DNA from: Amphibalanus amphitrite
Taxonomy: Eukaryota; Arthropoda; Thecostraca; Balanomorpha; Balanidae
Length of the DNA: 64,000 nucleotides
Assembly (NCBI RefSeq): GCF_019059575.1
Contig: NW_024881691.1
Span: 1 to 64,000, forward strand
Direction: 5' to 3'
Positions 1 through 64,000 of the stretch are shown here, piece after piece. Within the stretch, counting starts at the first letter, position 1. Each line of letters opens with the position of its first letter. The notes beneath the pieces are model-generated. The model ran no database searches. It had not been told where the DNA came from and saw nothing but the letters and a program-made list of their open reading frames with translations. The translations under genes were made by a program, and so were the position numbers.

Positions 1-1051
1 AAAATAGCTACCACGTAAAAAGCCGGAACACCAGTTGCTGTTTCTACAAAGAATGATGGAACAATGTAATAAGAGAAGTCATTAAAAACTTAGACGAAAG
101 ACATCACCAGCCCCTTTCCTTGATACAAAGCACTGGCTTCTACGAATGCATAATGCCGCCTTGCAAGTAGTACCATAAGAAAGCAGTGACGAAAAACGGA
201 CATGAATAAAAGGCAGCATTCCGTTTCATAAGCGGCGCGTATCTAATTACAGACACGCCTATCGTTTGCGGAGCGCTAATAAAACATTTCATCAGCTGCG
301 GTGTTTAAACTGCTGCCATTTCAGTCTACCAGCCGCCACCGTTCAACCTCCAACCTCGCCACAGACCGACAAACCGCCGGGTTCAACGCATCCTCTGCAC
401 AATGGCAACCGCCGACCGCAAACGTCCCCCCCCCCCCTCCCCACTGACAGACCTGGGCACAAACACTGAGCAGCGGCGGCGACAGTGCTGCGGACGGAGC
501 TGGGGAGGGGGTATAGCTGAACAATACGACAGGAAAGATAGAGTGGGCCAGAGCACGCCGAGAGATAGAGCGAGCTAGAGCAAAACAGTCGACAATAACG
601 GAGCCGCTTCACTTTACGCCAGCACAGTCCTGCTCTTAGTGTGGAGTGTGGACACACAATAGGGGGGCCCAATTCCAGTCAGTGGAGTGGGCATTAACTG
701 GTGGTCGGGTCGGGTCACAGTGAGGACATTAACTAGTGGTCGGACCACACAGTGTGTACACTTGTCATTAGTCCGGGACCGGAGCGGCGGCGGTCGACAG
801 GTGTTTGCTCGGCTGATGGACCGCCAACACCGACCGCAGCGCTCAGTTTAGCCGGCGCGGTGGTCCGGGTCCACAGTGACCCGTGACCTACCACTAAAGC
901 CCCAGCCAGACACTCATCAATGGTATGGGGTGACCCATCACCATGTCATGCCCCCGCTGTCCCCGGTCAGACCCGCGACTAACCAGTGAAGTCCCCAGCC
1001 CACCTACCCTGGGTGAGTTTCCATCCCCCACAGCCCCGGCCCGGCTCTCAC
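1..1051. other. GC-rich spacer, no gene seen
   Basis: No open frame here resembles a known protein. The stretch probably belongs to the intron downstream of the coiled-coil exons at 1052-3104 on the minus strand, because the last of those exons ends in a good donor (ATG followed by gtgaga) at 1052. No clear repeat was found. Confidence 0.4.
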
Positions 1052-3104
1052 CATGTCGTCCATTTCGCGTCTCAGTCGGCTGAGCTCGGGGCCGATGTCA
1101 GCCGTCGTCTCCTGCGGCGGCGCCGCGGGACATAGCGGGTCGCTGCCGGCGGCCGGGGCGGTGCAGGAGACGGAGTCTGTACCGGCGGTCGGCGGAGCAG
1201 CGCAGGCCGAGGCAGCGTCAGCCGGTGACTGCGGACGTGACAAAGAATCGAGGAGTCAGAGACAGCGACAGAACTGGCGACAGAACCGGCACCTATCACA
1301 CTGCTCCGTGCCGGGCACCGCCGGAAACGACGTCACAATGGCACCGCCGTGTCCCTCAGAGCGCCACAATGCAAGGTCACAGGTCGCCTCGCGGGCCGTC
1401 CGTCGGCCGAGAGAGGCCCGGCGATTAAAGCCGCTGATTACACCGCATAATGGAAAGCCCGCGTCAGGCCACGAAAAAAGCCGAGCTTTCACGTGACGGG
1501 CGTGCGCAGCGCGTGCATCAGGGGGAGGGGGAGGGGAGGAGAGGGTGAGCGGCGTGGACTGTGGGCGTGTATGGGCGACCGTGTGACTTGAACGCGAGCT
1601 TGTGACATGTCACGAACACAATTCACGTGTAGCGTGCGCCGGCTCACCGTAAACTATCTAATTACATCCTGTCCCTTACCACGGTGATTCGGACGGACCA
1701 CTCGCGATTATAATGGAGTAATGATTCCATCAGAGGCCGTTCGGATCGTAATAAGCTATAAAACTGCTGGCAGAACCACCGGCTCATTTGTGAACAGGAT
1801 CATTACCGGCTGGCTAAGTATAAACTCCGTGTCATTATCCGTGCACTAATGGATTGGCAGCCATCAATCAGACAGACTATCAAGTTTAGCGGCCGGTGTA
1901 CGCCGGTGGCAACTCGTCCGCCGCCGCTCGGCGCGGGTACCTACCGGTCCGTGTTCCAGGTGCTGCAGCCGCCTCTGCAGCGCCTCTATCTGACTGTAGA
2001 GCCAGCGTTTCTCCTCGTCCTCGTTCACTGCGGGCCGCGCCTGGGTCTGCCTGGAACAGCGCACAGCTCAGTGACACTCTGCGCTCGGGAGGGGACTGCC
2101 GGACCGCGGAGCCCCGCACGGCAGACGGTACCGGGCTGACCCGCGCGGCCAGGGAGCCGCTACAAGCAGCTTATGCTAACGATTCAGGCGCCATGTGCGA
2201 TCGTCCGAGGGATTAGCCCCACGGAATTCAGGGGCGATTTGTAGCTGTGAATCTGTGATTGCGCAAGCCTTATATAGAGCACCCTCCGACCGTTTCCGAC
2301 AATGCTACCCGGCGCTGCATAATGTAGAGCGTTAGATCTCGTCGCATTCAGTGTCACATTCTCACACAAACATGGTAAGCACATGGACGATGTCGGATGA
2401 CCCAAGGCCACGTCTCGCCCCAGCCGGGCGCGGCACGTCCCTCACAAGTCCTGACCCCAACGTCACGAGTCGTCTGGTCAGTTTCACCGGACAGGTAACA
2501 CCCGTCACGGCTCAATCCGTCACAGAATGAGAGAGCAGCTCACAGTGAACGTCTCACGGACACGGTCGGAGCGAAACTGACCGGGGCGAGCACGGTCAAC
2601 GCTATCAGACTGTGACCGAGGCACCGGGACAGCCCTTCACGAAAGGTCTCTAATCGAGCTGACCCGAGGGGCGGACAGGCTAACTCGTGAGGCGAGGGCG
2701 GTGGGCGGAGTCTGCGGCCTAAAACAGCGTCACGTCAGGGCTGCAGTCGTGACCCTGCTGTGACCCGGCGATTATCACAAGTTTACAAACGACAAAGCTT
2801 AAAGAAGGCAGGCAGTGGCAACAATTAACATACAATCACGAACTAATGTGACCCAACCCTCGCCAGAGCTGGTTACTATCCTAAAGCTCCCCGATGCCGC
2901 CCCGAGCTACTCACTGGGTACGCTCCAGCTCCGCGATCCGATGACTTCCCGCCCCAGCCTGTAACCCACTCAAAGCTCCCCAATGGCGTGTAAAGGGCTA
3001 CTCAGTAGGTACTCACTGGGTGCGCTCCAGCTCCGCGATCCGGCGGAGGATGGCGGCTCGGCGAGAGGCGCGGTCTGCCCGCCGCCGGCGCCGCTCCGAA
3101 CCGA
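1052..3104 (-). CDS. Coiled-coil protein, three internal exons (APC-like N-terminal motif?)
   Basis: Three minus-strand exons fit together in phase: 3104-3017, 2050-1945 and 1228-1052. Each has an AG acceptor after a pyrimidine-containing stretch (ttccag, ttccag, ccgcag) and a GTGAGT/GTAGGT/GTGAGA donor. Exon 1 starts after one codon base and ends after two; exon 2 completes that codon and ends in phase 0; exon 3 is 59 whole codons. The joined product is a basic helix ending in RIAELERTQ, then NEDEEKRWLYSQIEALQRRL, then a Pro/Ala/Cys-rich linker and ELSRLRREMDD. The EEK..W.Y.Q...L..R pattern resembles the N-terminal coiled coil of adenomatous polyposis coli (human EEKEKDWYYAQLQ), so a divergent APC is possible but not shown. 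Start, end and other exons are not identified; further exons probably lie upstream in the GC-rich region or outside the window. Splice and phase agreement make a real gene likely; its identity is open. Confidence 0.5.
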
Positions 3105-3839
3105 CTGGAACAGACACACGGCGGTCAAACAGACGATCACATAGACAGTCACACAGCAGAGCAGCTCCGAACGGTCTGTAACACACACAGACGATAAACG
3201 GCGGTCCCACACGGTCTCACGACAGTCACACAGCCGCTCAGTAGCGGTCCCACAATCGGGACTAATGGCGGAGACGATCGGCGGGTACCGGTGCCGAGCT
3301 GAGAGTCGAGGTGAGAACGGCACATGGTAGATGGACACAGGCTGACCGGTCAGACAGAGGTCACAGGACCGACAGAGCGGAGTAAGTACCTAACTGACGC
3401 TGCAGAGGAATGGAGACGGAGGAGGAATTGAAGGCAGCGACCCAGATACTAAATTACGTAAGCATGCAAGTAAACAACAGCACAGACAGCAGGACGAAGG
3501 TGCGCAATACATTGGTGACTTGCCTCCCCTCCCCCACTCATCGCGACGAGACGAGTCGACAAAATAGGTGAGATGAGACGGCAAGGCCCAATTCCAGCCC
3601 CATGCAAACACCATGACTCGGCACCGTCGGACAGCTTTTCCATCAGAGTATAATGACGGGAATCGCCCGTCATCAGCCGTTGAGGATTATCGCACCGCAG
3701 CGGCGGAGCAAAAACGGCCTGCTATCATATCAGCTGGGGCGGCTGGAGCAGCCGTCCGGTTCGCCGGGGAGATCGCTCGGTCACGGCACAGGACGGGCGG
3801 GGCGTGAGACTTCTTTCCTGGAGAAAGGGTGAGTGGGGG

Positions 3840-3894
3840 GAGAGGGAGAAAAAGATAGAGAGGGAGAGAGAGCGAGAGAGAGAGAGAGAAAAAG

Positions 3895-3958
<64 letters not shown>
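3840..3958. repeat. (GA)n microsatellite
   Basis: An almost pure GA dinucleotide tract of about 115 bp, with a few AAAG interruptions at its left. It creates spurious Arg-Glu and Leu-Ser open frames. Confidence 0.95.
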
Positions 3959-3960
<2 letters not shown>

Positions 3961-5770
3961 CCAAGCCCAAGCGCGAGCCGACTCGTCGGCAAAACACAAT
4001 CATCATCCGTCCACGAGGGAGGGTAAGGCGCGCGCGGATCGGTCCTCTGTGGACGCCGAGCATCCCTGCACAGTGACAGGCCTCCCATCACCAGGACCAA
4101 TACTGGTATCGGCGGCGGCCGGCGGCCATGTGCGGCGACTGGGGACCGGTCGGTCGGACGGGCCCGGCGCCGGAGAGAACGGAGGGCGCCGGCTGACACG
4201 GCGACCCGGTCAGACGGGGAGCGGCGGACCACCTCCGGACATGCCTGTCGGCCAAAGCGCGCGGTCTCCTCGGCTTGGAGAGCTCCCAATTTGGAGACAG
4301 CTCGCCATCACTGCGCCAGCTCGGTCGGCCCTCCACAAAGGTCACAGGCTCGTCCTTAGACCATGTCACTGTCAAGACAGCCAGGCTGACAGCGGACACA
4401 AACTCGGCCAAACACTGAGTGACGGCTAATGACAGTCCTGCGGAGAGCTTTGGTCAATGACGGCCCGTCTCCGCGGCGCCCCTGAAGAACAGCCCCCTGT
4501 GCCGATGGCGCACACATTCTTGGCAGCGGACTGGCTCGGGGGCGGGGCGGGCGCAGCCACAAAACGCCCGGTGACAGCACGTGCCTGGGCGCACTCGCCG
4601 CCCGCCGAGTCCCCGGACGGCTAAAATTAACGCCGAGTGGCTCTGTTTGGTCTCTGGCCCTCTCACGGACGATTAGCGGCGCTGTACCGGCGCCTCGTAC
4701 AGTCTGTATTCGCACGTGCGGAGAGGGAGCCAGCACTGTCTCACAGCGACAACGGACGAGCACCAGAGGACGCAGTCGGCAGCACTGCCAGCATCCAGCC
4801 ATCACGGTGAAACATTGTGTAAACCCAGACCGGTTAAACGCTCCATCAGCGGCTGGGACAGCCGGGACAGCCGCTCCGCCCGGCCGAGCAGGCTGCGTTT
4901 AACGCTGATATACCGACGGCCGGCGATAGAGACAAACGGTGAAACGGTTATAGATGGCCGGCGCCGATGGTGCCGTGGGAACCTCCCACCAGGAAAATCG
5001 TTTTCCCAGTTCCACTCCAGACCATGCGGAAATCAGACAATCACTTCCTCCCTATCACATAGCGGGGCGTTTGGGCCAATTTGCAGCAGCGTCATAGCCT
5101 GGCGATAGCACCTGATGGCGTCATCATTCCAGGGAGAGGCAAACACCGATAGACGCATGGACGGACACGGCACCTCTGACCGCGGCAGGCGGGCGCCATT
5201 CACCGCAGATGACTGTAGCCGGCTAATGAATCACCCACAGTCTGCTCACACAGCCTGTCTCGGCGGCGGCCAAAGGGACAGCTGGCCACCGGCACTGAGC
5301 ACAGCTGCGCCTCCTGACCACCGGCGAACCGCCGCCGGCGCCGCACCGCTTACCGGCGATCGATCCCGGCCATACGGTCCGACCGGCCGCCGCGCGCCAC
5401 GCCGGGCCGTACCGAGCCCAGCTGACCGCGCCCGGTGTGCACGGCCCTCTCAGCTGCGGCGGTACAGGTGAGAAGACCCACAGCGAGCGCTACAGACGGA
5501 TCACTCACCGTGAGCTCAGCGGATCACTCAGCGGAGACGTCACTCGGTACTCGGCGGCGGCGCATCTGGTCCTCAGCTGGGCGCCGACCCACCGCGGTAC
5601 GGCACTGAGACACGCCCTCAGCACACTCACAGACGTCCCGTACACTGGGGACACTGCGGGGACACAGCCGGCGCCGCCGCCGCGTCTCAGGCGTGTCCGC
5701 CGCGCCGGGATGGCAGCGCGCGCGGCCGGCACTGCCGATCGATCGGGGCCGCCGGTCCGGCGCCGGGCGG

Positions 5771-5838
5771 ACCGCCGACAGGGACCAATGGACCACCGAC
5801 AGGGACCAATGGACCGCCGACAGGGACCGGTGGACCAG
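5771..5838. repeat. 21-bp minisatellite
   Basis: About three tandem copies of a 21-bp unit with core GACAGGGACCAATGGACC, degenerating to the right. It lies in the GC-rich island and shows no sign of a coding role. Confidence 0.8.
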
Positions 5839-7662
5839 CGGCAGACCACCACCGCAGCTGACCGCCAGACCCGTGACCACAGCCGAGCAGCGCCTTGGCG
5901 CGCACCTCCCCACCTGCCGCTCAGACCGCTACTGACGCCGGCGTGCACGACACGCCGCCGGCCGGGCCGCCGCACGGAGCTGCCGCCGTGAGTCAGAGCC
6001 GCCCGTGTCACGGCCGCGCACACTGCCGACTGACCGCCGGACCGCCGACCGGGGCGCCCTGGCACCGGGCCGGACCCTGGCACCGCCGCCCGCTCCCGTC
6101 ACGGGCCTGGCGCGTACTCAGCCGGCTGCCGCGTCCGTGACGGCTCGGGGTCACGGTCGGCCGTCACGAGATGGCGTTACGACTGGCGCCGGCAGCGTCA
6201 CGGTCCACCACCGGCGGCTGGCCGGCCTCCCGCCGGCCGGTGCGACTCTCAAGTGCCCGCTCCGAGCCGCCCGCGCCCGTCACCGGCCGGTCCACAAACA
6301 CCGGAGACTGTTCCACACAAACACCGGTGACCGATCCACACACACCGACTGCAGGTCGGGGTAAGTACAGTAGCAGTTGATGCACCAAACACCGGGACAC
6401 GATGCAGACCGATACACAGCACACTGCACGTGCCGCTGCAGCCGACTCACCCTAGCACTTGCTCACCGCGCTCTGCAGCTGTGCACTGCCCACACTAGCG
6501 CGTCACCGACCACGCGGCCCGGCTCCCCTCTCAGCAGCCCGCGCACCTCCTCACCGCTCTGCGCCACCCACCCGACCGTCCTGCCGTCCCGGCCGGCGCA
6601 CACGGCGGGACTGTACCGCTGCGCCGCGCGGCCCAGCCCGGCTCGGACAGCAGACAGCGCGCCGACGCGGCGGCGCCGCGCGGCCGCCACGCGCTCCCAC
6701 GCGCTGATCGATCCCCGAGCCCGGGACCGGCAGGGAGCCGACGGGCGAGACCGACACCGACGGCCCCTAGGGAGCCGGGGCAGACGAGCCCCCTCAGGGA
6801 TGGGAGTGAGCCATGCCATGAGGGAAAAACAACCGGCAATCAAACGGGGGACGGAGGACCAAGCTGTCATAATAATGCGTTACAAGGGTCTCAAGAGGCC
6901 ACCGTCTTTCCAATGGACGTCGGGCGTGGCACTCCCCTGAAACACTCCACGATGAATCTAAGTGGGACGACACAACTGCTTCGATGGCAAATAAGCTTCA
7001 AAACTGCTCTCAGTTGACGGAGAAGCCAGTTAAAATTTCAGCCCAGCTCTCCACGACAAAGGAGCGGACCGGTTTGTCCGTCCACGGTCCATTCGGCCCG
7101 ACAGCCCGCGGCTCAGACGTCGGAGAGGAGGGGGGGGGGGGGCAGCCTCCATCGATTGCGGCGAGCGGCAGCTGATCACACCGCCGCCGGCGCCGACGGG
7201 GTCAGAGGTCACCCGGCCCCGGGGACGAGACCAGCAGTCCAGACCCCGCGGAGGGAACTGCAGTGGAACCGTCCGTCAGCTCTCAACGGCTATCGAAGTA
7301 TACGTAACTGCTGACGGGACACGTCTGAAGAGGGCGATGCATCAAGCATTCAGCCTGAATGAGGGGGCGATAGGATGAAAGGGGTCGGAGTGGCGGCTCA
7401 AATTTAGCCAACGCTCTGCTTGACTGGGAGCGGAACCAGTCAGCGGAAAGGGTAACAGTGGCAGGCCATTAGCCAGCTCGTCAAATGCCAGAAGCCATTT
7501 CTGAACAGAACGGCAGCCAATTAGCATAGTCTACATGGTTTGGGCGAGCGCCGAACTCGGTTCAAAATAGCAATCCTCTGCCCGGCCGCCGACAGTCCGC
7601 CACTGTTCATGCATACATTGAAACGGTCATCCATATGCATGCAGGCCTCGATCGCTGACCAC

Positions 7663-8042
7663 TCTGCCGCTCTGGGACTCTGTCACTGCCGCTCTGGGTC
7701 TCTGTCACTGCCGCTCTGGGCCTCTGTCACTGCCGCTCTGGGTCTCTGTCACTGCCACTCTGGGTCTCTGTCGCTGCCGCTCTGGGTCTCTGTCACTGCC
7801 GCTCTGGGTCTCTGTCACTGCCGCTCTGGGTCTCTGTCACTGCCGCTCTGGGCCTCTGTCACTGCCGCTCTGGGTCTCTGTCACTGCCACTCTGGGTCTC
7901 TGTCGCTGCCGCTCTGGGTCTCTGTCACTGCCGCTCTGGGTCTCTGTCACTGCCGCTCTGGGTCTCTGTCACTGCCGCTCTGGGTCTCTGTCGCTGCCGC
8001 TCTGGGTCTCTGTCACTGCCGCTCTGGGTCTCTGTCACTGCC
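7663..8042. repeat. 22-bp minisatellite, about 17 copies
   Basis: The tandem unit is CTCTGTCACTGCCGCTCTGG plus GT. Copies differ by only one or two bases (CCGCTC/CCACTC, TCACTG/TCGCTG), so it is young or homogenised. Because 22 is not a multiple of three, every frame reads the same 22-residue cycle, which explains the long open frame here. It is not evidence for a protein. Confidence 0.95.
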
Positions 8043-9113
8043 GCCGCCGCCGGCCCTGTCCCTCGGCATCTGGCGCTCCTCTCTCACCTCCCACGGAGCT
8101 GAACACATCAATCAGCTAAGTGGCCGCCTGTGTGAAACCAATGCGGCTGAGTGCTCGGCGCGGTAGCCGCGTCTGACCGGAGATAAAGCGGCGGCGCTGC
8201 CCGGACCGCTCCGCAGTCAGAGACGAAACGCAGGCCTGGCCGGCCGATAGCGCTGCACTGAGTATCAACTGAGGGCACCGTCCGGCCCTCGGGACGAGGC
8301 GGTACGCCTTATAGAGCAGTGGTGATAACAGGGAGCTGTCCCCCTGATGGCACACAGCGGCACACGGTGGTCCTGGCGCCAAGCCCGCCGAGCGACACTC
8401 GTCAGCGGGCAACTTCACCCGTGATCTCCTAAACAGTGACTTCCATCTGCCGCTCATCGCCGGTACAGTCACCGCAGCTGCCGCAGACAGGAAACGCCTC
8501 TCGACACGACACGGATGTGACTACGGAATACACGACCGCGGGCTGTGCAGACCGGCTGTATACACAGACAATCGGGTCTGACAATGCCGGGGACGGATGG
8601 AGGGCACACTACGGTCAACGAGCAGTGAATAGTCGTGAATAACTGATGTCCAACGTCTTCCCAACAATCAAACACAACTGACGCAGCTCAATTCACATTC
8701 ATTCTCGCCTATTTTTTCTGCTGACATACGGTAAAAAGGCCTAACAGCCAAAACCCAAACGATGATAAGTGCCAACCAGTTGCTGAGTGCCTCCCCACTC
8801 GACTCGACCATTTACCACCGTGCCGGGCTGGCAGTGGCCTACCGGTCTCCGGAGGACCGGGCATGGCCAGACGGCCGGGGCTGGCTCCGGCCCAGACCCA
8901 CTATCGATCGGTTCACGGGCTGGCCCAGAGTGCAGACAGAGGCCAACTCCCAGTGTCTGAGACTGCAACGAAATTTGGCTGTCCGCAGTCTGCACCGAAC
9001 CGAACACCGAAGGTATATATCCACTATACATAGTCAGGAGACGAGCCGTATGTACGAGAGAAATCAAAGCGGCTAAGCGGCTAGAACTGACCAACAACGG
9101 CGCGATAGAAGTT
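8043..9113. other. Spacer, no gene seen
   Basis: Mixed-composition sequence with no conserved protein, RNA gene or clear repeat that I can recognise on either strand. Confidence 0.35.
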
Positions 9114-9146
9114 TGAGAGAGAGAGAGGGAGAGGGAAAGGAGAGGA

Positions 9147-9236
<90 letters not shown>
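9114..9236. repeat. (GA)n microsatellite
   Basis: A GA dinucleotide tract of about 120 bp with GGGAAA-type interruptions at its left and one GTGA interruption further right. Confidence 0.95.
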
Positions 9237-9239
<3 letters not shown>

Positions 9240-9726
9240 GAACGAGATAGCACGACGAAATAGCCGAAGCGGGACCGCTTTAAAGCGACAGCGCCATGTG
9301 GCGCCTGTGAACTAGGCTGCCGTGGCGCCCGCGGAGCGACCGGCCATAGCCCGTCTCCGGGACGAGGTCGGTCGGCGGGGACTGCCCCACGGGAAATGTC
9401 TCGCCTCTATATCGACCTGAACACCGGGAGACGGCCGCCAAACGAGGCAGAGTGGCGGCTCTTCCGCGTCTGGTCGGGCAGATACGGCGGACGGCTCAGC
9501 CGGGTGTCAGCGGTGCTGATGTCCGACGGAATTCGACGGAGACGGACACTCAGACCGGCAGTCATCAGCTGATTATCCCAGCTAGAGTAGATGTCGGGGC
9601 GGCAAAATGTCGGTGCGCTAATAAAAAGGCTCAGTAGGACAGCTCGCTCCATAAATGACAGCTACGGTGAATCCTCTCGGCAGTAATGGCAACAGGGGCC
9701 GATATGTCAGCCTTGCGGTACAGTAT

Positions 9727-9980
9727 AACTTCAGGCGCATACCCCTGCTGCCACCTAGGGACAGAAATACGAACTAGGCGTGTCGAGCGGCGCAGCATAC
9801 TTTCAGGCGCCTACCCCTGCTGCCACCTAGGGACAGAAATACGAACTAGGCGTGTCAAGCGGCGCAGCATAGTTTCAGGCGCCTACCCCTGCTGCCACCT
9901 AGGAACAGAAATACAAACTACGCGTGTCGAGCGGCGCAGCATAACTTCAGGCGTCTACCACTAGCGACATCTAGGGACAG
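9727..9980. repeat. 72-bp tandem repeat with CTCF-like core
   Basis: About 3.5 copies of a 72-bp unit; TCAGGCG recurs at 9731, 9803, 9875 and 9947. Each unit contains CTGCCACCTAGG. On the minus strand this reads AGGTGGCAG, which fits the core of the metazoan CTCF motif at all nine positions; the last copy is diverged. The 24-codon period gives a short open repeat frame (9686-9964) that I do not consider a gene. Confidence 0.85.
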
Positions 9981-10059
9981 AATGTGACGGTCTCGGCGCT
10001 CGGAAACCTCGACTCCGCGATAATCGCATCAAACCTCTGATGGCCAGTTCAGAGACCTT

Positions 10060-10380
10060 CACACCGTTCCGTGCTTCTATGCTCAGGATACTGAAATCCT
10101 TCTCCTCCACGCCGCAACCCCCCTCCGGGCTGGACAGGCAACTTTATCTCATGCGGGCTGCTCCCTTGGAGCGGTACCGCCGCTCCTGAGGGAGCGCACC
10201 CCGTAGCCGGGTGCAGTGAGTGCCTTGGGGCTGGATGGCCTGTCCTCTGGACGGGCTCAGCCCCGGCGGGCTCACTAGGGTGCCTGCCCAGACCAATGTC
10301 TCCCCCTAATTCCTATCATCCTTCCGGCTCTGCAATGGTCTTGTCAGACCGAAAGGGCCTAACCGAACAAAACAAACAAA
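10060..10380 (+). mobile_element. Short retroposon (LINE 3' end or SINE) with 11-bp target duplication
   Basis: The segment is flanked by exact 11-bp direct repeats, TCAGAGACCTT at 10049-10059 and 10381-10391. It ends on the plus strand with GAACAAAACAAACAAA, a tail typical of retroposed sequences. The interior is GC-rich with stem-forming blocks (GGAGCGG/CCGCTCC) and the phrase AGACCGAAAGGGCCTAACCG just before the tail. No pol III boxes are clear, so a 5'-truncated LINE is slightly more likely than a SINE. Confidence 0.65.
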
Positions 10381-10717
10381 TCAGAGACCTTGTAAGAGGT
10401 GATACTTCATTACATGCACATTTTCATTAACATTCACCGACCACCGTCGTTTGTGTGTAATTCTCATCAGCAGCATCACACAAACGGTCTGCAGAGTCAC
10501 CCACAATGCATCGACACCATCTACCAGCCCACTATTCCAGGTGCATTGTGAGGGCCATAAACAGCACACCTTCCCTTTTCCTCTTCAGCTACGCCCACGT
10601 CTCCCGGAGGACGTCCATTTCTCTCTCGGCCCACACCAAACGGGGCAACGGAGAGTCATCCGGGGCGCCGCCGGCACCGCTCCTCATAAGGTACGGTCCC
10701 GACAACAGCCTGGCTCC

Positions 10718-10735
10718 CGCCTCTCTCTCTCTCTC

Positions 10736-10793
<58 letters not shown>

Positions 10794-10906
10794 TCGCTCG
10801 CTCTATCGCTCTCTCGTCTCCCTGCCGATCCCTGGAGAAGTCACCCAGAACGGAAGTTACTCTGGAGAAGTCACCCAGACCGGAAGTTACTCTGGAGAAG
10901 TCACTC
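10718..10906. repeat. (CT)n tract followed by 30-bp tandem repeat
   Basis: A CT-dinucleotide tract runs from 10720 to about 10800, followed by about 2.5 copies of a 30-bp unit with core CTGGAGAAGTCACCCAGA (10831-10906). A further imperfect duplication of about 53 bp (core TTTACGGAGC) follows at 11082-11180. Confidence 0.85.
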
Positions 10907-11180
10907 CGCGCGGGTCGGCCGGGAGGCACCTGTGTCGTCTGCGGTGTGTGGTATATCACCGTCACCGGGAGAGCCGCGTCAGCCTCTGTGCGGCATATGG
11001 ACCCGCCGAGCCCGCCTCTCGATCTCCCTGCGCGCGGTATATGGAGCGCCACCGTTATTCGGCCGCTCGGCTCGGTGTGGCGCCGCTCCGACCCCTGCCC
11101 TTTACGGAGCGCCCTCAGCGGGACGAACAACTGCGCCGCTCCGACCTCTGCCTTTTACGGAGCACCCTCAGCGGGGTGGC

Positions 11181-11947
11181 TGGTAAATAGAGCAGCTGCC
11201 CGCCGCTGCCAAACGGGAATATGGATTCCACTGCAGCTATCATCGACTGAAGGTTGGACGTGTCTGGTCGGAATTCACAATTAACAACGGTGTGCTGATA
11301 CAATAAATCAACTAGGAGTAACCTTACATAAATAACTACCATCTTATCCATAGTGGCTTCATAACCGAAGACTTCCATTTTCGTTCAGCACAACTCGGTT
11401 CACAGCTTGAACATTTGGATAGAGATAAATCCATAGCCTGGACACGCGCCAAATCTGGAAGAGACCATACCCACAACCTGGGAAGGCCCATGTCCACCTG
11501 ATCACCCACGCCCACAGCCTCACCGCATCAAGGCTCTCAGCCCGGGTGACGTGGTCTCGGTTAACAGGTGGTTTGTTTAAAGGGCAGCCGACAAACAAGC
11601 CGAAATACTGGCCGGTAGCCAGTGGAAGAACTCCCGCTCTGAGACATCCTCTTCCAATTGTTCAGCCGAGCATTCCATGTTCATTAATTGTCTTGGATCG
11701 TGAATGTGTGGGTGGTCCTGGGATGGCTAAAATAAGTGACTATTAGCAATGAAAGCATTATTAGTTATTTGGTGATATCGATAAGACTCAATCACGGTTA
11801 AGTACCTACTACAGATTACGCCGTTATGATGGCCAACGGTCGCCAAACAATGCCACATATACCTAGCGGTAAATGCACCATTTTCCCCTACTTGTGTCAT
11901 CCAGTTATTCCCGTAATAACCACACAGAAAAAGGACATCGAGATTAT
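11181..11947. other. Spacer, no gene seen
   Basis: Sequence of lower GC content than the region to the left. No conserved coding frame, RNA gene or clear repeat recognised. Confidence 0.35.
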
Positions 11948-12025
11948 GTGAGATGATGTTTTTCGTACTCCAGCGTAGAAGGGTAGCCATCCTTCTACGC
12001 TGGAGTACGAAAAACATCATCTCAC
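11948..12025. repeat. Perfect 35-bp inverted repeat with 8-nt loop
   Basis: Arms 11948-11982 and 11991-12025 are exact reverse complements (35 of 35), separated by GTAGCCAT. The hairpin sits between two 13-bp direct repeats, GACATCGAGATTA at 11934-11946 and 12065-12077. It could be a fold-back duplication from replication template switching, a small palindromic element, or a hairpin RNA source. No gene overlaps it. Confidence 0.95.
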
Positions 12026-12074
12026 GCTCTCAGTCCCAGCGGATAAAAACCAACACCTAAGAATGACATCGAGA

Positions 12075-12617
12075 TTAAAGGAAATAGTTCACTTTCACGA
12101 AATTATTTTTTTTGCAATGGATTTATGATTTTTTATGTTCAAAATGATCAGCAAAGAAAATAAAACCTATTTATAACAAAATATTGTTTTCTATATTTTG
12201 ATATAGGAAGAACTTTTCAGTTTCTGTAAGGCACAGGCGATCCAGTATGAAAAGAGCATGGGTCCCGAAAATTCTTCAGAAACTAGATAAATTATCGCGG
12301 CCACCGGCATTTGGGCGATCTGCTGCTGCTGAATGTCCTTATTGATCAGTACGAGAATTTCTCTAGAGTTCTCGTAGATAATTTCTCTAGTTTCTGAATA
12401 ATTTTTGGTACCCATGCTCTTTTCATACTGGATGCGAATATATGCAAGGCACACATCCTCAATGCAAGACACCTTTTTCGGGACGAGAAATAGAATATCT
12501 TTGCCTAGGGTGATCGTTGGGCTGTAAAAGCTCCTGATTTATGCTCGTCTCAGCCCAGGCTACGGAACTGCTATTCCAGTTCAAAACCCATGTTAAAAAG
12601 TGAACTATTTCCTTTAA
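12075..12617. mobile_element. TTAA-flanked MITE with nested inverted repeat
   Basis: The ends are TTAA plus AGGAAATAGTTCACTTT on the left and its exact reverse complement on the right. This suggests a TTAA target duplication with 17-bp terminal inverted repeats over 543 bp. A second inverted repeat lies inside: ATCCAGTATGAAAAGAGCAT near 12240 pairs with its complement ending near 12434. No coding capacity is seen. A diverged partial copy in opposite orientation lies at 26960-27252. Confidence 0.85.
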
Positions 12618-14487
12618 AACATTCAACACAGAATGATACCTATACCTATCCAATTAGCCATGCCGTCTTTCACAGAGTACCAATCGTAATGCACGCTTGC
12701 GTCAGACACGGTAACAGTCCAGAAATGTGCAAGGGCATGAGAACGTAGACCGTGCTGCTGCAAGCATTGATGGCTAACTGATTTTTTAGACGAATTGTGG
12801 AAAGTTTCATCAGGATTACAGAAATACGGCAGCTGCATCAGTGATGCAGAAATTGCAGACACCGGCTACTTGCAGGTCGACTCTAGGAAGATTAGGATGA
12901 GCCGCTGTCAGGCGGCCTCCCTACACTGCGACGGAACCGGGTCTCCCGATTATCCCGCCTTTAAGCAGCACGAACCGTCTGTGAGAGAAGTTTGGCCGTG
13001 AATCTCGCCAGGCGGCGTGCCGACAGCTCCTCTCCTGCCGCTCGGCCGTCCTGCTAACCCAGACATCGCCGGACTTACTGAGTAACGACTCGGCGACTCA
13101 CTGGGTGGTGCAGTCGCGGTGCACCCAAGTCAGACAGGTCCGTGGCACATGGCAGCGGGCATGAGCCGGCACAGAGACTGTGACTCATCACAGCAGCGGA
13201 TACCAGACCATACCGGAGCAGAGCCACCACAGGGCGTGGACGGCGCGTCGCAAGGGTCGGAGACGCGCCCGATATAGAAAGGAACGTCCGGCGAGACCGG
13301 GACGACCAGTGGGAACCAGACCACATTACTTGTTTATATGTAAAAAAATGCTGAATGAGTCACAGTGACTCGCAGTCGTTAGATGCATGTAGGTATTTTC
13401 CTACACACAATTATGTCCCGTTACCAGAGATTCGCCTTCGCAACGGGACATCTTTCCTCTTGAAATGATGGGATCATATGCTGCATCCGACGAATAAAAC
13501 AAGCCGGCGATAAAAGTACAGTTGCTGCCACAGATGACGCTACCAAAGGAAGGAAACTAGGCAGGCACGAGTGCTGCCTAGCCGGTCTGCGTTATTCCTT
13601 CTCCAGCCACAGTTTACGTCAGCTGTTGCCTCGTTACTGCAAATCCACCGTCGCCTCTGAACGGCACAGCAGCTCCGCAGGAGTAGCAGCAGAGACGCCC
13701 TTTATCGCCCGTCGGCCGCTCCACCGTCCGCCGACGCTCTTCATATTCTGTCAGTAGATCTCAGTAGATCCCAACGTCCAAATACTGTTAAACTAAAAGT
13801 ATCCACCGACAAATACCTAGTTATCCTGCAAACACTACTGACCCGCTAAACCCTGCAGCTAATCCAGCAGACGGTTCCCCAGGGGATGCGTGGGTTTATG
13901 GACGGCGCTCGTGGCCGCGGGCCGCGGCCCCTCGGCCCTGCTGACTCATGCCGCTCCGCCGAGGCCAAACAACGGAGCTCCCACTGACGAGCCGCTGCCG
14001 GTCCGGCTACAGGGGGCAGGGGCAGGCGGGCGGGCGGAGAGACGGACTGACGGTAAAAACGGACACCGGACCAAATGCTGGCAGCTGCAGGTCGGCAGAG
14101 GTCACACCCGACGTCAGTCGAACTGAGAGACGCATTTCGGCCAGATCAATTCAGAAGAAGGGACAGATGAGTCGCAAAGGTCGCCTAAGAAAACGTTGAT
14201 TCTGCGTTGATATGGGAAAAGCTGATCCTCTGCCTTACAGACGCCCGAGTCTGCCCGAGAGCCGCGTAGAGGACAGGCTCAGCATCTGGTGTGGCGCCTG
14301 GCTGTGGGCGTCCCGTTTCCGCTCACATCAGCCTGCCGGGAGGCTCGAAGGAGGTGCGCCAGGCTGGATTAACGGTAAAACGTTTATCAAATAAAAGGCT
14401 TCTGAGCAGCCTCGAGAGTTAAGACATGCCGTTTAGTCTGCCCCGCTTATGTTTATTGTTCAATAAGTGTCGAGCTCGCAGCGTGGG
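12618..14487. other. Spacer, no gene seen
   Basis: I found no protein, tRNA or repeat I can name. Short frames near 13.0-13.4 kb and 13.9-14.2 kb do not resemble known families. Confidence 0.35.
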
Positions 14488-15188
14488 TTAAAGGGACCCT
14501 CCCACCTTAACATTAGATTTGAGTTGAGATAGCCAAAATGGGGTCCCTGGCTCACAATTACCGGTTTCGGCACTCACAACATCGAGAAATGCCTTAAATC
14601 GGAAATATTGAATTTCAAAATTGCAGCATTTTGATTCAGAGGGGCTAATGCATAGGAATACCCCTCTGAATGTGTGACGTCAGCGCAGATATCTAACGAT
14701 TTTTAAATGTTTGACTAAAACGTTTTGTAGCACGCGGTGGTATATGCTGCTTTGCGCGCAACAAATGCCGCACTTTCAAATGACGTCGCTTATAGGAACA
14801 GCGGAGATCCCAAAAAGTAAACAAAAGTAAAAGTCTAATATCTTGAAAACCGGTGAATATTTTTCGGTGAAATTTGGTAGATATTCGTTTTCGCTCTTTC
14901 TGAACCGAGCGACATCACTTTCATGCCAATTCACCAGTATAACGCCTTTTGGGGCGACTAACGGAGCGAGCGAGAGGGTGACCCTTGCACGTGCGAAATT
15001 TCGAGGGGGTACCTCCAGCTGACTTGTGCACGGCACCCTACTAACCGGTCTCTAGCGATGTGCCAAATTTGAGCACAATCGGCCCAGCCGTTCTCGAGAT
15101 CTGGAAGCGCCACCCTGCACGTGCGCACGTGCAAGCGGGGTCCAAACTGACTTTTGCACGGCACCCTACTAACTGGTCCCCAACCGTG

Positions 15189-15695
15189 TATTGACGTCCT
15201 CGGTCCGGTCTGCACGGTAATCACGTTCACATAGTTGGCTGATGTAAGGGATCCCCCGCTGACGAGTTCTCTCGAGAGAACCACACCGCCTGCGGGTTCA
15301 CAACGGCCCCTCCCCTTTAACGAGAAAAACGAAATAGCGTTCTAGGAATTCCATGGAAGAAGGTAAAAAAAAAAAAATCACTGCTGCACGTGTTGCCACG
15401 CTCGCTGCCCTCTGTCGACTGGCGCCTGGCATGTCCCTCTCCGCTTCCCTCTCGCCCCTGCCTCCCCGCGGCCATGCGCCGTCCTCCCGCCGTCCCTCCC
15501 CCTCCCGTTGTTCCCCCTCTCTCCCCTCACTTCGCCGTGCGTCCCTACCCGATCCGTCAACATACCTTACCGTCTCCGCCGTTAAGGTGGCTATTGACGT
15601 CCTCGGTCCGGTCTGCACGGTAATCACGTTCACATAGTTGGCTGATGTAAGGTCGATCCCCCGCTGACGAGTTCTCTCGAGAGAACCACACCGCC
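15189..15695. repeat. ~103-bp direct repeats flanking a 300-bp segment
   Basis: Segments 15189-15290 and 15592-15695 are the same apart from a 2-bp indel; both start TATTGACGTCCTCGGTCCGG and end ACCACACCGCC. They enclose most of the A-run-headed block that also occurs at 21588-21813. This looks like an insertion joined to a local duplication. Confidence 0.9.
15368..15593. repeat. 223-bp duplicated block, copy 1
   Basis: Identical in every base I compared to 21588-21813, after a variable A-run (13 As here, 10 there). It starts A(n)TCACTGCTGCACG and ends CCGTTAAGGTGGCTA. The flanks of the two copies differ. Both copies are in the same orientation, 6,220 bp apart. Confidence 0.95.
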
Positions 15696-16384
15696 AAACC
15701 CGCCAAACCGGAGGAAACGACCCAATGCCTCTTTTGCCGCGCCACCCGCCTGAGATCCCACTTATGACCTCGGCTGCCTACTCACCTGAGGTCACCAGAG
15801 GTTATCTGCTCCGCACACCTGCGGTCCGACTAATGACCCGGGGCGCCGCTTCATGCCCGCCGACCTCCTGCCTAAGGTCACCGTCATGACCTTCCGCCAT
15901 TTCACGCGCCCGCGCTCGCCCCTTGTGACCGCCTGCCGTGCCATGACCGGCCGGCTACTCTCCCGAGGTCACAGGTCATGACCTCCGGCCGCGCGCCGTC
16001 CGTTCATCTGGGGTCACTATTATTGACCTCCAGCTGACCTTCCCAGGTCGCCCGGTCCCGACCTCCGACTGCCCCGCAGCCTAGAGTCACCGGTCAGACC
16101 TCCAGTTGCCCCACATACCTTAATTCACCGGTCGTGACCTTGAGATGCACCACATACCTGGCGTCACCGGGCGTGACCTTCAGTTGCGCAACATACCTGA
16201 TGACACCGATCGTGACCCCCGAAGGACAACTCGTCTGGTGTCACCATTCATGGCCACCGGCCGCGGCACCCGCCAGCCGCACTAATGCCACGGTCCCCGT
16301 ACACACATGACCCTCGGCCCCACATACGTCTGAGGTCACCGGCCGTTTCCTTCTCTTACGTCCCTGCCGAAGTAGAGATATGGA

Positions 16385-16393
16385 GAAAGAGAG

Positions 16394-16485
<92 letters not shown>

Positions 16486-16486
16486 G
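16385..16486. repeat. (GA)n microsatellite
   Basis: A GA dinucleotide tract of about 100 bp with a single ACAG interruption. Confidence 0.95.
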
Positions 16487-16724
16487 CGAGCATTCGCCCC
16501 CTTTGTACGCAACAATTACCTATCAAGTGATCAGGGTCACGAGGGAAAAAAAGCGGCCATGGCAACCTGCATCAAATATTCTGCCGAGACGTGTACTTAC
16601 GAAGCTCCATCTCTGCTCTGGCCCGAGAAGCTCGGTGCGCGTGCGCATGGAAATGCATACATATTCGCAGTGATGCAGCCATTAGGACAAACGACTCGTA
16701 GTCCCCGGAAAGGGCCACTGGCGC

Positions 16725-18100
16725 CCTCCTGCCAGCTACTGACAGGCTCCTTACAAGCCCAGCACGCTCCAGCGTTCTCCCACGGCTCCGGTCAAGTCGT
16801 CCTGGTCTCAGTCAGACCACCTGACCCCCGACAGACCCTCACTGGCCCCGGTCAGGCCACAGCTGCCCGCTCCTGACAGGCTCCTTACAAGCCCAGCCCC
16901 AGCATTTCCCACGGCACCGGTCATGCCAGCATGGTCTCAGTCAGGCCACATAACCCCCGACAGACCCTCACAGGCCCCGGTCAGGCCACAGCTGCCCGCT
17001 CCTGGCAGGCTCCTTACAAGCTCCGCGCAGCCTCAGCAGTCTTCCACGGCTCCGGTCAAGCCGTCGTGGTCCCGGTCAGACCACATAACCCCCGACAGAC
17101 CCTCACACGCCCCGGTCAGGCCACAGCTGCCCTCTCCTGACAGGCTCCTTACAAGCCCCGCACAGCTCTAGCAGTCTTCCACGGCTCCGGTCAAGCAGTC
17201 GTGTTCCCGGTCAGACCACATAACCCCCGACAGACCATCACAGGCCCCGATCAGGCCACCGCTGCCCGCTGACAGGCTCCTTACAAGCCCCGCGCAGCCC
17301 CAGCAGTTTTCCACGGCACCGGTCAAGCCGTTCTGGTCTCAGTCGGACCACCTAAACCCCGACAGACCCTCACATGCCCCGATCAGGCCACCGCTGGCAG
17401 GCTCTTTACAAGCCCCGCACAGCCTCAGCAGTTTCCCACGGCGCCAGGCCAGCCGTTCTAGTCTCAGTCAGACCACATAACCCCCGACAGACCCTCATCG
17501 GCCCCGATCAGGCCACAGCTGCCCGCTGCTCACAGGCTCTTTACAAGCCCCGCGCAGCCCCAGCATTTCCCACGGCACCGGTCATGCCAGCAAGGTCTCA
17601 GTCAGGCCACGTAACCTCCGACAGACCCTCACCGGCCCCGGTCATGCCACATCTGCCCGCTGCTCACAGGCTCTTTACAAGCGCCGCGCAGCCCCAGCAT
17701 TTCCCACGGCACCGGTCATGCCGTCCTGGTCTCAGTCAGGCCACCTAGCCCCCGACAGACCATCACAGGCCCCGATCAGGCCACCGCTGCCCGCTGACAG
17801 GCTCCTTACAAGCCCCTCGCAGCCCCAGCAGTTTCCCACGGCACTGGTCAAGCCGTTCTGGTCTCAGACGGACCACCTAAACCCCGACAGATCCTCACAT
17901 ACCCCGATAAGGCCACCGCTGGCAGGCTCCTTATAAGCCCCGCACGGCTCCAGCAGTCTCCCACGGCTCCTGTCCAGCCGTCATGATCCCGGTCAGACCA
18001 CATAACCCCCGACAGACCCTCACCGGTCCCGGTCAGGCCACAGCTGCCCGCTCCTGACAGGCTCCTTAGAAGCCTCGCACAGCTCTAGCAGTCCTCCCGG
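16725..18100. repeat. ~130-bp minisatellite, about 10-11 copies
   Basis: A long-period tandem repeat with recurring landmarks CCCCGACAGACCCTCA (about 16825, 16953, 17089, 17224, 17357, 17480, 17617, 17750, 17883, 18007) and GACAGGCTCCTTACAAGC. The spacing varies from 123 to 137 bp. Units differ by substitutions and small indels, so the array is older than the 22-bp arrays. Open frames through it are incidental. Confidence 0.9.
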
Positions 18101-18110
18101 GCCGGTTAGG

Positions 18111-18404
18111 TTGTCATGCATTGTATGCACTATATTGTATGTGTTGTATTGCGCCCTCGTGAGCGATCTGCCCATTCGAGTTTCGTGGCGATTACTGCTC
18201 TCATGCCGTTCTGCGGCAAAATATTTTACCGTCACGTCGTACTTCCGAAGCTACATTCCTGTGCAGACCGAAGATGCCCGGAACGCGTTTGCACGGAATA
18301 CATTTCGTCTTCGCAGTAAGCTACCATCAGCGGTCGATTCCATAAAGGTGGCTAAAAAAAAAAAATATCTGACCGTTTTCCGCCTATTCTCTTTTGAAAG
18401 CTGA
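18111..18404 (+). other. Possible decayed LINE 3' fragment
   Basis: The plus-strand frame contains FRLRSKLPSAVDSIKVA followed by an A-run at about 18356. This loosely matches the C-terminal end of many LINE reverse transcriptases (the R..F..R....LPS.V...S pattern). The match is short and no catalytic motif is present, so this is a weak call. Confidence 0.25.
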
Positions 18405-19639
18405 ATGGTATTATCGTATTATGTTACTAGCTATGATTTCCATAGTGATAAAGTGAACTGAAACCCAAGCACGCAGACATACAGTTGGGGCATATTAGGC
18501 ATCGAGAGTGTTGTTACTTGGGGCGTAAAATACCACGTGATGTGAGATATTACCAAGATATGAAATCGGCCGCGAGACAACAACTCGCAAGCCCCGAAAC
18601 GACTACGGCCGCTTTCCTGCCGTTTGCTCACATACTTCCTGCAAGCGCCGCACGGCCCCTGCAGTCCCCAATCCCTCCCCGCTGTAGCTTATTCTGCCCC
18701 TCTTGCCTCGACCCGGCGATCAGCGCCCCTTGTCCCATCCCTTCCTTTCCTCTTCGGAAGAGGGTGCGCCGACGTATCGGCCAGTCTCCCCCGCCTCCTC
18801 CCAGATCGGCTCCCCAGGGGGTCAGGGGGAGGGAGTGTGACCCCGACACACCTGCGCGACGACCGTCAGTTCCCTACCCGAGCGACCGCCTCGCCGGGGC
18901 GTGTCTCGGCCGCGGTCACTGTCCATTGTCCTGTCACGTAGCGGCGCGGGTGGAAACGCTGGGGGGGGGGGGGGGCAACCGAGCCGCCCCGCTGAGGGCC
19001 ATTCTGCTGGACCGCGCCGCGGGTTCTGCCAGGCGGCGGCAGCTGCCCACCGCACTGCTCGCCCTCTCGTGCGACTCGCGCCGCCACCACATACCGTAAC
19101 ACTGCACCCTCCTCAGACGCATAAATCAGCGTCGGCTAGACGGCGTCCCCAGGCACGCAACTGGGTCGCGCCGCGTCCAGCCGGTCGCGTCCCGCTAACT
19201 ACCCGGAACGAGAAACTGCACGTTCCTCCTCCATGCGCACCTATTCGCGGTGACGTCGCGGTTTTTCAGGAGCGCGCTGTAACCTCCGTGTTGTTCAACA
19301 CTTCGAAAAAAATGGTAACAGCGGCACATAACTCGAGAACCAACAAAGCCACAGCGCCGCGGAAGAGCGCATTCGATAGCACTTTTAACCCTCTTTCCGG
19401 ATTGCGTCCTCAGATTTGACCCCCATGCCCACGGTCAGGCCTCTAGAGGGCAAAAAAAAACGAAATAACTGGTTTACAGAAAATGTTTTTTTTTTCAACC
19501 ACCTTGACTCAGTAGAGCCACGACATTACTTTGCAAGCATCGTACTCCTCTCGTCGAGACGAGTCGACAGACCATAAGTTAACTCCTAAATGTTAACTTG
19601 AAAATTTGACTGCTGGTCAAGGTCATGACCCGACCGGAA
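18405..19639. other. GC-rich spacer, no gene seen
   Basis: GC-rich sequence without a recognisable gene. Part of 19250-19470 shares phrases (ATAACTCG.GAACCAA, CATTCGATAG) with the repeat at 37640-38220, so it is probably a decayed copy of that family. Confidence 0.4.
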
Positions 19640-20520
19640 AAGTTCCCGGCTAACCAGCCGACCGCTCCCGGCTCACCAGCCGACCGCTCCCGGCTCACCA
19701 GCCGACCGCTCCCGGCTCACCAGCCGACCGCTCCCGGCTCACCAGCCGACCGCTCCGGCTCACCAGCCGACCACTCCCGGCTCACCAGCCGACCGCTCCC
19801 GGCTCACCAGCCAACCACTCCCGGCTCACCAGCCGACCACTCCCGGCTCACCAGCCGACCACTCCCGGCTCCCCAGCCGCCCACTCCCGACTTACCAGCC
19901 GACCACTCCCGGCTCACCAGCCGACCACTCCCGGCTTACCAGCCGACCACTCCCGGCTTACCAGCCGACCACTCCCGGCTCACCAGCCGACCACTCCCGG
20001 CTTACCAGCCGACCACTCCCGGCTCACCAGCCGACCACTCCCGGCTCACCAGCCGACCACTCCCGGCTTACCAGCCGACCACTCCCGGCTCACCAGCCGA
20101 CCACTCCCGGCTTACCAGCCGACCACTCCCGGCTTACCAGCCGACCACTCCCGGCTTACCAGCCGACCACTCCCGGCTTACCAGCCGACCGCTCCCGGCT
20201 CACCAGCCGACCACTCCCGGCTTACCAGCCGACCACTCCCGGCTTACCAGCCGACCACTCCCGGCTCACCAGCCGACCACTCCCGGCTTACCAGCCGACC
20301 ACTCCCGGCTTACCAGCCGACCGCTCCCGGCTCACCAGCCGACCACTCCCGGCTTACCAGTCGACCGCTCCCGGCTTACCAGCCGACCGCTCCCGGCTCC
20401 CCCGCCGACTACTCCCGGCTTACCAGCCGACCGCTCCCGGCTCACCAGCCGACCACTCCCGGCTTACCAGCCGACCGCTCCCGGCTCACCAGCCGACCGC
20501 TCCCGGCTCACCAGCGGCCG
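19640..20520. repeat. 22-bp minisatellite, about 40 copies
   Basis: The tandem unit GCTCCCGGCTCACCAGCCGA plus CC has common variants CTTACC and GACCAC. About 880 bp at a 22-bp period gives about 40 copies. The 349-residue frame through it (19625-20674) is a 22-residue cycle and is readable in every frame, as expected for a repeat whose unit is not a multiple of three. Confidence 0.95.
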
Positions 20521-21587
20521 TACCGGCCGAATCACCCAACCACACTCTACCCCCAGTCATGCTCACTCACCTCCCATGTCCTTCCTCTTCTGCTTCCTGT
20601 CCAATCTGGTCCTCAAAAATCCACTGTTTGCTCGATCGTCCACATTTAAACATCATCCCCGGTCTCGTCTGTGAACAGGGGTGTTCACGGGCACCGCACA
20701 CTGCTGCGTGCGGTGTGTGCGGTGCGTCCAGCAGGCGTGGGGGTAGGGGATGGGTAGGCGGTTCTGACGTCACGGCTGCGGCGGTGGACGGTCCGCTGTG
20801 GCTAGTCCCGACCGGCCACAGCGATCGCTGTGTGCGGTGACGGAAGGCTGACGTAGGGACGAAGTGGGCGGAGCTTCGAGGCTGTGTGCGGTCCGACCGC
20901 ACACAGGGCCCGTGAACAGCCCTCGGCCCTCGGCCTCCCCGACCGTCGCCATCGGACACTGGTGACCCAAAAGACGGGCTGTTTGTCGGACCTCCGTCCC
21001 TCGTCTCCGCCGATTGGGGCTAGCCGCCGGCGACGCCCGCGGGACCGTGGACCTGCGTCTTCTCACTGTGGGCAAACAGACTACGTCCGTGCTACAGGGC
21101 GCGCTAGCCGCGATACGCGCCTGACTTGTGCGTTTGCGAGGTACTTACATGCATACCTCGCCTCTGCAGGTGCCACAGTAGTACCACATTCGGTCCTCGA
21201 ACATTAATGAGGTCCAAACTGAGGTCAGCTCCCGTCCTGAACTGAACACAGCAGAAAAAAACGACACCTCAACAGATATCACCCAAGGTCAACCCAGTCA
21301 GCGCCTGAGGCATTTCCTTGCGCTCCACACTCGGTCCAGACGCCATTCATGATCTCGGTCCCTCGTGGCGGGCAACGGAAGACGGAAAACAGACCGTTCA
21401 TGGCCCCTTACCTGTTGTTCTTGACTCCCTTCCCCTTGGGTCACCTGCTGCCGGTCCTCTAGCCTCCAACCTCCTTCGCCGAGTGCGAATCCCCTGCTGT
21501 CGATCTCGCCGACTCCCATCTCTTTCACTGATCCACACTCATCGTCTCGCCATAGCTCCCTTGCCTGCGCGTCGCACCCACGAGCAG

Positions 21588-21813
21588 AAAAAAAAAATCA
21601 CTGCTGCACGTGTTGCCACGCTCGCTGCCCTCTGTCGACTGGCGCCTGGCATGTCCCTCTCCGCTTCCCTCTCGCCCCTGCCTCCCCGCGGCCATGCGCC
21701 GTCCTCCCGCCGTCCCTCCCCCTCCCGTTGTTCCCCCTCTCTCCCCTCACTTCGCCGTGCGTCCCTACCCGATCCGTCAACATACCTTACCGTCTCCGCC
21801 GTTAAGGTGGCTA
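21588..21813. repeat. 223-bp duplicated block, copy 2
   Basis: Second copy of the block at 15368-15593, with no indel or substitution after the A-run. It ends at the same base (GGTGGCTA) and then joins CCAAATTTGAGC, a phrase that in the first region lies about 300 bp upstream of its block. Confidence 0.95.
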
Positions 21814-22287
21814 CCAAATTTGAGCGCAATCGGCCCAGCCGTTCTCGAGATCTGGGAGCGCCCCCTGCACGTGCGCACGTGCTGTAGCACCCCTACCTTA
21901 ACACATGCAGATGAATTATCTGATGGAGACCTAACTGTGTACCGAGTTTCAATTGAATCGGCCCAACCCTTGTCCCGTTATTGAGGTTGCAATTTTGGGG
22001 GCTCTGAAAAAATGTCCAACTTTACCACGCGCCACGTGCGGTGGTTGGCAAGAACGCATGGTGGCCATCACACCACAGAACTTTTACGTCCAAGTGACAT
22101 TCAGTAAAGAAGACCGCTTGTCAATCGGATGTCCCGTTCCTAAGATATTAGCTTTTGAAGAGCGTCCCCACGGCCGGCCGGCCGGCCGGCCGCTCATACT
22201 CAGGATTTTCCCTTAATTCAGTATGAGACTCCGCTCGCTTCGCTCGCTCCGTAATAAACTTTTTTGAAGGTGGGAGGGTCCCTTTAA

Positions 22288-25055
22288 TAAATGTAGCGTG
22301 AATATAGCAGCTGTTAGTGGATATGGTTGGCAGAGCTGCTAATTTGGCACTACATTCATTTGACACATCTCGCGTTCAAAATGTGCAAATCATCATAACC
22401 TTTCTGGTTTTCACAGCCACCAACTCGGTGACCAAGCAAAAGTTGACACGAGTTCGACACACGACTTCGTGAGCAAGTGGAAAAAGAAACGATTCGTGGC
22501 CACCATACCCTCAGAAAAGCGGCATCGGGCATGCCAATGAAACGGTTCACTAGTCGCGCCACTCACGTCCCGAGAAAGCGGCTTTCAAAATCCGTCTGCT
22601 TTCAAAAAGCCTTGGCAGCTCGGGTCACATCCGCCGACCATCATTCCCCATTGGAAGTGAGGTCAAGAACTGAGAAACATTGATGGTAGACCAGAATTTG
22701 GGACGATTCTCCTCGTCTCCGACCGGAAGGGCCACATAAACTAATGACACATTTCCAGCCAGACGCCGACACCACCGGGACTTGAGGTCATGACCGCGCA
22801 AATTGAACTCAATTAGCGCGGAAATTGGATCAAATGGCAGCACCCGGTGCTAAATTGTATCACACAGGGGCATCAGTCGTCCCGATAAGCCTGAGCTAAC
22901 CGCGTGACTCAGAATTCATCTGAAATCAGCGACACAGACGACTCTGTGCACCATCCCGGCCGAGTCTTCATATAAACAGACCAAAACGAGCCAGCCGGCG
23001 GAGACCCAGACGGGCCCAGTGCCGACCCCAGCCGACCCAGACGGACCCAGTGTCGACCCCAGCCGACCCGCCGGTCTGCAGCGCTCTCCGGCCAGTATCG
23101 GCTGACACAACAAACAGCCCTGGGCGCGGTACCGACTGCCGCGGGCCGCCGACACCCGCCCGGCTCCGGTGGCGGCAGAGACCGGTGTCGGCTGTCGACG
23201 CAGACCGAGGCGCAGCGACGCGATCACAGTCCCATACTGGAGGGGAGGAGACGGGACGGGGGAGGGGACGGACCCGATGGAAGGCAGGTAAAAACGGCGG
23301 ACAACCGGCCGTGGAGGCGACTAAAAACAGCCAACAGCGGCGGGAAGGTATCGAACTGGGTCACAGTTAAGGTGGAGGAACCAGACTGAACCGAGTGTGG
23401 AGAGTCTCAGACGAGAGCCGAGGATGAAACCAGTGCCGTGCAGACTGCCGCGGATGGTGAGATTACAGGACATGCGAATCCTGGTGGGTAGAAACAGCAC
23501 GCTGCAGACGGGGCCAGACACGGGTAGCTCCAGCCAAGTGGCCACTTACTCCTGCTCCTCTCTCCGGGATATACAGTAAACAATCGACAGGCCAGAGAAT
23601 GGGTCTGGAACGTGAAGGTCAATACTTGACGGGGGCGATACCCCCAAACATCGAGACCTGACACCGACCGGGGTCGGGTCGGGGTGGAACTGACCTGCAG
23701 TACCGGCGGCTGGCGGCGCGGCGGGGCCGTCCATCTCGGTGTGTCCGGGTGGCCGCACCTCCTCCGGCGCGGGGCGGAGACTGGAGAGAGCCGGCCCGCC
23801 GCAGACAGGGCGGGATCAATACCGGACAGACACCAGCGCGGCCCCGCACTGACCGGCCCACCGCGCCGCGGCGCGACCCGCACTGACGCGCCGCGCCGCC
23901 GCCGCAAACGAGCCACCCCGACCGGCCGGCCGGCGCGGCGCCACGTGCCACGTGTCCCGCGGCCCGCCGCTGCCGACGGACGCCGCCCGACTGACGACGG
24001 CACGTGGGGGAGCGGCCGGCAGGGGCGGGGCAGCGGGGAGGTGTCAGGGGCGGGGCAGCGGGGAGGCGTCAGGAGAGGTGCGGGGCAGTGGGGGACATCA
24101 GACAGAGGGGTGGGCGGAGAGAGGCGGGAAAGGCGGTGAGCCAGACCAGAATACCCGTTTGAGCACTGACCTCATCGCGGTCACGGTCGTCGGCCGTGAT
24201 CGGAGGCCGGTCGGGGGCAGCCGGCGGCGTTCTGCAGTCTGGCAGGGGACCAGCCGGCCAGCCACTCACGGGAACGCCCCGGCTGGCCGCCGGAGCCGGT
24301 CTCAGGAGCAGGAGAGGCGCCGGAGCCAGGCCGGTCGGCTGGGAGCACAGGGACGGACCGAGACGATCAGTGGAAGGGAGTGGTCAGTTCGCAGTCGCAT
24401 TCCAGACCGACAGTGTCCCCACCCCCTAAAAATAAAAAAAAAAACACCTCGGTTCTCGGCACACTGACAAATTAGACACTAAGATTGCAAATTAAATCCT
24501 ATGGGGATTCCAACGTATGAGAGGCTGAAGGTACCGACAAGTTTAATGTGATGCATTACACCTTTGAGCCAACTGAGCTGAAAATAGCGCATGCATGATC
24601 ATAGCTGATGAAAAATACAAAAAAAAAACATTTGGTTCACTAGGATACAAGGGAATAAATACCGCATTTTGTGACAGAGTTAAATGACAATGTATTTTCT
24701 ACTCGAAACAATAACGATGATTTATTACATAGCTAATACGATGAGACTGAGGTGCGTTGAGCAGTGCACACTTCATCAACTCAGTGACGATGCATGATGA
24801 TCTTCGATGACGATTAAACACCACTGCCCTTTGCATACAACGTGAAACGTGGTGCTCGCATAAGACACTGCCTCACAATAACACATTACGCGAACGTCAA
24901 TTCAAACCAAAGCCCAACGCACCAGTGCCTACCTTCAACGTTCAGCAGCAGACACCGCACGGCACACCGAATACCGCATACTACACAGCATCGCTCGCGC
25001 GCCACCACTGTCCAGAAGACCTCCCCAGTCCCTCTTCCCTCGCCTCGCCCTCCGC
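22288..25055. other. Spacer with GC-rich island; TAF13 3' flank
   Basis: 22.9-24.4 kb is a GC-rich island. It contains a short candidate minus-strand exon near 23.55-23.61 kb (ttccag acceptor, gtaagt donor) that I could not connect to a gene. About two copies of a GACCCAGTG..GACCCCAGCC repeat lie at 23,000-23,070. From 24.4 kb the sequence is AT-rich. TTTATT at 24721-24726 reads AATAAA on the minus strand and may serve TAF13. Confidence 0.4.
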
Positions 25056-25484
25056 TCAGGTGGCCGCGTACTTGACCTCGTCGAAAGCCTTTCTCGCCTT
25101 CTTGAGCTCCTCGTTCATGGAGAGCAGGTCGCGCACGCGGGCGTACTTGCGCGGGTCCTTGCGCACGAGGTACATGATGTCCTCGACCTGGACGCGTCCG
25201 TTGCGCCCCACCTCCATGGCGCGCTGCGTCATCTGCGTGATGAACTCGATCACCAGGTCCTCCAGCAGGTCGACACTCTCCGTGTACGGGTTCCGGTCGT
25301 CGCCGAAGCCGTACATCATGCAGCGCAGCTCCTTGCTGAAGAGTCGCCGGCGCCCGGAGCCGCCGGCCAGCTGACTGGCGTCCTCCTCGTCATCAAACTG
25401 GTCCTCATCGGCGGCGGGGGCGGCGGCGGCGGCGGCGGCGGCAGTGGTGGTGGTGGTCGGGGTGGGCGGCGTGGAGGAGGCCAT
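25056..25484 (-). CDS. TAF13: Transcription initiation factor TFIID subunit 13
   Basis: Encodes 142 residues. TAF13 is a histone-fold subunit of TFIID that pairs with TAF11 and acts in the nucleus during RNA polymerase II pre-initiation complex assembly. The frame contains RRRLFSKELRCMMYGFGDD, NPYTESVDLLEDLVIEF, VQVEDIMYLVRKDPRKYARV and MNEELKKARKAFDEV, all nearly identical to animal TAF13. The N-terminus is a low-complexity Thr/Ala run and an acidic stretch before the histone fold, making it slightly longer than human TAF13 (124 residues). I chose the ATG at 25484. The frame stays open upstream through a (CT)n tract, but acceptor-like CACAG (25493-25497) and CGCAG (25485-25489) lie just before this ATG, so the tract is intron or 5' UTR. 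The remaining coding region is a single exon. Confidence 0.95.
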   Translation of the reverse strand: MASSTPPTPTTTTTAAAAAAAAPAADEDQFDDEEDASQLAGGSGRRRLFSKELRCMMYGFGDDRNPYTESVDLLEDLVIEFITQMTQRAMEVGRNGRVQVEDIMYLVRKDPRKYARVRDLLSMNEELKKARKAFDEVKYAAT

Positions 25485-25545
25485 CTGCGACACTGTGGTG
25501 AGAGGGAGAGCGGCATCAGATGGGCGAAGGAGTGGGGCAGGGAGA

Positions 25546-25691
<146 letters not shown>

Positions 25692-25706
25692 TGAATGCAA
25701 TACGCT

Positions 25707-25771
25707 TAACCCGCGCCGTGCTGGTGGGCTGAGTTTTCCGTGTCGTTCTGGGGGGGGGGGGGGGGGGGGTG
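25707..25771 (+). mobile_element. Orphan left end of a TTAACCCGCGCC-type element
   Basis: TTAACCCGCGCC followed by GTGCTGGTGGG and a long G-run matches the left terminus of the element at 57490-58698. It is cut off directly before the next TTAA element at 25776, so only an end remains. Confidence 0.55.
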
Positions 25772-25775
25772 CATT

Positions 25776-26386
25776 TTAACCCTCGCCCGTATACTCGTAG
25801 GAAGTCGAACGAGCCCCTCTCTTGTTTTTTTTTTTCGCGAATAACTCGCGTAAAAAAGCGGACGATCGTGACGAGACTTTCAGTACCCTCGCGTTGATCA
25901 ATTTTACACCTACCCTGAAAATTTTATGACCCTGACCCAAATGACCTTTGACCTTCTTGTTTGGCAGGTATCGCGATTCGGCGTATGTCGGCTCGCATTA
26001 GCAGCGCGTTTGCAGTCTTTTCGTGGTTCCAAGCGTTCAAACATGTGATATGATGTTGGTCCCAAGCATTATGGGTGGGTGTCAAGGTCGCCTGAAGGTC
26101 AGGTCAGGTCATTGACCTTTGATGACCTCGGTTCACTTTTTCGAGTTTTACATGTTTCCCAAAAGACTCCATTTTTGGGTGTTTGAGATCTGACCTGGAA
26201 GGTCAACCAATGACCTAGGACCTTAAAATTGGGTATCATCGGCTTCCTCTCGTCTCGTCACGGGTAACAAGCTGTTTTTTCGCGAAGCTCTACCTCAATT
26301 AGGGGCCAAACGGCAAGGGGGGTCCGTTGGACCCCCCCCCCCTATACGTTCGCGGCTGACAAAACACCAATATGGGCGAGGGTTAA
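25776..26386. mobile_element. TTAA-flanked TIR element (copy A)
   Basis: Begins TTAACCCTCGCCCGTAT and ends ATATGGGCGAGGGTTAA, so it has TTAA at both edges and inverted repeats CCCTCGCCC. It is 611 bp with no coding capacity. A G-tract/C-tract hairpin (GGGGGGTCCGTTGGACCCCC) lies near the right end. The interior contains AGGTCA-type half-sites and is largely the reverse complement of parts of copy B in the SRP72 intron (42504-43413). The TTAA target and CCC start are the hallmarks of piggyBac-type non-autonomous elements; no transposase is present to confirm this. Confidence 0.85.
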
Positions 26387-26959
26387 CGGCAACGCCCCCT
26401 TCTAACACGGCTCATAGGCCACGTAGCGACATGCGGCAAGCAAAAATCGAAAGAGCGCAAAAATAATGAAGAAGACGCTTCGGTCATTTTTTAGGTCAGG
26501 TCAAAGGTCAAAGGTCATCAAATGTCAAATTTGGCCTTTTTCAATAATTTTCGAAAACCCGGCGCATAACTCAAGAACCGTTTTAACAGTTATTACCAAA
26601 CATTCTAACCGTTTTTCATAATAATTTCAATAAAATATTTTAACCGTTTTTAACCAAAATAGTACGCAAACAGATTGGTCCATTGACTGACATGTTGCCC
26701 CCACCCACCCATCGGGCCAACCCGAGACCGGTCCCAAGCAGCGGGGCCGGTCGGCTGGCCGGCCGGGCGAGGGGCCCGCCTATACGATGGGCTGACCTCC
26801 CGCTCGGCCGGCCGACCGCCGCGCCGGGGCGCCGTCCACGCGTGATGAACGCAGTACCAAGGCCCTATATACCGCAGTACGCGGGACGGCGCGGGTGGGG
26901 GCGGGCCGCCCGCCTCGAGCGCCGGGGAGGTACCCCACAGCTCTCCCCGGCAGCTCTCC
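26387..26959. other. Repeat-derived spacer with AGGTCA run, then GC-rich sequence
   Basis: 26396-26650 resembles the repeat at 37640-38220 (shared phrases CCACGTAGCGACA, ATAACTC.AGAACC) and holds a run of AGGTCA half-sites at 26493-26517. From 26,690 it becomes GC-rich with no recognisable gene. Confidence 0.5.
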
Positions 26960-27252
26960 TTGAGCTGAGACAAGCACAAATCAGGAGCTTTTACGGCCCA
27001 ACGATCGCCCTAGGCAAAGATATTCCATTTCTCTTTGTCTTGTCCCGAAAAAAGGCACCTTGCTGAGGAATGTGTGCCTTGCAGGGGTCATTTCCCTCTT
27101 TTAAAACTGAATAGTTCTTCCTATATTAAAATATAGAAAATAATATTTTTAATAAGAGGTTTTACTTTCTCTGCTGATCATTTTTAGCAGAAAAAAAAAT
27201 TATAAATTCATTGCAAAAAACTAATTTCATGAAAGTGAGCAATTGCCTTTAA
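26960..27252 (-). mobile_element. Partial copy of the 12.1-kb MITE
   Basis: On the minus strand it starts TTAAAGGCAATTGCTCACTT and follows the interior of 12075-12617 (GCAAGGCACACAT, ATATCTTTGCCTAGG, GGGC.GTAAAAGCTCCTGATT). It then diverges before the other terminal repeat. It lacks the nested inverted repeat of the first copy. Confidence 0.75.
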
Positions 27253-27566
27253 AAGAATCAATCTTGAGGGTGTCCTGCTGGCAGACTTCAAAAGGTACAG
27301 GTCTAGCGGGTTTTAGCGGAAGGTTTGGCACCTATAAAATTTAGTGTTCTCCAGGCTATATCTTCGTAGTCTTAGCTTTAAAGTGTTGAAGATGCGGGCT
27401 TATTGGCCCGCACATATTTATATTACCTAACAGGTATACTGATACCTATACCTATACCTATAAGACACTTATACTTATACTTATACTTATAAAATGCGGA
27501 ATTTAGGAAGGCCTTTTGGCCTCTTGGATCCGGACGTGACGAGCTTTGTGTCAGTGTGTCACTGCA

Positions 27567-30434
27567 TCAGTCGTTGGAATGTATGGTGTACTTGGCGTGA
27601 GCCCAGTGTTCGTCAAGCCTGGCCTTGAAGCTATTGACTGAGGGCGCATCGACGACAGCGGATGGCAGAGAGTTCCAGTCGTTCAGGACTCGTATGCTGA
27701 AGGCGTTCCGCCGCACTCTGGAGACAGCTCTTGGCTTGGACAGCTTCCACTCATGCCCTCGAGTTCTGGTCGTCGTCGCCGCAGTGAAGAACTGAGATGG
27801 GTCAACATCCACTCCCCGTCGAAGCACCTGGTAAACCGAGATCATGTCGCCTCGTCGGCGCCGATAGTAGAGCGATGGCAAATTCAGGCTCCGGAGTCTC
27901 TCCTCGTATGGCAGGTGGCGGATGCTGGCAACCAGTCTCGTGGCCCGTCGCTGTACCCGTTCAATGCGCTTCTGGTCTTCTCGGTTGAAGGGTCCCCAGA
28001 CCGCGTTGGCGTATTCGAGATGGGGGCGAACCATGGTCCGGAAGAGTGTTGGAAGCGTAGTCTCATCAATTATCCCGAAGGATCGACGAATGACTGTCAG
28101 AATGTGTGACGCTTTGGCCACGACTGCGGTAGCCTGTTCCCGGAACTTGAGCTGGTTGTCTATCTTGACCCCCAGGTCCTTTTCCACCAACGTCTGATCT
28201 AACAGAGTGTCTCCCATACGGTACAGGTGATTGGCGTTTCGAGGACCTAGGTGAAGAGACTTGCACTTCGACTGATTAAAAGGAAGTTGCCATTTCTCAG
28301 ACCATCCGAGCAGGGCATCGAGGTCTCGTTGCAAAGCCTCCGACTCTGAAGCCTGGCCGACACTTCTGTACAGCTTCGTGTCGTCTGCGAATAACTTTAG
28401 CCCTGACGAGACACAAGCGGGCAGGTCATTGACAAAGACCAGGAACAGCAACGGGCCCAGGACCGTTCCCTGTGGTACGCCACTGGTGACAGGAACCCAG
28501 TCTGACTTTGCCCCATTTATCGACACACGCTGCTGTCGGTCAGTCAAGAAGGCCCTTATCCATTCGAGCAGCCGACCCCTAATGCCGCAGGATTGGAGCT
28601 TCAATAACAGGCGCTGGTGAGGCACAGAATTAAACGCCTTACTAAAGTCCAGGTACAGGGCATCCACAGGGTCACCTTCCTCCAGTGCACGGGTCCAGTC
28701 TTCGACAGTTTCGAGAAGCTGAGTGGAGCACGACCTCTTCTGTCTGAAGCCATGTTGCAGGTTGCTCAGCTGTTCCGTCTCGATCAAGTAGGACATCATC
28801 TGGTCACGGACCAATGACTCGAGGACCTTGCATGGGACGGCTGTCAGCGTCACTGGTCGGTAGTTTGCAGGGCTGTCCTTCACTCCCTTCTTGAAGATAG
28901 GGATGATCTCATCGTTGCGCCAGTCACTTGGTAAGGAGGAGTTGTCCAGAGAAGAACGAAAGAGACGCGCCCATGGCTCTGCCATAACCAAGGCCGTTTC
29001 CCGAAGGATGCGCGGGTGGAGTCCGTCTGGTCCCGGTGAGCTGTCTATCTTGAGTTTCAGCAACTTCTCCCTGACCGCGCCAGTGCTGATGTCAATGTTG
29101 TCCAGCAGGGGGCCAGGGTAAACAGGTGGTGGTGCTGGCAGGACGGGGTCCTCGACCGTAAATACACTCTGGAAGAAGTGATTGAGCAAGTTGGCTTTGT
29201 CGCGGTCCTCCCGAACCATCGTCCCGTCTTCAGCCTTCAAGTCCTCCACTCTTGTCTTGGTCCGCAGTCGAGTGCCTGCATAACGCCAGAAACCTTTGGC
29301 GTTCGTACGCAGATTCCTCACCAGATGTCTCTCGAAGTTCGCACGAAGACTCCGAGTGAGTGACCGAAGCTTGTTGCGTGCACGGCAGAAGCGGGCATAA
29401 TCAAGCATATCTCTGGTTCGCATGTACTGTAACCACAGTGTCCGTTTTTGCTTCTTTAGCCGAATGGCTTCGTGGTTGATGTAGATATTCTTATTATTTT
29501 GTTTGGACTTGGCAAGGGGTATACAAGTGGTCAAGTGCTCGGACAGTTTGGCCTTGATAAAAAGGTACATAGCATGTGTGTCCTGTGAAGTACTTGTTGG
29601 CCACTCTACATCAGACATGAGTTGGTTTAAGAGTGTGTAGTTGCCCTTGCTGAGATTGAGGTGTGGCTCCAATGGCTCAGTGGGAGGACAGTAGCATTCC
29701 ACTTGGAACTGAAGCATGATATGGTCACTTGTTCCAGGCAAGTATTCCAGGTTCTTAACCATGGCCTCTTCAGAAGACAATATTAGATCAAGGGTATGAG
29801 GTGTTTCGCCAAGTCTAAATCTGGTAGGTCTGTCAACATGCTGGTACAGAAATGAGTCGTTCAACAGGTCAACAAACCCATGTGAACAGTGTGAGGGAGG
29901 TGCTGAAGAAAGACCCACTTGCCAGTTGATTTGCGGCAGATTGAAATCACCTCCAATAACCACATGTGTGTATCTAGAGTTGGTAGCCTGCTTGAATAGA
30001 GATCCAATCTTGTTAAGATCTTCTTCGGCAGAACCAGACGGGCTTCGATAAATACAGCCAAGTAGAAGGACATCAGAGCTAGCCAGCGGCATCTCTATCC
30101 AAAGCTGCTCTCTGAATGTTGAATCCTTAAAAACAACTTCAGATACCCGGAGTGATGATTTGGCATAAATGCAGACCCCTCTAATACCACTTGAGCCCAG
30201 CTTGGTTTCCGAGGGGTCGAAGTTCAGATACATGACGTAGCCAGGTACAGACAAAAGGGCTGGGGATATTGGGTGAAGTTGGGCTTTAGGTATGACTTCA
30301 TTAAGTAAGATGAAGTCTGGTTCGTTTCCCGAAATGAACATGCAAAGGTCATCACGTTTCTTCACAAACTGGTCTGCATTTGCATACAGTACCTTGAGAC
30401 CTTCTTCATATCTCGGTCCTGCCGGCCTGGATTG
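27567..30434 (-). CDS. LINE ORF2: endonuclease and reverse transcriptase
   Basis: About 955 codons are open directly after the ORF1 stop. The N-terminal part is an apurinic-type endonuclease (GLKVLYANADQFVKKRDDL, FILLNEV, YRSPSGS, GGDFNLPQINW, TSDHIMLQF). The middle is a reverse transcriptase (SSPGPDGLHPRIL, ANYRPVTLT, LYLDFSKAFNSV, GVPQGTVLGPLLF, catalytic LFADDTKLY, LGVKIDN). The C-terminal region ends in the usual LPS.V...S..SFK pattern. There is no ATG at its start: the frame runs unbroken from the ORF1 TGA at 30435-30437, and the first codon choice (GTG at 30365) would fall inside the endonuclease. The product would nick target DNA and prime reverse transcription. Confidence 0.95.
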   Translation of the reverse strand, partial: QSRPAGPRYEEGLKVLYANADQFVKKRDDLCMFISGNEPDFILLNEVIPKAQLHPISPALLSVPGYVMYLNFDPSETKLGSSGIRGVCIYAKSSLRVSEVVFKDSTFREQLWIEMPLASSDVLLLGCIYRSPSGSAEEDLNKIGSLFKQATNSRYTHVVIGGDFNLPQINWQVGLSSAPPSHCSHGFVDLLNDSFLYQHVDRPTRFRLGETPHTLDLILSSEEAMVKNLEYLPGTSDHIMLQFQVECYCPPTEPLEPHLNLSKGNYTLLNQLMSDVEWPTSTSQDTHAMYLFIKAKLSEHLTTCIPLAKSKQNNKNIYINHEAIRLKKQKRTLWLQYMRTRDMLDYARFCRARNKLRSLTRSLRANFERHLVRNLRTNAKGFWRYAGTRLRTKTRVEDLKAEDGTMVREDRDKANLLNHFFQSVFTVEDPVLPAPPPVYPGPLLDNIDISTGAVREKLLKLKIDSSPGPDGLHPRILRETALVMAEPWARLFRSSLDNSSLPSDWRNDEIIPIFKKGVKDSPANYRPVTLTAVPCKVLESLVRDQMMSYLIETEQLSNLQHGFRQKRSCSTQLLETVEDWTRALEEGDPVDALYLDFSKAFNSVPHQRLLLKLQSCGIRGRLLEWIRAFLTDRQQRVSINGAKSDWVPVTSGVPQGTVLGPLLFLVFVNDLPACVSSGLKLFADDTKLYRSVGQASESEALQRDLDALLGWSEKWQLPFNQSKCKSLHLGPRNANHLYRMGDTLLDQTLVEKDLGVKIDNQLKFREQATAVVAKASHILTVIRRSFGIIDETTLPTLFRTMVRPHLEYANAVWGPFNREDQKRIERVQRRATRLVASIRHLPYEERLRSLNLPSLYYRRRRGDMISVYQVLRRGVDVDPSQFFTAATTTRTRGHEWKLSKPRAVSRVRRNAFSIRVLNDWNSLPSAVVDAPSVNSFKARLDEHWAHAKYTIHSND

Positions 30435-32048
30435 TCAGCACCTTTCCTGATCCGGGGTCTGACCCGTCTGGGCCGTCCCTGGGGTTGTCAAGGTCTGCCT
30501 CTGAGATGTAGCATGTTGCTGGGGTGCTACAGCACCTTGTGGCCTACCCCGAACAAGTTCAGCTTCCACTGTCCGAGTCAGGTCCAGTTTTCTTGTCACA
30601 AGCCGACCCTTCCTGATGGTGAGGTTCACTTCACCTGCATCTGTCCTCCTTCGTAGCTCCTCTCGGAGGCGTCTACCCTCTTCCCTCTCTTTCCAGGTAA
30701 GGTCAGGTGAAAGGTATACATTTTTCCAGAGATCTGTCGACCGTAGTTGAGGTGCCAGTTTTAGCACATCACTTTTAACCTCAGTGTTTTCAAGTCCCAC
30801 TATCAACAGTCGTGGCTTCTCCTGACCCGGCTTGCCGACCCTGTATGCCTTTGTTACTCTCACATTGAGATGCATAGCATCACGGATTACCTCCTTAACC
30901 TTTTCTTTGTCTGCTTCCACTCGTTCAGCATACAACTCACTTGTTGGCTCCGGGAGGTTATGCACTACCACATTCAGCTTGCGCTTCTCTTTTTCTAAGA
31001 AGTCATCAAAGACACCTGCTATTGCCTTCTCAGTGCAGAGGCTGGTATTCTCCTTCCCTTGGGATGGAATCGCTTCAAACTTTTTGGCTGCTTTTTGCAT
31101 CACCTCAGCGCTGCCCTTGATGACCTCTGCGTAGGACGCCCTATCATCCTGGATTTTCTTGAAGGAGTGCTGTAACAGTGTCTCCTGATCCCCGATGAGT
31201 TTGGCATGAGCACGCATGACCTTCTCCACCTTTTCCATTCGTTCATTTACATGATCTTTCAGCTGCTTGACACCACTCTGTGTCTCACAGTGCTCGTTGT
31301 GACTGTTGGCATCAATCTTTGCAAATGCTGTTTGCATGAAATCAATCAATGCATCGAGCTTTGACTCCAGCTTAGAAAGCCTGTTGTCCTCATCACTCTT
31401 GCCCTTAGTTTTGAGGGCTTGTTTACAGGCAGAACAATGCCAAGATAACACCTTGTGCTTCACAAGGGCATTGTAGCACTGCTTTGAAATGCCTTGACAC
31501 TTAGAATGGAACCAGCGATCACACGTGCAGCACTGTACACCCATTTCCCCATCCTTCACATCAGTGTCACAGATTGGGTTGCTCGGACCACCCTTGCATG
31601 AGTTTCTGTCAAAGTTTGTTACATCCGGATCAGGGCTCGTGTTTGAAGACCTTGAGCCCCACAGTTTATAGGCGTCACTACTGAGCCTCCTAATTTTGGG
31701 AGCCTCATCCTCTGTGGAATCTGTTGCAAGTGAGCTCAGTTGGGGGGCTCGTGCGACAGCACCAGCCACTTCTTTTATTTTATCTGTCTGGTTTTCCTTG
31801 GAGCCTAGCTCAAATATTCCACACGGTTCAGAAATAGCACAGTTCCCTGCCTTACCTCCTTTAGCTCCTTCGGCAACAAAATCATTCACCTCGTTGCCGC
31901 CTCCAGATTCGCCGCCGCCGGCCTCCGCATTTGCATCCGACGGCGTCGATGGCGTCGCTGTAGATCCATTTGCGATCGTCGAATTGAGTGCATTTTCAGT
32001 TGCGGTCCGCTGTGGTTTCGACATTGGAGGTGACCTCTGGACTGGCAT
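30435..32048 (-). CDS. LINE ORF1: PHD finger, coiled coil, RNA-binding domain
   Basis: 537 residues from the ATG at 32048. There is a Ser/Asn-rich N-terminus, then a PHD-type zinc finger at about residues 150-210 (CDTDVKDGEMGVQCCTCDRW, FHSKC, WHCSAC). A long coiled coil follows (LSKLESKLDALIDFMQ, KQLKDHVNERMEKVEKVM), then an RRM-like and C-terminal RNA-binding part (LNVVVHNLPEPTS, VTKAYRVGKPGQEKPRLLIV). CR1-group ORF1 proteins share this order and form the RNP with element RNA. It ends in TGA in the same frame as ORF2. Confidence 0.9.
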   Translation of the reverse strand: MPVQRSPPMSKPQRTATENALNSTIANGSTATPSTPSDANAEAGGGESGGGNEVNDFVAEGAKGGKAGNCAISEPCGIFELGSKENQTDKIKEVAGAVARAPQLSSLATDSTEDEAPKIRRLSSDAYKLWGSRSSNTSPDPDVTNFDRNSCKGGPSNPICDTDVKDGEMGVQCCTCDRWFHSKCQGISKQCYNALVKHKVLSWHCSACKQALKTKGKSDEDNRLSKLESKLDALIDFMQTAFAKIDANSHNEHCETQSGVKQLKDHVNERMEKVEKVMRAHAKLIGDQETLLQHSFKKIQDDRASYAEVIKGSAEVMQKAAKKFEAIPSQGKENTSLCTEKAIAGVFDDFLEKEKRKLNVVVHNLPEPTSELYAERVEADKEKVKEVIRDAMHLNVRVTKAYRVGKPGQEKPRLLIVGLENTEVKSDVLKLAPQLRSTDLWKNVYLSPDLTWKEREEGRRLREELRRRTDAGEVNLTIRKGRLVTRKLDLTRTVEAELVRGRPQGAVAPQQHATSQRQTLTTPGTAQTGQTPDQERC

Positions 32049-32200
32049 CTTCGCTCATGAAGATACGCCGAGACAGTTGAAATTGTGCCGTGGGTACCTA
32101 ACTAATGTGTGCACTGATTGGGTCCTGTGAGAGTGAGAGCTCGATTTGACACGTCCGATCTCCGTGAAAGCGCGAGCCGAAGTCACATCCCGGATCAGAG

Positions 32201-33820
32201 TGTTATATGTCTCATCATTAGGTCATGGATGAAGCAGTGCATTGTATTAATCCATGTATTAAGTACCTATTAATCCATGATCTTATTGAAGATCATGGAT
32301 AAGAAATGCCTAATCCATGAATCATGATCATGTTGATGTGTAATGGATGGCAAGATCAAGATGCACCTCAATCTAAGCAGCATAGAAATAAAAAGATGAA
32401 TGCTATTATAATAGCATTCATAGGTACAACAACAAAACAAAGGTACAACAAAGGTATGTATACATACCTTTGTTGCCGAATACTCCTGTGGTGTAAATGG
32501 ATCAAATTTGGTTCAAATACAGCTCTCAGTACCTTGACCTAGCCATATATCTTGCAGCATTTGGCTGGAAAATATTTGTAAGAATCTTGGGTAAATAAAC
32601 AAAAGTTTGGCCAAGGTCGTTTATTGATTTGATGCTTCAAAATTGTCTAAAAAGTACCCTGATTATTTGACGTCACAAATGTAACATTTTTATACAATGA
32701 AAACAAAACTTTGAACGAGCTTGCAAGCATAGCCTTGGAACTTGGTATTAGCTAATTCATGAAAAGCGATTTTCTTTTATCATAAAACAAAGAAATACAA
32801 ATTCGTGCCCCTTTAGAATTATCTTTTCATTTGCTCAAAATGATTTTCACAATTCAGTGACGTCATTGCGTATGAGCAACGTGGCGCAGGGGACGGATAT
32901 TTTTCGCCACCATATGAATATGGTATCCGCCATATGGTTTATATCAGGGCAGGCCCATGTCACTCCACTTTTGATGACATCATGTGGGGGCCCCAGGACA
33001 ATAATGTCGCGGCGCGCCACAATCGCTTCAAAGCTACTTGCCATCTACTTGCCAACAGTTGCCATTTTTGAAAATATTATTTTGAAATTAAGTTCCAAGT
33101 AATAAAAATATTGTAATAAAGTTGTTGAATAAATCGATACCATATCTAAAAACTTACTAAAATATGATTTATTAATGGTAAAAATATAAGCTCGATGCGT
33201 TTTTATGTTGCTTTCCTGCAACTGCAGAGGGTTTTTAAATCGTCTTTATCTTCAAAACCGGCCATTTCTTAACATATTGCTGCTCTTTTTTATCGCTAGA
33301 AAATTAGTTAGACTTTCCAATGACATCAATGGTTGAGCGATATGTGTAGAGTGTCACCAACAATCTTCAAATTAAGTTAGTCATTTTTACGTTGTAAAGG
33401 AATGGAGTACCCCTTTCGAGCATCAGGGGTGACGTCACTCAGGATCTGTCTCTGATTGGTCGGCGGGGGAGTGACTGTACCTTCTATAGATTAGATGGCC
33501 TTGTATCAGGGTATATTGAGTGAAGGTTTATATCAATATAGCGTTGATGGGTATCTATATGGCCTTGGGTTTATAGAAGAGATAGGTAGAGGGTAATATT
33601 CAATTGGTATATTTCTATTTGGTAGTTCACTGCAAGGCCCTATATTGATATATTCTTCACTGGTAAGTAGCTAACCCATCCTATGAGCCCAAATCAGTAA
33701 CAGTTACCATTACGGGTTGAGGAATGAGGTGTCAGTTTCCAGCACCTTATCTTTTTTTCCTGTGTGAACTGTTTTGCCATCCTGATACAAATTGCATTGA
33801 TTTTTTGTGCAAGCCTGCGA
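32201..33820. other. AT-rich spacer, short inverted repeats
   Basis: No gene recognised. An imperfect inverted repeat with arms about 33519-33540 (TATATCAATATA) and 33641-33661 is present. The phrase ATCAGGGTATATTGAGTGAA at 33505 recurs as its complement at 56566-56586, so a small dispersed repeat is likely. Confidence 0.4.
32397..32474. repeat. Two perfect palindromes
   Basis: 32397-32420 (TGAATGCTATTA and its complement, 24 bp) and 32447-32474 (AACAAAGGTATGTA and its complement, 28 bp) are perfect, loopless palindromes 26 bp apart. They are in AT-rich spacer upstream of the LINE leader. Confidence 0.95.
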
Positions 33821-33860
33821 CTGTAGCTCAGATAGTAGAGCATTGGACTTCCGCTACAAG
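33821..33860 (+). pseudogene. tRNA-derived 5' half (SINE head or tRNA fragment)
   Basis: GACTGTAGCTCAGATAGTAG then AGCA matches a pol III A box and D-arm, followed by a plausible anticodon arm (TTGGA-CTTCCGC-TACAA, four of five pairs). The T arm does not follow. Instead a GGGCC palindromic repeat begins at about 33861. A possible continuation, GAGGGGTCCCGGGAG, lies after that repeat at about 38888. It is therefore interrupted and not a working tRNA gene. Confidence 0.55.
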
Positions 33861-34129
33861 GGCCCCGTTTCACCGCACAGTGCTACAGCATGCTGTGTAG
33901 CAGTGGCGCAGCCAGGGGGGGGGGTGAAAGGGGTGAGATCTCACCCCCGTCTCTCATCCTAGGGGCCCACCGTCGATTCGAACTGTAACGTTATGCAGCC
34001 TGACAATTTTCTATCATAACGTCAAGGTCCGTCATAGAACTGAAAAACAGTTTGCAGGCCTGTATAGCCCCCCCCCCCTTAGCATTTATAGTCTCATTTT
34101 ATGATTTAAGAGGGTACATCCAAGACCCG

Positions 34130-34335
34130 ATTGATCTAATCCAAGGCCTAGGAGGGCCCGTTCCATGGCATGAGAGGGCCATTTCAGGCCTGAGAGGGCC
34201 CGTTTTAGGTCTGCGAGGGCCCATTTCAGGCTTGAGAGTGCCCATTTGATGCCTGTGAGGGCCCATTTCAGGCCCTAGAGGGCATGTTTGAGGCCTGATA
34301 GGGCCCATTTCAGGCCTGAGAGGGGCCCATTTCAG
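34130..34335. repeat. 22-bp minisatellite inside the hAT-like element (left part)
   Basis: The unit is near GAGAGGGCCCATTTCAGGCC plus TG, with many point changes, about nine copies. It continues to the right of the LINE insertion at 36360-36830, so the LINE landed inside the array. Confidence 0.9.
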
Positions 34336-36359
34336 TTTCGTTTCGTTTATTTAGGGCTTGTCCACAAGTGGCTATTACGGCCCAGTCAATACATGATAGG
34401 TACACACACCCACACACACACATATACATACATACAATATACACGTCAATATAAAGCAACACCCGCAAAAGCATACATAAAATATCTAAAATCAGTCATG
34501 TCACTTGTCAGTCTCTATCTAAAGTGCTGCACCAGCTGTCTCCTGGAACCAGTCGCCTTCACCTCCGGCGGCAGGCCGTTCCATGCAGCGGCGGCTCTAT
34601 ACGAAAACAGCCGCCTGGTCGCCGCCAGTCGAACCCGCGGCAGGTCGAGCACAGCTGCGCCCGCAGCCGTGGCCCGGGTGACTCTATTGGAGACGGCGGC
34701 ACGCGGGCGAAACATGGACCGCAGCGAGTCGGGGGCGCCGGCGGCGTACAAGGCGCGTTGCACGTTCACCGCGTCACGGCGTGCGATGACCTCACCAATG
34801 CCGGGCCAGCCGAGCGCGCCGAGGGCGGGGGTGATGTGGTCGAATTTGCGGAGACCAGAGACGAGCCGTACAGCGAGATGGATGGTCCTCTGCAGCCGGT
34901 GCAGGCGGGATTTGGAGGCACCACCCCAGACTGACGAGCAGTACTGGAGGTGGGGGAAAACGTGGGTTTGAACGAGGATTTTAAGGATGTCAGGGGAGAG
35001 GTGATGGCGAATTTTGAACAGTGATATAAGGATTCCATTTGACCGCCGAACGATAGAGGATATATGTGGCTCCCAGCTCAGGGTTTGGTCGAGGAGAACA
35101 CCCAGCACCTTGATGTGTTTTGTTGGCCGAATAGTTGCATCATCTACGTTAAGAGTGAAGTTTTTGACTTTATCAACTGAATTTTGAGTGCCAAGAAGAG
35201 TGAAGCAGGTCTTCTCTCCATTCATTTTTAAACTGTTTAAGCTAAACCAGCGTTGAAGTTGCTGAATGTTCTCCTCGGCCCGGGACTTCAGCACTTGGAT
35301 GCCAGTGGGATTGGAGGGTGCTGAGTCCAGGATTTGGGTGTCATCCGCGTAGGATATGAGTCGGCCATGGGGGAGGAAGCAGGTAAGGTCGTTGACGAAG
35401 ATGAGGAAGAGGATGGGACCCACGATGGACCCCTGGGGAACACCGTGGGAGAGTGGGAGGGCCGTTGAGGAGCGGATGAGTTGGGAACGGCCAGAGAGGT
35501 AGCTGCTGAACCAGCGGGATGAGATGCCATACCACTCGAGCTTGTTCAGAAGCATCGAGTGGTCGACACTGTCGAATGCCTTGCTCAGGTCGACTGACGT
35601 CACCGCGGCAACGTCACCACCGTCGACCCTGCGAGCCGCCCATTCGACAATGTCGAGTATGGCATCTTCAGTGGAGTGGGATGGGCGGTAGGCATACTGG
35701 GATGGGGAGAGGATGTGGTTAGTGATGAGGTAGGAGGTGAGCTGAGAGCATACAACCTTTTCAAGGATTTTGGAGAGAGATGGGAGGATGGATATGGGGC
35801 GGTAGTTGCCAGGCTGGTTGGGGTCACCGGATTTGTGGATTGGTGTGACGATGGCAACTTTCCATGCGTCAGGGAAGGTAAGGGTGGATATGGATGAGTT
35901 GATTAGGTGAAGGATGGGCGGACCGACTGCAGGGAGACAGCTTCTGATCGCAGCGATCGGAATGCCATCAACCCCAACAGCCCTCGACGCACTTAGCCGG
36001 CTGATGGTCAGAATCAGGTCTGGCAGCGTTATGCATTGAGGGGCGAAGGCGCTCGCACATACCCTGGGAGGCCGCGGGCCGGCAGCGGGGGTCTCGGTCC
36101 CCTGCGCGGCCCGCGCGGCCTCAGCTGCCACACGAGCGCCGACACCGGCAAAATACTCGTTGAGCTGGTCGGCGCTCAGCACATCACGGTCTGGTGACTG
36201 TGCGCCTGCAGAGCCTCTCGCAGATAGGTTAGCACCAAATCGCTTAAGTCTATTCCAAAAATGTTTCGCATCACAGTGTAAAGACTCTGTTAAGTAGGAC
36301 CTGCGCGCACGAGACAGAACTAGCTTCGCTCGGTTCCAGAGCCGCCTATAAACGTCATG
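34336..36359 (-). mobile_element. 5'-truncated LINE
   Basis: A minus-strand LINE fragment of 2.0 kb. Its 3' end reads CCCTAAATAAACGAAACG followed by AAA at 34336. Flanking ATTTCAG (34329-34335 and 36360-36366) may be the target duplication, but it is also part of the surrounding 22-bp repeat unit. The 5' end stops abruptly at 36359 inside coding sequence, as expected from incomplete reverse transcription. It is from a different lineage than the CR1-like element at 27.5-32.2 kb. Confidence 0.9.
34515..36359 (-). CDS. LINE reverse transcriptase, N-terminally truncated
   Basis: 614 codons are open from the truncation point to the stop at 34515. The endonuclease is missing. The reverse transcriptase carries RAVGVDGIPIAAI, NYRPISILPSLSKILEKVV, TSVDLSKAFDSVDH, HGVPQGSIVGPILFLIF, catalytic ISYADDTQIL and HIKVLGVLLDQTLSWEPHI. 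The C-terminus ends AAAAWNGLPPEVK. The YADD form and overall layout place it in the Jockey/CR1-type assemblage. There is no stop or frameshift within 1.8 kb, so the insertion is recent. It has no start codon of its own at the truncation and is very unlikely to be functional. Confidence 0.95.
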   Translation of the reverse strand, partial: HDVYRRLWNRAKLVLSRARRSYLTESLHCDAKHFWNRLKRFGANLSARGSAGAQSPDRDVLSADQLNEYFAGVGARVAAEAARAAQGTETPAAGPRPPRVCASAFAPQCITLPDLILTISRLSASRAVGVDGIPIAAIRSCLPAVGPPILHLINSSISTLTFPDAWKVAIVTPIHKSGDPNQPGNYRPISILPSLSKILEKVVCSQLTSYLITNHILSPSQYAYRPSHSTEDAILDIVEWAARRVDGGDVAAVTSVDLSKAFDSVDHSMLLNKLEWYGISSRWFSSYLSGRSQLIRSSTALPLSHGVPQGSIVGPILFLIFVNDLTCFLPHGRLISYADDTQILDSAPSNPTGIQVLKSRAEENIQQLQRWFSLNSLKMNGEKTCFTLLGTQNSVDKVKNFTLNVDDATIRPTKHIKVLGVLLDQTLSWEPHISSIVRRSNGILISLFKIRHHLSPDILKILVQTHVFPHLQYCSSVWGGASKSRLHRLQRTIHLAVRLVSGLRKFDHITPALGALGWPGIGEVIARRDAVNVQRALYAAGAPDSLRSMFRPRAAVSNRVTRATAAGAAVLDLPRVRLAATRRLFSYRAAAAWNGLPPEVKATGSRRQLVQHFR

Positions 36360-36830
36360 ATTTCAGGCCTGAGAGGGGCCATTTCAGGCCTGAGGGGGCC
36401 CATTTCAAGCTTGAGAGGGCCCATTTCATGCCCTAGAGGTCATGTTTGGGGCTAGAGAGGGCCCGTTTGAGGCCAGAGAGGGCCCGTTTGAGGGCTGAGA
36501 GGGGCCCATTTCAGGCATAAGAGGCACCATTTCAGACCTGAGAGGGCCCAGTTACGGTATGAGGGGGCGCTTTTCGACATGATAGGGACCATTTCCGGGC
36601 TGAGGGGGCCCATTTTAGGTCTGAGAGGGCCAATTTCAGGTCTGAGAGGGCTAATGTCAGGCCTGAGAGGGCCCATTTCAGGCCCTAGAGGGCCTATTTG
36701 AGGCCTGAGAGTCTACTTCCGGCCTGAGAAGGGCCCATTTCAGGTCTGAGAGGGCCCAGTTCAGGCCTGAGAAGACATTCCAGGAATGAAAGGATCATCT
36801 TATGTGTGGGAGGGTCCGTACTCCGTGCCT
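36360..36830. repeat. 22-bp minisatellite inside the hAT-like element (right part)
   Basis: The same unit as 34130-34335 (GGGCCCATTTCAGG.CTGAGA), about 20 diverged copies, fading into single copies by about 36,850. Confidence 0.9.
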
Positions 36831-37639
36831 GGTCTGGGTCTGAGAGGGGCTACCGCAATCCTGATTGAGCTGATATCATGTTTGATATAGGTCAACTCAC
36901 CACATGTATATTGATGGCCCAGTTCATGTCTAATGGGCCCATCTCAAGACTCAGAGATTTTATGCTTCAGGAAGCTAGTAACCCAAGCGTGAGGGGGCCC
37001 ATAGAGGTTTTTGAGGCTCATGGAGGTCAGAACCGGCGGAACACCTTCAATTAAGGGGGGGGGGCACTGCCGACTTTTGGTCCCATTCTTTCCATGCAAC
37101 GCCCATAGGGCTAATGTTAAAATGCCAAAATCAAAGGGGGGCACGGTGCCCTCCCCGTTCCGCCGCCTATGATGGAGGTCCCGCAGTACGATATGTCAGC
37201 CTCTGAGAAAGCCATGCAGGGCCCTGCCAAGCCGACATCTGAACTCAGGCCTGTGCCTGCCTCACCGCCCGGCCCCACCCCGACGTCTAGGGGTTTGACG
37301 CCTAGGTATTTATCAGGACCCCACACCGGTCCATGATGGCTCCAAACTGACACCTGAGGCTCCTGCACCGGCTTTTGAGATGCCCACCGACCTCTGATAC
37401 CACCACGCAGGCCTCAAAAGACCATGTCGATTGTCGATATCTAAACCCCGAAGTCTTGGAAGGCCTGTGCTCTATGCAGGTTCTTGAGGGCTTGAGGGCT
37501 TGAGGGCTTTACTTGTGGGCTTGTAAATATAATATCCCAAACTGGCTCTAGCCTAGCTCGACCGCGCCCCGCAGAGCAGGGCCCCAGGCCTTCCAGTTTT
37601 ACGCCCCTGAGGGGTATTTGAATATTCCCTTCTAACCTG

Positions 37640-38220
37640 ACTCCAGGGTCACGTAGCGACAAGTGCGGCGGTAGGCGGCTTTCTAAAGAGCGTCGAAAAT
37701 CATGGAGAAATTACTTCAGTCATATTGCAGTTCAGGCCAAAGCACACGTCATCACGTTCATCGAAAGAAAAGTTTCGCCTATTTCGACACTCGAGGACAT
37801 AAAAAGCTATAGCGCGCTGAAAGTGGGTTCGATAGCTCTCTAACTCGTGCAATCAGCCATGGGGGGGGGGGGGGCGTATCGGCCAAACCCGATCATGATT
37901 TAAGACGGCTAGAAAGACGAGAAAAGCAACGGATAGCTATAGGATGCTTCAGAATCGTAGAGGTTATTTTTCGATTAGGTCATCGCTGAGGTCATTGAAG
38001 ATGAAATTATGATAAAATTATGATAAACACAAAGACAAGATTACGACGAAAAAATTCTTGTTTTTATATTTTTCACAAATAACCGTATAACTCGTGAACC
38101 AAAGAGCTAGAGCTTTGCGGAACAACTCATTCGATAGGCCTTTCAAAACGCTTTCGCTTTTAAGATTTGACCTCAATGCCTCATATCAATGGCTTGGCAA
38201 CAGAGCAGAGGGTAAAACCG
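37640..38220. repeat. Dispersed repeat related to 26396-26650
   Basis: Shares CACGTAGCGACA, AATCATGGAGAAATTACTTC-like and ATAACTCGTGAACC phrases with 26396-26650, and in part with 19250-19470. It is non-coding. It lies inside the hAT-like element, so it may have been carried or inserted there. Confidence 0.5.
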
Positions 38221-38887
38221 GCAAAACCATCTAAATAGTCGCATTTTACCAAAACAGTTTTGCTAAGAATTTTTGCAAGGACTTTGGTGAGAAAAACTTT
38301 GAGACATTTACTTTGTCATCATTCTCTTGTTAACATGCATCGAATGAGCTACCTATAATTTCACATAAAAAGTTCAACTTCAAAATGGGACCGCAGATCA
38401 AGGTCATGCCCTTACTTGAGAAGTTCATGATGGTCATCAACCGATCCGTAATGGATGATTAACACCTTCAAGACAATGTCATAACTCTACCTCGTCTCCT
38501 ATATCAAAAGTAATAGTCGAAAAACTGACGTTGAGCTTTTTTAAAAGCCTTTTGACCTAGCCCGACCCTTTGAGTGGCCGCTTGCCATCAATTGCACGCT
38601 GTCCATCAAATATGGGCAGAATGGTCGTGTTTCTGTAAATATGCTGTTGTTTTTTACGTGCCTCTTCAGATCAAGAGATATTTGTCCTTTTCCCCGATTT
38701 GACTGGTAATGATGACAATGATCTGACCTTTCGTTGTTGGTAAGGGACCCCCATTTGGTTGAGGGGGCCCCACTTTGCTGGGGGGGCCCATCGCGAACGT
38801 CTCTCACCCCCGTCGCCAGAGTTCTGGCTGCGCCACTGCTGTGTAGCGTAGTAAACTAGCGTCATGCCGTTGAACAGGGCCGAGGGG

Positions 38888-39435
38888 TCCCGGGAGTGAG
38901 AGCTCAGTTGTGACTTGAGTCCCTCTGAAGTCTGATGCTCTACATTATTATACCCATGATGGGGATTTTCTGGCTGGTGGTAGCAGCCACAGCCAGTTGA
39001 ATTCAGTAGACTGGAACAGGCTGTGTCTGTCCAAGCAGACCGAGCTTTGATGTACATGTTTAGCTTTGGTAATTGGTATCTAAATTTTTCAGTTACCACA
39101 AAGTGCACAATAGAATGGTGGGTTTGGTGCTTATGCAATGAACTGTGATGAAGCTTAGCACATTTCTGGCCCTAAATTTGTCTATTCAATCATTTGAATT
39201 AAATCTATAAAGAAGTTCAAGTTATAGTAGGCTTGAGATAGCAAGTATTGCAAGGGACAGTTTGTGCATGAGATTGAGTATGCTTATTGAATGGCTGTAT
39301 ATTTATATCCAGTGTCACTGGTTTTGTGTTTTAGAGACAGCCTTGGTATGGGCCGTATTGATGAGCTTGGTTTTGTAGATGAATATTTGTTGAAGCCATT
39401 AATTTGATGCCATTCTATGTGTTGTTTCTTTCCAG
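38888..39435. other. 5' region of SRP72
   Basis: No open frame of note. The acceptor TTTCTTTCCAG ending at 39435 shows that at least one non-coding SRP72 exon lies upstream. Its position and the promoter could not be placed. Confidence 0.45.
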
Positions 39436-39461
39436 CTGTAGACCAACTTAAGTTTTGTAAG

Positions 39462-42400
39462 ATGGCTTCAAAGAAGAAAGAAGGCTTAAATGCAGCCTTA
39501 ACAGGCCTCTATGCTGAACTTAACACCTTGGGACAAGCAGATGAATATGAGAAGATTATCAAAATCTCCAATAAAAGTAAGTTTTAATGATTTGATGTTG
39601 AATGATAGCTACTCATTTTCCAGGGTTAAAGAAAAACATATGCTTGCCTAATTTATTAGTTTTAATCACATTTCTCTAAACTTGTACATTATGTTTTTGC
39701 AGCCCTACTCCATTTTTCAGTATAATTCTGTTTAATCCAAATTATATGATTGCATTCAAAATTATCAACATCTGAGAAGCTCTGATACCTAGATCCCTCA
39801 CAATCTAACCATTTTGTTTACAGTCCTCTCAATGGACAAGACTGCTCTGAAGGCTCTGCAATATAAGATCATCAGTCTAATCAACCTGGGCAGATTTGAT
39901 GAAGCTCTGAAACAGATGAGCAACAGCGCCAAACTTGCAAGGTAAGAAACTTCGTGATATTGGATGACTGAGTTTCATTTATTTTGAAATAGTTGTCAGT
40001 AAAAGGTTATTTTACTGTTTTCCATGGGTGTGGAAATATGTGGTCCATGGATGTCATGATTGTATGCATTGTATGTTTTCCTGTCACCCTGCAGCTCCCT
40101 GCACTTTGAGAAGGCCTACTGTCTGTACCGCCTGAACCAGAACCAGGAGGCCCTGGAGGCCATCAGCCAGGCGCCCGAGCAGACACTCCAGCTTAAGGAG
40201 CTCAAGGCGCAGCTCTTCTACAAACTGGACAGGTGGGTCACAGACGACCTCGGGTAGGGGAATAGACTAGCTATCTACATGTACGTGTGGGTGTTGTGTA
40301 ATCGACTATTTGAGACTCCCCGTTTGCCAGTCGATGTCTGAGACTCGCTGTAAGCCGGTCGAATTGGGATGCTCCGTTTAACGGTCCATATCTGAGTCTC
40401 GTCGTTGGTTGTTCGACGCCTTTGATCCGCCGGTCGCCGTTCAGTGTCTGGAGACTCGCCGTTTAACGGTCGATATCTGAGACTCGCTGTTTCTGTTTCT
40501 TTTCGGTCGATGCGTGAGACTTGCAGTTTATCTGTCGGTATTGGAGGCCAGCTGTCAATGTCGATCTCGAGCGGTCGATCTTGTAAGACTCGTCGTTTAC
40601 TGGTCGATATTTGAAACTCGCCGTTTTCTAGTCGATGTCATAAGACTCACCGTTTACAGTAATGTATGGAGGTTCACCATTTTCCTGTCCATGTTGTATG
40701 CTCCGTTTTTCGTCTTGAGCCCCGCCGTTTTCCGGTCGATGTCTGAGACTCCGTATCCGTTCTCAGGTTCCAGGAGTCGCACCAGACCTACCGCGAGGTC
40801 ATCAAAAACACGGACGACGACTTTAACGACGAGCGAATGGCCAACCTGGCCGCCGTGCTGGCGCAGCTGGCCATGACCAACCAGGTACGACTGGACTGAC
40901 GGGTCGGAGACGAGGGAGTGCGACTGGGGAACGGGACAGACACTGTAATGTGACAGGGAGGGGCGCTTTGATAAGACGGGAGGAGAACAATGAGATATAA
41001 CGGGAGATATACCGGGAGAGTATGCTGTGCTGAAGGTAACTGAATGAAGGCGATTATACGAGTAGAGGGAGGGTACGATCACTACATTACGGTGTGAATG
41101 ATATAACGGGAGAGTACCCCAAGACTACACCCGATGCATGCCTATCTGTCTCGCACTTCCCTGCTATCTGAGCGCCTTTGACGCGTGCTGCGCCCTCTGA
41201 ATGTCGGTTCCCTTGCAGCCGGTGCCGGACGCCAGTGACCTGGGCGACTCTACGTACGAGCTGGTGTACAACGCGGCGTGCCGTCTGCTGGCGGCCGGCC
41301 GGTACCAGGCGGCCGAGCGGCAGCTGGCGCGCGCCGCCGACCTCTGCCGGCACACGCTGCGCGAGGACGGCGCCGACGACGACGAGGTAGACCAGGAGAC
41401 GGCCGTCATCGACGTGCAGCGCGCCTACTGCCTGCAGCGGCTCGGCCGGCCCGCCGACGCCGCCCTCCTCTACCACGAGACGCTCAAGAAGCGGCCGTCC
41501 GACGGAGCCGTGCTCGCCGTGGCCGCCAACAACATTGTCTGCATCAACGGCGACCAGAACGTGTTCGACTCCAAGAAGCGGATGCGCGCGGTGACGGCCG
41601 AGGGCGCCGAGGCCAAGCTGGCGGGTCACCAGCGCCGGGTGATGGCCGTCAACCAGTGTCTGTTCAGCCTGCTCACCCACCAGGGCGAGGCGCTGCAGAA
41701 GCAGCTCTCCCAGCTCACCGAGCGCTACCCGGAGGAGGCAGTGACGGCCGCGCTGATCCGCGCCTCGGCCGCCGCCCGCAAGAGCCCGGACGAGGCGGTG
41801 CGCCTGCTGTCCGAGCTGCGCACCGACTCGCCGCAGCAGCAGCTGCTGGTACAGCTGGCGCAGGTGCAGCTGCTGGTGGGCCGCGGCCAGCTGCTGGAGG
41901 CCAGCCGGCAGCTGGGCGCGCTCGGCGACCTCAGCCGCCGGCCGGGCGTCGTGTCGACGCGCGTGGCGCTGTGCGTGCGCGCCGGTAGCCAGGAGGCGGC
42001 CGCCCAGCTGCTGCAGGAGGCGGTCAGGCAGCAGGCGCAGGCCGGCGCGCGCGGCGACGCCAGCCAGCTGTGGCGCCAGTCGGCCGACTTCAGTCTGCGC
42101 TGCGGCGAGCCGCGCGCCGCCGCCGCCAGCCTGGAGGAGCTGCGCCGCGCCCAGCCGGGCGACGTGCGCACCGTGGCGCAGCTGGTGACCGCCTACAGCC
42201 AGTTCGACCCGGCGGCGGCGCGGCGCGTCTCTGCCGAGCTGCCCCCGCCGCAGCTCGGCACCGGCCTGGACGTGGACGCCCTGGAGAGCACCTCGTGGTC
42301 GGCGGGCGGCCGGCCGCGCCGCAAGGACGGCCTGCCCAGCCCCGGATCACCCAGGTAAGGACGGCCTCCCGAGTCCCTGATCACTCAGATTATCGAATGC

Positions 42401-44480
42401 TGGCGACCGTCTGGACCTAACACTCTGGAATTATGACTAGGAGCACATTTCTGCTGGCAATGTGTTATGCCTATTTTGGTGCTGTTAAGCTAATGATACC
42501 GAATTAACCCTCGCATGTGTGCGGCGTTTGCCAGCTTCTAATGTGTAGGGGGGGGTCGGTTGGACCCCCCCCCCCTTGCCGTTTGGCCCCTGATCGAGCT
42601 AGAGCTTCGCGGAAAAAACGAGCGTGTTGCCCGTGACGAGAGGAAGCCGATGATACCCAATTTAAGGTCCTAGGTCATTGGTTGACCTGCCAGGTCAGGT
42701 CAATAACCCAAAGTCGGGAAAATCGGGACCTGTTAGAAAGTCGTAAAGTGTGGCTGCTGAGGGGTTTTTCGGGGTGCTGATCACGAATATCGTGTTAGTT
42801 TTGATCACAGATGATGTCTTGAAGCATTTAGACCAGGTCGGGTCAGGTCAGGTCAGGTCAACCAGTAGGCGTCGTGACGGGTATTCGTAGTACGTGTCAA
42901 CCGCCTCTGACAGCTTCGTAACATGTTACGAAGGCACCAAAACTACTTCGTAAATGTTCAAATGGTTGCTAAATTCGAATTCAGCTCCAAAAACTAGCCT
43001 AGAAACATGTACAGCTCGAAAAAGTGAACCGAGGTCACCCGAGGTCATTAAAGGTCAATGACCTGACCTGACCTTCAGGTGACCTTGACACCCACCCTAA
43101 TGCATGGAAGCAACATCAAATCACATGTTTGAACGTTTGAAACCACGAAAAGCTTGCAAACGCGCGGCTAATGCGAGCCGACATAGGTACGCAGAATCGC
43201 GATTCCGGCCAAACATGGTCTCGGAAAAGAGGTCACAGGTCAAAGGTCATTTGGGTCAGGGTCATGAAATTTTCAGGGTAGGTGTAAAATTGATCAATGT
43301 GAGGGTACTGAAAGTTTCGTCGCGATCGGCCGCTTTTTACGCGAGTTATTCGCGAAAAATCATGGGGGGGGGTCCATCCGACCCCCCCCCCCCCCTACAC
43401 ATGCGAGGGTTAAAGTACCTAATTACGTGCCTAACCAATTAATGGATTGCTGTCATCGGTGAGCCTGACATCACATTGACGCTGCCGACCCCCGGCTGTG
43501 TTCCAGCTCGCCGGATACGCCCGGTGACGCGCTGATCCAGAACCAAAACAAGAAGCGCAAGAAGAAGAAGCCCAAGCTGCCCAAGAACTACAACCCCAAG
43601 GTGAAGCCGGACCCGGAGCGTTGGCTGCCGCGCCGCGAGCGCTCCACCTTCAAACAGCGCAAGAGGCGGCGCAACGAGCCCATGAAGGGCACCCAGGGTG
43701 GCCCATCGGCGCAGAGCGACCTCTAGTGAGTACCGACCGTACATACCTAACGGAAAGTAGCCTAGGGTGACCCCTTGTGAATTAAAGCCGCAATTACCAA
43801 TGAAGTGGTCCAGGGCAACCTCCAGTATCAACCATAAATAACCATTGACGGGTACCCAGGCTGGTCTCTAGCAGCGGCGGCGCGGGATGGGATGGGAGCA
43901 GTGGCGCTGATGCGCCTGATAGGGGGGTCGCCAGTCCAGCACGGCCAGTGGAGGCAGTTGCCTGTTAGCACATCGTGCGATGTTGCTTTTGGTCGTCCTA
44001 ATCTCACGGGAGCATAAAGCTGCGTTCGGACGTGCCGTTTTTCGCGTGGAATTTCCACGCCGAAGAATTCCTCACGAAAACGGCCGTTCGGGCCGTTTCG
44101 CGGGATCCTGCGGGATTCCTCACGTTTCGTGATGCCCGAACGACTGTTTTTGTGAGGAATTCCTCAGCGTAGAAATTCCATGCAAAAAAAAGAACGAACG
44201 CAGACTTAATTCGATCAAAATTTGTGTGGCGCCAAAGTTGTTCGATTTTCTATCGTCATCCTACGACGTTGTCATTTGTGTCCTTTCCTCTCAGACCCCA
44301 TCCCTCTGACCCCGTATGTCCGACCCCACTGACCCCCGTCCCCCCGTCCTTCCCCTCAGCGACATCACCAAGACGGCGGTACAGCAGAAGGCGGCGCCCC
44401 TGCCCGACCAGACGGCCGGACCCCGCCAGATGGCCCGAAACGCCCAGAAGAAGAAGAAGCAGAACAAGAAAAAGTGGTGA
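39462..44480 (+). CDS. SRP72: Signal recognition particle subunit SRP72
   Basis: Seven coding exons: 39462-39576, 39824-39941, 40095-40232, 40767-40884, 41219-42354, 43507-43725 and 44360-44480. All have GT-AG borders and compatible phases, giving 654 residues (human 671). SRP72 binds SRP68 and 7SL RNA in the particle that targets secretory proteins to the ER. The N-terminal TPR-like region includes LHFEKAYCLYRLNQNQEALE and AYCLQRLGRPADAALLYHE; ANNIVCINGDQNVFDSKKRM is a family signature. The RNA-binding region in exon 6 has KLPKNYNPKVKPDPERWLP, nearly identical to human. The Lys-rich tail ends KKKQNKKKW. Exon 6 ends CTCTA before gtgagt, so an unspliced transcript would stop at TAG exactly at the junction. 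Introns carry a degenerate minisatellite (intron 3), a TTAA element (intron 5) and a small MITE (intron 6). ATTAAA at 44990 is a candidate poly(A) signal. Confidence 0.96.
40300..40765. repeat. Degenerate minisatellite in SRP72 intron 3
   Basis: Repeated phrases of the type GTCTGAGACTCGCCGTTTA and CGGTCGATRTC recur about every 30-50 bp up to just before the exon 4 acceptor. The array is too diverged for an exact unit. It fills most of the intron. Confidence 0.75.
42504..43413. mobile_element. TTAA-flanked TIR element (copy B) in SRP72 intron 5
   Basis: Begins TTAACCCTCGCATGTGTG and ends CACATGCGAGGGTTAA; 910 bp. Both ends carry a G-tract/C-tract hairpin (left GGGGTCGGTTGGACCCC, right GGGGTCCATCCGACCCC). 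The interior has AGGTCA direct repeats, including GGTCAGGTCAGGTCAGGTCA at 42841-42860. Same subfamily as copy A; non-coding. Confidence 0.9.
44018..44206. mobile_element. Small MITE in SRP72 intron 6 (Harbinger-like?)
   Basis: The ends AGCTGCGTTCG and CGAACGCAGACT are near-perfect inverted repeats, flanked by TAA on both sides (44015-44017 and 44207-44209). A second pairing lies inside (GTGGAATTTC with GAAATTCCAT). A 3-bp TAA duplication suggests PIF/Harbinger, but the evidence is short. Confidence 0.6.
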
Positions 44481-44656
44481 GCGCACCGCGGCCGCCGCAC
44501 TGGAAAATGGTCGGTTATCTGTCCTTCCTCTATATTCTATGGATTACATTATGATGGAAATGGTGATTGCTTTTTCATTGGGTTGTGCTCTTGGAACCGT
44601 CGGGGAGGATTTTACTGGGTTTGAAGTCTCGGATGGTATTGGTGATATTTGATGAG

Positions 44657-44748
44657 TCCCGAATTGTGCTGGGAGTTCACATGGAAGACACAGAATGAGG
44701 TCCTGAATTGTGCTGGGATTTCACATGGAAGACACAGAATGAGGATAA
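44657..44748. repeat. 44-bp tandem duplication in SRP72 3' flank
   Basis: Two copies of a 44-bp unit containing GAATTGTGCTGGGA and CACATGGAAGACACAGAATG (starts at 44661 and 44705), differing at about two positions. Probably within the 3' UTR. Confidence 0.9.
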
Positions 44749-47700
44749 CAAAGTTGTGGATACAGGACACTAATGACCACGACCACACCCCGCCACATCG
44801 ACTTCTGTGACTACGTATTATGACACCCGGCATATGGTACCCGCGCTGCTTCAAACGGGCATTATACCGCCTGTTTATAGGAAGGGAATGACCCGGAGCG
44901 GGTAGCTCTGTTATTCCCAAATCGCATTCCACATCACTGACGGCGCCAGCAGCTCTCTAGGTATCGATCGTTGCACATCTTGTTTTTTAATTAAACACGT
45001 GAGATTCAGGGACGATATCATTATAACCCGGTTCATGGCCGTAAGTTCGTTTGCCTCGACGCCTGCTGTGAGATTTAGGCAAAAACGGTCGTAGCTTTCG
45101 AGAATTATGTCAAATTATTGGCTGGAGATCCCTTGTCAGGGCCGCTGCGATAAGCGGACGTTTCGTTCCGGCTCCTCGGGCCTATTGCGTCATAAGTGTT
45201 CGCAATCGCACACAAAACTGGTATGAAGCTGTTCTCGGAAAAAACGACTGTCGACTCATAGCCGAAGAAAGTGTTGGCGCCTATGAGCCCACACGGCATG
45301 TCGGGTTAACGCACCTGTGCCGGAGGTTATTAGGTATGTTGGCGGCTGCCGAACCCTTCCCCGTAAATGTGTTACGTGTTTTTCTCTGGCGGTATTTATC
45401 ACTTTCATCGGTCGCAGTTGTGGCCAGCGGAGAGTAATCCCGGAGGCCAGAACACAATGCGATACGCACTGAATTATGAAATGTGATATCAGTTTCTTGT
45501 CTGAATGCTGGTAAGTCCCTTTTTTATCCTGGACTCTCTTTATTGATATTCCATTATCATTTTGGAGCTAGATCCACTCAATTTCGCTGCGTTTTGATAA
45601 CTGTCCTGGAGTATTGTCTCTTTTGTTTGGCAATGTTCCCAAAGCTAGTCTACTGTTGAAGTGCAGCCGTATGTATGTCCTGTGAGCATCGACAGTCTCC
45701 ACTCTGCTATTGCCTCACACAGCCTTGGGAGGTGCTGAGCTGCGGGCCATTGCCACTGAGATGTCGTCCCATTTGTGGGCAGGGTATGGCCTTCCTGATT
45801 ATCCGCCACAAGTCGGGATTTTGTGTGTTGATCGCGGCGAGTTTCATTCTTTTCCGCCACTCCGGGGCCCCAGTGATACAGTGGCCTTCAATTCTCACCG
45901 CGCTGCCCGGCGGCCTTCACCCAGGAGTAGCTAAGTGGCTTACTTCAAACCAAAACATTGCGTAGTATTTCCGAAGAAACCGGTTGGGTCAACGAACGAT
46001 ACACTTCAGACACCGGGGGTGTCGCACTTCTGAAAATTGGAACGCCTCTGGCGCATCATTTCTATGTTTGTGGCGCCACTCCTCATTCTTTCCACCTGTG
46101 TGGGGTGTCTGGACGGCCTCAAGGCCGCAGTGAGACCTGTGAGGGGCCGCAGTGGGGAGCTCTCGTGGCTCTCGGTCGAGGTATCACGGGACTGGAGGCG
46201 GTTTTCAAATTTCACTTTTCAGAATCACGGTATATTTTCTCTTCCAGATGGCTGGGTCGTATTTGGACAGATAAAATTCCGCTACACACTCTTACTTACG
46301 CTCGTATTTAGTTTCTTCCTTGGAAACAGGGTTCGTTCGGCTGCTGCTTGTTATTATCTTTTTGTGCGTTTTTTACTTGTAAGCTGAATAGAACGGCTAC
46401 CCTCCAAGTTGTGTAGAATAAAACCCTGTAGCTAAGAGTGAAACTATTTGTGTTGTAAATAAGATATTTTGAAATACACTCAGTATGACAGGATAGGACC
46501 TGAGGTATGACTGGCCAGTTTGTCATTATTATATGAGTGGCCTTATACGACAGGCTCTGTATTGTGCCGTTTGCCAGAGCCGTGCAGATTGACACTCCCA
46601 ACCAGCCTTGGTCGCTGATGAAAGCAGACTCGATTCCAGCCAGGTCTGACGCCTACGGGCGACTTTGGGACGGCATTTATTTTCCACGGCATTTATTGTC
46701 GTCAAAGCCACGGCTGTTACCTTGAATTGTATTCAGCACATCCGCGCGGTACACAGCAGCGTCAAACATCGTCGGCTTCAGAGCAACTAAAAGCTAAGCT
46801 CATTTAACAAAAAAAAAGGTAACACAATAATACGAACTTCATTTGCGATATACATGCTCGCGCTATTCACAAAAGAACAGTCATATAAAAACTATCTCCT
46901 ACGCAAGTATCACATATTTAGGAATGCACAGTGGCTGAACGGTATGATCGCTCACAGCTCACTGTCAAGATTTCGGCGTGCTAGTGTTTCGTACCGACAT
47001 TCACAGCTTGTCAGGGAAGCCGCAACTGCCTCGCGAGTCGTATAAAATGAACACAGATCTCGATGACATGTCGCCATTGAAACAATCTGCAATTATCGCT
47101 TCAGACGCAAATATGGTTGAATTGCGCCTGTTAAATTCAAGCGCCACCCACGTCCCTTATGTGGACAATTTTGGGCTGTCTTCTCCGTGGGTGCTATCGC
47201 TTGAATCTAGAAAAATAACATTTTTCTCCCTCCGATAGACATGAAGCACGCGCTGTGTAGCCGGTATTGCCGTAAACCAAACACCGAAAGTAATCGAGCT
47301 TGCTGGAAACGGTCAGCGTTTAGTCAGCCAACGTTACTTACTAGTTAGCAGCTGCAAACAGCTGCATGACACAGTTCAATCAGGTACATAATCATGTAGC
47401 GCGTCGGACTCTGCGCTCAACTTCCCTTGCTTGATGTGGTCACAGAAGAGTGACAAACACATTGCAATAGTTTGATGGCACGTGTCTCACTGCCGTGAAA
47501 AGCGCCTTAGCGACTAAGGTCCTCCCAGGCAAGGTGTTTGCTGAACACCGATAAATCCGGCCGGACTCGTGATGAGGCCGTTACCATCAGGCCGGCGGCT
47601 TTTGACGCCTTGACATTCCGTAGAGGGCGGTTTTGGCCGCTCCGCCGGGGCCCCTGGCCTTGTCGACGTCCGACGGGCGCCGTCGTTCATTGGCTCGTCT

Positions 47701-47804
47701 AATGCCCAGTGCTGCGGCGCGGCCGGGGTGCCGGCGCGCCGCTGCGGTCGCCGGAGAGCGGCGTCACCACTCCTCGGCCCCCGCCGGGCCCCCGGCCGTC
47801 GCCG
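44749..47804. other. Intergenic, no gene seen
   Basis: Between the convergent SRP72 and cytokine-like genes. No conserved frame recognised on either strand. Two TTTATT motifs at about 46677-46699 read AATAAA on the minus strand and could end the gene at 47805-50567 if its 3' UTR is about 1.1 kb. Confidence 0.4.
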
Positions 47805-50567
47805 CTAGTCGGCCGCCGACTGTTCTCGAAGTGCGCGCACCACCGTGTGCACGTGCCCGATGTAAGCCTTGTACTCGCGCATGAGCACCCAGTTGCGCAG
47901 GTCCCTCTCGCGCGTCTCGTCCAGGTCTGGTCCGTCGTGCTCGAGGATGTCGGTGACGCGCGCCGCGTCCGCCTCCAGCTGCTTCTCGAGGAGCGCCAGC
48001 TGCAGCTCACACAGCAGCTGCGGGAGGGACAGTGGGTCAGAGGAGGGTCACACAGCTGTGGAAAGGCGTGAAAGCGAGTCAGAGGCAGCTGCAGAGGGAG
48101 GCTGAGAGGCTATCTACTGGAGAAGGCACAAGCGCTGGGATATGTTTTACCATTTCACGGGGAAATCTCGGAGGGACTGGGCCCGTGGCCAGGATTGCGT
48201 CAGGCTCTTCTGTCCCTGACGGGACGACAATGACTGGAAGGCTTAGCGCCAGATCGCCAGAAAAGGCGCTGCACTGTCCCGGGAATGGTGATGCCGTCTC
48301 CGTTAAATGACGCGAGACGTCGTTCAGTGGCCGGGGGATAACACGAACAGCGGAAACCAAAACACGCCAACTTCGCACGGAACAGCACTTACCTACCCTA
48401 TCAGCATTTAGAGGGGTATGCTTCCCCATCCATATTTAGCATCGACCTGTGCAGCTCAGACCTCAGTTTCATCCGTGATTGAATGGGATTTCTCCGAAGG
48501 TTTCTTTTCTATCATTTCTGTTTCTCTCTCCCCTCTCTCCTTCCTCTCTCCGCCTCTCTCCACCCACCTGCATGAGTCCGGCCTGGACGGCGCGGAACAG
48601 CTCCAGGCCGCTGCCGTTGCCGGTGAGCGCCGCCTCCAGCGCAGCTCGCTCCAGACCGACGGCCAGCCGCTGCAGGTCGGCGAACAGGCGCGGCAGCGCG
48701 CCGGCCGCCGACAGCGGCGACTGCTGCGCCGCGTGCGCCGCCATCGTCTCCCGAACAAACTCGAGCCAGGTGACGTTGTGCTGGCCCCAGTCGCGCAGCA
48801 TCTCCGCTTCGTCCTTGGCCGGGTACGTCTGCTCCAGCTGAGAATGGAGGGAGGCGGGGTCAGGGTACGGTCTGCTCCAGCTAGGCGAGGAACTTCGCAA
48901 CGCCGTCAGTACCAGAGAAATTTTCACAGGGAGATTAAACTTACAGGACGTAGTATCCTCCAGAGGTCTCAGAAGTTGTACATCTCGGATTTTTCTTTTA
49001 GGTTACATGAGGTCAGGTCGGTCACGTGACCTCACAATGGGGAAAAATGAAAACTGCTATTTTGGCGCCGGGAACGATCTCAACTATCCCAAGCACACGG
49101 AATCGTGATTTCATGCGCTCCTTGCAAGGGCTTCACGTTTGCATTGTTGACCCTGCGTAATGTCATTTATGACGTCACTAGGGTCATAAGAGTTTTCGTC
49201 AATAACTCCCGACCAAATTGAGTTAGCGAGTCAAGAAAGCCTTCAATGGACTCAGGAAGACCTGCCGAATCGAACGATATGCAACATGACCTCCTTTGAC
49301 CAACTTCGTGACCTGGGGGCTCTGACCTGACCTTGACGTGAGGGCAACACCTGAAGTTGACCTCACCCTAGCAAGAAGTATACCATTCGATGCCCCTGAG
49401 CGAGGCGAACACGATGATGCTAAAATCGCGGCTCTCCAGTCGTTTTTGCGAAGTTATTTATCAAAAACCTTACCCTGTCCTGGGCCGCTTGACCTGACCT
49501 CAGAGGTCACCAGTTGACCTGAGACCTTAAAATCGGGTAACAGTCGCTGCGTCTCGTAACGGCGCACACGCTCTTATTTCCTAAGGCTCTACCTCTCAGT
49601 ATTCAGGGGCGAAACGAGAAGGGGGAGTCGTACGTACGGACCCCCCCCCCCCCCGGCCGCCGCTTAGGTAGAAAACCAATAGGTCTGGCGGGGGTTAAAT
49701 CCTGACGCTTTTTTTGCGTCCGTGTGTGGGTTAGCATGTCGCCTCCCGACCGATCCTGTCTGGCTCTGCGGTCGCCGGCGGCGCTGCGGAGGTGACCGCA
49801 AGAGCCCCTCCTCCGGCGGGTCAACACCCGTCCGACCCTGAGGGCGCCCGGCCGGCCGGCAGACCGACTATCTGGGTAACCAGTGAGACCGCAGGCGGCG
49901 CCTGACACCCCGCTCCGCCACTTTCTCCGCCACATGACACATCGTGACGTCACGATGACGTAATGCGACCGGCGCGGCGGCGCGGGGGTGGCTGGCAGTG
50001 TGATTTGTCCCGATTTTATCGCTGTGGCATCTCGGCGTGGCATTGACAGGCTGTAATCCTCCCTTGATTCACCTGTATCAGTTTATTTGATGTACTTCTT
50101 TACCCGACTTTCAGATTCACATGAAGTTTAACACTTAGGATCTCGCGTGAGCTTTGTTGCAATAGTGAATGCCAGGTTTTCTCAATCCCAATATGATATG
50201 TGAGCATGAAAGGGGAATATTTATATCAGCGAAGAATTTTGATCACAGTGCCTCACGCCGTATCCACACAAGATCTTTGGTGACGAGTTCACATGCAGTT
50301 TCGCATATAGGGACAATTCGTTCCCCGTTACCCTACAGTCGGTACTCACGAATTTGTTCATTAGCCGGTTGACCTTAGGTCGGATGACGTCGATGACGCT
50401 GATGATTTGGTCGAGCAGTTTGGTCTCGGCGGTGGCCTTCCCGCCGGAGGCTGCCGCCGCCGCCGCCTCCAGGTTACACGGGTCTCGCCAGCTTCGTTTG
50501 ACCGGTTTGGCGCTCACTGAGGTCACCAGAGCGGCGATCAGCAGGAGGGGGACCAGCGCCGACTGAC
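47805..50567 (-). CDS. Secreted helix-rich protein, possible four-helix cytokine (5' exon not found)
   Basis: Three minus-strand exons join in phase: 50567-50350, 48837-48568 and 48017-47805, giving 232 residues plus an unseen first exon with the ATG. The product starts with a hydrophobic signal peptide (SALVPLLLIAALVTSVSA) followed by KPVKR. Then come four long amphipathic helices: A (KLLDQIISVIDVIRPKVNRL), B (LPRLFADLQRLAVGLERAAL), C (LELFRAVQAGLMQLLCELQL) and D (RERDLRNWVLMREYKAYIGH). There are two cysteines (in RDPCNLE and LLCELQ) and two N-glycosylation sites (NVT, NGS). Length, helix spacing, phase-0 internal introns and a separate start exon recall long-chain cytokines of the CNTF/cardiotrophin/LIF group, with weak similarity in helix D. 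This is inference; an unrelated helical secreted protein is possible. The 3' splice site of its first visible exon lies in a triplicated repeat, and its first visible intron holds a TTAA element. Confidence 0.6.
48888..49698. mobile_element. TTAA-type element (copy E), left end missing
   Basis: The right end reads AATAGGTCTGGCGGGGGTTAA with a C-tract before it. The body matches copy F at about 54690-55690 (CGCAACGCC.TCAGT, GGTTACATGAGGTCAGGTC, GACCTGCCGAATCGAA). No matching left terminus was found, so it is truncated. It lies about 50 bp upstream of exon 48837-48568 of the cytokine-like gene, within its intron. Confidence 0.75.
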
Positions 50568-50712
50568 CTGAGGGTTACACAGAGGGACCGGGTCACCAGA
50601 AACCAGCGCCGACTGACCTGAGGGTTATACAATACACGGAGGGACCGGGTCACCAGAAACCAGCGCCGACTGACCTGGGGGTTATACAGAGGGACCGGGG
50701 CGGGGTTACCAG
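50545..50712. repeat. Tandem repeat (50-57 bp) copying a splice acceptor
   Basis: Three copies of a unit containing ACCAGCGCCGACTGACCTG (starts about 50552, 50602, 50659). The first copy is the end of the cytokine-like exon plus its acceptor (minus strand CCCTCAG then GTCAGTCGG). The other two repeat the same acceptor and exon edge upstream in the intron; one has CCCCCAG instead. Confidence 0.9.
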
Positions 50713-51319
50713 AGCCCACAGCGCTCGCTCTAGATCAAGATACAAACGATGGATGCCAAAGATACGTGATCCGGATATGGTGTCGCCGGGAGACGTCTGG
50801 TGCAGATCGGCATGCTATCTCACATGAACAGCTTGGTGACTCAAATCAGTCTAACACCACTCGGACCAGGTTTGACTGCGACGAAGTCGAAGATTATCCA
50901 GAATTAACGGCAATCGGGGCGGTGAGAACAGCGGCGTGTCTTTACATTCTACACTAACACTTCCCCCCTCCCCCACGGCCCACGCACACAGAAACTCACA
51001 TGGCTGACACCCTACGGCCTACTCCATCGTATTCCGCTGCGCCGGTCATGTTGATCATCTAAAAAGATGAAACCCAACAATCATTTGGCTCGCTCCTATT
51101 CCCGTATCTCGGCACTGCGAATGGCTAATCGTATTCCTCCGTGGCTAGGTATACTGTCCCGCAGGGCAGACGGGCATGCGGCACAGTATCAGCAGTGCTG
51201 TGCGCTTTGGTTCGTGTGTCGTAGGCGCGCCTCGGCGTGCCTTGACGATCATCGCGGGCGCTGGCGGATGGATGGCGGGCATTTTAGGCATGAGTTCCCC
51301 TCCCGGAGCCCGGTATTGA
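50713..51319. other. Spacer, no gene seen
   Basis: Probably first-intron or upstream sequence of the minus-strand gene at 47805-50567. No candidate start exon could be supported. Confidence 0.35.
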
Positions 51320-52513
51320 TTAACCCGCGCGGGGCTGGGGTCTCCAGCCGAACGCGCGGGGCTGGGGGGGGGGGGGTAAATTTTACCCCCCCCCCCCCCG
51401 TTATCTCCCGAACTAATGGTCCGATTCGGAAAATTCAAACGCCAATCGAAAGATCTCATCACGAACAACTAAAAACATGTACTTAATTTTAAGTTCGAGG
51501 TCAAGGTCAAGGTCAGGTCAAGGGTACAAATTGCAAGTTCCTACAGTATCGGCCTTGCACCGAAGTTGCCGAAGAATGGAGTCATGGACTGAGACTGATC
51601 GCCCAAAACGTGCTCTTAGGCTACCAAGACAATATTCGTTGCATACAATATCATTCAGAGGTCAAGGTCAAGGTCAGGTCAGGTCAGGTCAGGTCACCAA
51701 AAACAAAATATAGAAAAGGGCATGTGCGACACATGTTTTATGGGTCATTTTACTCATAGAATTCAATAGGCACACTCAATAAGTGATATGAACCACATCT
51801 GGATGAATTTCAGTTCGAGGTCAGGTCAAGGTCAGGTCAAGTGAGGTCAAATTTTGAAGTTGGTTGTTAAGGCCTAAAAAGGTGTCTATCTGATGCAGTT
51901 TTTCACGGCGAATCGAATGGTGCTATTTTTGTTTCCGTACGAGGTCTAGAACTTCCAAAAAAGTCATTTTTCAAAATTTTTGTGTGTCGTGACGTCATAC
52001 AATTTTGAATAACTCCCACATTTTTGAACCGATTCTTTTAAAACTTGGTATGTAGGTGCACATAGACCACTTCTCTTACATATATTCCGGTTTTTTTGAT
52101 ACACTCAAAATTTTGGATTTTATAGCTATTTTCCCAAAAAAGTCAGTTTTTTGAAAAAATTGGGCCAAAATCCAAAATTTTCAAAAAACCGAGATAGCCA
52201 TTTTAAAGACAAAGTAGAATTACGTATATCCTTTTTTGTTGCGTCTTGATTCCTTTAAAAATGAAGATGTTAGCGGCGTTTGAACTTTTGCCGTTTTTTA
52301 GGCGAAAATGGCGAACATGACGTCATTAAAACGTCAATTTCTCAAAAATTTTCCGACGGATTTCGCTCAAATTTTCAGGGAACGTGTCAAATTGATGTAG
52401 GAAAAGGTACTGAAAGTTTTACGGCGCTGCGCGCCGCCGTTTTTGAGATATTGCAAAAATTCGCGAGGGGGGGGGTAAAATTTACCCCCCCCCCCCAGCC
52501 CCGCGCGGGTTAA
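51320..52513. mobile_element. TTAA-flanked TIR element (copy C)
   Basis: Begins TTAACCCGCGCGGGGCTGG and ends with its exact complement CCAGCCCCGCGCGGGTTAA; 1,194 bp. Both ends hold a hairpin of G-tract, TAAATTTTA or TAAAATTTA, C-tract. The interior has a dense AGGTCA array (51659-51697) and phrases shared with copy D (CATATATTCCGGTTTTT, TGACGTCAT). Non-coding. Confidence 0.9.
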
Positions 52514-53600
52514 GTTTCACCGCTTTTCTCGGACAGAAGGAAAACTACACAGTTTTTATTAGATCAAGTTTATTTAAAGTGTAAGTACATACGCTGCACT
52601 GATAGCAATGCGTTATGCGTATTGCGTAGCTAAGGAGTTCACTAATAAGCCATTAACATGTCGTGCCATCGCGCCATACATCATGTATAATCAACTGTAG
52701 AACGTGATTAAAAAAAAAAACTACGCTTTTTACTTTCTATAAGGTTTGCCTATATCTGGCATCTGCTGCCGATTTCTAATCCTACATATAGATGTATTCC
52801 TGTTTGGGAGCTATATTTATGTACCGAACACGGTAGATAAGGTAGGTACGTGGAAGCCGATTTATTCACCCTCATATTCCTGCCCAAGCAGCCCAGCAAT
52901 ATTACCGTGCTTTGCGGTTCCGTTAATCTCCTTCTCTCCCTAGACGGCTCCGAGCTCCTGAAACGCCCCTCGCTGGGAACCGGTGTTTCATGAAATGCGG
53001 GATTACCAGCCACGATAACGGTGCCGTCTGGCACGGCTAGTACGACCGCCGTCCATTCATGAATACTATATAGGTATGGACACGGCGAGCGTATTTATGT
53101 AGATGACTCATGACTGATGACTTACTCAACTTTTTTGTGTCGGCTCGTTCTGAGCTTAAATAGTTTATCCGATCGGCAACCATGTTTTTCTATCGATTTT
53201 TCTATTTTCTACCTACCGTATACGGTAGGTAACCAACCCGTGATATAGACCACATAACAAACTCTTTCAGTACCCATTACGCCAACTATAGTTGTGTGCT
53301 CACTTCAGAAATGTCGTACGTAGGTATTTCGATCGCCGGAGGGATCGGAATCCGTTTTTTTTTTTTTTGGAGGGGGTCGGACGTTGCCGGCCGGACACTC
53401 TTGGACGGACTCAGACTGCATTGACCTTTTGTGTTCGTTCATTGATTAGCCTAATAATACCTACTTACATTGTTAATTAGTGGACTTGTGACCCACAAAA
53501 GCTACCTACGTGCTCTTTGCTCAGCCTTTTTATTCATCTACGCTTATTGTAAAACTCGATTTAGGTACTATACCAAATAGAGACTCCCTGGTGGTCGACC
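52514..53600. other. AT-rich spacer
   Basis: No recognisable gene or structured repeat apart from short TAGGTA/TACCTA motifs. Confidence 0.35.
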
Positions 53601-54689
53601 CCTGGAGTATTCGGTTCCCCGGTTTCGGCTGACTCACGTGCCACTGGTCGTGCAGAGGTGTGTCGGGTGGTCCGGCGGGTGTCCCCGGTCGGTGTCTGAC
53701 CCGCGCCCGGTCGTGGATCCCTCTCTGTTCCGCGGACACACAGGGCGCACACCCGACAGTCGCCGGCGGCACAGCCGCTGACGGGGCCCGGCGCGGCCGC
53801 CCCCGCAGCCCACCGGTCGCCGGCCGAGGCGCGCTCAGCACTGTCACACCCCTGAGACGGGCGCGCGAGAGACATGGCGGCTGGCGGGTCGCTGAGAGCC
53901 CCCCAAGGCTGCTGCGTACCGACGAGGACACTCTGATATCACCGACCGCCGCTGACTGTCGGCCGGCGCGGCGCAGACGGGTCTCTGAGAGAGCGGTACT
54001 CCCCGGACGTCCGCGGCGCGTCCCCTGTGCGGCAGCACTGCTGGCCGGCCGCGGCGGCGCTCCTCGTAAACAAAGGTGCTACCGGGAACTGCTAATCGGC
54101 CGGTCACTGTCACCGCTGGCTGTGCCGCCCGCCAGTCTCCGCCCTCGGCCAGACTCGGCGGGACCACTGCGACGGTCCCGGTCCAACCGAGCGGGACCCC
54201 GCGCCGGTCCCCGTCCCACAGCGCCTGTCCCCCATCCCACAGCGCCTGTCCCCTGTCCCACCGCGCCGCTCCCCGTCCCTCCGCATCTGTCCCCGTCCCA
54301 CAGCGCCTGTCCCCTGTCCCACAGCGCCTGTCCCCTGTCCCACCGCGCCTCTCCCCGTCCCACAGCGCCGGTCCCCTGTTCCACCGCGCCTGTCCCCTGT
54401 CCCACAGCGCCTGTCCCACCGCGCCGCTCCCCGTCCCACAGCGCCGGTCCCCTGTCCCACAGCGCCTGTCCCCTGTCCCACCGCGGTGGGATCACCGCGC
54501 CGATCTCCGGCGTGGTGGGTACCTAAATGCACGTGCAAACACCAACTACCAAACCATACGGTGACTGTGATAACATGTGGGGCGCCACCACCTAGCCATA
54601 CCCTACGGGAGAGAGGGAGAGACACGCACTATGCGGGAGACTGCAATAACTTGTAGGAAAACAGCATCAAGCCCATAGTTTTTTTTTTC
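53601..54689. repeat. CpG-rich island with ~21-bp minisatellite
   Basis: 53.6-54.5 kb is very GC-rich. From about 54190 to 54485 it is a degenerate minisatellite built on CCTGTCCCCTGTCCCACAGC with 18-24 bp spacing. The long frames here on both strands come from this repeat. The island could mark a promoter (for the minus-strand secreted gene or the plus-strand CNBP-like gene), but no start site was identified. Confidence 0.7.
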
Positions 54690-55690
54690 GCGATAGCTCC
54701 AAGCACGCTGGAGATGGAGAGCTGAAACTTAGCATAGCTGATCTTTGATTCAAGCTGGATCTTTTGACACCAACTGCATTTTCGGGTCAGGTCAGGTCAC
54801 TGACCTATAACGTCATAAGTGAACCTCTGCACGGTCTTTAGATGTCGCAACTTCGCAACGCCCTCAGTGTCAGAGGAGCTTTCACAAGGAGATGAAACTT
54901 TCAAGACCTAGTATCCATTAGAGATCTCACAGCTTGTATATCTCGGATTTTTCCTAAAGGTCGCATGAGGTCAGGTCAGTTACCGTGACCTCATCATTAG
55001 GTAGGTAGGTATACCTAAGTCAATGGGAAAAATGAAAACTGCTACTATGGCGCCGGCCGAACGATCTCAAACTATCTCAACCGCACGGTGACGGAATCGT
55101 GATTTCATGCACTCCTTGTAAGTTTGGACGCTTCACTTTTGCATTTTTGACCTTGCGTGACGTTAGGATGACGTCACTAGGGTCATTAGAGTTTTTCGTC
55201 AATAACTTCTGATCAAATTGAGTTAGCGAGTCGGAAAAGCCACCGATAGACTCGAGAAGACCTGCCGAATCGAATGATATGCGACATGACCTCCTTCGGC
55301 CAAGCTTGTGACCTGAGAGACTCTGACCTGACCGTAACCCGAGGCCAACACCTCAACTGACCGCACCCAGACAAAAAGTACCTATAGGTAGGTACCATTC
55401 GACGCGCTTGAGAAAGGCGAACACGATGCTGTCAGAGTCGCGGCTCTGCGACCAATTTTGCGAAGTTATTTGCCAAAAACCGAACCTTGGCACTTGGGCC
55501 ACTTGACCTGACCTCGACAGTTGACCTGAGACCTTAAAATTGGGTACTAATCGCTGCATCTTGTAACGGCGCACACGCTCGTTTTTCCGCAACGCTCTAG
55601 CTCTATCAGGGGCGAAACGGCGAGAGGGGGTCGTACCCGCCCCCCTCCCCTCGGCCGGTGCATATTTAGAAAACCAATAGGTCCGGCGGA
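54690..55690. mobile_element. TTAA-type element (copy F), ends rearranged
   Basis: The body matches copy E and extends further left (TTTTTTTTCGCGATAGCTCC near 54680). The right end stops at AAACCAATAGGTCCGGCGG and continues as an inverted copy of the same terminus (ACCTATTGGTCCGCC) instead of GGGTTAA, making a palindromic junction at about 55672-55696. The left terminus is not identified. Confidence 0.65.
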
Positions 55691-56928
55691 CCTATTGGTC
55701 CGCCGACAGCCGTGCAGCCGTGCATATCTTTTCCGTGCATATCTACTCGTATCAATAGGACAGCCGTGCATATCTTTTTCCCAGCTCCCGGGGCCGGTAG
55801 GCCAAAGAGGTAGGTGGTACCTACCTACGGACTGGGTAACCTTGAGGCTCAAGCTGAATTCTAAGTGTGCACTGTGCAGGCCTCGTTTTTTACCAAACGA
55901 ACCAGATCTATTAGTGTAGTTTAGGTATGAACCAGATTTATCGATTCACGGATGGGCTAAAACCATAAAAACCTAAACCATATAGCCTCCCTACTGGAAA
56001 TTAATATGGTAAAATTGGTTTAGTTTACATTTAGTACTACGCTTGTTGCTTTGACACAAATATCCATAATTTAGTGATTTTTCTGACATTTAACCTTAGT
56101 TCCAGAAATGGTTGAAAATGATTACTATGATGATTAATGTCACGAATAAAGTCAGTTACTCATAATTTATTATAATATATTTGTTAAAAACCTCTGAAAA
56201 CATATATGTCAATTGCATTGGTTGTCTTAGGATTAAGATATTTTACAATTATTTTTTGCTTTATGGCGGCGGTTGTTGCGCACGTTTTCCATGTGGAACG
56301 CGTGCGCGTGGGACAGTTTATTTGCGTCCGATTGGTGAGTAAGGTGTGGGCGGTAGCACAATTTTTTATTATTTTCAATTGACTGTCTAATGTCGAGACT
56401 TTCCTAGCTCTGAAATCTCATGCAGACACTCTCTTTAGCCTTAAAATCTTTGCCTATTGGATTTGTGACAAGGTAATTGCATGTGGATCGATTCATCAAG
56501 TTTGAGTTTCAAATTCTGTTTAGGTTACAATATGTTGATGGTTTTTCAAATTTTTGTTACCTTATCTTCACTCAATATACCCTGATCTACAGCTTCATTG
56601 AAACTGCAGTGGCTTTTTATTTGTCAATGTGACTTGCTTTTCGTTCATGCTTAGCTCAGGCTGAAGCTCTGCATGGGCGATGGTCATGGTATGCAAATCT
56701 TAACTTAGAAACACTTATGCTGGTGAAATCTGAATTCAGGGTGCCTGGGGCAATTGATCAAGGCTTTTTCAAAATTGACATGTTAGAGGCATTGGAAGGT
56801 AAAGAATTTCTCAATAATCACCTGACAATATGCCCTCTTGCTCTGGCACCCTGTTTTCAGATTCCACCCTTCTGCTCACTTGCAATTGCATCTGAATTTG
56901 TCATGCTTATAATTTGTACCCTTTTCAG
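55691..56928. other. 5' region of the CNBP-like gene
   Basis: AT-rich sequence. A candidate 5' UTR exon ends at 56334 (ATTG before gtgagtaagg), which would splice to the acceptor CTTTTCAG ending at 56928. Neither promoter nor start site can be fixed from sequence. A 21-bp phrase at 56566-56586 is shared with 33505-33525 in reverse. Confidence 0.4.
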
Positions 56929-56945
56929 CGATTCTTGTCAATACA

Positions 56946-59900
56946 ATGAGTGCCAGCGCTGTGGAATGCTACAGCTGTCATGAGGTGGGACACATGGCTC
57001 GTGCCTGTCCGTCAGCTGAGAAGAATGATTCAGATACCACCAAAACTGAAAAGGTATGCACAGGTCATACTATTAGCACTATTTGAATCTTTCCTTATAT
57101 TTTTCACTTGCTTGATTTGTAGATATTAGATGGTTGTTCTGAAGTAATGTATCAGTGTGTGGGTGTTGATTTTTTTTTTACAATATTTTGCACAGCATAG
57201 ATGGGCACAATTTATTCTTTAAGTGATGAAATGAGTGCTGTTATGGTTTTCAGTAACCAAATGTCACCAGCTATTGTGGCAGCTGAGGAATGTATTTTTA
57301 AGGGTTCATCTGAATACTGACTGGCTGTCCCACCCAATTGATTGAATTATTCTGAATTCTTTTAGGTTTAGTTTGTCATTACTAATGCATCAACACATGC
57401 TAGTGCCTTGTCACAGGTAGACTTGAATGAAAGAAATTATGTGAAGATAGCTTTTCCCAAGCTGATATTCCATCTTTCAGGACTGCATTTTAACCCGCGC
57501 CCTGGTGGGGTCTGTTTATAACGCGACCTGGTGGGGGGGGGGGGGCTATTTTTTGCCCCCCCTCGTATCTCCGAAACTACTGGACGGATCCGCAAAATTC
57601 AAACGGCGTTCGAAAGGCCTGTCAAATTTGTCGAGGAAAACCAAATTTCATTGACCTCGGGGTCACCGATGACGTCACAGGTCAGGTCAAAGATGAAATG
57701 TTTCACCGTTCACGGGTCTTCTAGGGAATGCGCTATAACACCGAGGAAAACGCATTTTGTCGAGAATCAGCGATAGGGCGTCAGTTGCCTAGTAGATATA
57801 TTACTATTAGAGGTCACTGACAATACCAGGTCAGGTCACAGGTCAGGTCACCAAGGGTCACAGGTCAGGTCACATGAGCCACACTTTACTAAGGTTGTGT
57901 GATGCATGTTTTATGGCCAATTTTTCATTTCCAACTCAATGGTATTGGTTATAAGACTATCAGGTACGGCTTAGGTCACTTTCTGGTGAAGTTCAGGTCA
58001 AGGTCAGGTCAAGGTCAGGCCAAAAAAGGTCAAATTTCAAAATTGATAGTTTTGCATAAAATTGGTATTGATTCGATGCAGCTCGTCACGGGGAGTCTAA
58101 TGGTGGTCTTTGTTTTGCGCTACGGGGTCTAGAATTGCTAAAAATTGAGTTTGAAAATTTGACGTCATCAATTTTGAACAGTTTTTTCGCTATAACTTCG
58201 CCAAAAAAAGAGGTATCGATCTCAAATTTGGTATGTGGATGGAAGGAGGTAAGGACTATCACATATATTCCGGTTTTTGCGAAATTCAAAAAACTTTTTG
58301 GATTTTTCGATTATTATATGCAAAAAAATTATTTTTTGATTTTTGGGGGTCAAAATCCAAAAATTTCAAAAATCCGAGATAGCAGTTTTGTAGCCCTGTT
58401 GATTCTACAGCTTTTATGTCTTTATCATTTTTCTGTATTTGCAAAGCTATAGGCCTGACAGCTCTTCCCGCGAAACCCTTTTTTGGGTCGAAAACGGCAG
58501 AACATGACGTCACTCTGACGTCATTTCCGGCCAACCTATCATAGCCTTTGGAAAAATTTTTGGTCACAATGTGTAAAATTGATGTCCGGGAGGGTACTGA
58601 AAGTTTGGTGACGATCGGCGCAGCGGTTCTGGAGATATATCAAAAAGTCTGGAGGGGGGGCAAAAAATAGCCCCCCCCCCCACCAGGGCGCGGGTTAAGG
58701 TGAATGGTAGGCAAAAGAGAGACAGATTGCATTGCAATACATTGATACTGCAGGGTTCCAACTCAACACTGTATGGCAGCAAGCTGCCAGTTATCTGAAC
58801 CCACTGAAGCAGTCTGTCTCAGCGGGTAGAGATGTGGCCATCTGTATTGGTGGCCTTATTTGGAACTGGTGTCAGTTGCAGTTATGTGTAAAATGCACAG
58901 GACATTTTTAGGTCTTTTGTTGTGAAGCTGTAACAAGGTGACTAGCTAAGAAACTTCTGTTACATTTTTTGCAGAGGAGTGGAGGAACGAGTATTGGAAG
59001 TGGCGTTTTGAAGGAATGGAGGAGCGAGTAATGAAGTTACATTTTTGAGGAGTGGTGCCCATCTATGATATTTGCTATATAGCTGTGGCTTTGCAGCTTA
59101 ATGCTTTTTTTTTACAAAATACATTATTCTCCATATTTTGATGTAGCATTTCTTACCTGTGTCTTTGTTTTTGTTGCATAGACAATGTATATTTCATTTA
59201 TATATTTTGAGAATTCATATAATTCATGATGAATTTTTATGGAACTACCTATCATTTTCCATGACATTTGAGCAAAGTGTGATGCAGCAAACAAAATGTT
59301 TCATTAACTGCAACGGGTAACACCAGGAGTTGGTAGTTGTTTGAAATTGAATACTCGGATGAATGGATAGGTATCGGCTGCAATGCTGACAGTTCTGTGT
59401 GTGCGTGTGCCAGCCGGCGGTGGTCAGCACCATAGAGTGCTACAACTGCCACGAGACGGGCCACATGGCGCGCAGCTGTCCCACGGCCGAGCACAAGCCG
59501 TCGGGACCGGCGCCGGGCGCGGCCGGACGGGGCCGAGGCCGCGGCAGGGGTGGACGCACCGTGTTCAGAGGTCAGTACACAGCACGGGTCAGACGAGTGG
59601 CTTATCACTCACAACTTGAGAACCGAGCTGGGCGGTTGGGGGTAGCTGGCGGCACTAGCGGCTTCGTAAATCGTGCTTTCGTCAAAAAGAATGCGATTCA
59701 TGTTATGTTCTCTCTGTCTGACCGTAGCAAACAGTAATCGGTTGTTCCATACTTGTACAGTGTATTAGCGTATCAGCGTTGCTGTTTTACTGGTAAAGTA
59801 GGACGTACGCTATGACCAGAGATCTTCGCCACGTCCTAGAAAACCCAAGCATGGTAATGTCTTACCATTCAATATCATCCAGACGTCCTTACAGTCCTAC

Positions 59901-61056
59901 GACAGCAGGCGCTCGCCCGCCTCAGCCGCCCGTCCCACCCAGTGCTAACCGCCCACACCTCCCTCCCGCGCTCCGCAGAGAAGTGCTACAAGTGTAACCG
60001 GATGGGCCACATGGCGCGCGACTGCACGGCCGGCGAAGACGTGTGCTACCGGTGCGACCAGCCGGGCCACATCGCGCGCGACTGCTCCAACCCGCAGGCG
60101 GAGCGGCGCGGCCGCGAGCCGCTCTGCTACAACTGTAACGGCACCGGCCACCTGGCGCGCGACTGTCCCGACTCGGACAAGACGTGCTACACGTGCGGCA
60201 AAAAGGGCCACATTAGCCGCGACTGCGAGGTCGACGACCGCATGGTGAGTGAGTGAGACCGTGGACACGGGCCTATAGCGCATTAGCGCCATATTTGGAT
60301 TGAATGCTGTTAGTTGACTGGTAAAGTCAACTTCTTACAGGGATGGTTCATTAGTGTGTGTGATGCAGGGGATCGGGAAATGTGTGTTTGTAGCCGCCGT
60401 GCTGAGTCTGACTGTGTTCTGACCGTCTGTCCGGCAGTGTTACGTGTGTGGCAAGAGCGGCCACATCTCGTCCGACTGCACTGAGGCCAGCGGCGAGGAG
60501 AAGAAGCGCATGTGCTACACGTGCAAGTCGACCGAGCACATCAGTCGCGACTGTCCCGACAACCCGGCCGCCGGCGAGGACTCCTGCCACAGGTGGGTCG
60601 CGGGCGACTCGCCGCCTGCTTCCGCTCTCCTGGTCTCTCCCTCGTCTTTCCTTTTTCTCTGCAATCCTGTCCCGCTCCAGGGTGATACTGATTCATGAGA
60701 TAAAACTTCACTCAACAATTCGTTCGCTCGCGATTGCATGTGCAGATACTTTTTTGAGAAGTGGGTAAACAATTGACTTTGCTTCGTTGGTCTTGCAGAA
60801 AGCAACTCATGAGTTATGTTAGCCTCATTGACCAAGTTTGGGTCACTTCAATTTCAAATCGGAAATGGTCTTCAGTTTGAGGTTGTGCATCCCCAATTGA
60901 TTGTCAATTTGTATATGCTAAATCAATTTAGGATCTTAATTCGGCCCTGCCCGCCACAGATGCAAGAAGACGGGTCACATTGCCCGCAACTGTATGAAGT
61001 GCTACACGTGCGGTGACTTCGGTCACATGGCGCGCGACTGCTCCCGAGACGGCTAG
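56946..61056 (+). CDS. CNBP: CNBP-like CCHC zinc-knuckle protein, ten knuckles
   Basis: Coding exons 56946-57053, 59414-59570, 59979-60244, 60438-60592 and 60960-61056 join in phase to give 260 residues. Cellular nucleic acid-binding proteins bind single-stranded G-rich DNA and mRNA and influence translation. There are ten C-x2-C-x4-H-x4-C knuckles: CYSCHEVGHMARAC, CYNCHETGHMARSC, CYKCNRMGHMARDC, CYRCDQPGHIARDC, CYNCNGTGHLARDC, CYTCGKKGHISRDC, CYVCGKSGHISSDC, CYTCKSTEHISRDC, CHRCKKTGHIARNC and CYTCGDFGHMARDC. Human CNBP has seven. An Arg-Gly stretch (GRGRGRGRGGR) follows knuckle 2, as in CNBP. The eighth has Glu for the usual Gly before His; the ninth is split by an intron. The start is ATG 56946, 17 bp inside its exon. 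The exons carrying knuckles 1 and 2 look like duplicates, and a TTAA element sits in the intron between them. AATAAA at 61616 is a likely poly(A) signal. Confidence 0.93.
57490..58698. mobile_element. TTAA-flanked TIR element (copy D) in CNBP-like intron 1
   Basis: Begins TTAACCCGCGCCCTGGTGGG and ends CCACCAGGGCGCGGGTTAA; 1,209 bp. The subterminal hairpins are G-tract, CTATTTTTTG, C-tract (left) and G-tract, CAAAAAATAG, C-tract (right). The interior carries AGGTCA arrays (57796-57870, 57994-58020) and shares phrases with copy C. Non-coding. Confidence 0.9.
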
Positions 61057-61615
61057 AGGAGGCCGGTCCGGGCCTGCGGGCCGCAGCCAGAAGCACACGG
61101 CGGGTCGGTAGCGCCGTCCACGGGGTCGGCGGCCGTCCGCGCACCGCGGCGCCGCCACACGGCTGCCCCAGAGCAGCGAGAGCAAATTCACGACCGACAA
61201 ATTGGGGAGAGAAAGACGAGGGAGACGACGCAGACGAGCCGTCCAGACGGCCGCAGTCAGTTCGGAGACGTTCGGAGAAGACGGCGCGGGTGCGGACGCG
61301 CCGCGGAGGCCCCGGCCGAGTTGGAGCGGCGAGCCGGGGCCTGTCCAGACGGGGAGACAGACGACGGGTGGCGCGCGCAGCGTGCAGCGCGGTGCGCCAG
61401 CTGCCGGCGGCTGCCGCGCGGCAGCGGCAGCTCTAATGCTTTCCTCACTTCTGTTGCGCCCCGGGCCGGCGCGGCGCCCGTCCCGGTGAGTCGGAAGGCC
61501 GCCGCCCGGGGTCGGTTTGTTCTTCACACCCTACTTTCGTGCCCCTCGTGAGGGATGCGTAGCTTGGTTTGTTCGAGCAAAATTGTGTGCCTTGTATTCG
61601 ATCATGTTTCTAAGC

Positions 61616-61621
61616 AATAAA
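61616..61621 (+). terminator. Poly(A) signal AATAAA, CNBP-like gene
   Basis: AATAAA 560 bp after the stop codon in GCAATAAATTG context, the first canonical signal downstream. Another AATAAA lies at 61942-61947. Confidence 0.6.
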
Positions 61622-62366
61622 TTGTTTGCGTCTTCGTCCTCTTTGAGGCAAGGCCGGATGCTGAGTTCGTAAGACTGCGACTGGTGTGATCCATTGGATG
61701 TTCAGTGAGGCGGTGTAATCTTGGCCTATTCACTCCACTGACAGCCGTGCGGGGTTCAGCAGGATCTCGGAAAACTGGCCAGCCCTGTGGTGGCAATGTC
61801 AAGGTTTTGCCGACGTGTTCTATGGTGCAAATTGTTTTTTTATTTATTTTCATTTTTTTGTCGATTACTTGCCTAGTTCTTTACACATATTCATGCGGTT
61901 TTCTACTCATCCATCCAAAACATGTGTGCATTTCACTTACAAATAAAAGTTCATCTAGTCCTGAATGACTAATTTGCGTATCATCCTCGTTCTATCAGCC
62001 ATCTTTTTTACGGAGCTGTCCTGGATCACTAGCTGCTCCCACGCAGTGGTGGACAGTGGTATAACCCTCGAGTGGAAACTGGAAAGGTAAGCGGACGACA
62101 CACGCCGTGGGCCAACCTCTGCCACCCATTTATAACAGTTCTGAGTCAGCTTTACCGTTTAATTTATCATGGCATCATGAGACTAGCACGTAAATCATGT
62201 GGACGCTGAGTTTCAAGGTGTATATTTATTCGAGTTGATATTGTAATACAGCACTAACAATCCGGTACATTTAAACAATTTAAAGATGGCGGTCAACATT
62301 GTCGCCGTCCAGCCGGCTTGTCGACGTGGGCCGTCAGTTTTGGCCCTCCGTGGAGCCGGCAGTGCC
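61622..62366. other. Convergent intergenic region / 3' UTRs
   Basis: Lies between the CNBP-like gene (plus) and the receptor-like gene (minus). TTTATT at 62225-62230 reads AATAAA on the minus strand, 137 bp past that gene's stop, and is its likely poly(A) signal. No other gene seen. Confidence 0.5.
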
Positions 62367-63890
62367 TCACTCCTTGAGCCACGTGCCGAGCTCGTCAGTG
62401 AGCGCGGTGATACAGGAGCGCTGCTCCCGGCAGGGCCGGTCCAGACACTCGGCCGGCGCCGCCCCGCAGCCCACCAGCCGCCGCTCGTGGCGCCACCGCA
62501 CGGCCGACGCAGAGGCTCTGGTGACGTTGGCGCCCACCAGGCGGTAGTACTGCGCCAGGCAGAACACGGTGTCGGCGCCGGGCAGCTGGACGGCCGGACA
62601 GCGGAGGCTGAGGTGCAGCAGGCCCGACTCGGAGGCGGCGCAGTGCAGCTCGAGCCGCGCCGGCCGGGCGGCAGACACCAGCAGCCGCTCGGGCAGCTCG
62701 GCGGCGCGCCGGGCCGCGCTCAGCTCGGCGGCGCCGGCCGGCGCAGTGGCCGTCAGCTGCAGGCCGTCGCCGCCGCAGCCGCCCAGCGCCGCGTACAGGG
62801 CGCGCACGTCGCTGCGGCGCACCAGGTGCAGGCCGGCGCCGGCCGAGCTCAGCACCATGCGGCCCAGGTAGGCGCCCTGCTGCGGGTCCGCCTCGATCCG
62901 CACCTGGCCAGTCACCGCCCACAGCGCCGGGCCGGCGTCCGGCGCCGCTAGCAGCTCGCGCTCCAGGTCCGCGCGCGCCACTACCCGGGTCACGGCGAAC
63001 CGTCCGCCGGCGCGGCGCGAGCCGTCCCTGACGGCGGCGGCGCCGGTGACGCCCGCGCGCACGGAGGCCCGCAGCGCGGCCAGCGCGCCGGTCGTGTTGC
63101 CGTGGCCGAGCAGCAGGTGTCCCAGCTCGGCCAGCAGGGCGGCGCCGTCGTAGGCGCGCAGCACGCTGGGCGCCGGCTGCTGCGCGCCCGTGGTCAGCCG
63201 GCGCAGCACGGCCCACTGCTCGGCCGCGCTGGCCGCGTCCGCCCCGGAGTAGATGAGCGCCGTCAGTTTGACGCGGACGGCCGCCGCGCGGGCCGCCGGC
63301 GAGGCCAGGATGTCGTCCCGCAGCGCCACCGAGTCGGTGCCGAACCACTGGGCGGCCGAGAGCCGCGAGTCCCAGCCGCCCTCCTCCAGGAAGTGGCGCA
63401 TCTCGGCGCCGGAGACGAACAGCAGGCCGACGGTGGCCGGCGGCGCCGCCAGCGCGGACACCGCGTCGGCCGCCGCCCGGATGACGGCGCCGCGGCCGGC
63501 GGCCGCCGCCGCGTCGGCCGGCCGGTACCAGACCGGCTCGGTGACGGCCGTGGCGGCGCCGTCGAACAGCGCGGCGCGGCGCAGCTCCTCGACCACGCTG
63601 CGGCCGTAGGTGGTGTCGGCCGCCACGGGCACCAGGTGCCGGACAGAGCGCTGGCGCAGCAGGCAGAGCAGCGCCGCCGCCAGCGCCGCGTCCCCCAGAC
63701 TGAGCAGCAGCGGATTGCCCGAGTCCGACTGCAGGTCACCGGCCGTGGCCGTCGGCGAGACGAGCACGGCGTCGGGCGCGTGCTGCGAGGCCCACTGCAC
63801 GGCGCGCAGCAGCTCGTCGCTGTCCGGGAACCCGATAAACAGCCGCACCCCGTCCGCGTACAGCTGCTGGACAGCAGCCAGAGTGTCGCC
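62367..63890 (-). CDS. Periplasmic-binding-protein-fold (receptor ligand-binding-like) protein, 3'-terminal exon
   Basis: About 507 codons from the acceptor CTCCGCAG (ending at 63891) to the stop at 62367; the gene continues upstream beyond the window. The first half has the type 1 periplasmic-binding fold as in class C GPCRs, guanylate cyclase receptors and bacterial amino-acid-binding proteins: DTLAAVQQLYADGVRLFIGF, VLVSPTATAGDL, then HLVPVAADTTYGRSVVEELR and TVGLLFVSGAEMRHFLEEGG. The Ser-Pro-x-Ala-Thr and Tyr-Gly-Arg-Ser positions are those of the family. The second half contains a Cys-rich end (CGAAPAECLDRPC, EQRSCI). No transmembrane segment follows, so the encoded end is probably secreted. 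GC-rich codon use and Ala/Arg runs are strong. No close family name can be given. Confidence 0.65.
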   Translation of the reverse strand, partial: GDTLAAVQQLYADGVRLFIGFPDSDELLRAVQWASQHAPDAVLVSPTATAGDLQSDSGNPLLLSLGDAALAAALLCLLRQRSVRHLVPVAADTTYGRSVVEELRRAALFDGAATAVTEPVWYRPADAAAAAGRGAVIRAAADAVSALAAPPATVGLLFVSGAEMRHFLEEGGWDSRLSAAQWFGTDSVALRDDILASPAARAAAVRVKLTALIYSGADAASAAEQWAVLRRLTTGAQQPAPSVLRAYDGAALLAELGHLLLGHGNTTGALAALRASVRAGVTGAAAVRDGSRRAGGRFAVTRVVARADLERELLAAPDAGPALWAVTGQVRIEADPQQGAYLGRMVLSSAGAGLHLVRRSDVRALYAALGGCGGDGLQLTATAPAGAAELSAARRAAELPERLLVSAARPARLELHCAASESGLLHLSLRCPAVQLPGADTVFCLAQYYRLVGANVTRASASAVRWRHERRLVGCGAAPAECLDRPCREQRSCITALTDELGTWLKE

Positions 63891-64000
63891 CTGCGGAGGG
63901 ACGAGGTTACACGAGCTCAGAGAGACACTCTGGCCAATAGACGACCCGGTGGATGCTGGGTCTGGACGCCAGCTTAAACGAGGACGACACCATTATTTAT

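Follow-up and report, generated by a model that had tools for sequence, protein, structure and literature searches.

A family of predicted secreted helical proteins in an arthropod genome and its candidacy as a source of cytokine-type ligands

Does the interval 47805-50567 of the 64,000-nucleotide stretch of DNA analysed here (the window) hold a real gene, and might its product be a secreted, cytokine-like signal, as the initial annotation proposed? That annotation read three phase-matched exons in this interval, and the reading stands: on the minus strand three exons spanning exactly 47805-50567 (50567-50350, 48837-48568 and 48017-47805, the last one including the stop) splice in frame into 232 residues without the start exon, with GT-AG splice sites, both internal introns (2/2) in phase 0, and the frame kept in a second haplotype as well as in a paralogue. 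The second haplotype of the window region is a collinear contig, C780, and the features of the locus are as follows.

50552..50699, no strand assigned: 57-bp tandem repeat of 2.8 copies, which repeats the exon A acceptor; the open exon continues from the innermost copy only
50350..50567, minus: exon A, with the split first codon (GT), signal peptide residues 1-19, the dibasic KR, Cys30 and helix 1 (read from the sequence); the C780 allele is identical, and exon A' of the paralogue matches in phase
50476..50478, minus: Cys30 codon, in a motif W-[RK]-[DN]-P-C common to the paralogue
48838..50349, minus: intron 1, phase 0, GTGAGT...CAG; the haplotypes differ at 12 of 1507 aligned columns
48568..48837, minus: exon B, residues 73-162, with predicted helices 2, 3 and the beginning of helix 4 and the sequons N93 and N146; 0 substitutions in the allele
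48769..48777, minus: N-glycosylation sequon N93-V-T, whose equivalent in the paralogue is N-M-S
48018..48567, minus: intron 2, phase 0, GTGGGT...CAG; between haplotypes 34 of 549 aligned columns are substituted, with 240 gap columns
47805..48017, minus: exon C, residues 163-232 and the stop, with Cys165, the remainder of predicted helix 4 and helix 5 (helix-D-like); 3 synonymous substitutions in the allele
48009..48011, minus: Cys165 codon, in a motif LLCEL common to the paralogue

The acceptor of exon A is in phase 1 (CAG/GT), leaving 2 bases of a split codon, and an alternative AG 5 bases downstream would be in phase 0. Since the frame upstream of this acceptor runs into a stop without an ATG, a separate start exon is needed, in agreement with the initial annotation; a donor scan of the rest of the window gave 16 phase-1 candidates, of which 3/16 have the same sequence in both haplotypes; none of the 16 is established as the start exon. 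The 57-bp repeat yields 3 copies of the splice acceptor and of the first bases of exon A, the same 3 acceptors being present with small indels in the other haplotype, and the part of intron 1 at 48891-49691 is ~76% identical to 54849-55689 upstream of the gene, a similarity seen through the C780 alignment that probably reflects a dispersed repeat. The surrounding window also holds two LINE-type reverse transcriptase open frames on the minus strand (27570-30434, with an endonuclease domain, and 34518-36362), a TFIID 18 kDa subunit (TAF13-like) domain in a single open frame (25059-25370, minus), a 385-aa TPR-repeat open frame near the gene (41201-42355, plus) which we take to be SRP72-like, a 541-aa open frame (62370-63992, minus) that resembles the ANF_receptor ligand-binding region just below the Pfam cut-off, and 22-bp minisatellites at 7664-8044 (~17 copies) and 19644-20515 (~40 copies) in which several frames are open.

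Read by eye, the signal peptide comprises residues 1-19 with a cut between A19 and K20, leaving 213 mature residues with a dibasic KR after the signal peptide, Cys30 and Cys165, and sequons at N93 and N146, which bears out the signal peptide, two cysteines, two N-glycosylation sites and roughly 210 mature residues first described. The predicted product is therefore a secreted protein within the size range of class I helical cytokines (~160-220 mature residues), the signal peptide being judged by eye and without the start exon.

Evidence that the exons are a real coding gene comes from searches of the genome (807,550,619 bases in 2644 contigs). Between the two haplotypes the exons differ at 3/704 aligned columns (3 of the 704 columns lie just past the stop) with no indel, and the flanks and introns differ at 63/2818 columns (exons versus these, Fisher p = 0.0005); when only the low-divergence reference, made up of intron 1 and the upstream part (20/1917), is used, the difference is not significant (p = 0.16). 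All 3/3 exon substitutions are synonymous and all fall in exon C (p = 0.017), and on C780 the frame is intact and the splice dinucleotides are unchanged. A protein search of the genome returned 10 matches from 13 scored candidates, 6 of them from the two haplotypes of the window gene and 4 from a paralogue and its haplotype. The contig pairs C194/C780, C122/C1262 and C735/C1736 look like two haplotypes, in the case of C735/C1736 on the basis of paired matches only, and because haplotypes stand as separate contigs, gene counts from this assembly are likely to be inflated.

The paralogue lies on C122, where its last two exons match at E = 9.6e-18 and 9.5e-17 in the genome search. Its first exon is a weak match (E ~0.38 genome-wide on two contigs; 1.3e-5 and 9.9e-6 in a local search) that agrees in place, phase and motif.

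C122:312946-312723: paralogue exon A', 16/53 residues identical (mature part of exon A)
C122:304805-304521: paralogue exon B', 46/88 residues identical
C122:304225-304007: paralogue exon C', 38/70 residues identical

The two proteins are 45% identical and their junction phases are 1-0-0 in both, the paralogue exons being longer by 6, 15 and 6 bases (all multiples of three). Both cysteines, the first sequon and the dibasic site (RR, in place of KR in the window gene) are kept, and the polar and aromatic motifs MLRDWGxHNxSWLxFVRET and LRNWVxxREYKxY are conserved in both. Translation of the paralogue could begin without a spliced start exon, since its frame (312555-313277) continues open on the upstream side of the acceptor and includes in-frame ATGs. 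Codon positions 1/2/3 differ at 94/67/104 of 229 codons, 21/52 comparable fourfold sites differ, and the NG86 estimates (dN 0.47, dS 0.80) suggest mild constraint on the pair. On the other haplotype of the paralogue, C1262, only exon A' precedes the contig end, with 1/224 bases different, a replacement. By these sequence comparisons we regard the window gene as proven to be protein-coding, because a paralogue with matching junctions exists, which is the strongest proof, and because the frame is intact in two haplotypes; a chance open frame or pseudogene, in whose favour one might cite the donor scan that yielded no identified start exon, is highly improbable and is rejected on the haplotype conservation and the paralogue with its matching junctions. 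The genome appears to encode a family of at least two secreted helical proteins.

If the gene is real, to which family does its product belong? An hmmscan against Pfam-A at E up to 10 (the HMMER filters drop most matches above ~0.1) gave 1 noise match for the window gene and 0 for the paralogue, and in controls LIF matched LIF_OSM at 2.5e-63 and CLCF1 matched CNTF at 2.8e-5 as well as PRF. Against PDB sequences a single-sequence search gave 4 noise matches and a profile search 0. An alignment of eight vertebrate IL-6-family cytokines recovers from the PDB IL-6-family chains, more weakly IL-27 and IL-23, and a few designed or unrelated helical chains. When the profile of the two paralogues was compared with these eight cytokines using hhalign, the segment LRNWVLMREYKAYIGHVHTVVRALRE was paired with helix D in register at E 0.11 and a probability of 0.5%, which is not significant, and with the window gene alone a different region was paired. 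A helix-D profile scored the paralogue best at the right place with 6.3 bits (a left-out IL-11 scored 5.2 bits), a score reached by 643/3000 shuffles and by 415/5000 when the shuffling preserves the hydrophobic pattern. The top-scoring site of the window gene lies elsewhere and has 1.7 bits, reached by 2760/3000 and 1172/5000, respectively. By these scores the helix-D likeness is at chance. FxxK at the start of helix D marks LIFR-binding cytokines; exon C of the window gene has no F, and exon C' of the paralogue has no F-x-x-K.

Searches for other known families gave a similar picture. Neither paralogue has a Pfam match to Unpaired (PF15972) at E up to 10, and a genome search with the PF15972 profile found no match, which says little because its control found none either. 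The Pfam searches of both paralogues also gave no match to apolipophorin-III, a negative that holds as far as Pfam models that family. Collections of viral and prokaryotic contigs gave 21 and 40 pattern matches with 0 confirmed, which has little bearing on an animal gene. Membership of the CNTF/cardiotrophin/LIF group or of Unpaired by sequence is rejected, given no Pfam match, the hhalign E of 0.11 and a helix-D score at chance; no unrelated secreted family matched in Pfam or PDB. These sequence searches do not show membership of any cytokine family, and the proteins appear to form a family without a counterpart in Pfam or the PDB; the gene may already be annotated somewhere as an uncharacterised protein.

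Such an orphan could be a lineage-specific secreted helical protein unrelated to cytokines and without a signalling role (for example in haemolymph, cuticle, adhesive or seminal fluid). Consistent with this are the missing relatives in Pfam and PDB, the fast evolution and the hypothetical status of any receptor; against it stand the long motifs, MLRDWG to VRET and LRNWV to YKxY, together with the dibasic site and the sequon, that both paralogues share. We consider this alternative somewhat less likely than a secreted helical signal, and the most serious of its competitors.

We modelled exons B and C separately using single-sequence AF2. The model of exon B (pLDDT 77.6) has long helices at 79-110, 119-144 and 149-161 and a four-residue helix at 113-116, and that of exon C (pLDDT 83.9) has helices at 164-189 and 196-231. 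Residues 44-74 of exon A look helical by sequence reading, and here the window gene is amphipathic (38/5000 shuffles reach its value; 1105/5000 in the paralogue). Helix 3 of the window gene also has a hydrophobic moment that stands out (95/5000 shuffles); its other helices are not amphipathic beyond shuffles, and in the paralogue no helix is. The window gene thus seems to have five long helices plus a four-residue one, with loops of ~9 residues or fewer, in place of the four amphipathic helices of the initial annotation, and only helices 1 and 3 are amphipathic beyond shuffles. The paralogue has 7 extra residues between helices 2 and 3, and intron 2 is positioned inside predicted helix 4.

As modelled, this arrangement fits an antiparallel bundle directly. 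An up-up-down-down topology is not clear, and would fit only if helix 4 ended near 176, with 177-195 as a crossover, and helix 2 lay in the A-B crossover; a crossover at 177-195 stays conceivable because this segment is less conserved than its neighbours (8/19 identical between paralogues). A Foldseek search of the exon B model against the PDB returned assorted helical proteins with a best E = 2.0 and no cytokine among the best 50 of the 56 matches listed. Of the structure prediction and fold search that had been proposed, taken here exon by exon, the helical models were obtained, whereas a clear up-up-down-down bundle and a meaningful Foldseek match for exon B were not.

Apolipophorin-III is a five-helix antiparallel amphipathic carrier, and the five long helices and short loops of the window gene would suit a carrier of this kind. 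However, Pfam gave no such match, neither paralogue has a helix 4 or 5 that is more amphipathic than its shuffles, and Cys, Trp and the sequon are conserved. We consider this explanation improbable beside a secreted helical signal.

Gene structure offers a further, modest line of evidence for that signal. The phase pattern 1-0-0 of both paralogues fits that of many long-chain class I cytokines, in which a phase-1 start intron is followed by phase 0, as in GH, EPO, IL-6, LIF and G-CSF; the caveats to this fit are the missing start exon, the alternative phase-0 acceptor of the window gene and the open upstream frame of the paralogue. The evidence is modest because phase-1 introns near signal peptides are a general bias. 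The same pattern raises the possibility of a class II-like helical cytokine of the interferon/IL-10 kind, in which two extra helices, helix 2 and the last part of helix 4, would stand between those of the bundle. In the IFNL2/3 genes a four-residue start exon and a phase-1 intron are followed by phase-0 introns (PMC2654155), to which the putative short start exon here would correspond, and the count of five helices, together with the short loop that joins helix 3 to helix 4, would agree with this. No Pfam or PDB match accompanies the likeness, however, and it is an explanation of low probability. To our knowledge, class II receptors outside chordates are doubtful.

The best single explanation, plausible and held tentatively, is that the product is a helical-bundle ligand, secreted and glycosylated, which acts on a JAK/STAT-type receptor as a cytokine-type signal and has at least one paralogue. 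A secreted helical signal is favoured because of the signal peptide, dibasic sites, sequon, two cysteines, helices, fast divergence (which is frequent in cytokines) and 1-0-0 phases, and it gains from a second haplotype that preserves the frame and the splice sites, from a paralogue that keeps the phases, both cysteines, the first sequon and the dibasic site, from all-helical models of exons B and C, from STAT exons in the genome and from the in-register placement of the last helix on helix D by two-sequence hhalign. Against it count the lack of a significant cytokine sequence match and the other region paired by the window gene alone, the helix-D score at chance and most helices not amphipathic beyond shuffles, the five helices with short loops, the helix 4 break that up-up-down-down needs and intron 2 inside helix 4, the Foldseek result for exon B among the best 50 of 56 matches listed, and a genome search for the JAK PH-like family that had no match (its control likewise had none, so this says little). 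The STAT_bind exons lie on C735 and C1736 with 3 matches each, probably as two haplotypes of one gene, and Chitin_bind_4, an arthropod cuticle domain, has at least 150 matches in the genome (150/150 scored of 705 candidates), which identifies it as that of an arthropod. What remains of the cytokine-like reading is a secreted, helical, two-cysteine, glycosylatable protein in an arthropod with STAT exons; kinship with CNTF, cardiotrophin and LIF does not (Pfam, PDB, hhalign E 0.11).

As a ligand, the protein would enter the secretory pathway by its signal peptide, might be trimmed at the dibasic site and would fold into a long-helix bundle that a Cys30-Cys165 disulfide may hold together. In LIF and OSM a disulfide links helix C to the stretch that precedes helix A, and the putative one here could be its analogue. 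Domeless or the orphan CRLF3, both receptors of class I type, would be the likeliest target, with JAK and STAT downstream.

Most of the arthropods examined so far have conserved Domeless, JAK and STAT, and core parts of the pathway occur in crustaceans (PMC4833078, PMC5437397). Mites, honey bee and Coccidae are reported to lack homologues of Unpaired; the pathway is kept in mites and, as stated in 2025, is presumably switched on by an as-yet-unidentified ligand (PMC12027997). A 2022 shrimp study describes arthropod activators as largely unknown and aquatic arthropod ligands as little known, and proposes peroxiredoxin 4 (Prx4) (PMC9195186); in shrimp, Vago is a further candidate for this role (PMC4602278). 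CRLF3 is described as having, as of 2021, no known endogenous ligand in any species (PMC8063046), and a review calls Upd3 a putative Domeless ligand, with neither Upd3 nor Domeless structurally studied (PMC7378365). Our non-exhaustive literature search, which covered titles and the openings of abstracts, turned up no helical cytokine in crustaceans; this does not prove that there is none. With their exact gene models, the secreted helical proteins described here are testable ligand candidates for Domeless or CRLF3. A bolder reading, rather doubtful though conceivable, is that these proteins are ligands of Domeless or CRLF3 in a crustacean-like arthropod. They would then supply the JAK/STAT ligand so far missing from arthropods other than Drosophila, having diverged beyond the reach of the Unpaired and IL-6-family profiles.

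How, then, does the window gene compare with known systems? Like IL-6, LIF and CNTF, whose genes have a phase-1 start intron followed by phase 0, it encodes a secreted protein of ~210 residues with predicted long helices, and hhalign with the profile of both paralogues sets its last helix in register against helix D; unlike them it has no significant match to the family, five predicted long helices, short loops, no FxxK and intron 2 in a predicted helix. With apolipophorin-III it shares a secreted five-helix antiparallel architecture compatible with the exon models, and it differs in having no Pfam match and in the Cys, Trp and sequon conserved between the paralogues. Compared by gene structure and sequence, it differs from IFN-lambda/IL-10 in having no sequence match and resembles them in a putative short start exon with a phase-1 intron and later introns in phase 0, as described for IFNL2/3 (PMC2654155). 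Finally, Drosophila Unpaired (PF15972) has no Pfam match to the window gene at E up to 10, and yet, if the proposed function is right, both would be of one kind, namely secreted arthropod JAK/STAT ligands.
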